Assembly (NCBI GenBank): GCA_947174495.1
Contig: CAMWJC010000018.1
Location: 1 to 46,175, forward strand
Origin: an uncultured Lachnospiraceae bacterium
GTDB taxonomy: Bacteria; Bacillota; Clostridia; Lachnospirales; Lachnospiraceae
Direction of reading: 5' to 3'
Length of the DNA: 46,175 nucleotides
Part shown: piece by piece, positions 1 to 46,175 of the stretch
Position numbering within the stretch: position 1 is the stretch's first letter
Layout of the letters: each line of letters opens with the position of its first letter
The notes under the pieces: model-generated
Database searches by the model: none
Seen by the model: the letters and a program-made list of their open reading frames with translations, nothing else
Told to the model about the DNA's origin: nothing
Translations under genes and position numbers: made by a program

Positions 1-694
1 GAAACAAATCAATCCACTGATTTCCCCTTATTCCCGCAAGGTTTTGATAAATTTCTGCTGGTGGGATAAAATCAAGTCCGTTCACAGTCTCTACCATACT
101 TTCCAACCGATAGGAGAGCTTTTCCCTCGCACATTCAAAATAATACATGAGATCCGAAATATCATTTTCATAGTGTCTACTTAGCATCCTTGCAAAACCG
201 GAGTAAGCTTCAAAATTCAAATACAGCGTCTTATACTTTTTTGCAAGCATTTGTCCCAGAGTCAGCGAAAAAGTTGTCTGAAGGCATCTTCCTATCGGTG
301 TATAAATGCCTATAACCCGCATTTTTTTAAGTCCTGTTCTCAAAGTAACAGGTACTGCTTCTGATCTGTCTGTGTAATATTCCATGATTTCATGAAGGAT
401 ATTTTCACTTGATTGATATTTGTTGATATGATGTAGAGTTTTATTAAGATTTTTGCCGCTTTCGCTTAAAATAATGATATGTGGAATTTGAAGGGTTTCC
501 ACTTTCCCTTTATACACGTTTTCTGAAATGAGCAGACATTCAATATCATTAATTTTACTACAGGAATAAAACCTGTCCTCGTCGGTAAAAACATAGATCT
601 CAAAGGGCAAGTTCAGTTTTTCCCCTATAAAATCCATAAGGCGATATGCATAGCTCTCCTCACCGTCAAAAATCGCAAGGATTTTTTTGTTCAA
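1..694 (-). CDS. TadZ/CpaE-like ATPase with receiver-like N-terminus (3' part cut off by window edge)
   Basis: About 231 residues are visible and the C-terminus lies outside the window. The start is TTG at 694, chosen because an AAGGAGG site sits about 6 nt upstream. The N-terminus (LNKKILAIFDGEE) has the beta-alpha look of a pseudo-receiver domain. Around residue 130 the chain becomes VIGIYTPIGRCLQTTFSL, the place where a MinD/ParA-like P-loop (KGGxGKT) would be. The deviant loop lacks the usual lysines but keeps the fold signature, as in TadZ/CpaE proteins that place Flp/Tad pilus machinery at the cell pole. That role is inferred from family knowledge; no other Tad gene is visible here. A strong promoter lies about 150 nt upstream. 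An alternative is another MinD-superfamily protein. Confidence 0.7.
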   Translation of the reverse strand, partial: MNKKILAIFDGEESYAYRLMDFIGEKLNLPFEIYVFTDEDRFYSCSKINDIECLLISENVYKGKVETLQIPHIIILSESGKNLNKTLHHINKYQSSENILHEIMEYYTDRSEAVPVTLRTGLKKMRVIGIYTPIGRCLQTTFSLTLGQMLAKKYKTLYLNFEAYSGFARMLSRHYENDISDLMYYFECAREKLSYRLESMVETVNGLDFIPPAEIYQNLAGIRGNQWIDLF

Positions 695-781
695 TAATAG
701 CCTCCTTTTCTAAAAATGTTGTCCATGTACGTTTAAACCTAATTGATTTTCGGAAGGAAACCTCCCAATGAAACCAAGATC

Positions 782-832
782 TGACACAAAAACCAAGTGT
801 CATAGAAATTAGATTAAGAAAGAATTTCTTAA
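782..832 (-). promoter_or_regulatory. Two inverted repeats in the leader of the TadZ-like gene
   Basis: Positions 814-832 form a perfect 8+3+8 inverted repeat (TTAAGAAA, GAA, TTTCTTAA) just downstream of the predicted start site. Positions 782-802 form a 6-bp stem (TGACAC/GTGTCA) with a 9-nt loop. The first could be an operator or a 5' RNA hairpin. I saw no consensus match to a known riboswitch. Confidence 0.4.
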
Positions 833-843
833 GTGTGAAATTG

Positions 844-872
844 ATTATATAAGATGAAATATTACTTGTCCA
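844..872 (-). promoter_or_regulatory. SigA-type promoter of the TadZ-like gene
   Basis: On the minus strand, TGGACA (-35) and TATAAT (-10) are separated by exactly 17 nt. Transcription would start near 837, leaving a leader of about 140 nt before the TTG start at 694. Confidence 0.7.
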
Positions 873-908
873 GTCTATTTTTTCATTTTTTGCATTTTTG
901 TTACTTTC

Positions 909-1181
909 TCACAACATCATGTAAAAATTAATCCCCAAAATCATTGCAACCCCCGGAAATCCAAGGATTGCAGATGTCAAAAAAGTGACCAAACTGTATC
1001 CTATCCCTATCCCCGGCATAAAGCGCGCAAGAAAAAAATTAAAAAAATATGCTATCAGCATACCGGATATTCCCCGCAGGATGAAATTCAATATCACTTC
1101 CGCACGATTTCGTAAAATGCCAATCAATAATACTGCTGCCAATATTCCTACTATGAAAAAAATCCCTGTATAGGTATCCAT
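909..1181 (-). CDS. bofA: Pro-sigmaK processing inhibitor BofA family protein
   Basis: A 90-residue hydrophobic protein. In Bacillus, BofA holds the SpoIVFB protease inactive in the mother-cell-derived membrane of the forespore and so delays pro-sigmaK processing. The sequence has two to three membrane segments (about residues 5-22, 33-55 and 65-88), with glycine- and proline-rich C-terminal motifs (PGIGIGYSLVTFLTSAILGF) typical of the family. The ATG at 1181 is preferred because GGAGG lies 6-8 nt upstream; an in-frame start 24 nt further up has no such site. In Bacillus the gene follows recR-yaaL; here yaaL lies next to it but on the opposite strand. Identification is confident, but the role in this organism is inferred. 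Confidence 0.8.
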   Translation of the reverse strand: MDTYTGIFFIVGILAAVLLIGILRNRAEVILNFILRGISGMLIAYFFNFFLARFMPGIGIGYSLVTFLTSAILGFPGVAMILGINFYMML

Positions 1182-1363
1182 ATATATCCTCCTTTTCCCA
1201 TTCAATATATGCCAAAAAATTTCCGCCTATGATGGAATAAAGGAAAATTTTTCTGCTTATACTCATAGCATACAGGTAATTATTGGATAATTTCGGAATA
1301 AGATGTAAAGAGATAAAAATATGCATCCTACATGCAAATCTGTCAATTGAAAAGAGGGTTATT

Positions 1364-1666
1364 ATGAAAATGTATTTTAGCCAGAGTTCCAGAGTAAATC
1401 GAACACTTTCCGAAAAAGAAATCGAGCGCAATGCCCTGTTGTCTGATCTTGAAAAAACTAAAAAGGCTTTGGAAGTAGCATACGCCGGATTTGATAATGT
1501 GACGGAACCTGACTTGATCGACTGCTATATCTATGAAGTGAATTCCGTTTACAAACGTTATAAGTTTTTAATGGAACAGGCAGCAAGAATAGCCCTGCTG
1601 CCTGAAGAAAATTCCGAATCTACTGCTTTAAGCACGGAAGCCCCTGTCACTTCCCTGGTCGGCTAA
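1364..1666 (+). CDS. YaaL-like DUF2508 protein
   Basis: A 100-residue soluble, mostly helical protein. The ATG at 1364 follows a GAGGG site; earlier in-frame methionines lack one. The core (LLSDLEKTKKALEVAYAGFD, then LIDCYIYEVNSVYKRYKFL) matches the pattern I know for DUF2508/YaaL, a small protein of unknown function usually next to recR and bofA in endospore formers. Here it is divergent from bofA across a 182-nt gap. Its 3' end overlaps the end of the fliS-like gene by 39 nt on the other strand. The last 20 residues are low in conservation character and may be lineage-specific. Confidence 0.7.
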   Translation: MKMYFSQSSRVNRTLSEKEIERNALLSDLEKTKKALEVAYAGFDNVTEPDLIDCYIYEVNSVYKRYKFLMEQAARIALLPEENSESTALSTEAPVTSLVG

Positions 1667-2104
1667 ATTTTCGGTCAGATCACCTCTGCCGTAGGTAAGA
1701 CCGGCATACACTGTCTGCGTATTTGCCATAATGGATGCTGAAGTATCCTGACTGCTTATCGTTTCATATGCCTCATGGAGCTTACTCATGATCATTCTCA
1801 CGTGGGAAAGCTCCTCTGTGCGATTATGAATGTCGGCCTTTGTCAGCTCCTTGTCTGCATACAGATAAAGCTGTAACAGATGAACGGCCAAATCATACTC
1901 ATAGTGCAGTGATGCCATCAACTCCCTAAGACATCCCCTTGCCTTCCTGATTCCATCACGAAAACCTTTTTTGTCATCTTTTTCGTGAGCTTCCTGTGCC
2001 TCATCCAAATACGTCAAAAGCATTTCGTACAAAATAACTACCAGCTGGGACTTATTTGCCCGGGTAATCTTCAGCGTAAACTGCTGCTTCATTTCATTCG
2101 TCAT
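1628..2104 (-). CDS. fliS: FliS-like flagellin export chaperone
   Basis: 158 residues. FliS binds the C-terminus of newly made flagellin in the cytoplasm, stops premature polymerisation and delivers it to the export gate. The N-terminal segment QLVVILYEMLLTYLDEA matches the FliS helix 1 pattern (QLVxLLYExAIxxLxxA). It is followed by a helical-bundle region with a HYEYDLAVHLLQLYLY segment (about residues 66-81). It lies 19 nt downstream of the flagellin gene and shares its direction, as expected for a chaperone-client pair. An AAGGGTGA ribosome site precedes the ATG. The tail after about residue 125 is longer than in typical FliS and overlaps yaaL head-on. Confidence 0.75.
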   Translation of the reverse strand: MTNEMKQQFTLKITRANKSQLVVILYEMLLTYLDEAQEAHEKDDKKGFRDGIRKARGCLRELMASLHYEYDLAVHLLQLYLYADKELTKADIHNRTEELSHVRMIMSKLHEAYETISSQDTSASIMANTQTVYAGLTYGRGDLTENLADQGSDRGFRA

Positions 2105-2123
2105 TCTGCATCACCCTTTCATG

Positions 2124-3221
2124 CTATTGTAACAACTGTAATACCTGTGAAGGTCTTTCATTCGCCTGAGCCAGCATTGAGGTACTTGCCTGTGACAGTA
2201 CCTGCAAAGTGGTATACTCTGTCATTTCTTCTGCCATATCCAGATCCATAATTCTTGAATAAGCCGCTGTCATGCTTTCGCTGGTGATATTCAGGCTGCT
2301 AATGGTATGCTCAAGACGGTTCTGATATGCACCAAGATTGCTCCTTGCTGCGGAAACATATTTGATGGCATCATTCATTCTGCCCAGAGCTTCTCTTGCT
2401 CCATCCTCAGTTCTCATATCAATATCAGCAATTCCGATAAGTTCCAGTGTGATCGCCGGAATGCGAATGTCAAGCTGCTGTCCTTCGTTGGCACCAATCT
2501 GCGTATCCATGCTGCCAAATCCTACTAAATTAACAGTAATCGTACCGCCAAGATTTGCATTTTTGGGAACATTGAGCTGCAACTCAAAATCATCATCTCC
2601 CGTGATGGTAATAATATCGCCTTTGACTTCAGAAACCTTTACATTGCTGACTCCATCAATTGCAGCTGTTGTGTTAGCCGGATCAATTTTCCCATCAGCA
2701 TCATATGCAACGCTAAGATCTACTTTATATTCACCACTATTTACTTTATCTCCATAGGACGCAACCTTAACATCCACATTATCCGTATATCCCTTTAAGT
2801 CAAAAGTGCCATCCAAAAGCGTCTGCCCATTAAACTCTGTCTCCGACGCAATACGTTCTATTTCTTCTTTTAACTGATCTACTTCCTCCTGGATCAAATT
2901 TCTATCATCATCCGTAAGTATTCCTGTGCTTGCCTTCACTGCCAGCTCGTTGATTCTCTGCAGCATATCATGAATCTCTGACATGGTTCCATCGGCAATT
3001 TCAATTACGGAGATTCCATCTCCTGCATTCTTAACAGCCATATCAACGCCCTTAATCTGGGCATTCATACGCTTTGACATCGCCAGACCTGACGGGTTAT
3101 CCTTTGCATTTACAATCTTAAGTCCGGAGGATAATCTTCCGAGAGATGCCTGAAGACGATTATCATTTTTTTGTAATGAGTTGTTGGCAATTACTGCTGA
3201 GGCGTTAAAATTAATTTTCAT
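2124..3221 (-). CDS. Flagellin
   Basis: 365 residues. The conserved N-terminal D0/D1 block (about 1-140) contains SLQKNDNRLQASLGRLSSG, NPSGLAMSKRM and the helix IQEEVDQLKEEIERIA. The conserved C-terminal block (about 275-365) includes SNLGAYQNRLEHTISSLN and ends in AQANERPSQVLQLLQ. The short variable centre (about 145-270) is acidic and threonine-rich, so the filament surface domain is small. The start ATG lies inside the last codons of the upstream 1020-residue gene (11-nt overlap), which implies translational coupling. The fliS-like chaperone follows by 19 nt. I did not find a convincing sigma28 promoter directly upstream, consistent with read-through from the larger gene. Confidence 0.95.
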   Translation of the reverse strand: MKINFNASAVIANNSLQKNDNRLQASLGRLSSGLKIVNAKDNPSGLAMSKRMNAQIKGVDMAVKNAGDGISVIEIADGTMSEIHDMLQRINELAVKASTGILTDDDRNLIQEEVDQLKEEIERIASETEFNGQTLLDGTFDLKGYTDNVDVKVASYGDKVNSGEYKVDLSVAYDADGKIDPANTTAAIDGVSNVKVSEVKGDIITITGDDDFELQLNVPKNANLGGTITVNLVGFGSMDTQIGANEGQQLDIRIPAITLELIGIADIDMRTEDGAREALGRMNDAIKYVSAARSNLGAYQNRLEHTISSLNITSESMTAAYSRIMDLDMAEEMTEYTTLQVLSQASTSMLAQANERPSQVLQLLQ

Positions 3222-6200
3222 AGGTCATATTTCCTTTCTTTATTGCTGTTTCCTGTACATATCCGATAAAGGCTCTCGCCGATCTGTAAAGCACTCCGGC
3301 ATCAGCACCTTCCTGCCTGCCGTGAGATTGTTTCAGTGAAAACTCCGTGAGATTTAATGTTTTGCTTTCCGCAAAATAAATTTCTCCTGCCGGAATATTT
3401 TCTTCTGACAATTTGTTTTCCAAAAGTTCTTTTCCCTCTCTCAGAAAAGCAGTTCCTTCCTCGCTGCTGCAAACACAAAACCCTTCAAGTTTCTGTCCGC
3501 TCATCTTAAACTCTGCTGCAACTTTACCCAACGATTCTGTCTCCAGTGAAATTGCTGCTTTACTTTCCAGATCACTGTTATGTATGATCTTTAAATTAAT
3601 GGAAGTAAGTGTGTCGCCAATCTGAGCAGGTATTTCATAATTTTCTTCTCTTGCCATACTTCCCAGAAATGACATCTGCTTGTAAAGAGTACTCATAGCC
3701 CTTACATCAAGTGCCTGCCTGTTTTCATTGTATGATTCTTCCGTTATCATGGTTTGGATCGTCTCACAAAAGCTGTGATATCCCGACTTCGCCTGTTCTT
3801 TCCCTTCCAAGGATTTCAGAAGTTCCTCGCCCATACTCTTTAAGCTATGGGACACATCATCGTTCTGTGCCTTCCCGGCTGACCGGGTGCTCTCCTGATC
3901 TTTTGTCCGCATACCGGAAAGCTGTCTCCAAATCTCCCCGGGACTCTTCATCATTTGAGAAGCAAACAAAAGATGCTCTACAGTGATTGGTTGTTCATAA
4001 TCCGTAAGCTGTCTGATTACCGCATCTTCTTCCTTTACGGCTGCCCGGAGTTGTTCTCCTTCCAGCTTATCAAACTCTTCGGAAGCCTCTTCATTTCCTG
4101 CATTTTCCAATAACTCCTGCAATGCTTCCCTATTGACCGGCTCTGTCATGGAAAAACCTTTTGCAATCTGAGCCGTTATGCTTTCGATTCCGGTATCCTT
4201 TCTGGAAACTCCGCCAAATTCATCACTGACGGAATAATCCATATGTTTGTGACGGCTGCTCCGCACTGCGCTGAGGAGATTTTCCAGTGTAAATCCTGCG
4301 CCGGTCTGCCAAATGGCTCCTACTGCCGCATCATCTGTCTTTTCCACCTGATGCACTAACCGGTAAATGCCGATATATGCGCTTCTCTCATCCTCGGAAA
4401 TTCCATTTTGTTTTTCCAGTTTATAAAGGAATTTACTGTAGGATTCTATCTCATCCGCCGGACTTTCCTGCTCCTTTAAATACTGGGAAAGTTCGTCAAT
4501 TGACATGGACAAGGGGTTAACACCCTCACGGATCATATTCAGTACTCTGCCCGGTTTCAATTCTTTTACCACCGAGGTAAGCATCTCATCCATTCTTCGG
4601 ATCTGCGTAATATTTTCTTCCGTAATTTCTGCACTGTTGTACCCGAGTATCCGCACAGCGCGTCTGTTTTCATTGGTAAGATCTAATTCCATATCGGACA
4701 GGATTTCATCCACATTCCGAAATGCCTTCTGAATGGAATCACCCATATCCCGGCGGGGAGCTGTCATCAACTCTTCATATTTCTCTCCTGCCTTCTCATA
4801 AGCTGCTGCCTGATTTCTACCAACCGCATGAACCTCACGCAGCGTATCCTCCGGTGAAATCTTTGACAAAATTGCTGCCGGCGAAGATTTGATTCCTCTG
4901 ACAACATCCAATGCCTCCCCAAAAAGGGATCTCTTCTGATCTGCCTTTGCGCTATCCGGCTCGCTCATCAGTGCTTTATTATAATCTGTCTCCGCCTCTT
5001 TCAATCTGGCAACCAAATTCTCCAATGATGCAGTTTCGATTTGGAATCCCCTTCGAAGAAGTCTCAGATTTGCTTCCACTGTCATGGAAAGTCTGACTTC
5101 CTCCAGCATCCTTCTGCCTCGTATGTCTACCGGAATCTCCTTCTGCTCTGCTGGTGAACCTGTTCCTTTTAAAAATTCATGTGCTGCGGAAATGAGGTTT
5201 TTCAGAGTAAACGGAAGATTCCTTGCCGCAACCACATCTGCTGCCTCGTCCTGCAGTTCTGTGACCTGTTCCGAAATTCTGACTGCCTGCTCATAAATCG
5301 TTTCATTTCTGCTCAGATTCATTTTGGAAGGATCCGTTCCTTCAGTGATTGCATCTGCCGCCCTCTCTAAAAAATCTTCAGCAGTCAGAGGGAACTGCAT
5401 CCCCTTGATATCCTTCAACGCAGAAAAGCTATCGGCTGTCAAAGGTATACCTTTTTCTACCAGCCATCTGGCATCTGCCAGATTCTCTTCATCTGCCGTG
5501 TAACCTGCTTCTTCTATTAATTTTGTTACTTGCGGAAGGAGCTGTTCAAAATCAACCTCCTCCGGTTTTTTTGCATAATAGCCTGCAACCTCACCGGCCG
5601 CATAATAGCCTTTTCCCTGCCTGTTCCCATCTGCCGCAGTTGAATACCCTGCCGTGTATAAGTTTTCCGGTGTAGGCGCCAAACGGTTCTCTAACATATA
5701 TCGGGTGCTTCCGTCCGTCATGGGCGGTGTATCCGCAAGAAGCTTCCACGCCTCTGTCACGGCAGCTACATTTTCCTCTGTAACAGGTATATCATGCTCT
5801 GCAAACTGTTTTTGAAGTTCTTGTGCAAAAGCCTCGCTTCCCGCAATTTCCTTAAGTACATCCTTCGAAATGGTATCCGTGTAACCGATTACCTGCGTTC
5901 CTCCCTTTACCAGAGCCGCTTTAATATGATCGACAATCGTAACAACTGTTTCAATATCGGTACTTCCGGGATGAAAACCTTCTTTCTGCAATTTTGCAAA
6001 GTCTTCATCTGACATAGAATTAGACATAACTGCCATGTAATTGCGCCGGGCAGTAATATCGTCCTGCCCTGCTTCCAGCATGATCTCTTCTGCGGTCCGT
6101 CCGTGACCCGTGTAAGCGCTGTTATCCATAATTGTGCCAGAAATGTCTAATGCAAATCCGGGATTTTCAACTCTTTCCGTCTTCCCCGGAGTACGATTTG

Positions 6201-6273
6201 AAGTTGTTTCCCTGCCTATATTTGTCCGTGTTCCGGCTGTACTCTTATCAATACCATCTAATACAATATTCAT
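3211..6273 (-). CDS. Large DUF6240-type protein with FliK-like C-terminus, coupled to flagellin
   Basis: 1020 residues, no signal peptide. Repeats of a unit with the pattern 'ITEENxxxVRxMxxxL' or 'FTLENLLSAxx' recur along residues 150-780 (for example VTEENVAAVTEAWKLLAD, PITVEHLLFASQMMKS), which I associate with the Lachnospiraceae family DUF6240. Residues of about 915-1000 (AAISLETESLGKVAAEFKMS, later AFLREGKELLENKLSEENI) resemble the C-terminal domain of FliK, the hook-length ruler: beta strands with 'ExLGxVxxxxxxxG', then 'xxLxxxxxxLxxxL'. With flagellin and fliS downstream, a flagellar export or length-control role is plausible. This is inference; the DUF6240 label comes from memory. The ATG at 6273 has a GGAGAC site. 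Confidence 0.65.
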   Translation of the reverse strand: MNIVLDGIDKSTAGTRTNIGRETTSNRTPGKTERVENPGFALDISGTIMDNSAYTGHGRTAEEIMLEAGQDDITARRNYMAVMSNSMSDEDFAKLQKEGFHPGSTDIETVVTIVDHIKAALVKGGTQVIGYTDTISKDVLKEIAGSEAFAQELQKQFAEHDIPVTEENVAAVTEAWKLLADTPPMTDGSTRYMLENRLAPTPENLYTAGYSTAADGNRQGKGYYAAGEVAGYYAKKPEEVDFEQLLPQVTKLIEEAGYTADEENLADARWLVEKGIPLTADSFSALKDIKGMQFPLTAEDFLERAADAITEGTDPSKMNLSRNETIYEQAVRISEQVTELQDEAADVVAARNLPFTLKNLISAAHEFLKGTGSPAEQKEIPVDIRGRRMLEEVRLSMTVEANLRLLRRGFQIETASLENLVARLKEAETDYNKALMSEPDSAKADQKRSLFGEALDVVRGIKSSPAAILSKISPEDTLREVHAVGRNQAAAYEKAGEKYEELMTAPRRDMGDSIQKAFRNVDEILSDMELDLTNENRRAVRILGYNSAEITEENITQIRRMDEMLTSVVKELKPGRVLNMIREGVNPLSMSIDELSQYLKEQESPADEIESYSKFLYKLEKQNGISEDERSAYIGIYRLVHQVEKTDDAAVGAIWQTGAGFTLENLLSAVRSSRHKHMDYSVSDEFGGVSRKDTGIESITAQIAKGFSMTEPVNREALQELLENAGNEEASEEFDKLEGEQLRAAVKEEDAVIRQLTDYEQPITVEHLLFASQMMKSPGEIWRQLSGMRTKDQESTRSAGKAQNDDVSHSLKSMGEELLKSLEGKEQAKSGYHSFCETIQTMITEESYNENRQALDVRAMSTLYKQMSFLGSMAREENYEIPAQIGDTLTSINLKIIHNSDLESKAAISLETESLGKVAAEFKMSGQKLEGFCVCSSEEGTAFLREGKELLENKLSEENIPAGEIYFAESKTLNLTEFSLKQSHGRQEGADAGVLYRSARAFIGYVQETAIKKGNMTYEN

Positions 6274-6344
6274 TCTTCGTCTCCATATACATGCCGCTCT
6301 ATACAGACCAAAGCAATTTGAGTCCGGGCGGCTTTGTCACCACA

Positions 6345-6381
6345 AATATAAAAGGGTAAATGTGTTTCACATTCACCCTTT
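6345..6381 (-). terminator. Rho-independent terminator after glgB
   Basis: Stem of 14 bp (AAAGGGTGAATGTG paired with CACATTTACCCTTT, one mismatch) with a 3-nt AAA loop, followed on the minus strand by TTTTATATTTG. It lies 35 nt past the glgB stop and separates glgB from the flagellar genes. Confidence 0.8.
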
Positions 6382-6415
6382 ATTTCGGCACAACTTTTCT
6401 TTTTCTTAACTGCAA

Positions 6416-8335
6416 TTAAAAAACAAATACTGCTGCTGCATAAGGAGGAAGGTCAAGGGTAATGCTGTAATCCCTGTAATCACAGTTTCCCTTCTTGGCA
6501 GTGATTTCTTTCGGAATCTCCTCTCCGGAACCTCCAAACCGCTCTTCCACACTATTAAGAAGCAGTTTATATTTCTTTTTAGCAGGTACGCCCAACTTGT
6601 AATTCTCCCATTTGATCGGTGTCATATTGATAATAAACAACAGATTATTCTTCCCGTTAGCAGATTTTCTGAAAAAGCTGTAAGTACTTCTGTCTTTATC
6701 GTCACAGTTAAGCCACTCAAATCCTGCCCAGTTGTTATCATTTTCATACATGCAGGGATATTTACGATAAAGCTTCAAAAGCTCCTTTACGTACTCATGC
6801 ATTCCCTTATTCAGATCTTCTCCCAGAAGGAACCAGTCAAGCTCCCTTTCCTCGCTCCACTCTCTCTCCTGTCCAAAATCCTGCCCCATAAAAAGCAGTT
6901 TCTTTCCTGCATGTCCAAACATATATGTATAACCACAGCGAAGATTTGCATATTTGTCTACCTGATACCCCGGCATCTTGTTCACCATGGAGCATTTCAG
7001 ATGAACCACCTCATCATGTGACAAAGGAAGAATATAATTTTCACTTTCATTATAGGACATAGCAAAAGTCATCGCATAATGATTGTCCTTTCGGAAGTAT
7101 GGATCCAGCTTCATGTACTCGCAGAAATCATGCATCCAGCCCATATTCCACTTAAAGGAAAATCCAAGTCCGTCATCCTCTACTTTTCCTGTCACCTTCG
7201 GCCAAGCTGTAGATTCCTCTGCAATAGTGATAAATCCCGGATAGGTACCCAGTACAACAGAATTCAAATGCTTGAAAAACTCAATAGCCTCCAGATTTTT
7301 GTTTCCACCATACTTATTTGCTACCCACTGTCCATCCTGTTTGCCATAATCCAGATAAAGCATAGAAGCAACCGCATCCACACGGATTCCGTCTATATGA
7401 TATTCCTTAATCCAGAAAAGCGCATTGGCAATCAAGAAGTTTTTAACCTCTGTTTTTCCGTAATTAAATATCTTCGTTCCCCAATCCGGGTGCTCTCCTT
7501 TTCTCGGATCCGGATCTTCAAAAATGCACTCTCCATCAAATCTCCCGAGTCCGTGGGCATCCGTCGCGAAATGTGCCGGTACCCAGTCCAAAATGATGCC
7601 GATCTTGTTCTTATGAAGCTTATTGATCAGATACATAAAATCCTGCGGTTCTCCGTATCGGGAAGTTGGCGCAAAGTAACCTGTCACCTGATACCCCCAG
7701 GAACCGTCAAAAGGATATTCTGCAATCCCCATGAGTTCAATATGCGTGTATTTCATTTCCTTTAGATAATCAACGATCCGGTCCGCAAATTCACGATAAT
7801 TGTAAAATCCCTGCTCCTCCGGTCTTGGATGACGCATCCAGGAACCAATATGACATTCATAAATTGCCATGGGCTCTTTATTGTAATCCTTACCGTCTCT
7901 CTCTTTCATCCAAAGGTCATCCGACCACTTAAAATCCGAAAGATCTGTTGTACGGGATGCTGTGCCGGGACGCATTTCCGCACTGTTTGCAAACGGATCT
8001 GCTTTATAAAGCTTTTCTCCGGATGGTGTTGTAATTAAAAACTTATAAAGTTCACCGGTTTTAACTCCCGGTATAAATAAAGCATGAATGCCGCCAGGAC
8101 CAAGCTTTTGCATGGGCGCCGCCATTTCATTCCAGTCATTAAAACTGCCAATCACATGAACGCTTGCTGCATTAGGAGCCCAAACTCCGAAAAACATCCC
8201 CTCCTGTCCATCCTGCACAGACGGATGCGCACCAAGCTTTTTATAAATATCATAGTGTGTTCCTTGAGCAAACAAATACTGATCCGCCTCTGAAATAAAT
8301 ACCTCGTTTTCTGACTTTTTGCCATTTACTGCCAT
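6416..8335 (-). CDS. glgB: 1,4-alpha-glucan branching enzyme
   Basis: 639 residues. It cuts an alpha-1,4 chain and rejoins it as an alpha-1,6 branch in glycogen synthesis. An N-terminal CBM48 module (about 30-115; VIGSFNDWN) is followed by a GH13 barrel. The barrel carries GIILDWVPAHF, the nucleophile in GIRVDAVASM (Asp near 320), the acid/base in ITIAEEST (Glu near 373) and LPLSHDEVVH; a C-terminal beta domain closes the protein. The ATG at 8335 is chosen because GGGGGA lies about 8 nt upstream; a TTG five codons earlier has no ribosome site. The upstream TPR gene ends only 21 nt away, so the two are probably cotranscribed. No other glycogen gene is in the window. Confidence 0.95.
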   Translation of the reverse strand: MAVNGKKSENEVFISEADQYLFAQGTHYDIYKKLGAHPSVQDGQEGMFFGVWAPNAASVHVIGSFNDWNEMAAPMQKLGPGGIHALFIPGVKTGELYKFLITTPSGEKLYKADPFANSAEMRPGTASRTTDLSDFKWSDDLWMKERDGKDYNKEPMAIYECHIGSWMRHPRPEEQGFYNYREFADRIVDYLKEMKYTHIELMGIAEYPFDGSWGYQVTGYFAPTSRYGEPQDFMYLINKLHKNKIGIILDWVPAHFATDAHGLGRFDGECIFEDPDPRKGEHPDWGTKIFNYGKTEVKNFLIANALFWIKEYHIDGIRVDAVASMLYLDYGKQDGQWVANKYGGNKNLEAIEFFKHLNSVVLGTYPGFITIAEESTAWPKVTGKVEDDGLGFSFKWNMGWMHDFCEYMKLDPYFRKDNHYAMTFAMSYNESENYILPLSHDEVVHLKCSMVNKMPGYQVDKYANLRCGYTYMFGHAGKKLLFMGQDFGQEREWSEERELDWFLLGEDLNKGMHEYVKELLKLYRKYPCMYENDNNWAGFEWLNCDDKDRSTYSFFRKSANGKNNLLFIINMTPIKWENYKLGVPAKKKYKLLLNSVEERFGGSGEEIPKEITAKKGNCDYRDYSITLDLPPYAAAVFVF

Positions 8336-8356
8336 ATCCTGATCCCCCAATTAATA

Positions 8357-11152
8357 TTAATAATGCATAAAGTCCTTTTCTCTAAGGACTATCATATCCT
8401 CTTCGTCATATCTCTTGCCGAGAAGAACATCAAAAAAGTGTGCCGGAGTCTTCCTGTCAGCATAGTAAATTGCCTCATCGATCAATTCTTCTATTTCGGC
8501 AAGCGTAACTTCATGATCACTTGTCTGCATATCTGCAATTCTGGTATGAAGCGCAAGAATACCTAATTCATCGATGGCATACTCCTGGTCAAGCGCATAT
8601 TTCTTTGCATATTTTACTAACGTGTGATCATCTAATGCTTCCACATCAACCCTGAGATTAAATACCTCTGTTACTGCTGGATATTTGGTAAGATAATCAT
8701 TTATGTTTGCCTTGGTATCCTCAAGAAGAACAATCAATCCCTTTTCTTCCTGATTTAATTCCTTGAGGAGCTGTTCTGTAGCTGCCTTTTTCATGGAAGC
8801 GGCTTCTTCAATAATGAGCGCCCCTCCGGAAAGCTTAGAAAGGGTAGCGCCTATATCCTTTTTGTTCATGGTGGAACCGGATATCTTTGCTACTTTACCG
8901 GAAAAATTATTGTCAGAAAGCTGAACTTCTTTTACCAGCAGTTTTGCAAGCGCCGTTGCCTCTGTTCCTTCCTCTCCGGTAATGATCACATTTCCTGTAT
9001 AAGATGCCATGCTGATATTGTCAAGTGTTTCAACAATCTGCCTCCTTGTCCGCCTATGATGAATAAACGGTGCAAACTGTTCTTTTTCACTGTTTGTCAT
9101 TTCTCTGACAGTTCCGGAGCTTTCTTCTGCTTTATCTTTCTTTTGCGCGTTCTCATCGTCGGTATTATCCTTCGAAGCATCATCTGTCTCCGGTTCCGAA
9201 ATCTTTTCTTCAGAAGCAGCTATAACCTCTTCCGAATTCTCTTCCTCTTCGGATTGCTTTTCATCCTCTGACTCTTCCTCAGCTTCTATCACTTCTTCCG
9301 GATTCTCCTCCGGTTCAGATTCATTTAAAATTTCCTCAGCTGGCTCTTCCTGGGTCTCCTCAAGCGCTTCCGGCATGATCGCTTCAGGAGCAGTCGTCTT
9401 AACCGCCTCTTCCGGATTTTTCTCTTCTTCCTCTGCCTCCTGCACAGCCTCTGCTTCTATATCTGCTACCTTAACAACTTTAGGACGTTCCTGTCTTACC
9501 CGGTCTTTTTCCTCCTTAATTGCCGCCGTGACCATAGCCTTTTCTAATTCTTCCAAAAGACCTGTTTTGGTAGATTCATCAAAATCGGCAAAGAGTGCAT
9601 CTGTCTGCTGATGAACACGCTTACGGATCTCTTCCATCCTCTTACGTTCATTTTCCTGCTTTATTCTCTCCCACTCGGCCATTACATCCTCAATGCTGAG
9701 CTGACCGGTGATCTGCTTTTCAATTTTTTGCTGCTCCGGCATTACCAGAGAAATCTGTCCGTCATATTCCTGAGAGAGCATATTATCATAGCCGGATGGT
9801 TTATGAAAGGTTCGAATCACTCCTGTATTGCTGATTGCAGGATCAGGGCTTGCCGCCGCAAAACCTGCCAAAGGCTTTTCTTCTCCCTGGCTTCCGTCAC
9901 CGGAAACCTCCTGAGATTCTTTTGCAAAAATCGGGGCAAACGGATTGTTGATTCCGTTCTTTTCTACCAATTCCGAAACCACATCCTGAATATTTACTTC
10001 CTGCGTATTTCCAAAAAATACTTCTTCCTCGCCGCTTATTATTTCCGCCTCCGGTTGTCCGGCTTCTTCCGCTTTCTCCGGCTGTTCTTCCCCGGTTGTC
10101 TGCCCCAAATTCTCCTCTGTGATAAGCTGCATCTCGTCCGTATCCTGACGAAGCTCCGGCTGCGGTTCATCTTCTGAGCTTATTTCCTGACTCTCCTTGG
10201 AATCCTCCCTGTCATCCAGTCCCTTGACCGGCTCATATACCTGTGTTTTAAGAGTGTCGTTAACCTCCTGTACCGGTATCTGCTGGGTCTTATGATTTTC
10301 GAGAAATTCACGCATGCTTTCTGCCAGCTCTTTTTGAAGATTTAAAGTGTTGTACTCACTTACATCTACTGTCTTGACTTCAATATCAAGATCTTTAGCC
10401 GGCATTTCCTGAGTATCTTCCTTAAGCATGTTTTCTTCCAGGCTGAATTCGTTATCTTCTTCGTCTTCCGTTTCGTTTTCTACTCCTGCACGAATAGCCT
10501 CCTGATCTGCCTGATAATCCGATGTAATAAAGCCTCCGCTTTCTTTCATCTCAAGATACTTTCCCTGCTGCTCTGTGGAAAGCGGTTCATGAAGCTGCTT
10601 CAGTTCCAGAGCCTTTAACACATATCTTCCCTCGCCGAACCACAAAACCATTTCATCACATTCTTCAACACATTTAGAAGCCAGACCAACCCTGTGATAA
10701 AGGTAGGCAAGTTCATATGCCCACTTTTCACGGTAATCCCGCTTCTTAAGCTCCTCAAGCACTTCGATACGCTCCTCAAGGCTTACCTCCTGTGCTTCAT
10801 ATAATTTATATTGAAGAATATATCTGCCACTGTCTTTCGGAGCAAGCTGCACGAATTCCTTATAGTATTCCAATGCCTGAACATATTCTCCCAGCTTAAT
10901 AGAAAGCTCACATAAAGAGTAGACGATCAGCCGCCCTCCGGCATGACGATCATATGCAAGAAGCAGGATGTCCCTGCTATCCTCATATCTTCTGTTAATT
11001 TTATACAAATCACTGATGGTACAGAGCATCATGACACTTTTCACTCTGCGCCAGTCAATAGTATCTGCAATTTTCACTGCTTTTGCATATTCTCCGTTTG
11101 CAATCAGAGACTTAATTTCATCTGCACGTACTTTATATTCATATTTATCCAA
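8357..11152 (-). CDS. TPR protein with long acidic linker and degenerate AAA-like C-terminal domain
   Basis: About 931 residues, cytoplasmic. Residues 1-190 are helical repeats of TPR type. Residues 200-675 are a very acidic, Glu/Gln/Pro-rich linker (runs such as AEEESEDEKQSEEEENSEEV), probably disordered. Residues 690-930 look like an AAA+/ATPase fold: NVIITGEEGTEATALAKLLV sits where a P-loop would be but lacks the GK[ST], and GGALIIEEAASM sits in the Walker B position. The start is TTG at 11152 because GAGGTG lies 6 nt upstream; a GTG three codons earlier is the alternative. A promoter of its own lies at 11212-11240. I know similar large proteins only as uncharacterised Lachnospiraceae proteins; function unknown. 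Confidence 0.7.
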   Translation of the reverse strand: MDKYEYKVRADEIKSLIANGEYAKAVKIADTIDWRRVKSVMMLCTISDLYKINRRYEDSRDILLLAYDRHAGGRLIVYSLCELSIKLGEYVQALEYYKEFVQLAPKDSGRYILQYKLYEAQEVSLEERIEVLEELKKRDYREKWAYELAYLYHRVGLASKCVEECDEMVLWFGEGRYVLKALELKQLHEPLSTEQQGKYLEMKESGGFITSDYQADQEAIRAGVENETEDEEDNEFSLEENMLKEDTQEMPAKDLDIEVKTVDVSEYNTLNLQKELAESMREFLENHKTQQIPVQEVNDTLKTQVYEPVKGLDDREDSKESQEISSEDEPQPELRQDTDEMQLITEENLGQTTGEEQPEKAEEAGQPEAEIISGEEEVFFGNTQEVNIQDVVSELVEKNGINNPFAPIFAKESQEVSGDGSQGEEKPLAGFAAASPDPAISNTGVIRTFHKPSGYDNMLSQEYDGQISLVMPEQQKIEKQITGQLSIEDVMAEWERIKQENERKRMEEIRKRVHQQTDALFADFDESTKTGLLEELEKAMVTAAIKEEKDRVRQERPKVVKVADIEAEAVQEAEEEEKNPEEAVKTTAPEAIMPEALEETQEEPAEEILNESEPEENPEEVIEAEEESEDEKQSEEEENSEEVIAASEEKISEPETDDASKDNTDDENAQKKDKAEESSGTVREMTNSEKEQFAPFIHHRRTRRQIVETLDNISMASYTGNVIITGEEGTEATALAKLLVKEVQLSDNNFSGKVAKISGSTMNKKDIGATLSKLSGGALIIEEAASMKKAATEQLLKELNQEEKGLIVLLEDTKANINDYLTKYPAVTEVFNLRVDVEALDDHTLVKYAKKYALDQEYAIDELGILALHTRIADMQTSDHEVTLAEIEELIDEAIYYADRKTPAHFFDVLLGKRYDEEDMIVLREKDFMHY

Positions 11153-11211
11153 GGTGCTCACCTCATCTATATTCCTGCCTTAAGGCATACTTATCCTATT
11201 TTCATTTTCTA

Positions 11212-11240
11212 AGTTTACCATATGCCTATTCGTATGTCAA
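11212..11240 (-). promoter_or_regulatory. Promoter of the TPR protein-glgB pair
   Basis: On the minus strand, a perfect TTGACA is followed after 17 nt by TAAACT with an extended TGG immediately upstream. It sits in the 97-nt gap after rsmA, so the pair can be expressed apart from tatD-rsmA. Confidence 0.6.
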
Positions 11241-11249
11241 AAGGTGCAT

Positions 11250-12188
11250 TTAAAGTAAATCAGATAATTCTGCAAATTGTTCCAGACAGAGTACTTCTCC
11301 CCGAATACTTTGACCAAGATTCATTTTTTCCAGTGCATTATATACATCCTGCCTGCTGACAGTAACCGGATTTCCATCCGGACCTTTATATGTAAAACCA
11401 TTTGCAAGAGCATTTGCCAATGTTTTCCTTCGCTGATTAAAGGCAGCACGAATCATAGAAAACATTTTCTTTTCATCCTTTACATTCACCGGCGGCGTTT
11501 CATATTTTTGAAGCCGGATCACTGCACTGCCTACACCCGGCCGCGGCATAAAACAAGTGCTTGGTACATTTAACACAATTTCAGGCCGGGCATAATATTG
11601 TACGGCAAGGCTCAGCGCTCCGTAATCCTTCGTTCCCGGACCTACCTGCATTCTTTCAGCTACTTCTTTTTGCACCATGATCGTAATACTGCTTAAGGGA
11701 ATATTACTTTCAAATAATCCCATGATAATCGGCGTTGTGATGTAATAAGGAAGATTTGCCACTATTTTAATTGGTCTTCTTCCATTTTTTTCTTCCGCTT
11801 TTTGCTCAGCCGTCTGCTCTGCTTTCTGCTCAACAGTCTGTTCAACAGTTTGTTCTACTATCCGCCTGATATCCACTTTCAGGATGTCATCGTTTATGAT
11901 GGTTACATTATCATATTCTCCCAATGTTTCATTTAAAATGGGAATTAAATTTTTATCAATCTCGACTGCAATTACCTGCCCTGCCTTTTCAGCTAAATAT
12001 TGTGTCATGGTGCCGATTCCGGGTCCGATCTCCACCACGCAATCATTTTTCGTAATTTCAGAAAGTCCGATAATCTTGTTTACAATATTTGCATCAATTA
12101 AAAAATTCTGTCCAAATTTCTTTTGAAAAGCAAAACCATATTTTTTTATTATTTCCGCAGTAGCCGTAGGTGTCGCCAAATATGCCAT
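11250..12188 (-). CDS. rsmA: 16S rRNA dimethyladenosine transferase RsmA (KsgA) with a tandem-repeat insertion
   Basis: 312 residues. It dimethylates two adjacent adenines near the 3' end of 16S rRNA using S-adenosylmethionine. The SAM site VVEIGPGIGTMTQYLAEKAG (about 51-70), the acidic VEID (75-78), the NDDIL loop (99-103) and the catalytic NLPYYITTPI (about 145-154) are all present, with the usual helical C-terminal domain. Between the NDDIL strand and the NLPYY motif lies an insertion of six tetrapeptides of the type [VA]EQ[TK] (residues 111-134), which makes this copy longer than usual. tatD precedes it by 32 nt in the same direction. The insertion is in a surface-loop position, so activity is probably kept. 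Confidence 0.95.
   Translation of the reverse strand: MAYLATPTATAEIIKKYGFAFQKKFGQNFLIDANIVNKIIGLSEITKNDCVVEIGPGIGTMTQYLAEKAGQVIAVEIDKNLIPILNETLGEYDNVTIINDDILKVDIRRIVEQTVEQTVEQKAEQTAEQKAEEKNGRRPIKIVANLPYYITTPIIMGLFESNIPLSSITIMVQKEVAERMQVGPGTKDYGALSLAVQYYARPEIVLNVPSTCFMPRPGVGSAVIRLQKYETPPVNVKDEKKMFSMIRAAFNQRRKTLANALANGFTYKGPDGNPVTVSRQDVYNALEKMNLGQSIRGEVLCLEQFAELSDLL
11787..11858 (-). repeat. Six 12-bp tandem repeats inside rsmA
   Basis: The units encode VEQT, VEQT, VEQK, AEQT, AEQK, AEEK. The 12-nt unit is GTTGAACAGACT with drift, and each copy keeps the reading frame. Confidence 0.9.
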
Positions 12189-12220
12189 CCTTTTACTCCC
12201 ATCTGTTTTCTGCTTAACAA

Positions 12221-12988
12221 TTACTGTATTCCATAAAATCTTTTCGCGTTTTCAGCTGTTATCTCAAGCACTTCTTCTCTGCTAAGGTTTTTTAATTCTG
12301 CCAATTGCTCTGCCACATAAAAAATATATTCTGACTGATTTCTCTTGCCACGATAAGGCTCCGGCGCCAAATAAGGGCAATCTGTTTCCAGCAAAATCTT
12401 TTCCATTGGAATATGCATAACCGCTTCTTTTAGTTTTTTGGCATTCTTAAATGTTAGTACCCCGCCTATTCCAAAATAATAATCCATATTCAGGTATTCT
12501 CTTGCTATCTCCCATGTATAAGAGAAACAGTGAATAACTCCTTTTGTTTTATGAACATCCCACTCTTTCAAAATCTCCAGTGTATCCGCAGCTGCATCGC
12601 GGGAATGGATAATTACAGGAAGACCTGTCTCCTCCGCCAGTCTTAACTGTTCCTTAAACCACTTCTTTTGTACTTCTCTATCCGGCTCCGGCCAATAATA
12701 ATCAAGTCCTATCTCACCAATTGCAACAATTTTCTGCCGGCCGGCTATTTCCCGTATCCACTCCATATCCTTTAATGTAAGCTCCGCTGTCTCTGACGGA
12801 TGGACGCCTGCCGCACCATAGACAAACGGATACTGCTCTGTAAACTCCAATGTCTTTGCCGTAGAAGCAATACTTGCTCCCACATTAACTATATACTCAA
12901 TTCCTCTTTCTCTCATATGAGACAAAAGCTCTTCTCTGTCCTCGTCAAAAGCTTCGTCATCATAATGCGCATGCGTATCAAATATCAT
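12221..12988 (-). CDS. tatD: TatD family metal-dependent deoxyribonuclease
   Basis: 255 residues. TatD enzymes are amidohydrolase-fold nucleases/hydrolases with two metal ions. Metal-site motifs are visible: DTHAHYD (His6, His8), GEIGLDYYW (Glu92), VIIHSRDA, GVIHCFSY and LLETDCPYLAP. The length is normal. The ATG at 12988 is chosen because AGAGGTG ends 7 nt upstream; a GTG within that ribosome site opens the same frame but is unlikely to be used. It is the first gene of a tatD-rsmA pair, a common Firmicute order, driven by the promoter at 13041-13069. Confidence 0.95.
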   Translation of the reverse strand: MIFDTHAHYDDEAFDEDREELLSHMRERGIEYIVNVGASIASTAKTLEFTEQYPFVYGAAGVHPSETAELTLKDMEWIREIAGRQKIVAIGEIGLDYYWPEPDREVQKKWFKEQLRLAEETGLPVIIHSRDAAADTLEILKEWDVHKTKGVIHCFSYTWEIAREYLNMDYYFGIGGVLTFKNAKKLKEAVMHIPMEKILLETDCPYLAPEPYRGKRNQSEYIFYVAEQLAELKNLSREEVLEITAENAKRFYGIQ

Positions 12989-13024
12989 CAAAAACACCTC
13001 TTTAAAATTTTTTCAAAAAAATAC

Positions 13025-13053
13025 TTGCAAACTAAAACACATTATACTATAAT
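13025..13053 (+). promoter_or_regulatory. Promoter of tRNA-Lys
   Basis: On the plus strand TTGCAA and TATAAT are separated by exactly 17 nt. Transcription would start near 13060, about 30 nt before the tRNA. Confidence 0.65.
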
Positions 13054-13069
13054 AACTCTTGCGTTGTAA
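13041..13069 (-). promoter_or_regulatory. Promoter of tatD-rsmA
   Basis: On the minus strand TTACAA and TATAAT are 17 nt apart. The -10 box overlaps the -10 box of the tRNA promoter on the other strand. Confidence 0.65.
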
Positions 13070-13089
13070 ATGAAACAACTTATAACCAT

Positions 13090-13162
13090 GCGTCTTTAGC
13101 TCAGTTGGTAGAGCACCTGACTCTTAATCAGGGTGTCCAGGGTTCGAGCCCCTGAAGACGCA
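13090..13162 (+). tRNA. tRNA-Lys, anticodon CTT
   Basis: A 73-nt cloverleaf with acceptor stem GCGTCTT/AAGACGC and discriminator A. The D arm contains AGCTCAGTTGGTAGAGC, the anticodon loop is CTCTTAA (anticodon at 13123-13125), and the T arm contains GGTTCGAGCC. The CCA end is not encoded. A promoter lies upstream and a terminator directly downstream, so it is a single-gene unit. Confidence 0.97.
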
Positions 13163-13165
13163 TCG

Positions 13166-13212
13166 AGTACCATTTTTGAGGACGTAAGAGCCTTGGGGAT
13201 GGTGCTTTTTTT
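13166..13212 (+). terminator. Terminator of tRNA-Lys
   Basis: AGTACCAT pairs with ATGGTGCT (one wobble) around an inner small stem (AGG/CCT), followed by seven T residues, starting 4 nt after the tRNA. Confidence 0.8.
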
Positions 13213-13257
13213 ATAACTATACAATGGACATAACGCTTTGCAGCACGCACCCTGCGC

Positions 13258-13290
13258 ATAAAAAACCGCCAGATTTATTCTGACGGTTTT
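13258..13290 (-). terminator. Terminator overlapping the end of the GGDEF-EAL gene
   Basis: A 12-bp stem with one mismatch (AAAACCGTCAGA paired with TCTGGCGGTTTT) and a 5-nt loop, followed on the minus strand by TTATG. The stop codon of the gene falls in the loop, so the last codons form one arm of the hairpin. Confidence 0.75.
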
Positions 13291-16200
13291 AATAGCTTTT
13301 CAAATTCATCAGCCGGCATAGGCTTGTAAAAATAAAATCCCTGTACACATCTGCTGCCCTGCTGCTTGATAAAATCCACCTGTTCCATGGTTTCCACACC
13401 TTCTGATACAACATCAAATCCGAGATTTTCCGCAAGCTGCATCATTGCTGAAATAACGGCCCGGCTTTTATCGTCTAACTGGTTCTTTAAGAAAAATCCT
13501 CCATCTAACTTAATTACATCCACCGGCAGAGATTTCATAAGACTCAGGGTGGAAAAGCCTGCACCGAAGTCATCCATAGAGGTTATGTATCCGATATCCT
13601 TCATCTGCTTGATCATATCAATAAGACGTTCCGTATCTTCAAAAAATACGCTTTCTGTAATCTCCAGCTCGATCTGTTCCGGCTTTAACCCGTATTTATC
13701 GCTTAATCCTTTCATATAAGAAGGTAGCTCATCATTGAGTAGGTGAAGCCTGGACACATTGACCGAAATCAGCGGTACCTTCTTCCCCGCATCCTGCCAT
13801 TTTTTAATCAAACGGAAAGTCTCTTCGTAAACGAACTTGTCAATTTCCACGATCAGTCCATTTTCCTCGGCAAGCGGAATAAACCGTCCGGGAGAAATCA
13901 GATTATTATCCTTGTCAACCAGCCGCACTAAGGCCTCTGCACCAATAATCTCATTGCTCACAATATCTACTTTAGGTTGAAAATACACTCTGAAGAAACC
14001 CTTTTGAAGGGAATTTTTCATGGTTCTGTTAGTCTCTTCACGCTCCCGCTCCTGATCCTCAAACTCCTTGGAGTATACATAAACCCCTTTTGTCTCATAA
14101 ATATTTTTCAGCGCAACCTTTCTCGCTTTCATCGCTCTGTCAAGACATCTGCTGATGTATTCTTCGTCATCTGAAATATCATAGATACCGGCAAAGCAGT
14201 TAATCGAAATATTAGGAAACCGCTTCCGGAACATACCTGTTATGGAATCCGAAAGTTCCCTCACCCTCTGATAGATTCTTTCCATAGGGCGTTGGTTCAT
14301 CAATGCTGCAAAATCGTCCCCCTTAATGCGGCATAAAAGCTCACCTTCCTGAAGACCTTCCTGTATTTCTTCCGTAAACTTACGAAGAACCTGATCTCCG
14401 ATCTCATATCCATATTCATCGTTGATTCTGGAAAAATCCTGTATTCCCAAGAATAAAAGTGTATATCTTCCCTTTTTCTTCTTGATGGTTTTCACTGCCT
14501 CGAGTTTAAACTTCTCATAAGACATTGCCCCGGTTAACTGATCTTCACCCTTCACACGCTCCATGAAAGCCGTAACATTGGATTTGCACAACAAAAACAG
14601 TCTGTCGCCGGGTGTTCTGTCCATCACGGATGCAGTCAGCGTATACCAACTGTCTTCTTCACTGTCATAGGTTTCTATGATATTCTGCTCATCATCGCTC
14701 TGACAATCCCTAAGCGGACATGCCGGACAAGGCGTATTTCTTCCCATAAAAGCTTCATAACAAATCTGTCCATATTTAGCCCCAGGATAACATTCTCTGG
14801 CATAATGACTCATATATCGGATCCGATAATCCTGCTCCCCGACCATATAATAAATCAGATTCTGCACATCCATGGCCTTCTTGCCGACCATGTATTCTGT
14901 CTTCAGCTCTTCCTTGGTCTGCCGTTGGAGCATATAGCTTGATATCATCCTTGTGATACTGGACAAAGTAGCAACTTCCGCTTTATTCCAGTCTCTTTCT
15001 TCCCAACTCTCAAAAGTAAGAACTCCCGCCATCTTGCCATTATCCAGAATCGGAAACTGAATTGCCGATACGGGCACTTTATTCATAATTAAAATGTCCT
15101 TACCATAATCTTCCTTCTGATCTTTTCCGCCGGTCAGAATATTGTACTCCAGCTCCTGATAATACTGCTCCATAATATACCAGTTTGTGCTGGCAGTCTG
15201 TTCCATTTTCTCCAGGTCGTCCCCGTCATCCTCCCTTACCCATCTGGAGGTAACCCGGATTTGCCTGTTTACGGGATCCCACTCCATAAGCGTGCTTCGA
15301 TCCAGTGAAAAATAAAGGCATACTTCCTTAAAAATCTTATGTATCGCCTGATAAAAATCTCGTTCACTGCTCATGGTCATGAAAGAGAAATCAAACAGAT
15401 CCTTATTGATATTAACAAACTGTTGATTAGACATTATCTCACTATTGTCATTTTCATTCATTTTGCGGCGTGTCTCTCCGGTAACTGTTCCATAATCAAC
15501 ATCCTTTTGATAAATGGCATACTGATTTTTGCCGTTTTTCTTTGCATGATACAGAGCAATATCCGCATTTCTATACAATTCTTCAAAATTTTTGCCGTCT
15601 CTGGGGAACAGTGCCGCTCCAAGACTGATACTGCACTTTTGCCCGTCTCTCTCTTCTATAAATACCTGAAAGCGCTGCATCATTTTATTTGCATGCCGGC
15701 TGAACTCAGCTTCTCCCCCGATATGAGTGCAGTAAACCAGAAATTCATCTCCAGATATCCTGCTTACAATATCCTTCGCTTCAAAATTGGTGTATATGAT
15801 GTTTGCTGCCGTTTCAAGAACGGCATCACCGTAAACATGTCCATATGCCTCGTTAATTCTGCTGAAATCATCCAGATCAATCAGCATAAGCACACTGTCA
15901 CTTTCTTCCGGGTTCATGATCCTTTTCTCGATCATTTTTCTGGCAACTTCCATGTTGTAAAGGCCTGTGAGAGCGTCCTTCGTCACTTCCTTTTCCAAAA
16001 GCTCCCTGTCGTTTTTCTCTCTGGTAATATCTGTTGCTTTTCCGACCACTTTAACCGGTGTACCATTTCCATCATAGACGGCATTTCCTTCCTGCCGCAG
16101 CCACGCAAACTTTCCATTGTCACGAAGCGCTCTGAACTCATACATAATATGAGCTTTACCCCGGTCTAAGTTGTCGCAGAAATCCTCAAAAACCTGAATA

Positions 16201-16445
16201 TCTTCCGGATGAATCAGATTCCATTCCAGTATTTGTTCTCGATAGTTCTCAACAATCAGGTTATCATTACTCCATTTTCCTTCCAGTTTGCGGCTTTGGA
16301 TCAGACGCTTCCCTTCAATATCATACTCCCATAATCCACAATCCTGATCACTGCCGTATAACTCTGCGTTTTGTTCCATAACCTTTAACTGACTTTCGAG
16401 AGCTTCAATCTTTTTTTTAAGCTCTACTGTTTTATCCGCATCCAT
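13275..16445 (-). CDS. PAS-GGDEF-GAF-PAS-GGDEF-EAL protein (c-di-GMP turnover)
   Basis: 1056 residues, no membrane segment. Order: N-terminal coiled coil and PAS (about 30-145), GGDEF (150-315) with SGDEF at 231-235, GAF-like (345-505), PAS-like with a Cys cluster (525-625; CPACPLRDC), a second GGDEF-like domain (635-800) with degenerate KGDDF at 708-712, and EAL (815-1054). The EAL residues look complete: AEALVR (Glu837), SVNVSRLHL, LEITES, MDDFGAGFSTL, IKLDG, SEGVET and QGFYFYKP, so c-di-GMP hydrolysis is likely. The first GGDEF domain may still synthesise c-di-GMP; the second is probably regulatory. Possible outputs include flagella and the Tad-like function at the window start, which is inference. 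Confidence 0.92.
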   Translation of the reverse strand: MDADKTVELKKKIEALESQLKVMEQNAELYGSDQDCGLWEYDIEGKRLIQSRKLEGKWSNDNLIVENYREQILEWNLIHPEDIQVFEDFCDNLDRGKAHIMYEFRALRDNGKFAWLRQEGNAVYDGNGTPVKVVGKATDITREKNDRELLEKEVTKDALTGLYNMEVARKMIEKRIMNPEESDSVLMLIDLDDFSRINEAYGHVYGDAVLETAANIIYTNFEAKDIVSRISGDEFLVYCTHIGGEAEFSRHANKMMQRFQVFIEERDGQKCSISLGAALFPRDGKNFEELYRNADIALYHAKKNGKNQYAIYQKDVDYGTVTGETRRKMNENDNSEIMSNQQFVNINKDLFDFSFMTMSSERDFYQAIHKIFKEVCLYFSLDRSTLMEWDPVNRQIRVTSRWVREDDGDDLEKMEQTASTNWYIMEQYYQELEYNILTGGKDQKEDYGKDILIMNKVPVSAIQFPILDNGKMAGVLTFESWEERDWNKAEVATLSSITRMISSYMLQRQTKEELKTEYMVGKKAMDVQNLIYYMVGEQDYRIRYMSHYARECYPGAKYGQICYEAFMGRNTPCPACPLRDCQSDDEQNIIETYDSEEDSWYTLTASVMDRTPGDRLFLLCKSNVTAFMERVKGEDQLTGAMSYEKFKLEAVKTIKKKKGRYTLLFLGIQDFSRINDEYGYEIGDQVLRKFTEEIQEGLQEGELLCRIKGDDFAALMNQRPMERIYQRVRELSDSITGMFRKRFPNISINCFAGIYDISDDEEYISRCLDRAMKARKVALKNIYETKGVYVYSKEFEDQEREREETNRTMKNSLQKGFFRVYFQPKVDIVSNEIIGAEALVRLVDKDNNLISPGRFIPLAEENGLIVEIDKFVYEETFRLIKKWQDAGKKVPLISVNVSRLHLLNDELPSYMKGLSDKYGLKPEQIELEITESVFFEDTERLIDMIKQMKDIGYITSMDDFGAGFSTLSLMKSLPVDVIKLDGGFFLKNQLDDKSRAVISAMMQLAENLGFDVVSEGVETMEQVDFIKQQGSRCVQGFYFYKPMPADEFEKLLKPSE

Positions 16446-16493
16446 GCTCTTACCCCTGCCTAACCCCTATAAATATCTTTTGAAAACACATTA

Positions 16494-16522
16494 ATTATAT
16501 CACTTTATCAATACCCAAACAA
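16494..16522 (-). promoter_or_regulatory. Promoter of the GGDEF-EAL gene
   Basis: On the minus strand, TTGTTT and a perfect TATAAT are 17 nt apart, about 50 nt upstream of the ATG. Confidence 0.6.
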
Positions 16523-16557
16523 TAGGACTTTCCGTACAGATTTCGTACTTTTCTATT

Positions 16558-17430
16558 TTACAGGACACGCTGCTTTTTAAACTGTTTCGGAGTAACCCCT
16601 TTCCATTTTCTGAAGGTCTTGATCAAATGGCTGCTGTCCGAAAATCCTGTTTCCTGACTGATATAGCCCAGATCAAAGTCCGTAAACAAAAGCAGATCCA
16701 CCGCCTTATTTACCCGGATAAATTCAATATACTCCTTGCAGGAACGTCCATAGTACTGCTTAAAATTTTTAGCAAAATAAGAGTAACTCATATTACACAT
16801 ATCTGCCAGGTCTTCCACTCTGAGCGCTTCTCCGGCATGTGCATCGATATATGCTGTTATCGCATGAATAGAATCTGTTTCCGCTGTGCGGGATACCGCT
16901 TTGTCCGTATTAAAACCGTTGGCACGCCAAATACGTATTAAGTGCATCAAGAGATAACATATTTTATTGTGGACGACAATATCATATCCGTAATTCTTAT
17001 TCCAAAGCTCGCTCCGGCACTCTTCAAGGATCTCCTTTACGTGCAGTTCACGAATCATTTCCTCCTTAAAGCAAACGTTTGCTTCTGTGCTTTTTTTTGC
17101 ACTTTCTAAAATCACCCTCAGGTGGGGTGCATAGCTATTTTCTGTATAAAGTTTATTGACATCAAACTTTATTCCCTCATATTTAAGGGGTATATTAGTA
17201 GCCGTATATATGGCATGTACTGTCTCCGGATGAAAAAGAATCATATCGCCCGGCTCCACTATAAAGCTCTCGCCGTCACATTCTATCAATCCGGTTCCTT
17301 CCAACATATAGATAATCTCCATAAAATAATGCCAATGGGGCCGTATGGGAAATGTCATATAGGAAGTATCATATAAAAAGGCCTCGTAAGGGGACTCCAT
17401 GGTATCACAATACTCAAATAAATACTGCAT
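16558..17430 (-). CDS. AraC family transcriptional regulator with cupin sensor domain
   Basis: 290 residues. The N-terminal cupin-like half includes HWHYFMEIIYMLEG (about 32-45) and VEPGDMILFHPETVHA (about 58-73), typical of a sugar-sensing pocket. The C-terminal AraC/XylS DNA-binding domain (about 190-288) has two helix-turn-helix units: LADMCNMSYSYFAKNFKQYY and the signature ISQETGFSDSSHLIKTFRKW, followed by TPKQF. It is divergent from the GH9-GH113 pair across a 134-nt gap, so it very probably controls those genes in response to their oligosaccharide. AGGAGAAAG precedes the ATG. Confidence 0.93.
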   Translation of the reverse strand: MQYLFEYCDTMESPYEAFLYDTSYMTFPIRPHWHYFMEIIYMLEGTGLIECDGESFIVEPGDMILFHPETVHAIYTATNIPLKYEGIKFDVNKLYTENSYAPHLRVILESAKKSTEANVCFKEEMIRELHVKEILEECRSELWNKNYGYDIVVHNKICYLLMHLIRIWRANGFNTDKAVSRTAETDSIHAITAYIDAHAGEALRVEDLADMCNMSYSYFAKNFKQYYGRSCKEYIEFIRVNKAVDLLLFTDFDLGYISQETGFSDSSHLIKTFRKWKGVTPKQFKKQRVL

Positions 17431-17472
17431 TTCTTTCTCCTGAATAGATTTTTACAATTTTTATATGGCTAC

Positions 17473-17501
17473 ATTATAGCGAAAAAGCTTTTGAAATGCT
17501 A
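17473..17501 (-). promoter_or_regulatory. Promoter of the AraC gene and nearby palindrome
   Basis: On the minus strand, a perfect TATAAT follows a weak TAGCAT after 17 nt. A 10-bp palindrome AAAAGCTTTT at 17483-17492 lies in the spacer and could be an operator shared with the divergent GH9 gene. No strong plus-strand -35/-10 pair was seen, which fits an activator-dependent GH9 promoter. Confidence 0.5.
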
Positions 17502-17564
17502 TAGTTTTTTTATTGTTAGAAATAAACATAAAAATACAACTACGAATAAGAGGGATTGTGCAGT

Positions 17565-20063
17565 ATGAAATCAACATCAACACAGAACAAAGGCTTTCAA
17601 TTGGATATTTCTGCTGGATATTTCCAGAATGGCGGTGTAAATATTATGGCATTTGACGATATTTATCCCGCAGGTCATCAATCGGGCGTGAGCATCATCA
17701 TGCACGGACATCGTGTTGCAACCAACGGCGACATCCGTTTTGAGCAGACTCCGGGGCAATGGCAGCCCACTCCAAAACAGGAAGACCGTATACTTAATGA
17801 AGCGGAAAATACAATTACAACCACTCTCAGTTATCCAAATTTTGCAGGACATTTAAAAGGCTTTAATCCTATGATCTATCCGGATCATCAGTTTCAATAC
17901 GAAGTTGAAGTCAAAGGTACAAAAGATGCTGTGCTTGTAACTGTAAATCTGGATAAACCAATACCTGATAAATATGTAGGAAAGTTATGTTTCAATCTGG
18001 AGCTTTTCCCCGGTTCTTTATTTGGGAAGCCCTGGATCATGGATTCCAAACAGGGAATCTTCCCCATGCAGGCAAACGGCCCTACTCTTTCCATGCCAAC
18101 AAACTATCTGCATACGGACGGTTTTCCAGTCCCTGATACAAAGGTGGACAAAAAACGTCTTTCAGGAGATAATAAAGGATATAATCCCATCATTGCAGAT
18201 GATATTATTGCCAGCCCATATGCAACAGGCAGACGATTCACCGTACAACCGGATGATCCTTATAACCGTTTTACCATTGAAACTCTGGAAGCGGACCTGA
18301 AATTATATGATGGACGTATGAATCACAATAACGGATGGTTTGTGGTCAGCAGCGAAATTCCTGCCGGCAAGGCCAAAGGAGCCGTTCAATGGATTATCAC
18401 TCCTCACGTGGTGAGTGATTGGATTTATCCTCCTGTTATTCAGATTTCACAGGTTGGGTACCATACCAGACAGCCCAAGAATGCCGTTATTGAACTGGAC
18501 AAGCACGATACCGTCCGGAAGGATGCCGTTCTCTTTCGAATAACCGAACACGGAGAAGAACCGTTTCTTACTCTTTCCGGAGAAGAATGGGGAGATTTTC
18601 TCCGCTATCATTATCTGGTATTTCCCTTTACCGAAGTGAGGGAAGAAGGACTCTACAAAATTCGATATGGCTCGTCGGAATCTTCTGTTTTCAGAATTGC
18701 CGATGATGTTTATGACCGCGGAGTATGGCAGCCGGTACTGGAATACTTTCTTCCTGTACAAATGTGTCACATGCGTGTAAATGAAAAGTATCGTGTATGG
18801 CATGGCCTGTGCCATAATGATGATGCCCGTATGGCTCCTGTCAACTGGCTGCATTTTGACGGATATGAGCAAGGTACTTCCACCCTTACCAAATACCAGC
18901 CGGGCGATGTTGTTCCCGGATTAAATGTTGGAGGCTGGCACGATGCCGGTGATTATGATCTGCGAGTGGAATCTCAATCCGGCGAAGCATATATCCTTAC
19001 ACTTGCCTATGAAGAATTTCATGTAGATTATGATGTTACTACCATTGATCAACTGGCAAAGGTTACGGAAATTCATCAACCGGACGGCAAAAACGACATC
19101 CTACAGCAGATAGAACATGGACTGTTGACGGTTGTCGGCGGTTACCAGTCACTAGGCCGGCTATACCGGGGTATTATCTCCAGCGGGCTGCGGCAATATG
19201 TTCATTTAGGTGACAGCTCCACTATGACAGAAGGGATCATGGGAGATGAAGATGACCGGTGGGTATTCACAGAAGAAAATCCGCCCCGGGAGCTGACAAC
19301 GGCTGCACATTTAGCGGCGGCCTCCCGAGCGATGCGGGGATTTAACGATACTTTGAGCGATCAGGCTCTGCAGGCTGCCTCGGAGCTGTATGAAATTACG
19401 GATGGAAGCGAAAAAGCAAGGGTTCCCAAAATTCATGCCGCTGTAGAATTGTTTTTAACTACAGGGGAGCAAAAATACAAAGACTTTCTGCTTTCGGAAA
19501 CAGCATTCATCGCGGCAAACTTGGAATCAACAGGATGGATCATTTGCCGCGCACTGAAAAAGCTAAACGATAATAGTTTTTCAAAAACTATCCGTGATGC
19601 ATTACAGCCACTGAAAACACATTTTGATGAGCAGAGTGCGGAAACCCCTTACGGAATTCCTTATCGCCCTTATATCTGGGGCGCAGGATGGAATATTCAG
19701 CATATTGGCTTCCATTATTATTTCCTGCACAGAGCGTTTCCCGATCTGTTTGGACCTGAATTGATCTTTAATGCGCTGAATTTTGTACTTGGCTGCCATC
19801 CGGGATCAAATACCGCTTCCTTTGCTTCCGGCGTAGGAACAAAATCAACTACTGTAGCATACGGCTGCAATCGTGCAGACTGGTCTTATATTCCCGGCGG
19901 AGTTGTTTCTGGTACTGCATTGATCCGCCCTGACTTCCCGGAGTTATTGGAATTTCCTTATCTCTGGCAGCAGATGGAATATGTTTTAGGCGGCGGTTCT
20001 TCAACTTATATGTTCCTTGTACTGGCCGCACAACAATTACTTAATGTAGATCCATGTAACTAA
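17565..20063 (+). CDS. GH9 glycoside hydrolase with CelD-type Ig domain (cytoplasmic)
   Basis: 832 residues without signal peptide, so the enzyme acts inside the cell. Residues 1-285 form an N-terminal region I do not recognise. Residues 290-385 are the cellulase N-terminal Ig-like domain (PVIQISQVGYHTRQPKNAVI). Residues 390-830 are the GH9 (alpha/alpha)6 barrel. GGWHDAGDYD holds the paired aspartates (460 and 463) that activate water. CHPGSNTASFASGVG and WSYIPGGVVSG are late-barrel motifs, and Glu805 in WQQMEYVLGGGS is the probable acid. The enzyme inverts beta-glycosidic bonds; the substrate may be cellodextrin, mixed-linkage glucan or an amino-sugar oligomer. The ATG at 17565 has AGAGGG upstream. 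The GH113-like gene follows by 25 nt. Confidence 0.88.
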   Translation: MKSTSTQNKGFQLDISAGYFQNGGVNIMAFDDIYPAGHQSGVSIIMHGHRVATNGDIRFEQTPGQWQPTPKQEDRILNEAENTITTTLSYPNFAGHLKGFNPMIYPDHQFQYEVEVKGTKDAVLVTVNLDKPIPDKYVGKLCFNLELFPGSLFGKPWIMDSKQGIFPMQANGPTLSMPTNYLHTDGFPVPDTKVDKKRLSGDNKGYNPIIADDIIASPYATGRRFTVQPDDPYNRFTIETLEADLKLYDGRMNHNNGWFVVSSEIPAGKAKGAVQWIITPHVVSDWIYPPVIQISQVGYHTRQPKNAVIELDKHDTVRKDAVLFRITEHGEEPFLTLSGEEWGDFLRYHYLVFPFTEVREEGLYKIRYGSSESSVFRIADDVYDRGVWQPVLEYFLPVQMCHMRVNEKYRVWHGLCHNDDARMAPVNWLHFDGYEQGTSTLTKYQPGDVVPGLNVGGWHDAGDYDLRVESQSGEAYILTLAYEEFHVDYDVTTIDQLAKVTEIHQPDGKNDILQQIEHGLLTVVGGYQSLGRLYRGIISSGLRQYVHLGDSSTMTEGIMGDEDDRWVFTEENPPRELTTAAHLAAASRAMRGFNDTLSDQALQAASELYEITDGSEKARVPKIHAAVELFLTTGEQKYKDFLLSETAFIAANLESTGWIICRALKKLNDNSFSKTIRDALQPLKTHFDEQSAETPYGIPYRPYIWGAGWNIQHIGFHYYFLHRAFPDLFGPELIFNALNFVLGCHPGSNTASFASGVGTKSTTVAYGCNRADWSYIPGGVVSGTALIRPDFPELLEFPYLWQQMEYVLGGGSSTYMFLVLAAQQLLNVDPCN

Positions 20064-20088
20064 AAACATTTATAGAAAGGAATAAATT

Positions 20089-21018
20089 ATGCAGTTTTTA
20101 AAAGGAATTACATTTGCTCCCTTTTGTCCGAAAGGAAGTTTTCAAAAAAAAGAAGCTTATGAAAGCTTTGACAATTTAGTTAGCTGTACCGGAGCAAACT
20201 TTATTACACTTGTGCCTAACGGTCTGCAGGAAACTCCTCAGTCGGAAGATATCTCGTACTCATCCTATGCTACATTATCCGACGAAGAATTGATTCAGAT
20301 GATCGATTACATTCACGACGCAGGGCTCACTATTGCATTAAAGCCTACCGTAAACTGTATGAACGGAACCTGGCGTGCACACATTAATTTTTTTGATAAA
20401 GACGTACATTGCGAACCCAAATGGAGTAACTGGTTTGCTTCTTATACAAAATTTCAACTTCATTATGCGAAAATTGCTGAAGAAACCGGATGTGAAATGT
20501 TTATAGCTGGCTGCGAGATGGTTATGTCCGAACGCCGAAGCGATGAATGGAGAAAACTTATTTCTGATATCCGCAGTGTTTATCACGGTCCCGTAACTTA
20601 TAATACGGACAAATACCAGGAAGACAACGTAACCTGGTGGGACTGCGTTGATTATATCTGTTCCAGCGGATATTATCCCACCAACGACTGGGACAAAGAG
20701 CTTGATCGGATCGAACAGGTTGTCAAAAAATTCCAAAAGCCGTTCTTCTTTGCCGAATGCGGTTGTATGTCTACAAAAGGCTCATCCGCTGCTCCCAACG
20801 ACTGGACTTTACACGGTGATGTAGATCTGAAAGAACAAGCTGATTGGTATACGGCTATGTTCGAAGCCTGCCGGAAGCGGAGCTGGGTTGAAGGCTTCTG
20901 CCTCTGGGACTGGCCGTGGAAGCAATACGCAGCAAATCAGGCGGAATCCCATTGCGGTTATAATATTTATGCAAAACCCGCTCAGGAAGTTGTCAAGAAA
21001 TATTATGATAAATTTTAA
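20089..21018 (+). CDS. GH113-like beta-mannanase/glycosidase
   Basis: 309 residues, cytoplasmic. It begins GITFAPF, like GH113 enzymes of clan GH-A, and shows a TIM-barrel pattern. The expected catalytic pair is present: Glu143 in AGCEMVMSERR (acid/base after strand 4) and Glu223 in FFFAECGCMS (nucleophile after strand 7). WWDCVDYICSSGYYP and FCLWDWPWK supply aromatic subsite residues. GH113 members cut beta-1,4-mannan oligosaccharides; GH5 is a less likely alternative. It has its own AAAGGA site and probably shares a transcript with the GH9 gene, giving a two-enzyme route for imported mixed beta-glycan oligomers under AraC control. Confidence 0.75.
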   Translation: MQFLKGITFAPFCPKGSFQKKEAYESFDNLVSCTGANFITLVPNGLQETPQSEDISYSSYATLSDEELIQMIDYIHDAGLTIALKPTVNCMNGTWRAHINFFDKDVHCEPKWSNWFASYTKFQLHYAKIAEETGCEMFIAGCEMVMSERRSDEWRKLISDIRSVYHGPVTYNTDKYQEDNVTWWDCVDYICSSGYYPTNDWDKELDRIEQVVKKFQKPFFFAECGCMSTKGSSAAPNDWTLHGDVDLKEQADWYTAMFEACRKRSWVEGFCLWDWPWKQYAANQAESHCGYNIYAKPAQEVVKKYYDKF

Positions 21019-21055
21019 TATGCCTACATCTTTTAATTACTATATCCCCTTTTAA

Positions 21056-21088
21056 ATGGCTGGCGGAAATTATTTTTCCGTCAGCCAT
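21056..21088. terminator. Hairpin between convergent GH113-like and metal-exporter genes
   Basis: A 14-bp stem with one wobble (ATGGCTGGCGGAAA and TTTCCGTCAGCCAT) and a 5-nt loop. On the plus side it is followed by TTCCCCCTTTTA. On the minus side it is followed by TTAAAAGGGG. Neither T tract is strong; it may act in both directions. Confidence 0.55.
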
Positions 21089-21118
21089 TCCCCCTTTTAC
21101 CCATATTTATCACATGAA

Positions 21119-21979
21119 TCAGAAAACAATCCCTGCAGATTCCATTATAACTCCAACAAGCACCCCAATCACGTACAAAAGTGCGGTAATTTTTATGTTT
21201 TCTTTCACATTGTCATTTACTTTAAAAAGAACAAGCAGCCCTACTCCCGTTCCAGAAAGAAGACCTGAGATCATGGGTCCGGCTCCAAGAACCCCTTCCA
21301 GATAAAGCTGCGTCAGCACAACAGAGGACGCACAGTTCGGAATCAATCCCACCACCCCTGCAAGCACCGGACCTAAAACGGGCTTTGATGAGAGGAAAGA
21401 TGCAAGCGCAGCATCTCCAATCCATTCAATCACAAGATTCAGCAAAAACGACACCAAAATAATAAATACAAAAATCTGAAGGGTATGGTTAAATGCCGAT
21501 TTTAAAATATTACCCTCTCCGCAGTGACAATGCTGATGATCACAGATCTGCTCGATTCGAAGTTCATCTTTACGATCTCCGTTTCTTTTTTGTATCCATA
21601 AATCCACCAAAGCCCCTGCCGCTATACCAACTGCTGCCTTAAGCAGAAGAATTTTGACTATAACCGACAGCTTTACCTGTTCAGATATCAGTATGGGAAG
21701 CATCTCATCTGACGTGGACAAAAAAACTGCCAAGAGTGTACCTAACGTAATAATCCGGCCGGCATACAAATTGGTAGCCGCTGCCGAAAACCCACACTGC
21801 GGAACCACTCCGAAAACACCACCGAGAGCAGATCCCCATCTGCCGGATTTCTGCAAAATCAGTCTTGTTTTTTGGCTGGTCTTATGTTCCATATATTCCA
21901 TCACCAGATATGTAATAAATAGAAATGGAAGAAGCTTTGCTCCATCCAACAGAGCCTCCATTGCTGCGCCAAATATCAT
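21119..21979 (-). CDS. Putative 10-TM metal exporter (ArsP_2 / manganese transporter type)
   Basis: 286 residues, very hydrophobic, with eight to ten predicted membrane segments. Two halves carry related motifs, GVFGVVPQCGFSAAATNLYA (about 54-73) and VVGLIPNCASSVVLTQLYLE (about 209-228), indicating internal duplication. This is the pattern of the family annotated as putative manganese transporter / 10TM heavy-metal exporter. The loop between the halves has CDHQHCHCG (146-154), a likely metal-binding site. AAGGAG precedes the ATG. It is not obviously linked to its neighbours. The metal cannot be told from sequence. Confidence 0.75.
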   Translation of the reverse strand: MIFGAAMEALLDGAKLLPFLFITYLVMEYMEHKTSQKTRLILQKSGRWGSALGGVFGVVPQCGFSAAATNLYAGRIITLGTLLAVFLSTSDEMLPILISEQVKLSVIVKILLLKAAVGIAAGALVDLWIQKRNGDRKDELRIEQICDHQHCHCGEGNILKSAFNHTLQIFVFIILVSFLLNLVIEWIGDAALASFLSSKPVLGPVLAGVVGLIPNCASSVVLTQLYLEGVLGAGPMISGLLSGTGVGLLVLFKVNDNVKENIKITALLYVIGVLVGVIMESAGIVF

Positions 21980-22038
21980 GTTTCTTCTCCTTTTGGCATA
22001 CGCCTGCTTACATTACAAATTTATTTACTGCCCTGTAC

Positions 22039-22863
22039 TCACGAAAAAGACATTTTTTCGTTACCATGGATGCAGTAAACCTGTCTCTCAAACTCAAACC
22101 AAATATCAAGACCTGTAGGATTATAGAGAATCCGTCCATCTGTAGAACGCTTCAATTCCCTGAAAGCTTTCACATATTCTAATATTTCAATATTTGTTGC
22201 CATCCAGATACTCTCTGCATCCTTTGAGATATACTGAAAGAAATCCTCCAGCTTCTGCCAGTTATTGTTCTGGGCAAACTCATAACTGTGTCCCCACAGA
22301 TAAAACAATTTGACTTTTCCGTCCCCACCGTCACAAAACTGCTTTGCAAGCTCCATTAATTTCGGTGAATTGTGATGACAGGTCGGATGCCACTCCAGAA
22401 AGTCCTGCGGAAGATCAAAGCTTTCCGTACTGACTACGGTTCTCGCATACTCAATCCCGCAGGCACTCAAAATTTCTTCTACAGCTTCATTATAAGTCCC
22501 GTACGGATAGGCAAATCCTCTCACAAGTTCCCCTGTCAGCTCTTCAAGATTTTTCCTGTCCTTGATCACTTCTGCCACTCCCATATTAGCGGGGATAGCT
22601 GTCAGCGAAGGATGAGTCACGGTATGGGAGGCAACCTCATGTCCCCAGTATAAATCTTTTACCTCTTCAGCGTCAATTCTGGAAAAATCTGTATCTATCC
22701 CGTTTATCACCCTTTGATCTTTCTGTGAAAATGATCCCGAGTTCAAATTAAAGGTTCCCCGAATACCATAATTATTCATCAACTGAACCAGTTTTCTGTC
22801 ATGAATAGTATTATCGTCATAACTAAGTGTCAGCGCCTTTCTTTTTCCCTCTTTAAAAAGCAT
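22039..22863 (-). CDS. Polysaccharide deacetylase family protein
   Basis: 274 residues, no signal peptide. The NodB fold is indicated by KALTLSYDDN (Asp16/Asp17, catalytic base and metal ligand) and SHTVTHPSL (His80 and His84, metal ligands), followed by RGFAYPYGTY. CE4 enzymes remove acetyl or similar groups from sugars; intracellular members of this type have unknown substrates. The ATG at 22863 has GGAGG 7 nt upstream. An ATG six codons earlier (22881) also has a fair site (GGGAGAGG) and cannot be excluded. The DUF1624 acyltransferase gene ends about 40 nt upstream in the same direction, so the two are likely cotranscribed. Confidence 0.85.
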   Translation of the reverse strand: MLFKEGKRKALTLSYDDNTIHDRKLVQLMNNYGIRGTFNLNSGSFSQKDQRVINGIDTDFSRIDAEEVKDLYWGHEVASHTVTHPSLTAIPANMGVAEVIKDRKNLEELTGELVRGFAYPYGTYNEAVEEILSACGIEYARTVVSTESFDLPQDFLEWHPTCHHNSPKLMELAKQFCDGGDGKVKLFYLWGHSYEFAQNNNWQKLEDFFQYISKDAESIWMATNIEILEYVKAFRELKRSTDGRILYNPTGLDIWFEFERQVYCIHGNEKMSFS

Positions 22864-22902
22864 TTCCAAACCTCCATACATAATAATCCTCTCCCTTCTT
22901 TG

Positions 22903-23697
22903 TTATAATAAACCAACGGCATTCACTACGGTAAGTATTCCAAAAACCAACGGCTGATGAAGCATATAAATAAGCAAAGAATGTCTGCCCAAAAATGCCA
23001 GCGATTCCCATTTTCTGATTAAACAACCGTTCCTGAATCCTCCGCTTCTTTCCATCATACGATAGATAAAATATCCTGACAAGAACAAAAAGAACCATGG
23101 AATAAATGAAAAATAGTCGGTAGAAAAGAACCCCTGCACTGGAAATCCCAAAAAGGTAGTGAAATAGCTACTGTACAGCATTTGGGGCAGCCTGGCAATA
23201 TTCCATCTTTCAAACCCCAAAAAACCACTGTTGACATTTCTTGTAACAAGAAACAGAAACAACGAAAATAGCAGTCCCAGCCTTGGAGGCACCTTACTTG
23301 ATAATTTACTCAGCGGTATCATAAAAAGCATACTGCTCCCAGTCATGGTAAGTACCCCAAATACAACCCGCTCCTGCGGCATAAAGATCAGCGTGACGAC
23401 ACTTACCAGTGCACCTGCACCAAAAACAAGTAATCCCCTCTTTAACGGCCTATGCCCTAATGACCAACAAAATCCGGAAAGCAAAATAAAGCTCCAGCAG
23501 ATACTCTGCTGCCAGATATATGCACCTGTTCCCTGATACCATGTCCAATTTTTGTGAAAAAGGTACACCAGATCCCAACTGCCATGATAAACAATCATAC
23601 TAATCAGCACCAGCCCCCGAAAGCTGTCAAGAAGCCCATAACGCTGTTTATTGCTTCCTTTTACCTCATTTTCCACATTATCATCCATCCTTATCAT
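22903..23697 (-). CDS. DUF1624 / heparan-alpha-glucosaminide N-acetyltransferase-like membrane protein
   Basis: 264 residues with about seven to eight membrane segments. The signature near the N-terminus (LLDSFRGLVLISMIVYHGSW) matches DUF1624/HGSNAT-like transmembrane acyltransferases. These move acetyl groups across the membrane onto sugars. A late motif LAFLGRHSLLIYMLHQPLVF is also typical of acyltransferase_3-like proteins. The neighbour is a polysaccharide deacetylase, so an acetylation/deacetylation pair acting on a cell-envelope or storage polymer is a reasonable inference. The start is ATG at 23697, although its ribosome site is weak; a second ATG four codons in is possible. Confidence 0.8.
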   Translation of the reverse strand: MIRMDDNVENEVKGSNKQRYGLLDSFRGLVLISMIVYHGSWDLVYLFHKNWTWYQGTGAYIWQQSICWSFILLSGFCWSLGHRPLKRGLLVFGAGALVSVVTLIFMPQERVVFGVLTMTGSSMLFMIPLSKLSSKVPPRLGLLFSLFLFLVTRNVNSGFLGFERWNIARLPQMLYSSYFTTFLGFPVQGFFSTDYFSFIPWFFLFLSGYFIYRMMERSGGFRNGCLIRKWESLAFLGRHSLLIYMLHQPLVFGILTVVNAVGLL

Positions 23698-23736
23698 TTC
23701 TTTTGCTATTTTCTACATTACCACAAACAGTTGTAA

Positions 23737-23765
23737 TTGACCACCAGCTTTCATTTTGATATAAT
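23737..23765 (+). promoter_or_regulatory. Promoter of the GH51 gene
   Basis: TTGACC and TATAAT are separated by exactly 17 nt on the plus strand, about 58 nt upstream of the ATG. Confidence 0.75.
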
Positions 23766-23823
23766 CTTTTATATAATATTTTAAATTTTCCTAAAACAAA
23801 TACCAAGAGAAAGGAAATGTAAC

Positions 23824-25329
23824 ATGGCTAAACTGATTATCAATGAGCAAAAAAAGCTGGGAAAAATCCATGAAGAAATTTATGGTCATTTTTCCGAACA
23901 TTTAGGAAGATGTATTTATGAGGGATTATACGTTGGAGAAAATTCCGAAATTCCTAATGTGAATGGTATCCGCAGTGATGTAGTCGCTGCTCTGAAAGAT
24001 ATGAAGATTCCTGTTCTGCGCTGGCCCGGCGGCTGCTTTGCAGACGAATACCATTGGAAAGACGGAATCGGCCCGAAGGAAACACGAAAGAAAATGATCA
24101 ATACTCACTGGGGAGGCGTTCTGGAAGACAACAGCTTTGGCACCCACGAGTTTATGGATCTCTGTGAGCAATTAGGATGTAAAGCATACATAAATGGCAA
24201 TGTGGGAAGCGGTACGGTTCAGGAAATGTCCGAGTGGGTTGAATATATGACTTTTGACGGCGTATCTCCCATGGCAGATCTGCGCCGTAAAAACGGTCGT
24301 GAAAAGCCCTGGAAAGTGGATTATTTCGGTGTAGGTAACGAGAACTGGGGCTGCGGCGGAAATATGACTCCCGAATATTACGGAAATCTATACAGAAGAT
24401 ATCAGACTTATATCCGTGATTACGCAGGCAACGGCAGTATAACCAAAATCTGCTGTGGTCCAAACTCGGCTGATTACCATTGGACAGAAAACGTTCTGAA
24501 AACAACTTTCGACCACACTCCGGAGCATCTTCACGGATTTATGGATGGACTCTCCCTCCATTACTATACAGTGCCGGGTCCCTGGGAGCATAAAGGAAGC
24601 GCAACAGAATTTGATGAAAATGACTGGTTTCTTACCCTTAAAAAAGCTTATTTTCTTGACGAACTGATTCGCAAACATAGTACCATTATGGATCAATACG
24701 ACCCCGAAAAGAAAATAGGTCTGATGGTTGATGAATGGGGATGTTGGTTTGATGTTGAACCTGGTACCAATCCGGGATTCCTCTATCAGCAAAATACTAT
24801 GAGAGACGCTCTCGTAGCCGGTATCTCTTTAAATATTTTTAATAAGCACTGTGACCGTGTAAAGATGGCAAATATTGCCCAGCTTGTGAATGTTCTTCAA
24901 TCCGTAATCCTTACGGAAGGAGCAAAGATGCTGCTTACCCCTACCTATTATGTATTCCGTATGTACAAGTATCACCAAAATGCACAGCTTCTTGACAGCT
25001 CTATGGAAATAGCCGAAATTGGAAACGAAGAACATAAGGTTCCTGCTGTCAGTGAATCTGTTTCCATGAGTGAGGATGGCACCATTCACATTACTCTGGG
25101 AAATCTCTCTCCTTCTGAGGAGCAAGAAATAGAAATACAATTTTATGAACAAAAACCGGCACAAATAACCGGCAGTATTCTGACAGGCAGCATGACTGCT
25201 CACAATACCTTTGATCAGCCTGATGCCGTGAACGAGCAGGAGTTTACCGCATATTCCGTTACTGATCAAAACACGATCAAATTAACTCTTCCCCCTTGCA
25301 GTGTTCTTCATCTTGGGGTAAATGCATAA
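23824..25329 (+). CDS. GH51 alpha-L-arabinofuranosidase
   Basis: 501 residues, cytoplasmic. It removes terminal alpha-L-arabinofuranose from arabino-oligosaccharides and arabinoxylan fragments. The retaining catalytic pair is clear: Glu173 in FGVGNENWG (acid/base) and Glu304 in MVDEWGCW (nucleophile). [14 protein letters not shown] and [15 protein letters not shown] are family signatures. The C-terminal beta domain spans about residues 385-500. The length is standard. AAAGGAAA precedes the ATG and a consensus-like promoter lies upstream. Its stop codon overlaps the start of a DUF6171 gene (TAATG), so the two are translationally coupled. Confidence 0.95.
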
Positions 25330-25586
25330 TGGAAGCAAACAGAATCTGCAGAAGGTGTCTCACAAAAGAGATGCCTTCTGCAGATTATTTCCAAACAATG
25401 TACGACTACATTTCACAATTGGATCCTGATATAAAAACACCGGATGATCTATATGCGCAAAGACTTTCATGCTGCAAAGAATGCGACAGCCTTTTAAGCG
25501 GTATGTGTCGGCTTTGCGGCTGCTTTGTAGAAATGCGCGCGGCAATATCCAAAAATCACTGTCCCGGAGTTCATCCAAAATGGTAG
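25329..25586 (+). CDS. DUF6171-like cysteine-rich small protein
   Basis: 85 residues with ten cysteines, mostly in pairs: ICRRCLTKEM at the N-terminus, CCKECDSLL and GMCRLCGCFVEMRAA in the middle, and HCPGVHPKW at the end. The layout suggests one or two zinc-binding knuckles and fits the Lachnospiraceae family I know as DUF6171, of unknown function. The ATG shares its A with the stop codon of the arabinofuranosidase gene (TAATG), so translation is coupled. The link to GH51 may be only transcriptional. Confidence 0.7.
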   Translation: MEANRICRRCLTKEMPSADYFQTMYDYISQLDPDIKTPDDLYAQRLSCCKECDSLLSGMCRLCGCFVEMRAAISKNHCPGVHPKW

Positions 25587-25626
25587 TTGACAATTCCGCC
25601 ACAAACAGCGGAGCTGCCAGCTACCA
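25581..25626. terminator. Long hairpin between convergent DUF6171 and MgtC genes
   Basis: A stem of about 19 bp with two mismatches: outer TGGTAG/CTACCA and inner TCCGC/GCGGA, with an 8-nt loop. The stop codon of the DUF6171 gene is in the left arm. There is no clear T tract on either side, but the position between convergent genes suggests a two-way transcription block. Confidence 0.5.
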
Positions 25627-25632
25627 CATCAA

Positions 25633-26331
25633 TCAACCTTCTTCCAAATAATTCACATAATCCAAACCGCTGAATTTTTCCAAAACCTGACTGTGTTCCA
25701 TGGGTCTCTTTAAATCCAGATCAATGGAAATCGCCACATCAGAGACTTGCAGCGTCTTCTCTTTTACTTTGCTCATGGAAAGAAGCTCATACCCTTCTTC
25801 TGATAAGTATTTTCGGAGCTTCATAACTCCTTTCTCTCTTTCCACTTCCAGATAAACACTCATATAATGACTATGGCGTTCCACACTCTGGCTAAAGCGC
25901 TGCAAAAGACGGTTCGCAATCATGATCAGCGCAAAGCAGACCACTCCTGTCGTCAGAAATCCGCCGCCTACCGCCATGCCCATATTGGCTGTTACCCACA
26001 GACTGGCTGCCGTTGTCAGTCCCTTGATCCGATTTCTTCCGGTAATTATAATCATTCCCGCTCCGAGAAATCCGATCCCGCTGACCACCTGGGCAGGAAT
26101 TCTTCCTACATCCGTCTGCATAGTTCCTCTAAGCGCCAGTTCCATATTTAAAACAATTGCGACCGCAGCTCCAAGGCTTACTAATGCAAAGGTTCTGATT
26201 CCAACATAATGATAATGATTCTTGGTGACTCTTTCCCAGCCGATCAAGCTTCCAAAAAGAGTTGCAATAACCAGGCGAATCGCTATTGCTGCCTCACTAT
26301 ATCCCTCCAAGAAACCGATAAATTCCTTCAT
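25633..26331 (-). CDS. MgtC/SapB family membrane protein
   Basis: 232 residues. Four to five N-terminal membrane segments (about 15-150) carry the family motifs LVIATLFGSLIGWERV, FALVSLGAA, VVSGIGFLGAGMI and GLTTAASLWVTANMGMAVG. A C-terminal soluble ACT-like domain (about 155-232) follows. MgtC proteins are linked to magnesium homeostasis and to ATP-synthase control in pathogens; in gut Clostridia the role is unclear. The ATG at 26331 is chosen because GGAGGTG ends 7 nt upstream; two earlier ATG/GTG codons sit inside that site. Glutamine synthetase ends about 50 nt upstream in the same direction. Confidence 0.92.
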   Translation of the reverse strand: MKEFIGFLEGYSEAAIAIRLVIATLFGSLIGWERVTKNHYHYVGIRTFALVSLGAAVAIVLNMELALRGTMQTDVGRIPAQVVSGIGFLGAGMIIITGRNRIKGLTTAASLWVTANMGMAVGGGFLTTGVVCFALIMIANRLLQRFSQSVERHSHYMSVYLEVEREKGVMKLRKYLSEEGYELLSMSKVKEKTLQVSDVAISIDLDLKRPMEHSQVLEKFSGLDYVNYLEEG

Positions 26332-26382
26332 GGTCATCACCTCCCCGGTCTGCGGTCAAATATTGTTCTCTATTTGGTTACT

Positions 26383-27813
26383 TTATAAATCATAATACAT
26401 CTTAAATTCTGCCGGATTCGGAATCTGCTCCATCTTTTTCAGTTCCCCTCTCTTACGGGAGATCCAGACATCAATCAGTCTCTCCGGGAACACACCGCCC
26501 TTTGTCAGATACTCGTGATCTGCTTCCAGTGCATCCAATGCTTCATTTAATGATTTCGGCAGACCCTTGATCTTTTTCTGCTCTTCTTCTGACAAGGTAT
26601 AAAGGTTAAAATCATAAGGTCCCCAGCCATTTGCCTCGGGATCGATCTGATTCTCAATACCGTCGAGACCCGCCATAAGAATTGCCGCATAAGCATAATA
26701 CGGATTTGCCGTTGCATCCGGGTTACGCAGCTCAAATCTCTTTGTTTCCGGAGATTTAGCATATGCCGGAATTCGAATAACCGCACTACGGTTTGAAGTT
26801 GCATAGCCGATGGTAACCGGCGCTTCAAATCCCGGAACCAGACGTTTAAAGGAATTGGTGGAAGGGTTCGTAAATGCGCACAGGGATGCAATATGTTTCA
26901 ACAAACCTCCCATGAAGTAATGAGCGGTCCGGCTCAGTCCCGAATATCCGTTTTCATCATAGAATAACGGCTTTCCGTCTTTAAAGAGCAGCATATGAAC
27001 ATGCATGCCGCTTCCTGCCTCCTGATAAATAGGCTTCGGTAAAAAGGTAGCGGTCTTACCCTCTTTAGCTGCCATATTTTTGATAATGTACTTAATAATC
27101 ATGGTGTTATCCGCCATATCCGGCATATCGGCAAGCTCTACCTCGATCTCCATCTGGCCGGGTCCGCCTACCTCATGATGATGATATTTAACCTGAATAC
27201 CCCAGTCTTCCATCATCATACACATGCGGCTCCGCAGATCATATCCCACATCCTGAGGCGCCGACACATGATATCCTCCCTTATAGGGAACCTCAAAGCC
27301 ATTATTTCCCGGTGTGTCCAGACTGCAGTTCCACTCTGCCTGTCTGGTATCGATCCGATATCCGCACTGCTGCGGCGTTACTTCAAACCGCGCACTATCA
27401 AATAAATAAAATTCAAATTCCGGTCCTATCACCATACGATCAGCAATTCCGCTTTCCTTCATGTATTCCACAGCCCGCAGGCTTACATTTTTCGGATACT
27501 GATCAAAAGGCTTGTTCTCTCCTTTTCCAATGGTACATACATTTCCGCACATCGTCAGTGTAGGTACTTCGGCAAAGGGGTCCACATATGCCGTATCCGG
27601 ATCCGGCAAGAAAACCATATCGCTCTTTTCAATAGGCGCATACCCGTAATTAGAACCGTCAAAGCCGATTCCATAAGTAAAGGTATTCTCCCCAAACCGC
27701 TCCACAGGAATTGTGATATGACGCCAGCGGCCGTCAATATCGGTCATCTTGAAGTCGATCATGCGGATTTGGTTTTCCTCGCAAATTTTTTTGATTTTTT
27801 CAATCTTATCCAT
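26383..27813 (-). CDS. glnA: Glutamine synthetase, type I
   Basis: 476 residues. It joins ammonium and glutamate with ATP to make glutamine. Motifs: DGSNYGYAPIEKSDM (N-terminal beta-grasp), VIGPEFEFYLFD with metal-binding Glu, HHHEVGGPGQMEIE, GSGMHVHM, NSFKRLVPGFEAP and RIPAYAKSPETKRFELRNPD (ATP and glutamate sites). The ATG at 27813 follows AAAGGGACAAGGG. The glnA promoter region is divergent from the DUF5722 gene. No GlnR-type operator matching TGTNAN7TNACA was seen, so control may use another system. Confidence 0.95.
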   Translation of the reverse strand: MDKIEKIKKICEENQIRMIDFKMTDIDGRWRHITIPVERFGENTFTYGIGFDGSNYGYAPIEKSDMVFLPDPDTAYVDPFAEVPTLTMCGNVCTIGKGENKPFDQYPKNVSLRAVEYMKESGIADRMVIGPEFEFYLFDSARFEVTPQQCGYRIDTRQAEWNCSLDTPGNNGFEVPYKGGYHVSAPQDVGYDLRSRMCMMMEDWGIQVKYHHHEVGGPGQMEIEVELADMPDMADNTMIIKYIIKNMAAKEGKTATFLPKPIYQEAGSGMHVHMLLFKDGKPLFYDENGYSGLSRTAHYFMGGLLKHIASLCAFTNPSTNSFKRLVPGFEAPVTIGYATSNRSAVIRIPAYAKSPETKRFELRNPDATANPYYAYAAILMAGLDGIENQIDPEANGWGPYDFNLYTLSEEEQKKIKGLPKSLNEALDALEADHEYLTKGGVFPERLIDVWISRKRGELKKMEQIPNPAEFKMYYDL

Positions 27814-27832
27814 AACCCTTGTCCCTTTCTTC

Positions 27833-27883
27833 GACACATAGTGTCCTGTTTTTTGCATTGCTGCAACTGTGCTTATTATACCA
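27833..27883 (-). promoter_or_regulatory. Extended -10 promoter of glnA and small palindrome in the leader
   Basis: On the minus strand TGGTATAAT (27875-27883) forms an extended -10 element with no good -35. A 13-nt palindrome, GACAC-ATA-GTGTC, lies at 27833-27845 in the leader, about 20 nt before the start codon, and could bind a regulator or form a short hairpin. Confidence 0.5.
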
Positions 27884-27932
27884 TATACCGACAAGCTTCT
27901 GCACTACAATTTTCTCCTAAAAAAGTATCTAT

Positions 27933-27960
27933 TTCACAGGAGTAAAATCTATGATATGAT
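27933..27960 (+). promoter_or_regulatory. Promoter of the DUF5722 gene
   Basis: TTCACA and TATGAT with a 16-nt spacer, about 35 nt before the start codon. Confidence 0.5.
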
Positions 27961-27994
27961 TATACTGTTAATTCGAGTTTACAAAGGAGGAACT

Positions 27995-29635
27995 ATGAAC
28001 CGATCAAAAAAACGAGTGATAATAGCGGCTGCTGCAATTCTTATTATTGGCAGCCTTATGACAATTTTAAACCAGCCAATATACACAGAGGCGGCGGGCC
28101 GTCCTGTTGCAATTGAATCCTGTCTGATATCCGGATCTGATGTGGTATGCCAGATCAAAGCCAGCAGTATTCCTTCCAGCGATGACGGCAAATTTTACAT
28201 TTATGCGGATGAGGTTTATCTGGACGGACCTACCGGAGATGTGGTTGCTACCGTTAAAGCCGGAACTTCCGTTTCTGTAAGCTTTCCTCTGAATTACAAT
28301 ACTTCGGAATCAAATTTAAGCCGTAAATTCTTAGTTGCCGTTAAACGGAATGGACAAATGAGCCAGGTCAGTGATGAACACTACATTACAAACCCGGAAG
28401 CTCTGGCAACACTGACCTCACCCCGAATGAATGTCGGAATCAAGGGTATTTTGCCAGAGATTGAAAGGATTACTGATGGCGGGCTTCAGGATCTCGGCAT
28501 TCAACAGGTCGTTTATAACATGCATCTTGATGATATTTGTTCCGGCGAGTCCGTTCCCGAAGCAATCCCTTTTGATTACAATGGGAAGACTTATTACTTT
28601 GATGGTCCTATGGTTCGCAATTATGACGGAGCCGTCAAAGCCTTCAACAGCTACGGCATGCAGGTCACAATGGTGCTTTTAAATCATGGAACCGGCGCTT
28701 ATTCACAGGATTTGATCCATCCTTCCGCGAAAGGAGGAGCCTGCGATGGATATGCTATCAATATAGCGGACGCTGCAGGTACCGATCATCTGAAAGCGAT
28801 CGGAGCCTTTTTGGGACAGCGTTATTCCGGAAAAATGGACTGCGGACAAGTTGACAATTGGATCGTAGGTAATGAAGTCAACGCCCGGACCTCCTGGTGG
28901 TACAGCAATTCCACCTCGTTAGATTATAATGTAAATATTTATGTCAAAGCATTCCGCATTATTTACAACGAACTGAAAAGCGCAAATGCCAATGTTCGGA
29001 TTTATAATTCCATTGATCAGGAATGGAACCGGAAGTCCAATCCCGGCAGCTTTCTCTCCAAAGATTATCTGGATCAGTTCAACTATTATATGATCCGGGA
29101 AGGGAATATTGACTGGGGACTTTCTTTCCACCCATATAATTCTCCACTGTATGATCCCTATGCATGGAACGGACCGGAAACATGGGTGAAGAACAGCCTC
29201 ACGTCCCCTTATATTACCATGCAGAACATTGATATTTTGATCAACTACATGCATCAGCCAGCATTTTTAAGTCCGGCAGGAGAGGTTCGCAGTATTTCCA
29301 TTGCAGAGATCGGCTATACCTCCAGCTTCGGAGATGCGGCCCAGGAAGCGTCCATTGCATACGGTTACTTAAAAGCAGCCTCTATTCCGGATATTGACGC
29401 CTTTATCCTGTTCCGTCAGACAGACGACGCACATGAAATGGAAAGCCATCTTGCACTCGGCCTGTATGACCTGAACGGAAATAAGAAACCCTCTTATGAG
29501 ATTTATAAGAATCTTGGCACACCCAACGAAGCGGCCGTAAAAGAAAGAGCCTCCCAGATTATCGGTATGGATATTGATCAAATGATCAATGAAAAGATTA
29601 TCTGGACAAGGCCCGGAACCGGTGTTGTACAATAA
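27995..29635 (+). CDS. Secreted DUF5722 protein, putative clan GH-A glycosidase
   Basis: 546 residues with a Sec signal peptide (basic MNRSKKRV, hydrophobic core to about residue 26, cleavage near TEAAG). Residues 35-135 form a beta-sandwich-like region. Residues 140-510 look like a TIM barrel. WIVGNEVNARTSWW places Glu294 after a strand as in the 'NE' acid/base motif of clan GH-A, and ISIAEIGYTSSFG places Glu438 as the likely nucleophile. LSFHPYNSPLYDP resembles a subsite loop. The family is known to me as DUF5722 and is uncharacterised; activity is inferred. AAAGGAGG sits 5 nt before the ATG, and a strong terminator follows. No anchor motif is visible, so the product is probably released or bound non-covalently. 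Confidence 0.75.
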   Translation: MNRSKKRVIIAAAAILIIGSLMTILNQPIYTEAAGRPVAIESCLISGSDVVCQIKASSIPSSDDGKFYIYADEVYLDGPTGDVVATVKAGTSVSVSFPLNYNTSESNLSRKFLVAVKRNGQMSQVSDEHYITNPEALATLTSPRMNVGIKGILPEIERITDGGLQDLGIQQVVYNMHLDDICSGESVPEAIPFDYNGKTYYFDGPMVRNYDGAVKAFNSYGMQVTMVLLNHGTGAYSQDLIHPSAKGGACDGYAINIADAAGTDHLKAIGAFLGQRYSGKMDCGQVDNWIVGNEVNARTSWWYSNSTSLDYNVNIYVKAFRIIYNELKSANANVRIYNSIDQEWNRKSNPGSFLSKDYLDQFNYYMIREGNIDWGLSFHPYNSPLYDPYAWNGPETWVKNSLTSPYITMQNIDILINYMHQPAFLSPAGEVRSISIAEIGYTSSFGDAAQEASIAYGYLKAASIPDIDAFILFRQTDDAHEMESHLALGLYDLNGNKKPSYEIYKNLGTPNEAAVKERASQIIGMDIDQMINEKIIWTRPGTGVVQ

Positions 29636-29646
29636 TGATTCCTATA

Positions 29647-29682
29647 CAAAAAACGGCATAGTGTCAGCTATGCCGTTTTTGT
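29647..29682 (+). terminator. Terminator after the DUF5722 gene
   Basis: A perfect 15-bp stem (AAAAAACGGCATAG paired with CTATGCCGTTTTT, flanked by AC/GT) with a 6-nt loop, starting 11 nt after the stop. A-rich and T-rich arms make it usable from both sides. Confidence 0.9.
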
Positions 29683-29740
29683 AACATGATTAACTGGGTA
29701 CTCCTCTACAGGTCGTCCGCTCAATCCTGACAACGAGAAG

Positions 29741-30226
29741 TTATCTATCGGGATATCTTAAATAATAAATGTCATTTCCTTCCATATACTTTGTTTTCTT
29801 GAATCCATGTTTTATGTAGAATTTCGCCGCCAGTTTGTTTTCCTTATGACATCCTAAAGCTATGGGTCTGACTCCAAAATCTTTATAAACTTCAGCAATT
29901 GCCATTTCCAGCGCCCTACCGCCAATTCCTTTCCCACGATACTTTTTATCAATAACAAACCCCATTAAACGATAAAAAGGCTCACTTTTCATTTCAGGTG
30001 GATCAGTTTCCCATTCTATCGCTTCTCCAAGCATAACTAATCCTACATATATATCATTTTTCTTGATAACAAAAGTATGACCTATACAATGGTGTTCAAC
30101 CCCGTAATTCGTATATTCCATTATCGTATTTAAATCATCGACAAATTTGGGGCTTATATCACTTCTGTCAATTCCTCTTGCCAGTTCAACATTCTGATTT
30201 GTAAGCTCTTCAAATTCAATGTTCAT
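29741..30226 (-). CDS. GNAT family N-acetyltransferase
   Basis: 161 residues. The acetyl-CoA site is visible as MGFVIDKKYRGKGIGGRALEMAI (Q/RxxGxG/A type: YRGKGIGG), followed by GCHKENKLAAKFYIKHGFKK, the usual motif B. The substrate is unknown. The ATG overlaps the stop codon of the upstream carbon-nitrogen hydrolase gene by 4 nt, so the two genes are translated together and may act on related nitrogen compounds. That last point is inference from spacing only. Confidence 0.9.
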   Translation of the reverse strand: MNIEFEELTNQNVELARGIDRSDISPKFVDDLNTIMEYTNYGVEHHCIGHTFVIKKNDIYVGLVMLGEAIEWETDPPEMKSEPFYRLMGFVIDKKYRGKGIGGRALEMAIAEVYKDFGVRPIALGCHKENKLAAKFYIKHGFKKTKYMEGNDIYYLRYPDR

Positions 30227-31122
30227 AATTCTCTTAACCTTTGTTCCATCATTTTATCCTTCCTTATAAAAGGATATTCAACGTTCTCTTCCGTCAAAAT
30301 ATGATACTTAGCTGGATGTCGGTAAGCATTTCCATGCACTTCCTTCTCCCTGTATCTACGGAGCATATTCACATCCAGCTCCGCCATATAAATGCCCTCT
30401 TTCTCTCCTGCCTCCAAAATGCAGGTATCCCGTGACCCGGATAATTCCGGAAGATAGGCAACTCCGTCAAACACAGTCGAATGCCCGTTGCAATCAGGTT
30501 GATCTATCGGGTAATTACAGGTGGCAATAGCAAACATATTCTCATATGCTCTCCCCCGCAGCTGTGACAGACGGTTAATCTCCATCGGACATGCATTAGG
30601 AACCAAAACCAATTCCGCTCCTTTCAGCATCAAAATACGAGCGCTTTCCGGAAACTCTCTGTCATAACAGATCATTGATCCCACCTTTATTATGCCCTTT
30701 GCCGTATCCAAGTCTGCCACATAAAAGTCATCTCCTGCATCTAACCGGCACTCGTCTTCAAAATCACAAGTATGCACCTTCGCATAGATATACTGCAGTT
30801 CCCCATGCCTGTCAAATAAGCAAATCGTATTTCTCGGCAATGGCTCGTGTTGTTCCAGAATCGTAATCCCTATAACCATATCCAGCTCTCTTGCCAGATT
30901 ACGAAATGTATTTACAAATTCTCCGTCTATTGAAACCGCCAGACTCTTTAATTCTCCTATGTCTTCGGGAATCCTGTACCCGCAATTCCACATTTCGGGA
31001 AATAAAGCAATATCTGCCCCTTGCTGCTTTGCCTTTCTGCAATATTCTGTTCCTTTTTGAAGATTTCCCTGCTGTGTTCCTGTGGGTGCAATCTGCAAGA
31101 GAGCTATTTTTAATTTTTCCAT
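30223..31122 (-). CDS. Carbon-nitrogen hydrolase (nitrilase superfamily)
   Basis: 299 residues. The superfamily triad is complete: Glu43 in LFPEMWNCGY, Lys115 in YAKVHTCDF and Cys152 in MICYDREFPES. It hydrolyses an amide or nitrile carbon-nitrogen bond; the exact substrate (omega-amide, carbamoyl compound or nitrile) cannot be read from the sequence. The alpha-beta-beta-alpha sandwich length is normal. GGAGGAG precedes the ATG. It lies between an AAA_14/DUF4143 gene (19 nt upstream) and a GNAT gene (4-nt overlap). Confidence 0.92.
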   Translation of the reverse strand: MEKLKIALLQIAPTGTQQGNLQKGTEYCRKAKQQGADIALFPEMWNCGYRIPEDIGELKSLAVSIDGEFVNTFRNLARELDMVIGITILEQHEPLPRNTICLFDRHGELQYIYAKVHTCDFEDECRLDAGDDFYVADLDTAKGIIKVGSMICYDREFPESARILMLKGAELVLVPNACPMEINRLSQLRGRAYENMFAIATCNYPIDQPDCNGHSTVFDGVAYLPELSGSRDTCILEAGEKEGIYMAELDVNMLRRYREKEVHGNAYRHPAKYHILTEENVEYPFIRKDKMMEQRLREL

Positions 31123-31141
31123 AGAGTCTCCTCCTGACTTT

Positions 31142-32395
31142 CTAAAGTTCTAAACTATTCTCTTTTAAGAGAAAATCATAAATATTCATCGTTGTAATTC
31201 CAGTCTCATCTCTGGTAACATTAACAACATCCTTAACAATAATAATCTTCTTAAAAGAATCATTAACATTTATTAGAGAAGCCTTTTCCTGAGCTTGTTT
31301 TTCTTCTGTCTGCATACCAAATGCAGATTGAATATAGTAGCGCTTACTACCCAAATTTGCCACAAAGTCAATCTCTAACTGCACTCTTTCTGCTTTTCCC
31401 TCTTTGTTTATCCCTCTCTTTTCTACCACTCCTACATCTACCGAATAACCTCTGCTGCGCAATTCGTTGTATATAATATTCTCCATAATATGTGTTTCTT
31501 CAATCTGCCGGAATCCTAATCTGGCATTTCTAAGCCCTACGTCCTCAAAATAATATTTGACAGGCGTTCCAATATACTTTCTCCCCTTAACATTGTAACG
31601 ATTCGCTTTATTTACTACAAAGGCATCCTCCAAATACTCAATGTACTGCCTAATCGTATTTGCACTGATATTTGACTGTATGACACTCTTAAAAGTCGCT
31701 TCAATTTTGGGTACATTTGTAAGGGAACCGATCGCTGATGCCAAAATATTAACTAGATCTTCCAGTTCCTGAGATTTCTCTATATGATGTCTCTCAATGA
31801 TATCCTTTAAATATGTCTCATCAAACAGCTTTGTCAGATAATGAATTTTCTGTTCTTCCGTCTTCATTGTTACGGTAAGAGGCAGACCCCCATAAACAAT
31901 ATACTCTGCCCATCCATGATACATATCTCCTTCATATACTTGCATAAATTCCTTAAAAGTCAATGGATAGATATGAATTTCATCACCTCTGCCTCGAAAT
32001 TCAGTGATCACATCCTTTGATAAGAATTTAGAATTGCTTCCGGTTACATATATATCCACATTTTTAATATGAAGTAACGAATTTAACACTTCTTCAAATT
32101 CATTTAACATCTGTACTTCGTCCAGCAAAATATAATACTGTTCTTTATCCACAATACATGATTCTATATAGTCTAATATAATATCCGGATCACGATACTT
32201 CCTATCTCTTCTTTGATCCAGCTCAATCGTAATAATATGTGATTCCAAAACCCCCTGATCTAGCAAATAGTTTTTAAAAATTTCAAAGATTAAGTATGAT
32301 TTTCCACATCTTCTGATACCTGTTACTACTTTTATCATTCCATTATTCATTCTGTTGATTAAATCATTCAAGTACTTATCTCTTTTAATATCCAT
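31142..32395 (-). CDS. AAA_14/DUF4143 ATPase
   Basis: 417 residues. The N-terminal P-loop domain has VTGIRRCGKSYL (Walker A, about 24-35), YYILLDEVQML (Walker B, about 87-97) and YVTGSNSKFLS (sensor 1). ITEFRGRGDEIHIYPLTFKEF is an arginine-containing segment of this family. The C-terminal DUF4143 region (about 200-380) ends with EIDFVANLGSKRYYIQ, which has the pattern of a PD-(D/E)XK nuclease core (ExDF...Q). Such ATPases are common, variable accessory genes in Clostridia and Bacteroidetes, of unknown function. The start is ATG at 32395 with AAGGAGAT. The gene shares direction with the hydrolase and GNAT genes downstream. Confidence 0.92.
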   Translation of the reverse strand: MDIKRDKYLNDLINRMNNGMIKVVTGIRRCGKSYLIFEIFKNYLLDQGVLESHIITIELDQRRDRKYRDPDIILDYIESCIVDKEQYYILLDEVQMLNEFEEVLNSLLHIKNVDIYVTGSNSKFLSKDVITEFRGRGDEIHIYPLTFKEFMQVYEGDMYHGWAEYIVYGGLPLTVTMKTEEQKIHYLTKLFDETYLKDIIERHHIEKSQELEDLVNILASAIGSLTNVPKIEATFKSVIQSNISANTIRQYIEYLEDAFVVNKANRYNVKGRKYIGTPVKYYFEDVGLRNARLGFRQIEETHIMENIIYNELRSRGYSVDVGVVEKRGINKEGKAERVQLEIDFVANLGSKRYYIQSAFGMQTEEKQAQEKASLINVNDSFKKIIIVKDVVNVTRDETGITTMNIYDFLLKENSLEL

Positions 32396-32482
32396 ACCCG
32401 ATCTCCTTTACTGAAAATTTTGTACATATCTGTCAAAAATATTCAATATACTTTATGTTATCACAAAAACATTGATTTTACA

Positions 32483-32518
32483 AACTTAAAGCCTCCAAAT
32501 CATTATGGACCTGAAGGC
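32483..32518 (-). terminator. Weak terminator past the LysM lipoprotein gene
   Basis: On the minus strand GCCTTCA pairs with TGGAGGC around a 14-nt loop, followed by TTTAAGTTTG. It is related in sequence to the hairpin at 37058-37096. Confidence 0.45.
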
Positions 32519-32519
32519 A

Positions 32520-32588
32520 TTATACAAAAGCTACAGCCACATTTTTCTTCAGCCGCATATATGCTTCATACATAGGAGTTGTTTCTTC
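32520..32588 (-). pseudogene. Remnant: C-terminal end of an ATPase gene (copy 1 of 3)
   Basis: The minus strand reads TTPMYEAYMRLKKNVAVAFV followed by a stop, directly abutting and slightly overlapping the end of the LysM lipoprotein gene. I recall the motif 'TPMYEAYMRLKK' as the extreme C-terminus of AAA_21-type ATPases found in small two-gene defence-like cassettes in Lachnospiraceae. Nearly the same DNA recurs at 40300-40341 and in shorter form at 36143-36168. Confidence 0.4.
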
Positions 32589-34824
32589 AATTTTCTGTCC
32601 CAAATTGCTCCCTCGCCGCCTCGAACAGGTTGTGAAGGTAAGGGTACTTCCATTTATCCGCACCTACATTAGGGGCTGTGTCATCGCCCCAGCCCATGCC
32701 CGGCTTGCCGCCGTAATCAGTGAAACTGGCCGCCATATAACGGACAGTATTCACCAGCACCGTGTTCGGCTCCTGCTCGCGCACGCCGATTACTTCCGCC
32801 ATATTGGCTTTGCCAAACTTAAAGAAATCCACATATTCCAGAATTTCTTCCCCTGTATCATACTCAAAGTAGTACCCATACAGGTCGCAGCCATCCTCCA
32901 TATGACTCTTTTCAAAAGTGAGGTTCGACACTCTTCCCGGACAAAGTTCTTCGCTGCACCGTATCGCCTCCGCCTGAAATGCTTCCCAATCCTCCGGTTC
33001 GTGGAACGGATTTTCTCCCACGGAATTCGTTACCGGCAGATTGTGGATCTGGTTCTCTTCCCTCCAAGATGCATAAGTTACATCGCCATCCAGAAAATAA
33101 TAGGCAAACCCATCCGGCTGCTCAATTTGAAAACTTCCTTCGGAACTCAGACCGCCTCTGGAATACGGATCTTTGCGAATATAGAAAATCTTCGGTATGA
33201 ATACCGTCTCACCTACCAGCAGGCAATTCGGATCCTTCGGTGCATCCTCAGAGCGCACGATTGCCGGCCACTTGTATCCGGTTCCGTAAAAACGTTGGCT
33301 GATACGCCAAAGGCTGTCTCCTTCCTGCACCTCATATTCCGGTATCATGTCACTCATGAGTTTGATATAATCCTCCGCTTCTGCCCACTCCGGCAGATCC
33401 TGAACAGGCGCAAAAGAATCTCTCCTTTCCCGTTTGGTCTTATCCTTCTGTTCTTCCTCCGTTAAGCCATTTGCCACCGCCTGTCTGCTGTTTTCCACCT
33501 CTTTTTCCGTCTTGCGCACAAACTGCTGTGTCTGAGAATCCCAGAGCAGATACGTGGGTGATGTATAGCCTTCCTCCTCCGCTTTTGCGCCGTTTATATG
33601 AGCCGGTGCACCGACCCGCATATCTGCATAACCGTCACCGTTTAAATCTGGATAGGTAATTGTATCCGGCAGTTCAATACTCAAAGATACCCTGTGCTCC
33701 TGCAATACTTCACCGGTCTCCATATCCGTCACTGTCATGTCATAAGGTTCATCCATACAAAAGCCGTTCAGGAGATAGTAGCGAAGTTCCACAGACTCTT
33801 CCTCCGCAAGCGAGAAGTGCAGGGAAAGCATCTTGCCATCCTCCGTAAGCGGCAGCTCGTAATCAGCCTCCACAAGCAGACCAAAATATCGCATGATTCC
33901 TTCGTCTCCCGCGTCTTCCCTATTCTCATCAATTCCACGGACCTCCAGAAAGCTGCGCTTCGGATTCTCCAGTTCAGTCAGCCGTTCATCATGGTCAATC
34001 CAATACAGGTTTTCCTCACTCAGCCCCGAGCCGTACCATAGAGTACCGTAGTGCTGGAAAACATCTTCAAACACATATTCCAGGGCTTCATCATCTTCCG
34101 GGGATGTGCTCATCAGGGTAAGTCCATATGCTGTCCTGTCTTTTACATAAAGATTGACCCTCGAACTCCGACTTTGCAGATAGCCAAACTCATAGCCGTC
34201 TTCCTCTTTCAGCGTTTCCTGTATATAATAAAACAGCTTACCCTTGTCTGTGCTACATGCTATCAGAGGATGCTCTTCTGAATCAAATCTTCTTTTCAGA
34301 ATATAGTACAAATCAAGGGCATGGTCGTTTTCTGTCATGGGGAAGGTATAGTACAGAAAATGAATCGAATCTACATCCATTTCCTGCCTGGCCGCTTCGT
34401 TTAACGCCGCTTCCATTTCCGCAAGAGAATTGTAAAACCGCCATGTCACATCCGCCTCTCCCGCGAACTGAAAAGCTGACGGCTCATCCCAGTCGGTCTC
34501 CAACTGTTCCCCTTCATAATCCTTTATCGTAATTTCCGCACTGGCATAGGGGCTTACACTTACGGAAGTATGATCATACAGATATCCGCCAAGCTCCTGC
34601 ACCTCACAGCTGTCATGCTCCTTTGGCCACTCTTTCGGTTCTTCCTTTGTTTCAGCGCTTTGCATTTCTTCCGCTCTTTCTGACGGTGCGCCACAGGCTG
34701 CAAGTAACAAAGCAAGTGCGGCTATACCAATGATGCGGTTTCTTCTTTTTTGGCTCCGCTGTCTTCTTCCGCCTAAATCTGTCTTCTCATTTCTTTTGAT
34801 ATTCTGATATAAAACTTTTGCCAT
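32587..34824 (-). CDS. LysM-domain lipoprotein
   Basis: 745 residues. A long basic n-region (about 30 residues) precedes a hydrophobic core and lipobox LLAAC (Cys44), so the protein is probably lipid-anchored outside the membrane. Residues 60-380 are acidic and unrecognised. TYPDLNGDGYADMRVGA (about 390-406) looks like a calcium-binding FG-GAP/EF-like loop. YEVQEGDSLWRISQRFYGTG starts a LysM domain (about 497-545), which binds peptidoglycan glycan chains. The C-terminal 200 residues are unrecognised. The ATG at 34824 has GAAGGA upstream. Its stop codon lies at a junction with foreign-looking DNA (copy 1 remnant), so the original C-terminus may have been trimmed. Confidence 0.85.
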   Translation of the reverse strand: MAKVLYQNIKRNEKTDLGGRRQRSQKRRNRIIGIAALALLLAACGAPSERAEEMQSAETKEEPKEWPKEHDSCEVQELGGYLYDHTSVSVSPYASAEITIKDYEGEQLETDWDEPSAFQFAGEADVTWRFYNSLAEMEAALNEAARQEMDVDSIHFLYYTFPMTENDHALDLYYILKRRFDSEEHPLIACSTDKGKLFYYIQETLKEEDGYEFGYLQSRSSRVNLYVKDRTAYGLTLMSTSPEDDEALEYVFEDVFQHYGTLWYGSGLSEENLYWIDHDERLTELENPKRSFLEVRGIDENREDAGDEGIMRYFGLLVEADYELPLTEDGKMLSLHFSLAEEESVELRYYLLNGFCMDEPYDMTVTDMETGEVLQEHRVSLSIELPDTITYPDLNGDGYADMRVGAPAHINGAKAEEEGYTSPTYLLWDSQTQQFVRKTEKEVENSRQAVANGLTEEEQKDKTKRERRDSFAPVQDLPEWAEAEDYIKLMSDMIPEYEVQEGDSLWRISQRFYGTGYKWPAIVRSEDAPKDPNCLLVGETVFIPKIFYIRKDPYSRGGLSSEGSFQIEQPDGFAYYFLDGDVTYASWREENQIHNLPVTNSVGENPFHEPEDWEAFQAEAIRCSEELCPGRVSNLTFEKSHMEDGCDLYGYYFEYDTGEEILEYVDFFKFGKANMAEVIGVREQEPNTVLVNTVRYMAASFTDYGGKPGMGWGDDTAPNVGADKWKYPYLHNLFEAAREQFGTEN

Positions 34825-34885
34825 ATATATTGTCCTTCAAACTATCAATTTGTTATTTTAATCTTTTATGGTATTTGTATTTACC

Positions 34886-35056
34886 TTATATTCTATCATT
34901 GGAATACCTTTTCTCCAGCTCTTCAAAGAATTCGTTACAGTCTCGACCTTTTCCTGCTGCGATATCACAACAACTTTCCGTTACCATCTCTCGTATCTGT
35001 TTCTGATTTTCATCTATTTCTCTCTGATAATCTAAAACCTGTTGTGCCGGACTCAT
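34886..35056 (-). CDS. Small 56-residue protein of unknown function
   Basis: It starts ATG at 35056 with AAAGAGGTG at good spacing and ends with TAA. The sequence begins MSPAQQVLDYQREIDENQ and contains ESCCDIAAGKGRDCNEFFEE. It is charged and helical with three cysteines, no membrane segment. I do not recognise a family. The strong ribosome site and clean codon pattern argue that it is real. It lies between the LysM lipoprotein gene and a small XRE regulator, all on the same strand. Confidence 0.5.
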   Translation of the reverse strand: MSPAQQVLDYQREIDENQKQIREMVTESCCDIAAGKGRDCNEFFEELEKRYSNDRI

Positions 35057-35211
35057 ACAAATCACCTCTTTCTTATCTGCATAAATTCAGTATACTCAAA
35101 AACTGCATCAAGTATCTTATTTTGCGGTCGAAAATTTCGTCCGCAAATTATCCTTGCCAGAAACTCTTGATTTAACCGCCTTGAATTGCACACAGTTACA
35201 GTCATTTAAAC

Positions 35212-35227
35212 TTATCGAATTCGATAA
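35212..35227. repeat. Perfect 16-bp palindrome
   Basis: TTATCGAATTCGATAA, in the 212-nt gap between the small ORF and the XRE gene. It shares the core TCGAATTCGA with the element at 35246-35272. There is no T tract; it is more like an operator pair than a terminator. The rest of the gap (35057-35211) shows nothing I can name. Confidence 0.6.
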
Positions 35228-35245
35228 CTTTAGAATTTTTATTTT

Positions 35246-35272
35246 TTAACCCTGTCGAATTCGACGGGTTAA
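35246..35272. repeat. Near-perfect palindrome overlapping the XRE stop codon
   Basis: TTAACCC and GGGTTAA flank GTCGAATTCGAC, with one unpaired base. The minus-strand transcript would be followed by an A-rich stretch, so this is not a classical terminator. Together with 35212-35227 it forms a twin-palindrome site. Confidence 0.6.
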
Positions 35273-35469
35273 TCCTTCTTATTGCTTTTTACCAGCTCCT
35301 CATACTTCAGCTGATACTCTATCAGCCGCGGAATATATTCCGGTGGGGTGCGCCGTCCCGCCTCCCAATCCTCTAATGTGCGGACAGGTATCCCCGTATG
35401 ATGCGAAAATTCTTTCCTGTTTTCACCCACCTCTTTACGAAGTTCTGTTATTCTTTTTGCTATATCCAT
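35269..35469 (-). CDS. Small XRE/Cro-like helix-turn-helix protein
   Basis: 66 residues. IAKRITELRKEVGENRKEFS leads into HTGIPVRTLEDWEAGRRTPP, a standard HTH_3 core; the chain ends in a short helix (YIPRLIEYQLKYEELV). The ATG at 35469 has AAGAGGAT upstream; longer in-frame starts lack one. No sensor domain is present. It may be an autorepressor binding the twin palindromes at its 3' side, or a stray regulator of a decayed mobile element. Confidence 0.85.
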   Translation of the reverse strand: MDIAKRITELRKEVGENRKEFSHHTGIPVRTLEDWEAGRRTPPEYIPRLIEYQLKYEELVKSNKKD

Positions 35470-35531
35470 ATTGATTATCCTCTTTTCAAAATTTTCTTGA
35501 CACCACATAAACTTCATGATAACCTCTTTTT

Positions 35532-35594
35532 AAAGAGAAGCGGTTTTCTACCGTACGGTCTTCGGACTAAAGCGGCGTACTCGCTTCTTTTTTT
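35532..35594 (+). other. Hairpin with T tract, no plus-strand gene upstream
   Basis: AAAGAGAAGCG pairs with CGCTTCTTTTT (11 bp with one wobble) around an inner region containing the palindrome ACCGTACGGT, then seven T. It overlaps the last codons of the degenerate ORF on the other strand. It has terminator shape on the plus strand, but nothing is transcribed toward it. Confidence 0.4.
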
Positions 35595-35817
35595 ATATTT
35601 ATGATGTCATATAAGTAGAGCTTATCTTTTTTAATTCTAACAACTGCTGTTGCCTGATATGCATTCCTCCGTGCAGTTCCGGCATCATCTACAGGTATTG
35701 TGAATGCAACACTTAAATGATTTTCCTATGTATTTTTTCAGATATTGTTCAACCTCATTCCAAGGTATATTCTGCTTATTTTTTAAAGATAATTTGAGGT
35801 ACATTGGCATATATCAT
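35567..35817 (-). pseudogene. Degenerate ORF of a mobile-element accessory protein
   Basis: Three frames each keep a coding-like piece: LKLSLKNKQNIPWNEVEQYL, then after a frame change VAFTIPVDDAGTARRNAYQA and VVRIKKDKLYLYDIINIKKE ending at TAG (35567). At least two frameshifts separate the pieces. An intact-looking promoter and leader lie upstream (35901-35929), with GGAG before the ATG at 35817. The style reminds me of small accessory proteins of conjugative elements, but I cannot name the family. Confidence 0.45.
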
Positions 35818-35884
35818 TATTCAATCTCCACATCAAATCAAGGTTCCATTATTATTTTCTCTACATTTATACATATATTTCCAC

Positions 35885-35932
35885 GCATTGCGATATATGT
35901 ATTATAGCATATACTCCGCTTCTTCGCAATGC
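35885..35932 (-). promoter_or_regulatory. Promoter flanked by 9-bp inverted repeats (probable operator)
   Basis: On the minus strand TTGCGA (-35, 35924-35929) and TATAAT (-10, 35901-35906) are 17 nt apart. Perfect inverted arms GCATTGCGA (35885-35893) and TCGCAATGC (35924-35932) lie one on the -35 box and one at the expected transcription start. This is a strong candidate repressor site. Confidence 0.6.
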
Positions 35933-36142
35933 ATGTCCGGTATTTCCTTTATGTATAAACTTCATTTCTTCTATTTCTGTAAAAGACTAACCCATAAAGT
36001 AATAGTGCAAGTTCATATTCTACCATTTTTGAACTTGCGCTATCTGATTTACACTTACCAAGCATCTGTATTCTTTTTACATTATCTCTTTTTCGCCCGC
36101 GTCTCACGGTGTAAACCTTGAGGGTCATTATAAATTTCGTTA

Positions 36143-36168
36143 GCAGCTGCACTTTACTTCAGCCGCAT
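36143..36168 (-). repeat. Copy 3 of the ATPase-tail repeat
   Basis: The minus strand has TATGCGGCTGAAG followed by TAAAGTGCAGCTGC, matching the copies at 32543-32571 and 40300-40341 but with an in-frame stop. The stretch from here down to 35949 holds an open frame of 67 codons (containing RKRDNVKRIQMLGKC) that I do not recognise and do not call as a gene. Confidence 0.5.
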
Positions 36169-36193
36169 AATAAGTCTCTCTTTGCAATCCGAA

Positions 36194-36707
36194 TCACCCC
36201 TGAATAATGCTCCACTGATGCATCCTCATGTTATCCAACTTAACCTCCGCCTCACCGCCAATATAAAGCCCGCAGTCAGCAGGCACTTCAAAGTCTATCT
36301 CACTTGGAGAAAATCAAAAGCATACCCCTTTAGTACAATATTGGCAGACAACTTGCGCGTATAATCAATATTACACAGCTCCACCTCTCGAATATTTCCA
36401 TTTGCGCCATACACACCCATGGCATTCTCACCCGTACAGGTTACATTCTCAATATGTACATTACGAATTGCATACTCTGTTCTTGTGTGCGGATGCTGTG
36501 TGGCGGGAATATGATGGTCATGCTTCACTGCCATCATAAAAATCGGCTCACCGTTACCCCACCAATTACCGGCACGAATTTTGGTATCAATCATCATATT
36601 ACTAATACGAACATTCTCAACCAAGGAGCTTTCGTCATTGCACATTAAACACAGCGATTGCTTTCCTTAATGATGCAGTTAGAAATCAACACATTGCGCA
36701 CAGTACT
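36194..36707 (-). pseudogene. C-terminal fragment of a GH28 polygalacturonase-like gene, two frameshifts
   Basis: Three frames join into one GH28-like chain: TVRNVLISNCIIKESNR, then CNDESSLVENVRISNMMIDT with GNWWGNGEPIF, then IDFEVPADCGLYIGGEAEV ending at TGA (36194). The frame changes are near 36650 and near 36312; the second looks like a single T deletion (FDFSPSEIDFE would be restored). GH28 enzymes cut pectin with a right-handed beta-helix. Only about the last 170 residues remain and the catalytic region is mostly missing. The 5' end joins a PARG fragment. Confidence 0.7.
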
Positions 36708-36905
36708 GAATTTTTTAACGATATCCTTCATAGCTCTTGCTACCACATCGAGAGAATTCTGAAATGCTCCACAGTCAAAGGCTCCTAAGATTACGGCCTC
36801 TGCGCCATTCGCTTTTAAAATATCAAGAATCCTGCTCATACGTTTCTTATGCAGCTCCAATAATTCACTCTGTTTTATGTTGAATGCCTTACTGCCAGAA
36901 TCCGG
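36708..36905 (-). pseudogene. C-terminal fragment of a TIGR02452 (bacterial PARG-type) gene
   Basis: KRMSRILDILKANGAEAVIL followed by GAFDCGAFQNSLDVVARAMK matches the C-terminal part of TIGR02452/microbial PARG macrodomain proteins, with the typical 'LGAxGCGAFxNxxxxVA' motif. The N-terminal two thirds are absent, and at 36707 the frame runs straight into GH28 coding sequence. This is a chimeric deletion junction. Confidence 0.75.
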
Positions 36906-36989
36906 TATCTACATTCTTAGACGAACCTTAGACTGGCTTCGATTTGATTTGAAGTCTGCCTCTTACTATGACATACATTGCTACTTGAC

Positions 36990-36998
36990 ATTGTACCA
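36990..36998 (-). promoter_or_regulatory. Extended -10 element upstream of the PARG fragment
   Basis: On the minus strand TGGTACAAT, without a clear -35. It may be the old promoter of the deleted gene. Apart from this the stretch 36906-37057 holds no gene I can support. Confidence 0.3.
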
Positions 36999-37057
36999 TA
37001 GTTTTACGTTTCCAAATAAATTTGGGGGAATCAAATATGGTCATGCCCAATAAATTG

Positions 37058-37096
37058 AGCAGAAGAAAGCCCCCAAATCTGTTCGGACTTGGAGGC
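37058..37096 (-). terminator. Terminator after the truncated GNAT/small-protein pair
   Basis: On the minus strand GCCTCCAA pairs with TTGGGGGC (one wobble) around a 12-nt loop, then TTTCTTCT. The right arm can alternatively pair with CCCCCAAATT at 37020-37029, so two mutually exclusive hairpins are possible. Confidence 0.65.
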
Positions 37097-37110
37097 ATTA
37101 TTCCAACCAT

Positions 37111-37299
37111 CTATACTTCAAATGTTTTCATTTCTTCCTGCGACAACGGTCTTCCAAGTTGTTTTGATAACAATATCGCTTCTTTCAGGCGATACACCTT
37201 ACCGTCAGAAGGTGCTGTTAATCTGCCATCTGGCATTTTTTCACCAAATCTGTCAAATTTATCCATAATAGTCTTTTGCTTTCTCTCCGCTACTATCAT
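37111..37299 (-). CDS. Small 62-residue conserved-looking protein
   Basis: It begins MIVAERKQKTIMDKFDRFG and ends YRLKEAILLSKQLGRPLSQE plus a short tail (MKTFEV). The pattern 'GRPLSxEEMKxFE' looks conserved in small Lachnospiraceae proteins next to GNAT genes, but I know no function. The ATG at 37299 has GGAGGG 9 nt upstream, inside the end of the truncated GNAT gene (1-nt gap), so it was part of that operon. A terminator follows. Confidence 0.55.
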   Translation of the reverse strand: MIVAERKQKTIMDKFDRFGEKMPDGRLTAPSDGKVYRLKEAILLSKQLGRPLSQEEMKTFEV

Positions 37300-37300
37300 A

Positions 37301-37741
37301 TCATTCACCCTCCTTAAAGTATTTGTTAATCAACGCAATAGCACCATACGAGTCAATATATAACGTATGCCAATCTATCATTTTTGCATTTAACTCTTTC
37401 ATGTAATGCGATACTAAATCTGTCTTTGCTGTAAGTTGCACATATCCTTCATTTCCTGCATCCCAACTAAGTTTACAAGCAATTGCGAATAAATGCGCAC
37501 CTACACCTTTATACTTTCCGTTTCTTCCAACATTATTCGGTGCTGCCTCTACAATATCTACATGAGTATAATACTGTTCTCTGATATGTTTCAATGCAAT
37601 CATACCTTGCACTTCATCATCATTCTCCAGTAACAATTCATATACTTCGTACTCATTTTGGTGAGGAACACTCCAATCAAACTTCCAGCCTTGTTCTTTT
37701 AATTCATTTGCATCCTTCTTTATCGCAAGCGTCCTTAATAC
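37301..37741 (-). pseudogene. GNAT-like acetyltransferase gene lacking its start
   Basis: The open frame runs from about 37741 to 37301 and encodes TLAIKKDANELKEQGWKFDW, then a GNAT-type core with ALKHIREQYYTHVDIVEAAP and KYKGVGAHLFAIACKLS (acetyl-CoA loop 'GxGxxL'). No ATG, GTG or TTG with a ribosome site is found near the front; the first possible start (TTG, 37636) would remove 35 conserved-looking residues. Upstream, another frame (RVWKFEKIPEIPLDAVREAI, stop at 37704) overlaps it, suggesting a junction near 37741. It may be 5'-truncated rather than dead inside. Confidence 0.6.
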
Positions 37742-37954
37742 GCTTTAATCCTATTGCAAAGCGTATTGCCTCCCTGACCGCATCCAATGGAATTTCTGGT
37801 ATTTTTTCAAATTTCCAAACTCGACACACTAATCCATAGCATCGCTTCCTTTAACTCACCACTACAAAATAGCCCCCCTTTCCCAGATAGGATGCCTAAC
37901 ATCCTGATTTACGAGGATGGCTATGATAAACCTTTTTGTAAAAAGGCTGACAGC

Positions 37955-37991
37955 AAAAAGCGACCTACCGTGAACTCTCTCGGTAAGCCGC
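37955..37991 (-). terminator. Terminator after the Panacea antitoxin gene
   Basis: On the minus strand GCGGCTTACCG pairs with CGGTAGGTCGC (11 bp with two wobbles) around a 10-nt loop, followed by TTTTT. A second outer stem (ACAGCAAA/TTTGCTGT) can enclose it. Further small stems (CCTTTTT/AAAAAGG; CATCCT/AGGATG) follow at 37893-37946. Confidence 0.75.
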
Positions 37992-38013
37992 TGCTGTTTG
38001 CTGTAAAAAACTT

Positions 38014-39027
38014 TTAATCCAGCTCAATATCCTTAGCGTATGCGTAAGAAATAATTTCGCCCTTCTGTGTCGCATTATAACCTTTCTCTTTATGTGAATA
38101 ATTTGAAATATCCACTGATCCATAATTTGCAAATTTCTGATAGATTCGCTCCATCACTGCAAGTTCATCTTCTGTAAGAATTCCTTCAGGCATTTCTTCC
38201 TCCGGAATCACTTGATGCTTTTCATATCCATTGTCATAAAAGACTTCGATATGTGCAATATGATCTGCAGCCATCGTTCCAAGAAGAATATCAAAATTCT
38301 CCGGCACTGGTCCATACGGAAGATGAGCATACCGTACACCAGAAATAGAAATTCCATTTTCTTTATAGAAAATCATGTCCGAATAATTTAATAGTTTCAT
38401 TAGCTTTGTCTTTAATAATTCTGTACTTTTATACGCAAAAAATAGAACCATCGCACAAAACTTTTCATAATCAAATGCTTTGAAACCATTTTCTTCACTT
38501 GGCAACCTCGTAAAAAACCGACGAAAGAGCTTTCTACTCGAACGGTACTCCTCATTTTGCTCAAGCATATCAACCGTCTCTAATAATTTGCTTAGCTGTT
38601 TCTGGCTAAGCGCAACCTCATTTTCTGTAAGATATATCCGCATATTTTCCGGCTCACGCAAAAATAAGAGCAAACTATTATGCGCTCTATCCTGAACAGA
38701 TCCATTCTCATATCTGCAAATTGTTTTATCTCCCCAGTTCAGAAGCTTTGCAAAACTTCTTTGACTAAGATCATATTGCTCTCTTATTTTCTTAATTTCC
38801 TCAGGAAGAAGAAGCTTATGTCTTCTACGGTATTCGTTATATGCAGAAACAAGTGTAGCATTATCAAGTTCTTCCGAATAGAATTCTTCCTCACAATTTA
38901 CACATACCAATACCTGTGCATCCACCTCGATAGATTCTCCACAGACATCATATGTTTCTCTTTTCGTTATGATCTTTGTTTCAACTTCTTTTCCACAATT
39001 ATCACAATATTTTCTCATTGAAGCCAT
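38014..39027 (-). CDS. MqsA-like/Panacea (DUF4065) antitoxin
   Basis: 337 residues in three parts. The N-terminal zinc finger has paired CxxC motifs (Cys8/Cys11 in YCDNCG and Cys43/Cys46 in VCVNCEEEF). A central XRE-type helix-turn-helix spans about 75-125 (IREQYDLSQRSFAKLLNWGD and TICRYENG). The C-terminal Panacea/DUF4065 domain spans about 170-320, with LLNYSDMIFYKENGISISG and YAHLPYGPVPENFD. Panacea domains neutralise many unrelated toxins. The gene follows an MqsR-family toxin gene by 8 nt. GGAGGAG precedes the ATG. It probably binds toxin with the Panacea domain and the operon promoter with the HTH. Confidence 0.88.
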   Translation of the reverse strand: MASMRKYCDNCGKEVETKIITKRETYDVCGESIEVDAQVLVCVNCEEEFYSEELDNATLVSAYNEYRRRHKLLLPEEIKKIREQYDLSQRSFAKLLNWGDKTICRYENGSVQDRAHNSLLLFLREPENMRIYLTENEVALSQKQLSKLLETVDMLEQNEEYRSSRKLFRRFFTRLPSEENGFKAFDYEKFCAMVLFFAYKSTELLKTKLMKLLNYSDMIFYKENGISISGVRYAHLPYGPVPENFDILLGTMAADHIAHIEVFYDNGYEKHQVIPEEEMPEGILTEDELAVMERIYQKFANYGSVDISNYSHKEKGYNATQKGEIISYAYAKDIELD

Positions 39028-39035
39028 CTCTCCTC

Positions 39036-39380
39036 CTATGCGAAATCATCCTCATGAAATCCAAGACATTTAAGAATATCTTCTCCATTCTCCTGTACAA
39101 TTTTGACTTTTACATAAAATTGTGTACCATCAACATCCTTCTTAAATTCCCAAACATCGCCTGGACGGCTTGAGTTCAAATCCTGCTTTGGACCTTTATA
39201 GTAATCATCAACTACAAGCCCTAAAATCTCGTTTTTCGCATCAGTGATTGTAAGTCCATGTTGCGCCAATGCCTGCATATTTTTTCTTCGTGGAACGAAA
39301 TCATATTTCCCAGTGGACAACAGATTCTTGACCTTCGCAAGATATGCTGCTATATCCGACGTACTTGCTCGACTACTCAC
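39036..39380 (-). CDS. MqsR-family toxin
   Basis: 114 residues. The pattern LTITDAKNEILGLVVDDYYK, then GPKQDLNSSRPGDVWEFKK and FYVKVKIV, matches the MqsR-type RNase toxin fold related to RelE/YoeB, which cleaves mRNA. The start is GTG at 39380 with GGAGGTG 7 nt upstream. Toxin precedes antitoxin, as in mqsRA. The promoter is close to consensus. It appears intact, in contrast to many neighbours, which fits the addictive nature of such pairs. Confidence 0.85.
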   Translation of the reverse strand: MSSRASTSDIAAYLAKVKNLLSTGKYDFVPRRKNMQALAQHGLTITDAKNEILGLVVDDYYKGPKQDLNSSRPGDVWEFKKDVDGTQFYVKVKIVQENGEDILKCLGFHEDDFA

Positions 39381-39401
39381 TCAGCCACCTCCATCAACTA
39401 C

Positions 39402-39430
39402 ATAATACAGCAAAAAAATGCCTTTGTCAA
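39402..39430 (-). promoter_or_regulatory. Promoter of the toxin-antitoxin operon
   Basis: TTGACA and TATTAT with a 17-nt spacer on the minus strand; the start codon lies about 20 nt past the -10. Confidence 0.8.
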
Positions 39431-39460
39431 TAAAAATGCGGTCACATGACCGCATTTTTA
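39431..39460. terminator. Perfect 14-bp inverted repeat directly upstream of the toxin promoter
   Basis: TAAAAATGCGGTCA and TGACCGCATTTTTA with a 2-nt centre. The A/T-rich arms make it a two-way terminator, but its contact with the -35 box also makes it a candidate operator for the antitoxin's HTH. Confidence 0.65.
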
Positions 39461-39540
39461 TAAGCTTATCGCTATTCAAATTCCCAACTCAGTAATTCAT
39501 ATTACATCTTAACTTTTCTTTCAATTTCTATAAATTTCTA

Positions 39541-39569
39541 TTGCATTTACAGCTATTTTTACATATACT
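39541..39569 (+). promoter_or_regulatory. Promoter of the DUF3800-associated RNA
   Basis: TTGCAT and TATACT with exactly 17 nt between, on the plus strand. The predicted start (about 39576) falls a few bases before the first hairpin. Confidence 0.6.
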
Positions 39570-39575
39570 GTTAGC

Positions 39576-39654
39576 AACGAAATCAATGATTTCATTTGGG
39601 CTGGTCGCAAGACCCAGGTCCATCTAGGGCGGGGAAGTTCCCCGCCATTTTTTT
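39576..39654 (+). ncRNA. Structured RNA upstream of DUF3800 (DUF3800 RNA motif-like)
   Basis: About 79 nt with three successive hairpins. Hairpin 1 is GAAATC-aat-GATTTC (39579-39593). Hairpin 2 is CTGGTC-GCAA-GACCCAG, a GNRA tetraloop with one bulged C (39601-39617). Hairpin 3 is GGCGGGG-AAGTT-CCCCGCC followed by ATTTTTTT (39628-39654). A promoter lies at the right distance upstream. Published comparative work described several structured RNA classes found upstream of DUF3800 genes; position and shape fit that group, although I cannot assign a subclass. It may be a free RNA with attenuation of the gene below, or an RNA partner of the DUF3800 protein. Confidence 0.6.
39628..39654 (+). terminator. 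Strong terminator closing the RNA, ahead of DUF3800
   Basis: A perfect 7-bp GC stem (GGCGGGG/CCCCGCC), 5-nt loop and seven T. It sits only about 13 nt before the ribosome site of the DUF3800 gene, so it separates or attenuates the two. Confidence 0.9.
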
Positions 39655-39680
39655 ACAAAATCTACAGAGGTGACAATGTA

Positions 39681-40232
39681 TTGAAAGAGCTTGGTATTTT
39701 TTATAGACGAATCCGGCGACTTCGGTGAGTACAGCTATCATTCGCCTTATTACATAATCACAATGGTTTTCCATAATCAGCAGGAAAATGTCCAGCCCGC
39801 CATTTCAAGACTAAATCAGGAGCTTTCATACCTGAATCTGGATAACCTCTGCATATATACGGGTCCCATCATCCGTAAAGAAGAAATCTATGTGAATATG
39901 TCAGTTGATGAACGCCGCTGCATTTTCAACAAAATGGTTGCCTTTATCCGCCAAATTGATATCTGTTACAAATGTTTCTGCATAGAGAAAAAACATATCT
40001 CTTATGTTGTAGAAGCCACTGGCAAATTGTCCAGGCAAATTTCCTCCGTTTTAATGCCCTGCTCCCAAATCCGATTTTCCGCAAGGTTATGCCTTCAGAA
40101 TATAAACTTTTTCAGACTACCGACCTTTTATGCACACTGGAATTAGTCAAACTAAAAATGGAAAACAATATGCTATCCAAATCAGAGAAGACTTTCTTTG
40201 GAAACATTCGTGATCTGAAGAAAAGATTGCTC
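39681..40232 (+). pseudogene. Broken DUF3800 gene
   Basis: Conserved pieces remain: FFIDESGDFGEYSYHSPYYI (the DESG motif of DUF3800, an RNase H-like fold), VDERRCIFNKMVAFIRQID, and in another frame FRKVMPSEYKLFQTTDLLCT with LVKLKMENNMLSKSEKTFFG and NIRDLKKRLL. AGAGGTGA points to TTG at 39681 (MKELGIF); a sixth T in the run at 39697-39702 shifts the frame before IDESG. Near 40035 an internal deletion of roughly 30 codons plus a frameshift joins GKLSRQ to NFLRFNALLPN. The 3' end is lost at about 40232, where it meets the remnant on the other strand. A TTG at 39691 could still start a shorter product. Confidence 0.8.
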
Positions 40233-40233
40233 T

Positions 40234-40281
40234 CTCAGCTGAGCCTTCACAGATGCATGCCTTGTATCTTGCTAATTCCAT
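40234..40281 (-). pseudogene. First 16 codons of the ATPase partner gene
   Basis: MELARYKACICEGSAE, with GGAGG at good spacing before the ATG at 40281. I recall this opening from a small protein that follows AAA_21-type ATPases in Lachnospiraceae defence-like cassettes. After the 16th codon the sequence turns into the reverse of the DUF3800 gene. Confidence 0.5.
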
Positions 40282-40291
40282 AGGCCGCCTC

Positions 40292-40389
40292 CTATTTAAG
40301 AGCTGCAGCTACACTTTTCTTCAGCCGCATATATGCTTCATCCCCTTAAACAATGGCAATCCCTCTGCCGTAATTCGTAGAAGTTTCAT
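40292..40389 (-). pseudogene. ATPase gene reduced to its two ends
   Basis: ATG at 40389 with GGAGG reads MKLLRITAEGLPLFKG, an N-terminus typical of AAA_21/SMC-like ATPases. It then jumps into DEAYMRLKKSVAAALK in another frame, ending at TAG (40292); as read in frame the product stops after 22 codons. An internal deletion removed the body. An intact promoter (40445-40473) is still upstream and the partner gene's start follows in order, so the original layout was ATPase then partner. Confidence 0.55.
40300..40341 (-). repeat. Copy 2 of the ATPase-tail repeat
   Basis: About 40 bp nearly identical to 32528-32571 (shared block CTTCAGCCGCATATATGCTT on the plus strand) and partly to 36143-36168. 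Confidence 0.7.
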
Positions 40390-40444
40390 ATCTACCTCCA
40401 GATTTATAAACGCTTTTCGCGTTGATAATATGTCTTTTGAGGTT

Positions 40445-40473
40445 AGTATATCGCTATTTTTTATATTTACCAA
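40445..40473 (-). promoter_or_regulatory. Promoter of the deleted ATPase cassette
   Basis: TTGGTA and TATACT with a 17-nt spacer on the minus strand, about 50 nt before the remnant ATG. A small AACGC/GCGTT stem lies in the leader. Confidence 0.55.
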
Positions 40474-40519
40474 CAGAAAATACGTTTTTATTTTAATCCC
40501 CTATTTAACACCTCTCTTA

Positions 40520-40951
40520 CTAATAACGATTTCTTGAATCTTCCAATTCCACCAATGCACAATATAACTGCTCTTGCAATTCTGCCTTTGAAAGACTGTT
40601 AACATATTCTCTAATATCCTTATAATGCTGTTGTTCTCGTTCTTCTTCCTCTTGCTCCCATTCTTCCACTTGCTTCAAAAAATCTTTTGCAGCTTTCGGT
40701 TCTGCTGTAAAATACAATGCAATCATATGCTTACAAACCACACGACGTCCATCTGCAAATGGACAATTACAAGTGGATTTTCTTGGGTGCACTTTATCTA
40801 TATGTACGGAATAGTCATTCCCTTCACTCCCCATTACTATTCCATCATAAGTATCCGCTCCTGTTTTGTTCCAGGAATACACTTTTTTATTTTCATAATA
40901 ATCCATGCCTCGCCAGACAGAATTACCACTTGCAATCTCTATTAATCCCAT
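40520..40951 (-). CDS. SWIM zinc-finger protein
   Basis: 143 residues. The SWIM motif CxCx(n)CxH is clear: Cys61, Cys63, Cys73 and His75 in CNCPFADGRRVVCKH. The N-terminal half has GNSVWRGMDYYENKKVYSW and a beta-rich region with YSVHID, as in small SWIM proteins; the C-terminus is a charged helix. SWIM fingers bind DNA or protein. The ATG at 40951 is preferred (AAGGAG about 11 nt upstream); an ATG at 40978 has a weaker site. It ends a row Fic, CoiA-like, SWIM on one strand. Confidence 0.85.
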   Translation of the reverse strand: MGLIEIASGNSVWRGMDYYENKKVYSWNKTGADTYDGIVMGSEGNDYSVHIDKVHPRKSTCNCPFADGRRVVCKHMIALYFTAEPKAAKDFLKQVEEWEQEEEEREQQHYKDIREYVNSLSKAELQEQLYCALVELEDSRNRY

Positions 40952-40982
40952 TTTATTAGAAACTCCTTCAAACAACATTTAT

Positions 40983-42320
40983 TTATTGCTTTCTAATAGG
41001 TCTACTATATCTACACTTTGGATAATTAGTACACCCGTAAAATCGACCATATGGTCCGCTGCGTTCACGCAATTTCCCACCGCAATCTGGACATATAGTT
41101 GGATCATACTTTTTCCTTATTGCAGACATATCCTGCGCTGCTTTTTCTTTTACTGCCGGATTATGATATGAACACTCTTGGCAAGTGCCAAGGTTAATAT
41201 GCCCAGCACCTCCATATGAAGTAAAATAACTTTCTTTTGCTATTTTTCCACAAAACTCACACTTAATCCAACGATTCCCTTCAGCATCTCTAACTTGTGT
41301 TTCCTGTTGCGAAAAATTAGCTTCCATATTACGCTTAAAATCTTCTTCTCTCTTGCGTTTTTCTTCCTTCTGCCTTTCTTCCTCCTCTTTCGGCTGCTGA
41401 ATCCTCTTATCATTTTCTTCAGGTTGTCGCTCGATTTCTTTACGCTTTCGTTCCTGCTCCGCAAGCATTTGTTTATAGCGTTCTTCTCTTACTCTCTCTT
41501 CCTCAATGCGACGTTCTCTTTCAGATTTCTGTTCGTTTTCAAATTTCTCTTTTGAAATATCTAATAAACTCTCTATGGATACACCATCAAAACATAGGTG
41601 ATTATCTATGATATTGACATTAGCTAATTTTTCTGAGGCAATTTCAATCTCTTTCCATAGACCATCTAGATTCTTTTCATAAAATACTGCACGGATGACA
41701 GCCTTCAAATAATCTGCTTCTCTAATTTCAAGCAACAGACAATATTTTTGTTTTTCCTGTAATCTCATAAGAGCTTCCGGATACTGTCCATTTGTTCCTC
41801 CATTGGAACTATCAACAATATACAAGGTCTCAATCCCTGACAGATTACCTGTTAACACATCCAATTTATCATCTACGATATTAGTTCTTGTCCTCCAATA
41901 TCGTAAGCCCAATTTCTTCTCTTTCGATAAGAATGTAAACTCTGGTTTTCTTTTTGTATCTTCTACAGTATCAATCGGAACACGAGATTCAATATCCGTT
42001 GCTTTCAGTTTATCATCCAGCCAACACTTTAATACAATCTTAGACTCAACCGATGTCTTACCTTCGGTAGGCATTGAACATTCATATTTTCCACTTCCTG
42101 TTTTCTCACGAAAATGCTGTTCACGAAGATTCTTATCTCCAGCAACTAAAATCAGATTTGTTCCGCATCCACATGGACAATATAATTCATTTTCTTGACT
42201 CTTCTCTCGAAGATCTTTTAGTTTCTCTGGAATATTAATCTGTTGTCCATTAATGATCGTATAGATTGTTTCTATTCCTATATATTTTCCGTTACATAGA
42301 GCAACTGTTCTTTGTGCCAT
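40983..42320 (-). CDS. CoiA-like protein with coiled coil and topoisomerase-type zinc finger
   Basis: 445 residues. The N-terminal region has a zinc-knuckle-like YCPCGCGTNLILVAG (Cys48, 50, 52), then EQHFREKTGSGKYEC and TSVESKIVLKCWLDDKL, the layout of CoiA-like proteins whose core is a PD-(D/E)XK nuclease; KRKPEFTFL would be the active-site strand but looks changed. Residues 255-335 are a highly charged coiled coil. CEFC/CQEC (354-383) forms a second zinc ribbon. CPDCGGKLRERSGPYGRFYG (from 410) with two later cysteines is a type IA topoisomerase C4 finger, which binds single-stranded DNA. The ATG at 42320 starts 7 nt after the Fic stop, with AAAGGTGG upstream. Confidence 0.7.
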   Translation of the reverse strand: MAQRTVALCNGKYIGIETIYTIINGQQINIPEKLKDLREKSQENELYCPCGCGTNLILVAGDKNLREQHFREKTGSGKYECSMPTEGKTSVESKIVLKCWLDDKLKATDIESRVPIDTVEDTKRKPEFTFLSKEKKLGLRYWRTRTNIVDDKLDVLTGNLSGIETLYIVDSSNGGTNGQYPEALMRLQEKQKYCLLLEIREADYLKAVIRAVFYEKNLDGLWKEIEIASEKLANVNIIDNHLCFDGVSIESLLDISKEKFENEQKSERERRIEEERVREERYKQMLAEQERKRKEIERQPEENDKRIQQPKEEEERQKEEKRKREEDFKRNMEANFSQQETQVRDAEGNRWIKCEFCGKIAKESYFTSYGGAGHINLGTCQECSYHNPAVKEKAAQDMSAIRKKYDPTICPDCGGKLRERSGPYGRFYGCTNYPKCRYSRPIRKQ

Positions 42321-42327
42321 ACGGTCA

Positions 42328-43452
42328 TCACCACCTTTGCACACCGTCTCCACATGGTTCGATTGCGAAGCGATACTTGCCTTTTCCGTACCCAGACACC
42401 GGCTCAATGATTCCGTGCTCTGCCATTTCACGCAAAAGTGCCGAGCTTCTTGTCGGCTTCAGGCCAAGTACCCGCTGAACATCTGATCTTCCGAATGTAT
42501 CCTCGAATCCTAAAGCCTCTTGTAATTTTTGAACATGAGAAGCAGTTTTTGCCGTGAAAGCCTCTTCAATGTTCACTTTTTCTTCTCCAATGTTCACTTT
42601 TTTAGAGTCAATGTTCGCTTTTTCCGGTTCTTTGAATGTCCCGCTGATGTGCAATGTCCGGTTATGAAGCGGATGATTCTCGCTCAGAAGGAGATTGCGG
42701 AGGAATATCTCAAGGAACTCCGTCGTCTCGTGAATGCCGTTTTTCAGGTCATTGTAATTTGCCCTGACCAGCGAATTCCGAAAATACCACGCATTCTCGG
42801 CAAAAATGTTGTTCGTTATATCAAAGCCCAGCGTGCGCAGATACTTAATGAAGAATACTGCCGTTGTTCTGGTGTTGCCCTCACCGAATACATGGATCTG
42901 CCACAGTCTGGATACAAATACCGCAAGGTGGTGAATGATCTCATCCATTGAAAGATTTTTATAGGAAAACTTCTTCTCCTCCGAAAAATCATAGTCCAGT
43001 GTCGCCCGCAGCTCCGTGGCGCTGCCGTAGAGCACGGTCGCTCCATTCAGCACCCATTCCTTCTTCGTAATGTTGTAATCACGGATACGCCCTGCGTGGG
43101 AATAAATGCCAATAAACAGTTTCCGGTGAATGGAAAGATATTCGTTCGGCGTAAAGCTGAAGGCACGCTCGGAAAGAAGCGCGGCAATCCGTGCGGAAAC
43201 CTTGTCAGCCTCCTCGGTTCGGTCTGACACATCACATGTAGGATTTTCCTCGTAATAGGTCTGTAAAAGCTCATTTGCCTCTACAAAGGAAATCTCCCCC
43301 TCGATATTCCGGACGGCAGTATGCATCAGATATTCTGATGTTTTCAGTCCGTCAACCGCCTGCAGTCCAATGGCCGTATGCCAAGCGTAGCCCTTGTCCC
43401 GCTTTGCCGGTTCGGATTCTTTGATATATTCCTTAAATGGATCTTTGTTCAC
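42328..43452 (-). CDS. Fic family protein
   Basis: 374 residues. An N-terminal Fic_N-type region is followed by the Fic core (about 85-255) with IHVFGEGNTRTTAVFFIKYL, matching HxFxxGNxRT (His187). Fic enzymes transfer AMP or another phosphate group to a target hydroxyl. Residues 278-298 are three 7-residue repeats (KANIDSK, KVNIGEE, KVNIEEA). The C-terminal part (about 300-365; FGRSDVQRVLGLKPTRSSAL) is a winged-helix DNA-binding domain. The start is GTG at 43452 with AGAGGTG; it overlaps the stop of an upstream remnant by 4 nt. I could not see a clear (S/T)xxxE(G/N) inhibitory helix. Confidence 0.9.
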   Translation of the reverse strand: MNKDPFKEYIKESEPAKRDKGYAWHTAIGLQAVDGLKTSEYLMHTAVRNIEGEISFVEANELLQTYYEENPTCDVSDRTEEADKVSARIAALLSERAFSFTPNEYLSIHRKLFIGIYSHAGRIRDYNITKKEWVLNGATVLYGSATELRATLDYDFSEEKKFSYKNLSMDEIIHHLAVFVSRLWQIHVFGEGNTRTTAVFFIKYLRTLGFDITNNIFAENAWYFRNSLVRANYNDLKNGIHETTEFLEIFLRNLLLSENHPLHNRTLHISGTFKEPEKANIDSKKVNIGEEKVNIEEAFTAKTASHVQKLQEALGFEDTFGRSDVQRVLGLKPTRSSALLREMAEHGIIEPVSGYGKGKYRFAIEPCGDGVQRW

Positions 43453-43984
43453 TCTACATCACCTCTATGCTCTCTTTTTGTCCCTGCAAGAAATCTTGTA
43501 ATAATATTCAGCTTCTCCGCCATTCCTTTCCGACTTGTGTGATTGTTTTCTTTTACCAGTTCAATGATCTGCTCATTAATTTTATTTTGGGGCTCACTTT
43601 GGGGTTCATTTTGGGGTTCATTCCTATTCAAAAATCTGGATGGATCAGAATCTCCACAGTCACAGCCCGTCTGCCATCATCTGTAAAAAACCTTGCTTTG
43701 GGCGAACCATTATTCCGCAATTCTTCCTGAATGGTTGGAATACCTGTCGATTTTCCTTCGGATAAATCCAATTCTTTCAGAAATTCATCCAAACGTTTAT
43801 TGCGATAGCATCTGAAAGAAAAGCTCCCACCCTCTTCGATTACCTTTTGCGGAATAGAGCGATCTATGCTGGGAAAACTGATAATTCGGATCAACTCAGG
43901 CTCAATCTCAATCATAACTGACTGATAAGAATGATAATCTCTGTGATAAAATGCATCTACAACTGAGCATATAATCCCAAATAG
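43449..43984 (-). pseudogene. C-terminal fragment of an AlbA_2/RecG-like ATP-binding protein gene
   Basis: VVDAFYHRDYHSYQSVMIEI, RNKRLDEFLKELDLSEGKST and GIPTIQEELRNNGSPKARF are the typical GHKL-like C-terminal half of 'putative DNA-binding domain' (AlbA_2) proteins. The DNA-binding N-terminal half is missing. At about 43630, in a T run, the frame changes from HPDF-stop to a second piece with a degenerate repeat (NEPQ NEPQ SEPQ) and a winged helix (INEQIIELVKENNHTSRKGM). Its last stop overlaps the Fic start (GTGA). It may be the old operon leader of the Fic gene. Confidence 0.75.
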
Positions 43985-44011
43985 TTATTACCACACCTTT
44001 AATAAAAACTA

Positions 44012-46175
44012 TTAAACCGGTATCCCCTCCAGTCTTTCATCAAACCAATTAAATGCAAGCATAAGCATTAACATATCTGAATCATCAATTGTCTTCGCAT
44101 GTGCATCTATTCTAAATTTATTGATTGTGTCAATAAAATTCTCAAACTTAACCTTATCAATAAATAACTTCTCAAAAATTGACCAATTTTTCAGAATCAC
44201 ATGTTTTATATCCAAAAGATAAAAATGATTTTCAATCAAATCATTAACCTCTAAATCGTGAAGTCTCTCCCTTTCCCTTCGACTTGACTCCACAACCTCT
44301 AATAGTTTCCCCTTAACCTTTTTAGATCCATATTGCATTGTCATCTGAACAAGCATAATTTTACGCAAACGATCTTCTAACGTATTTCTCCTCATACTTA
44401 TGTTACTCCACGCTTGCTGCTTGGTAGTCTGTTTACCTTGAAGCTTGTGATTATTCTCTAGATATAATCTAACAGCATTTATAGTAATATAATAGTTCCC
44501 TTTATATTCTTTAACAATTCCATAACCCAGCAGATGCTGCATTTCTTTCTCTTTGTATTCAAGGTTCTTCTTCAACTCATCATTGCCATCAATAGCAAGA
44601 ATCTCAAGTAATTCATATTCACTAGGATACCAAATTTTAAGAACACCCAATATCATCTCTACATAATGAACAATTTTAGTATCATATTCCTTTTTCTTTG
44701 CATCATATTCATATTTTGATACCGAACATGGTCTATTAGCATTTACATTTGTATTAATTAAGCTACATATATGGCGAATCAAAAAAGGATGCCCGCCATA
44801 ATCTTCTGTTAATCTTGTGTATATTTCCTCTTCAAACGAAAGACCCATATATTTTCCAATATGTCCAATCATATCTCTTACATTACTTAAATCAAAAAGG
44901 CTTAAATATTCACTTGAAATCATAGAAAAAATAGGATTTTCTATTCCATTAACATAATCTTTTTCTATGCAAAGAGGATTTACACCAGCAATTAAAAAGG
45001 TAAAACACTCAGGCTCTTTTTGAAACACAGAACGAACAGTTTGCCAAAACATACAATAATCTTCACCAGATCTCCAATGTTCCTTGTCAGATGTTTTAAA
45101 GCAAATATGTTCAATTTCGTCAAACATTAGTAATACTCTTGTTCTTATTTTGTTGTTAATTTTTTTAAGGTTTTTTTCAAAAGAATCCGCTGCTTTCTTT
45201 TCAATATATAAATCCTCGTCTATTGTTAAATCTAATTCATATTTTTTAATTATCTCTTCAATAATATATTTAAGCAATTCGTTCCATCTTAACATATATA
45301 TGCCAGGATTTTGACAATCAATATAAATTGAGTATCCACTTCGTAAAATCATCTGCCTCTCTAATGCATAAAGCACCGATGTCTTTCCCGTTTTTCGTAG
45401 ACCAAAAAGACCGCTTTGTTCGCCCATTAAATACTTATCATATAGCTTTTGAATAAGCGTATTTCTACCATAAAAATACGCCTCAGTTTTCAGTGGAGAT
45501 TCAAGAGCAAACAAATCTCTGTTATAAAAATATCTTCTGAGTTTCGCACTAATGTCATCTTTCGAAATCCCATTATGCAAAATTTCATTATAGGTAAATG
45601 GAACAATTATTCTTGAATCCTTATTTGATGTATTAATTCCGTTTATCTTAGACTCAATATTAGGATCTTTACTAATCAGAAAAACGCAAACTTTATCAAG
45701 CCTATTATCAAATTCTTCTAATGTTTTATCTACAAAATCCAAAGTTCTGCTTTCAAACTCTGTGTATGGGGAAAATAATAACAATACCTCATTATATAAA
45801 TTATAATAATCTCGAAACTCTTTACCTGGTTGCAAAAAGTTAAATACATAAGATGTTGTTTTAAACATTCCCGCTTTAGAAAAGGTAATTTTAAAAAATT
45901 CCGATAATTGTTCTGCAACTTTTATCTCATCTTCATTACCACAAAGTCGCAGTCCTTTCTTTATACCTGTAGATTTTTTATAAACATCATCTTCATAATT
46001 TATTTGATTAAAACTATCTCTTACAAACGGATTAATCTCTAACTCTGTCGGCTCAGAATTATATTCCGCTTTGGTTCTTCCTAATGTAATAAATAAATCA
46101 TTCTCACTTTTAGTCTGTTTGTTTCCGATAAAACCTTTTTGATTTAATTTTTCTTTGATTATTACACATACATCC
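44012..46175 (-). CDS. STAND-like AAA ATPase (5' part beyond window edge)
   Basis: At least 720 residues; the frame is open to the window edge, so the start is not visible. The chain has an N-terminal region of about 230 visible residues that I do not recognise (ending FYNRDLFALESPLKTEAYFY). It is followed by a P-loop NTPase: GRNTLIQKL, Walker A GLFGLRKTGKTSVLYALE (about 45360-45412), and Walker B RVLLMFDEIEHI (about 45106-45141). A sensor-like FTFLIAGVNPLC and EDYGGHPFLIRHICSLI (winged-helix lid) come next. Two more helical regions complete the C-terminus (LEILAIDGNDELKK; EDRLRKIMLVQMTMQYG). The domain order (effector-like head, NTPase, helical sensor) resembles STAND NTPases used in bacterial immunity. 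Low-GC codon use differs from the window's housekeeping genes. Confidence 0.75.
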   Translation of the reverse strand, partial: DVCVIIKEKLNQKGFIGNKQTKSENDLFITLGRTKAEYNSEPTELEINPFVRDSFNQINYEDDVYKKSTGIKKGLRLCGNEDEIKVAEQLSEFFKITFSKAGMFKTTSYVFNFLQPGKEFRDYYNLYNEVLLLFSPYTEFESRTLDFVDKTLEEFDNRLDKVCVFLISKDPNIESKINGINTSNKDSRIIVPFTYNEILHNGISKDDISAKLRRYFYNRDLFALESPLKTEAYFYGRNTLIQKLYDKYLMGEQSGLFGLRKTGKTSVLYALERQMILRSGYSIYIDCQNPGIYMLRWNELLKYIIEEIIKKYELDLTIDEDLYIEKKAADSFEKNLKKINNKIRTRVLLMFDEIEHICFKTSDKEHWRSGEDYCMFWQTVRSVFQKEPECFTFLIAGVNPLCIEKDYVNGIENPIFSMISSEYLSLFDLSNVRDMIGHIGKYMGLSFEEEIYTRLTEDYGGHPFLIRHICSLINTNVNANRPCSVSKYEYDAKKKEYDTKIVHYVEMILGVLKIWYPSEYELLEILAIDGNDELKKNLEYKEKEMQHLLGYGIVKEYKGNYYITINAVRLYLENNHKLQGKQTTKQQAWSNISMRRNTLEDRLRKIMLVQMTMQYGSKKVKGKLLEVVESSRRERERLHDLEVNDLIENHFYLLDIKHVILKNWSIFEKLFIDKVKFENFIDTINKFRIDAHAKTIDDSDMLMLMLAFNWFDERLEGIPV

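Follow-up and report, generated by a model that had tools for sequence, protein, structure and literature searches.

The DNA analysed here, called the window throughout, is a stretch of 46,175 nucleotides from an uncultured Lachnospiraceae bacterium. On its forward strand lies a small structured RNA gene with a predicted promoter and an intrinsic terminator of its own, followed directly by a ribosome binding site and a decayed gene of the DUF3800 family, and next to it, on the opposite strand, stands a toxin–antitoxin operon (Table 1).

Table 1. Coordinates of the features at the locus, as positions in the window
Feature	Position	Strand	Basis and remarks
Predicted sigma-70/SigA-type promoter, TTGCAT-17-TATACT	39541..39569	+	Read from sequence; −35 TTGCAT 39541-39546, 17-nt spacer, −10 TATACT 39564-39569; same boxes in L045, L132 and L155
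5′ hairpin, 6-bp stem, outside the Rfam model	39579..39593	+	Folding
Conserved core hairpin, GCAA tetraloop, 2-nt bulge	39597..39622	+	Folding and alignment
DUF3800-XI RNA (RF02975) match	39597..39643	+	Infernal, 67.3 bits
Intrinsic terminator, 8-bp stem, 3-nt loop, then A and T7	39628..39654	+	Folding and terminator scan; hairpin 39628-39646
Ribosome binding site, GAGGTGA	39667..39673	+	Read from sequence
Decayed DUF3800 gene, fragments 39685-40056 and 40050-40247	39681..40247	+	Likely TTG start at 39681; 3′ end missing
MqsR-like toxin gene	39036-39380	-	Domain search
Antitoxin gene, MqsA-type fused to a Panacea (SocA-like) domain	38014-39027	-	Domain search

The RNA gene and the decayed DUF3800 gene

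A sequence-only reading of the locus had described a promoter, three hairpins with a GCAA tetraloop stem among them and a terminator, and had pointed to the DUF3800 classes of Rfam. The promoter is indeed present and its boxes are kept in close relatives; the −35 box is weak, with 3 of 6 matches to the consensus, which is why a consensus scan does not list it. Transcription of the RNA would be expected to start near 39576. Folding of the region 39576–39654 gave three hairpins, the third being that of the terminator, with a minimum free energy (MFE) of −33.8 kcal/mol and a z-score of −4.9, and 0 of 200 shuffled sequences folded equally low. Two terminator-like sites were found in 2.2 kb, that of the RNA included, against a mean of 1.1 in shuffles. 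The class was confirmed by a covariance-model search, in which the RNA matched RF02975 (DUF3800-XI) with 67.3 bits against a gathering cut-off of 37.8 and an E-value of 7.1e-13, and other Rfam families were rejected as the remaining matches at this site lie far under their own cut-offs. In sequence, structure and position upstream of DUF3800, the window RNA is the same as DUF3800-XI; the window copy differs by its decayed partner gene and by the extra 5′ hairpin, which falls outside the 48-nt Rfam model. The class is therefore not new, being already in Rfam, and what is new here is the mechanistic case. DUF3800 RNAs reportedly go back to a paper of 2017, and no functional study of any of them was found among the literature matches listed.

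The DUF3800 gene had been described as having lost its frame and part of its body, and this description proved correct, with the frame, an internal piece and the 3′ end all gone. Pfam PF12686 (DUF3800) matches positions 39691–40143 with an E-value of 4.6e-5 and 24.6 bits against a gathering cut-off of 21 bits; the intact relative L045 scores 39.5 bits. The frame from the likely TTG start is broken ahead of the DESGD motif and, compared with the orthologue in G405, about 92 bp are absent near 40044 and the 3′ end is also gone. With 78.3% completeness and 112 contigs the assembly is fragmented, and a lone frameshift could therefore be an assembly error, which would not easily apply to the deletions. 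G405, the nearest relative and a member of the same genus, carries the RNA–DUF3800 unit in the same position, though with a 3′ truncation that differs from the one in the window, and G406 has an open DUF3800 copy with other flanks. Of 17 loci fetched from among the RNA-bearing places of the genus, 12 have a stop-free DUF3800 match that covers most of the protein. A second DUF3800-XI RNA of the window genome, which belongs to another sequence subtype (G000:C32 31679-31726; locus L002 1501-1548, L044), precedes a DUF3800 gene with one in-frame stop directly after the DESGDF motif. Both known copies of the gene are broken in this genome, and the RNA remains at both. The G000:C32 copy is flanked on both sides by similar fragments of a single small gene.

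The adjacency of the RNA to a toxin–antitoxin operon, which the earlier reading had mentioned, is real, but the neighbour looks incidental. No recurrent neighbour family was found at 32 of the 80 named loci: the commonest accounts for 5 of 126 neighbouring proteins, as raw counts among the 25 commonest families with no background subtracted. Several of these 25 families are restriction, Fic and other defence-type genes. A large part of the MqsR gene is missing in G405, as is the stretch 40092–42367 with its SWIM-domain and Zn-ribbon genes, in an otherwise largely collinear region.

Conservation of the RNA and its linkage to DUF3800 genes

Covariation of the hairpins in homologues had been suggested as a check, and it is present in an alignment of 62 RNAs (the window and 61 loci). 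Standard pairs fill 96.3% of the pair cells, and in 12 of the 18 pairs both partners have changed, more than in any of 500 shuffles. Compensatory cells number 63, against 10.6 in shuffles and at most 16 in slid versions. The covarying parts are the upper core stem and the entire terminator stem (8/8 stem pairs compensatory); the lower core stem is nearly invariant, with a U6–G23 wobble in 62/62, G7–C20 in 62/62 and G4–U25 in 59/62, the last being replaced by U–A in the divergent subtype B. The core tetraloop is mostly of the GNRA type. This pattern of substitution indicates that the RNA structure is maintained by selection, and chance or artefact as its source was ruled out by the Rfam match together with the covariation. 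Because the invariant wobble is unnecessary for folding, the lower core stem may well be read by a protein.

A predicted promoter of at least 9/12 was found upstream in 67 of the 80 named homologous loci, compared with 17% of shuffles. Of the 67 homologous loci in which a start codon occupies the corresponding position, 54 have an SD-like 4-mer by a lenient test. There are two promoter layouts, in which the end of the −10 box lies 5–15 nt (19/67) or 18–44 nt (48/67) from the core, some single promoter calls being possibly spurious; the longer spacing leaves space for the 5′ hairpin. The layouts differ, for example, between L161–L168 and L156–L158. Over the 30 nt that precede the core, hairpin scores average 14.2 with an intact or broken gene, 12.0 with no gene and 8.9 in shuffles, and certain clades, the Treponema loci among them, show no 5′ hairpin. 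A second terminator-like hairpin stands immediately behind the first in L175–L178, and a second RNA copy, partial or divergent, lies near the first in the left flank of L084 and in L106 and L092.

The linkage of the RNA with the gene was measured in 397 genomes of the family, 60 of which have an RF02975 match (E ≤1e-3), with 83 matches in total and a maximum of 4 per genome. A protein profile built from 21 intact, RNA-linked proteins gave 34 full-length hits, each covering 215 or more of the 225 positions; 31 are stop-free, and the RNA lies directly upstream in 34/34. It was detected via RF02975 in 31 cases (G089 below the gathering cut-off) and as a divergent RNA in two, and it is partial in G039, where the contig start falls inside the terminator and the RNA is cut by the contig end. 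The same arrangement holds in named genomes for the best 80 of 357 relatives (80/80), these being the closest relatives only, and by the same pattern in 13 of 14 viral loci. Seen from the RNA, the 82 fetched loci (all matches but the weakest, G316, with 26.5 bits) comprise 28 with a full-length gene, 18 with a partial or broken one and 36 with none within 1.8 kb. In these counts L103 and L110, which are full-length, were moved to the intact class from 20 rows listed as partial or broken, three of the 18 (L049, L051 and L054) are cut by contig ends, and L094, counted as gene-less, has just 540 nt of room. The DUF3800 protein, as sampled by a profile from RNA-linked proteins, depends on the RNA, and not vice versa. 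Because the RNA is directly upstream of the 34 full-length hits and of the 80 best named loci, the earlier suggestion that it is a partner or regulator of the DUF3800 protein appears to be the best reading, with the caution that the promoter itself is located upstream of the RNA.

Regulation could take the form of a leader that acts only in cis, an attenuator setting the amount of DUF3800 mRNA, as the promoter is separated from the gene by a terminator in almost all named loci and the gene follows directly. However, the core and the terminator each form a stable helix of their own, neither the MFE nor the centroid fold shows a competing antiterminator, the core sequence is near-invariant across phyla and well-formed RNAs exist without a gene; such a leader is considered quite unlikely.

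Fate and spread of the unit

It had also been proposed that the RNA was kept after the protein decayed. This holds for the window, where the RNA is intact, but is no general rule, as gene-less RNAs score lower. Compared with G405, the RNA has 0/79 changes, the upstream region 20/184 and the spacer plus gene 10/390; at the gene's own rate 79 positions should carry about two changes, and 0/79 is therefore weak evidence. For canonical RNAs, the median score falls from 74.0 bits at loci with a full-length gene (n=24) to 71.1 where the gene is broken (n=10) and 61.2 where there is none (n=26); subtype B, the divergent one, has medians of 42.7 (n=4), 43.8 (n=5) and 42.9 (n=8) in the same order, with no trend. 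The three loci cut by contig ends were left out of this comparison, as was L111, which has no match to model R1. Given the gene-less median of 61.2 against 74.0, the RNA outlasts early gene decay and tends to drift after gene loss, with exceptions such as the gene-less L138, where the RNA scores 81.6 bits, tblastn finds no gene and DNA comparison finds a 46-bp gene scrap.

RNAs of this kind bear on a reversed polarity, in which the RNA would be harmful and the nuclease would be the antidote removing it. A Legionella DUF3800 gene, in an accessory region beside antitoxin genes, is called essential in a passage of PMC7811196 that is itself silent on the presence of a DUF3800-XI RNA, and an essential gene would fit this polarity. 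Yet RNA without protein is common (36/82) and sometimes very high-scoring, as in L138, and the reversed arrangement is barely credible.

In a tree of 73 of the 80 named proteins, the RNA bulge letter changes 8 times, compared with a mean of 31.6 and a minimum of 26 in 200 shuffles. RNA type and protein clade are thereby shown to be inherited together. A separate set, A2, omits L156, L204 and L266 owing to stops. The hosts belong to Bacillota, Spirochaetota, Fibrobacterota, Chloroflexota and Pseudomonadota, with one Saccharibacteria bin, many of them being metagenome bins in which stray contigs are possible.

The pairs L078/L079 and L065/L067 are 97–98% identical in different genera, with homology limited to a segment that begins around the −35 box and ends shortly after the stop codon, and these near-identical copies look like the transfer of a compact unit. 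From such confined homology it could be argued that the entire unit, 0.85 kb long, constitutes a selfish mobile element whose movement the RNA serves; the internally deleted copies L038, L048, L070 and L083, which retain the RNA and the last codons, and flank motifs common to a few loci would agree with this. On the other hand, the truncated copies L043, L050, L069 and L081 lack the 3′ end, terminal repeats or target duplications were not seen in the pairs inspected, an empty insertion site was not found in one search, there are at most four RNA matches per genome, and homology in the adjoining toxin–antitoxin operon is likewise gene-limited, with 73–75% identity. A selfish element is thus highly unlikely, and a transposon is not claimed because the operon next door is also gene-limited and no ends or empty site were found. 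Phage or plasmid cargo was ruled out, since one query protein gave a single, partial match among 50,697 phage records and a single match, at 31% identity, among 72,556 plasmid records; 17 loci lie in viral contigs. Hairpins flanking the unit are commoner than in a mostly coding background and were dropped as candidates because intergenic terminators explain the excess.

Left and right flank motifs are common to units of two RNA subtypes (flanks of L067, L069, L081 and L083). The left motif, an exact 17-mer, occurs at 4 places in the 397 genomes, and at 3 of these it precedes a DUF3800-XI RNA by about 100 bp; at the fourth, L300, there is a long hairpin near a putative relaxase-like ORF. Both motifs surround a unit with a shortened gene in L069, and both are absent from L065, despite its 97.6% identity to L067 inside the unit.

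Candidate role of the RNA–protein pair

Structure prediction gave a confident RNase H fold for the DUF3800 protein, with RNase HII/H2 as the nearest solved folds and the first-strand DE of DUF3800 apparently aligned, and the protein is accordingly predicted to be an RNase H-fold nuclease. It differs from RNase HII/H2 in having no detectable sequence similarity and in its own motifs YYDNGQ and QxAD, and a PDB profile search found no convincing sequence relatives among solved structures. Three intact DUF3800 proteins were also compared with known defence families (no PADLOC hit) and phage families (no PHROGs hit).

The layout resembles type III toxin–antitoxin systems and AbiF/RCd22, and an RNA inhibitor of an RNase H-type toxin is taken as the likeliest reading, the locus being a broken copy of a two-part module; the probability that we attach to it is a little short of even. 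Starting from the observed RNA class, structure, layout, close protein–RNA linkage and co-inheritance, and from the predicted fold, we infer inhibition in the following way. The module would consist of a DUF3800-XI RNA gene with its own promoter and terminator and of the DUF3800 nuclease gene directly behind, which would presumably be expressed via read-through of the terminator. Free RNA would be produced in excess and would bind the protein by its invariant wobble-and-bulge stem, and the bound RNA would restrain the RNase HII-like ribonuclease. If the RNA were lost, as might happen when host transcription is stopped by a phage, the enzyme would be released.

The closest parallel in layout, AbiF/RCd22 of Clostridioides difficile (RF03085), has the same succession of promoter, small structured RNA, Rho-independent terminator, ribosome binding site and effector gene. 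According to PMC12373285, the effector gene is expressed there by read-through and the toxin is neutralised when it is bound by an RNA that carries a different Rfam motif. AbiF/RCd22 differs in this RNA motif, in its two motif copies and in its Abi_2-family protein linked to Cas13; RNA–protein inhibition has been shown there, whereas the window locus is known from sequence alone. Type III systems are defined in PMC5086642 by tandem RNA repeats and a promoter–RNA–terminator–gene layout. By sequence, the window locus shares with ToxIN, CptIN and TenpIN the order of RNA, intrinsic terminator and predicted ribonuclease gene, but its RNA is single-copy. Among 81 sources (E ≤0.01), one RNA match was found in 78, two in 2 and none in 1, the window having one, and because the RNA repeats are absent this is not a type III system as defined. 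The protein may differ as well: ToxN is not known to have an RNase H fold, and the best matches of the DUF3800 model are RNase H folds.

It is possible, though on the whole doubtful, that DUF3800-XI RNA, together with its protein, represents a new RNA-antitoxin family, in which an RNase HII-fold ribonuclease is held inactive by one near-invariant small RNA, as a self-contained 0.85-kb abortive-infection unit spread across Bacillota, Spirochaetota and other phyla. If so, the other DUF3800 RNA classes would be parallel antidotes. If the RNA is an inhibitor, a group of orphan RNA classes would turn out to be a family of toxin–antitoxin or defence systems built on an RNase H-type enzyme, and the occurrence of DUF3800 nucleases next to Cas12a2 and type VI-F effectors could be explained. 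The linkage, the conservation and the fold evidence, together with intact relatives in the Lachnospiraceae MAG JAAUZH010000013.1 (L045/L152) and in the complete genome of GAM79, AP018536.1 (L175), make the function of the RNA directly testable.

The main rival to inhibition is that the RNA is an activating cofactor or guide, with which the DUF3800 nuclease would form a working ribonucleoprotein. The close linkage, the clade-wise co-inheritance, the invariant core and the predicted RNase H fold are consistent with it, as is the occurrence of DUF3800 proteins with some Cas12a2 and type VI-F loci, described in PMC10910872 and PMC12669027. Nevertheless, this alternative is rather unlikely. The RNA has no guide-like variable stretch, and with the −10 box 5–15 nt from the core in 19/67 loci (some calls maybe spurious), a guide RNA is unlikely because transcription would begin beside the core in a class of loci that includes Treponema. 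Where there is a 5′ segment, it tends to fold into a hairpin, and copies of the RNA without the gene would serve no apparent purpose on this reading.
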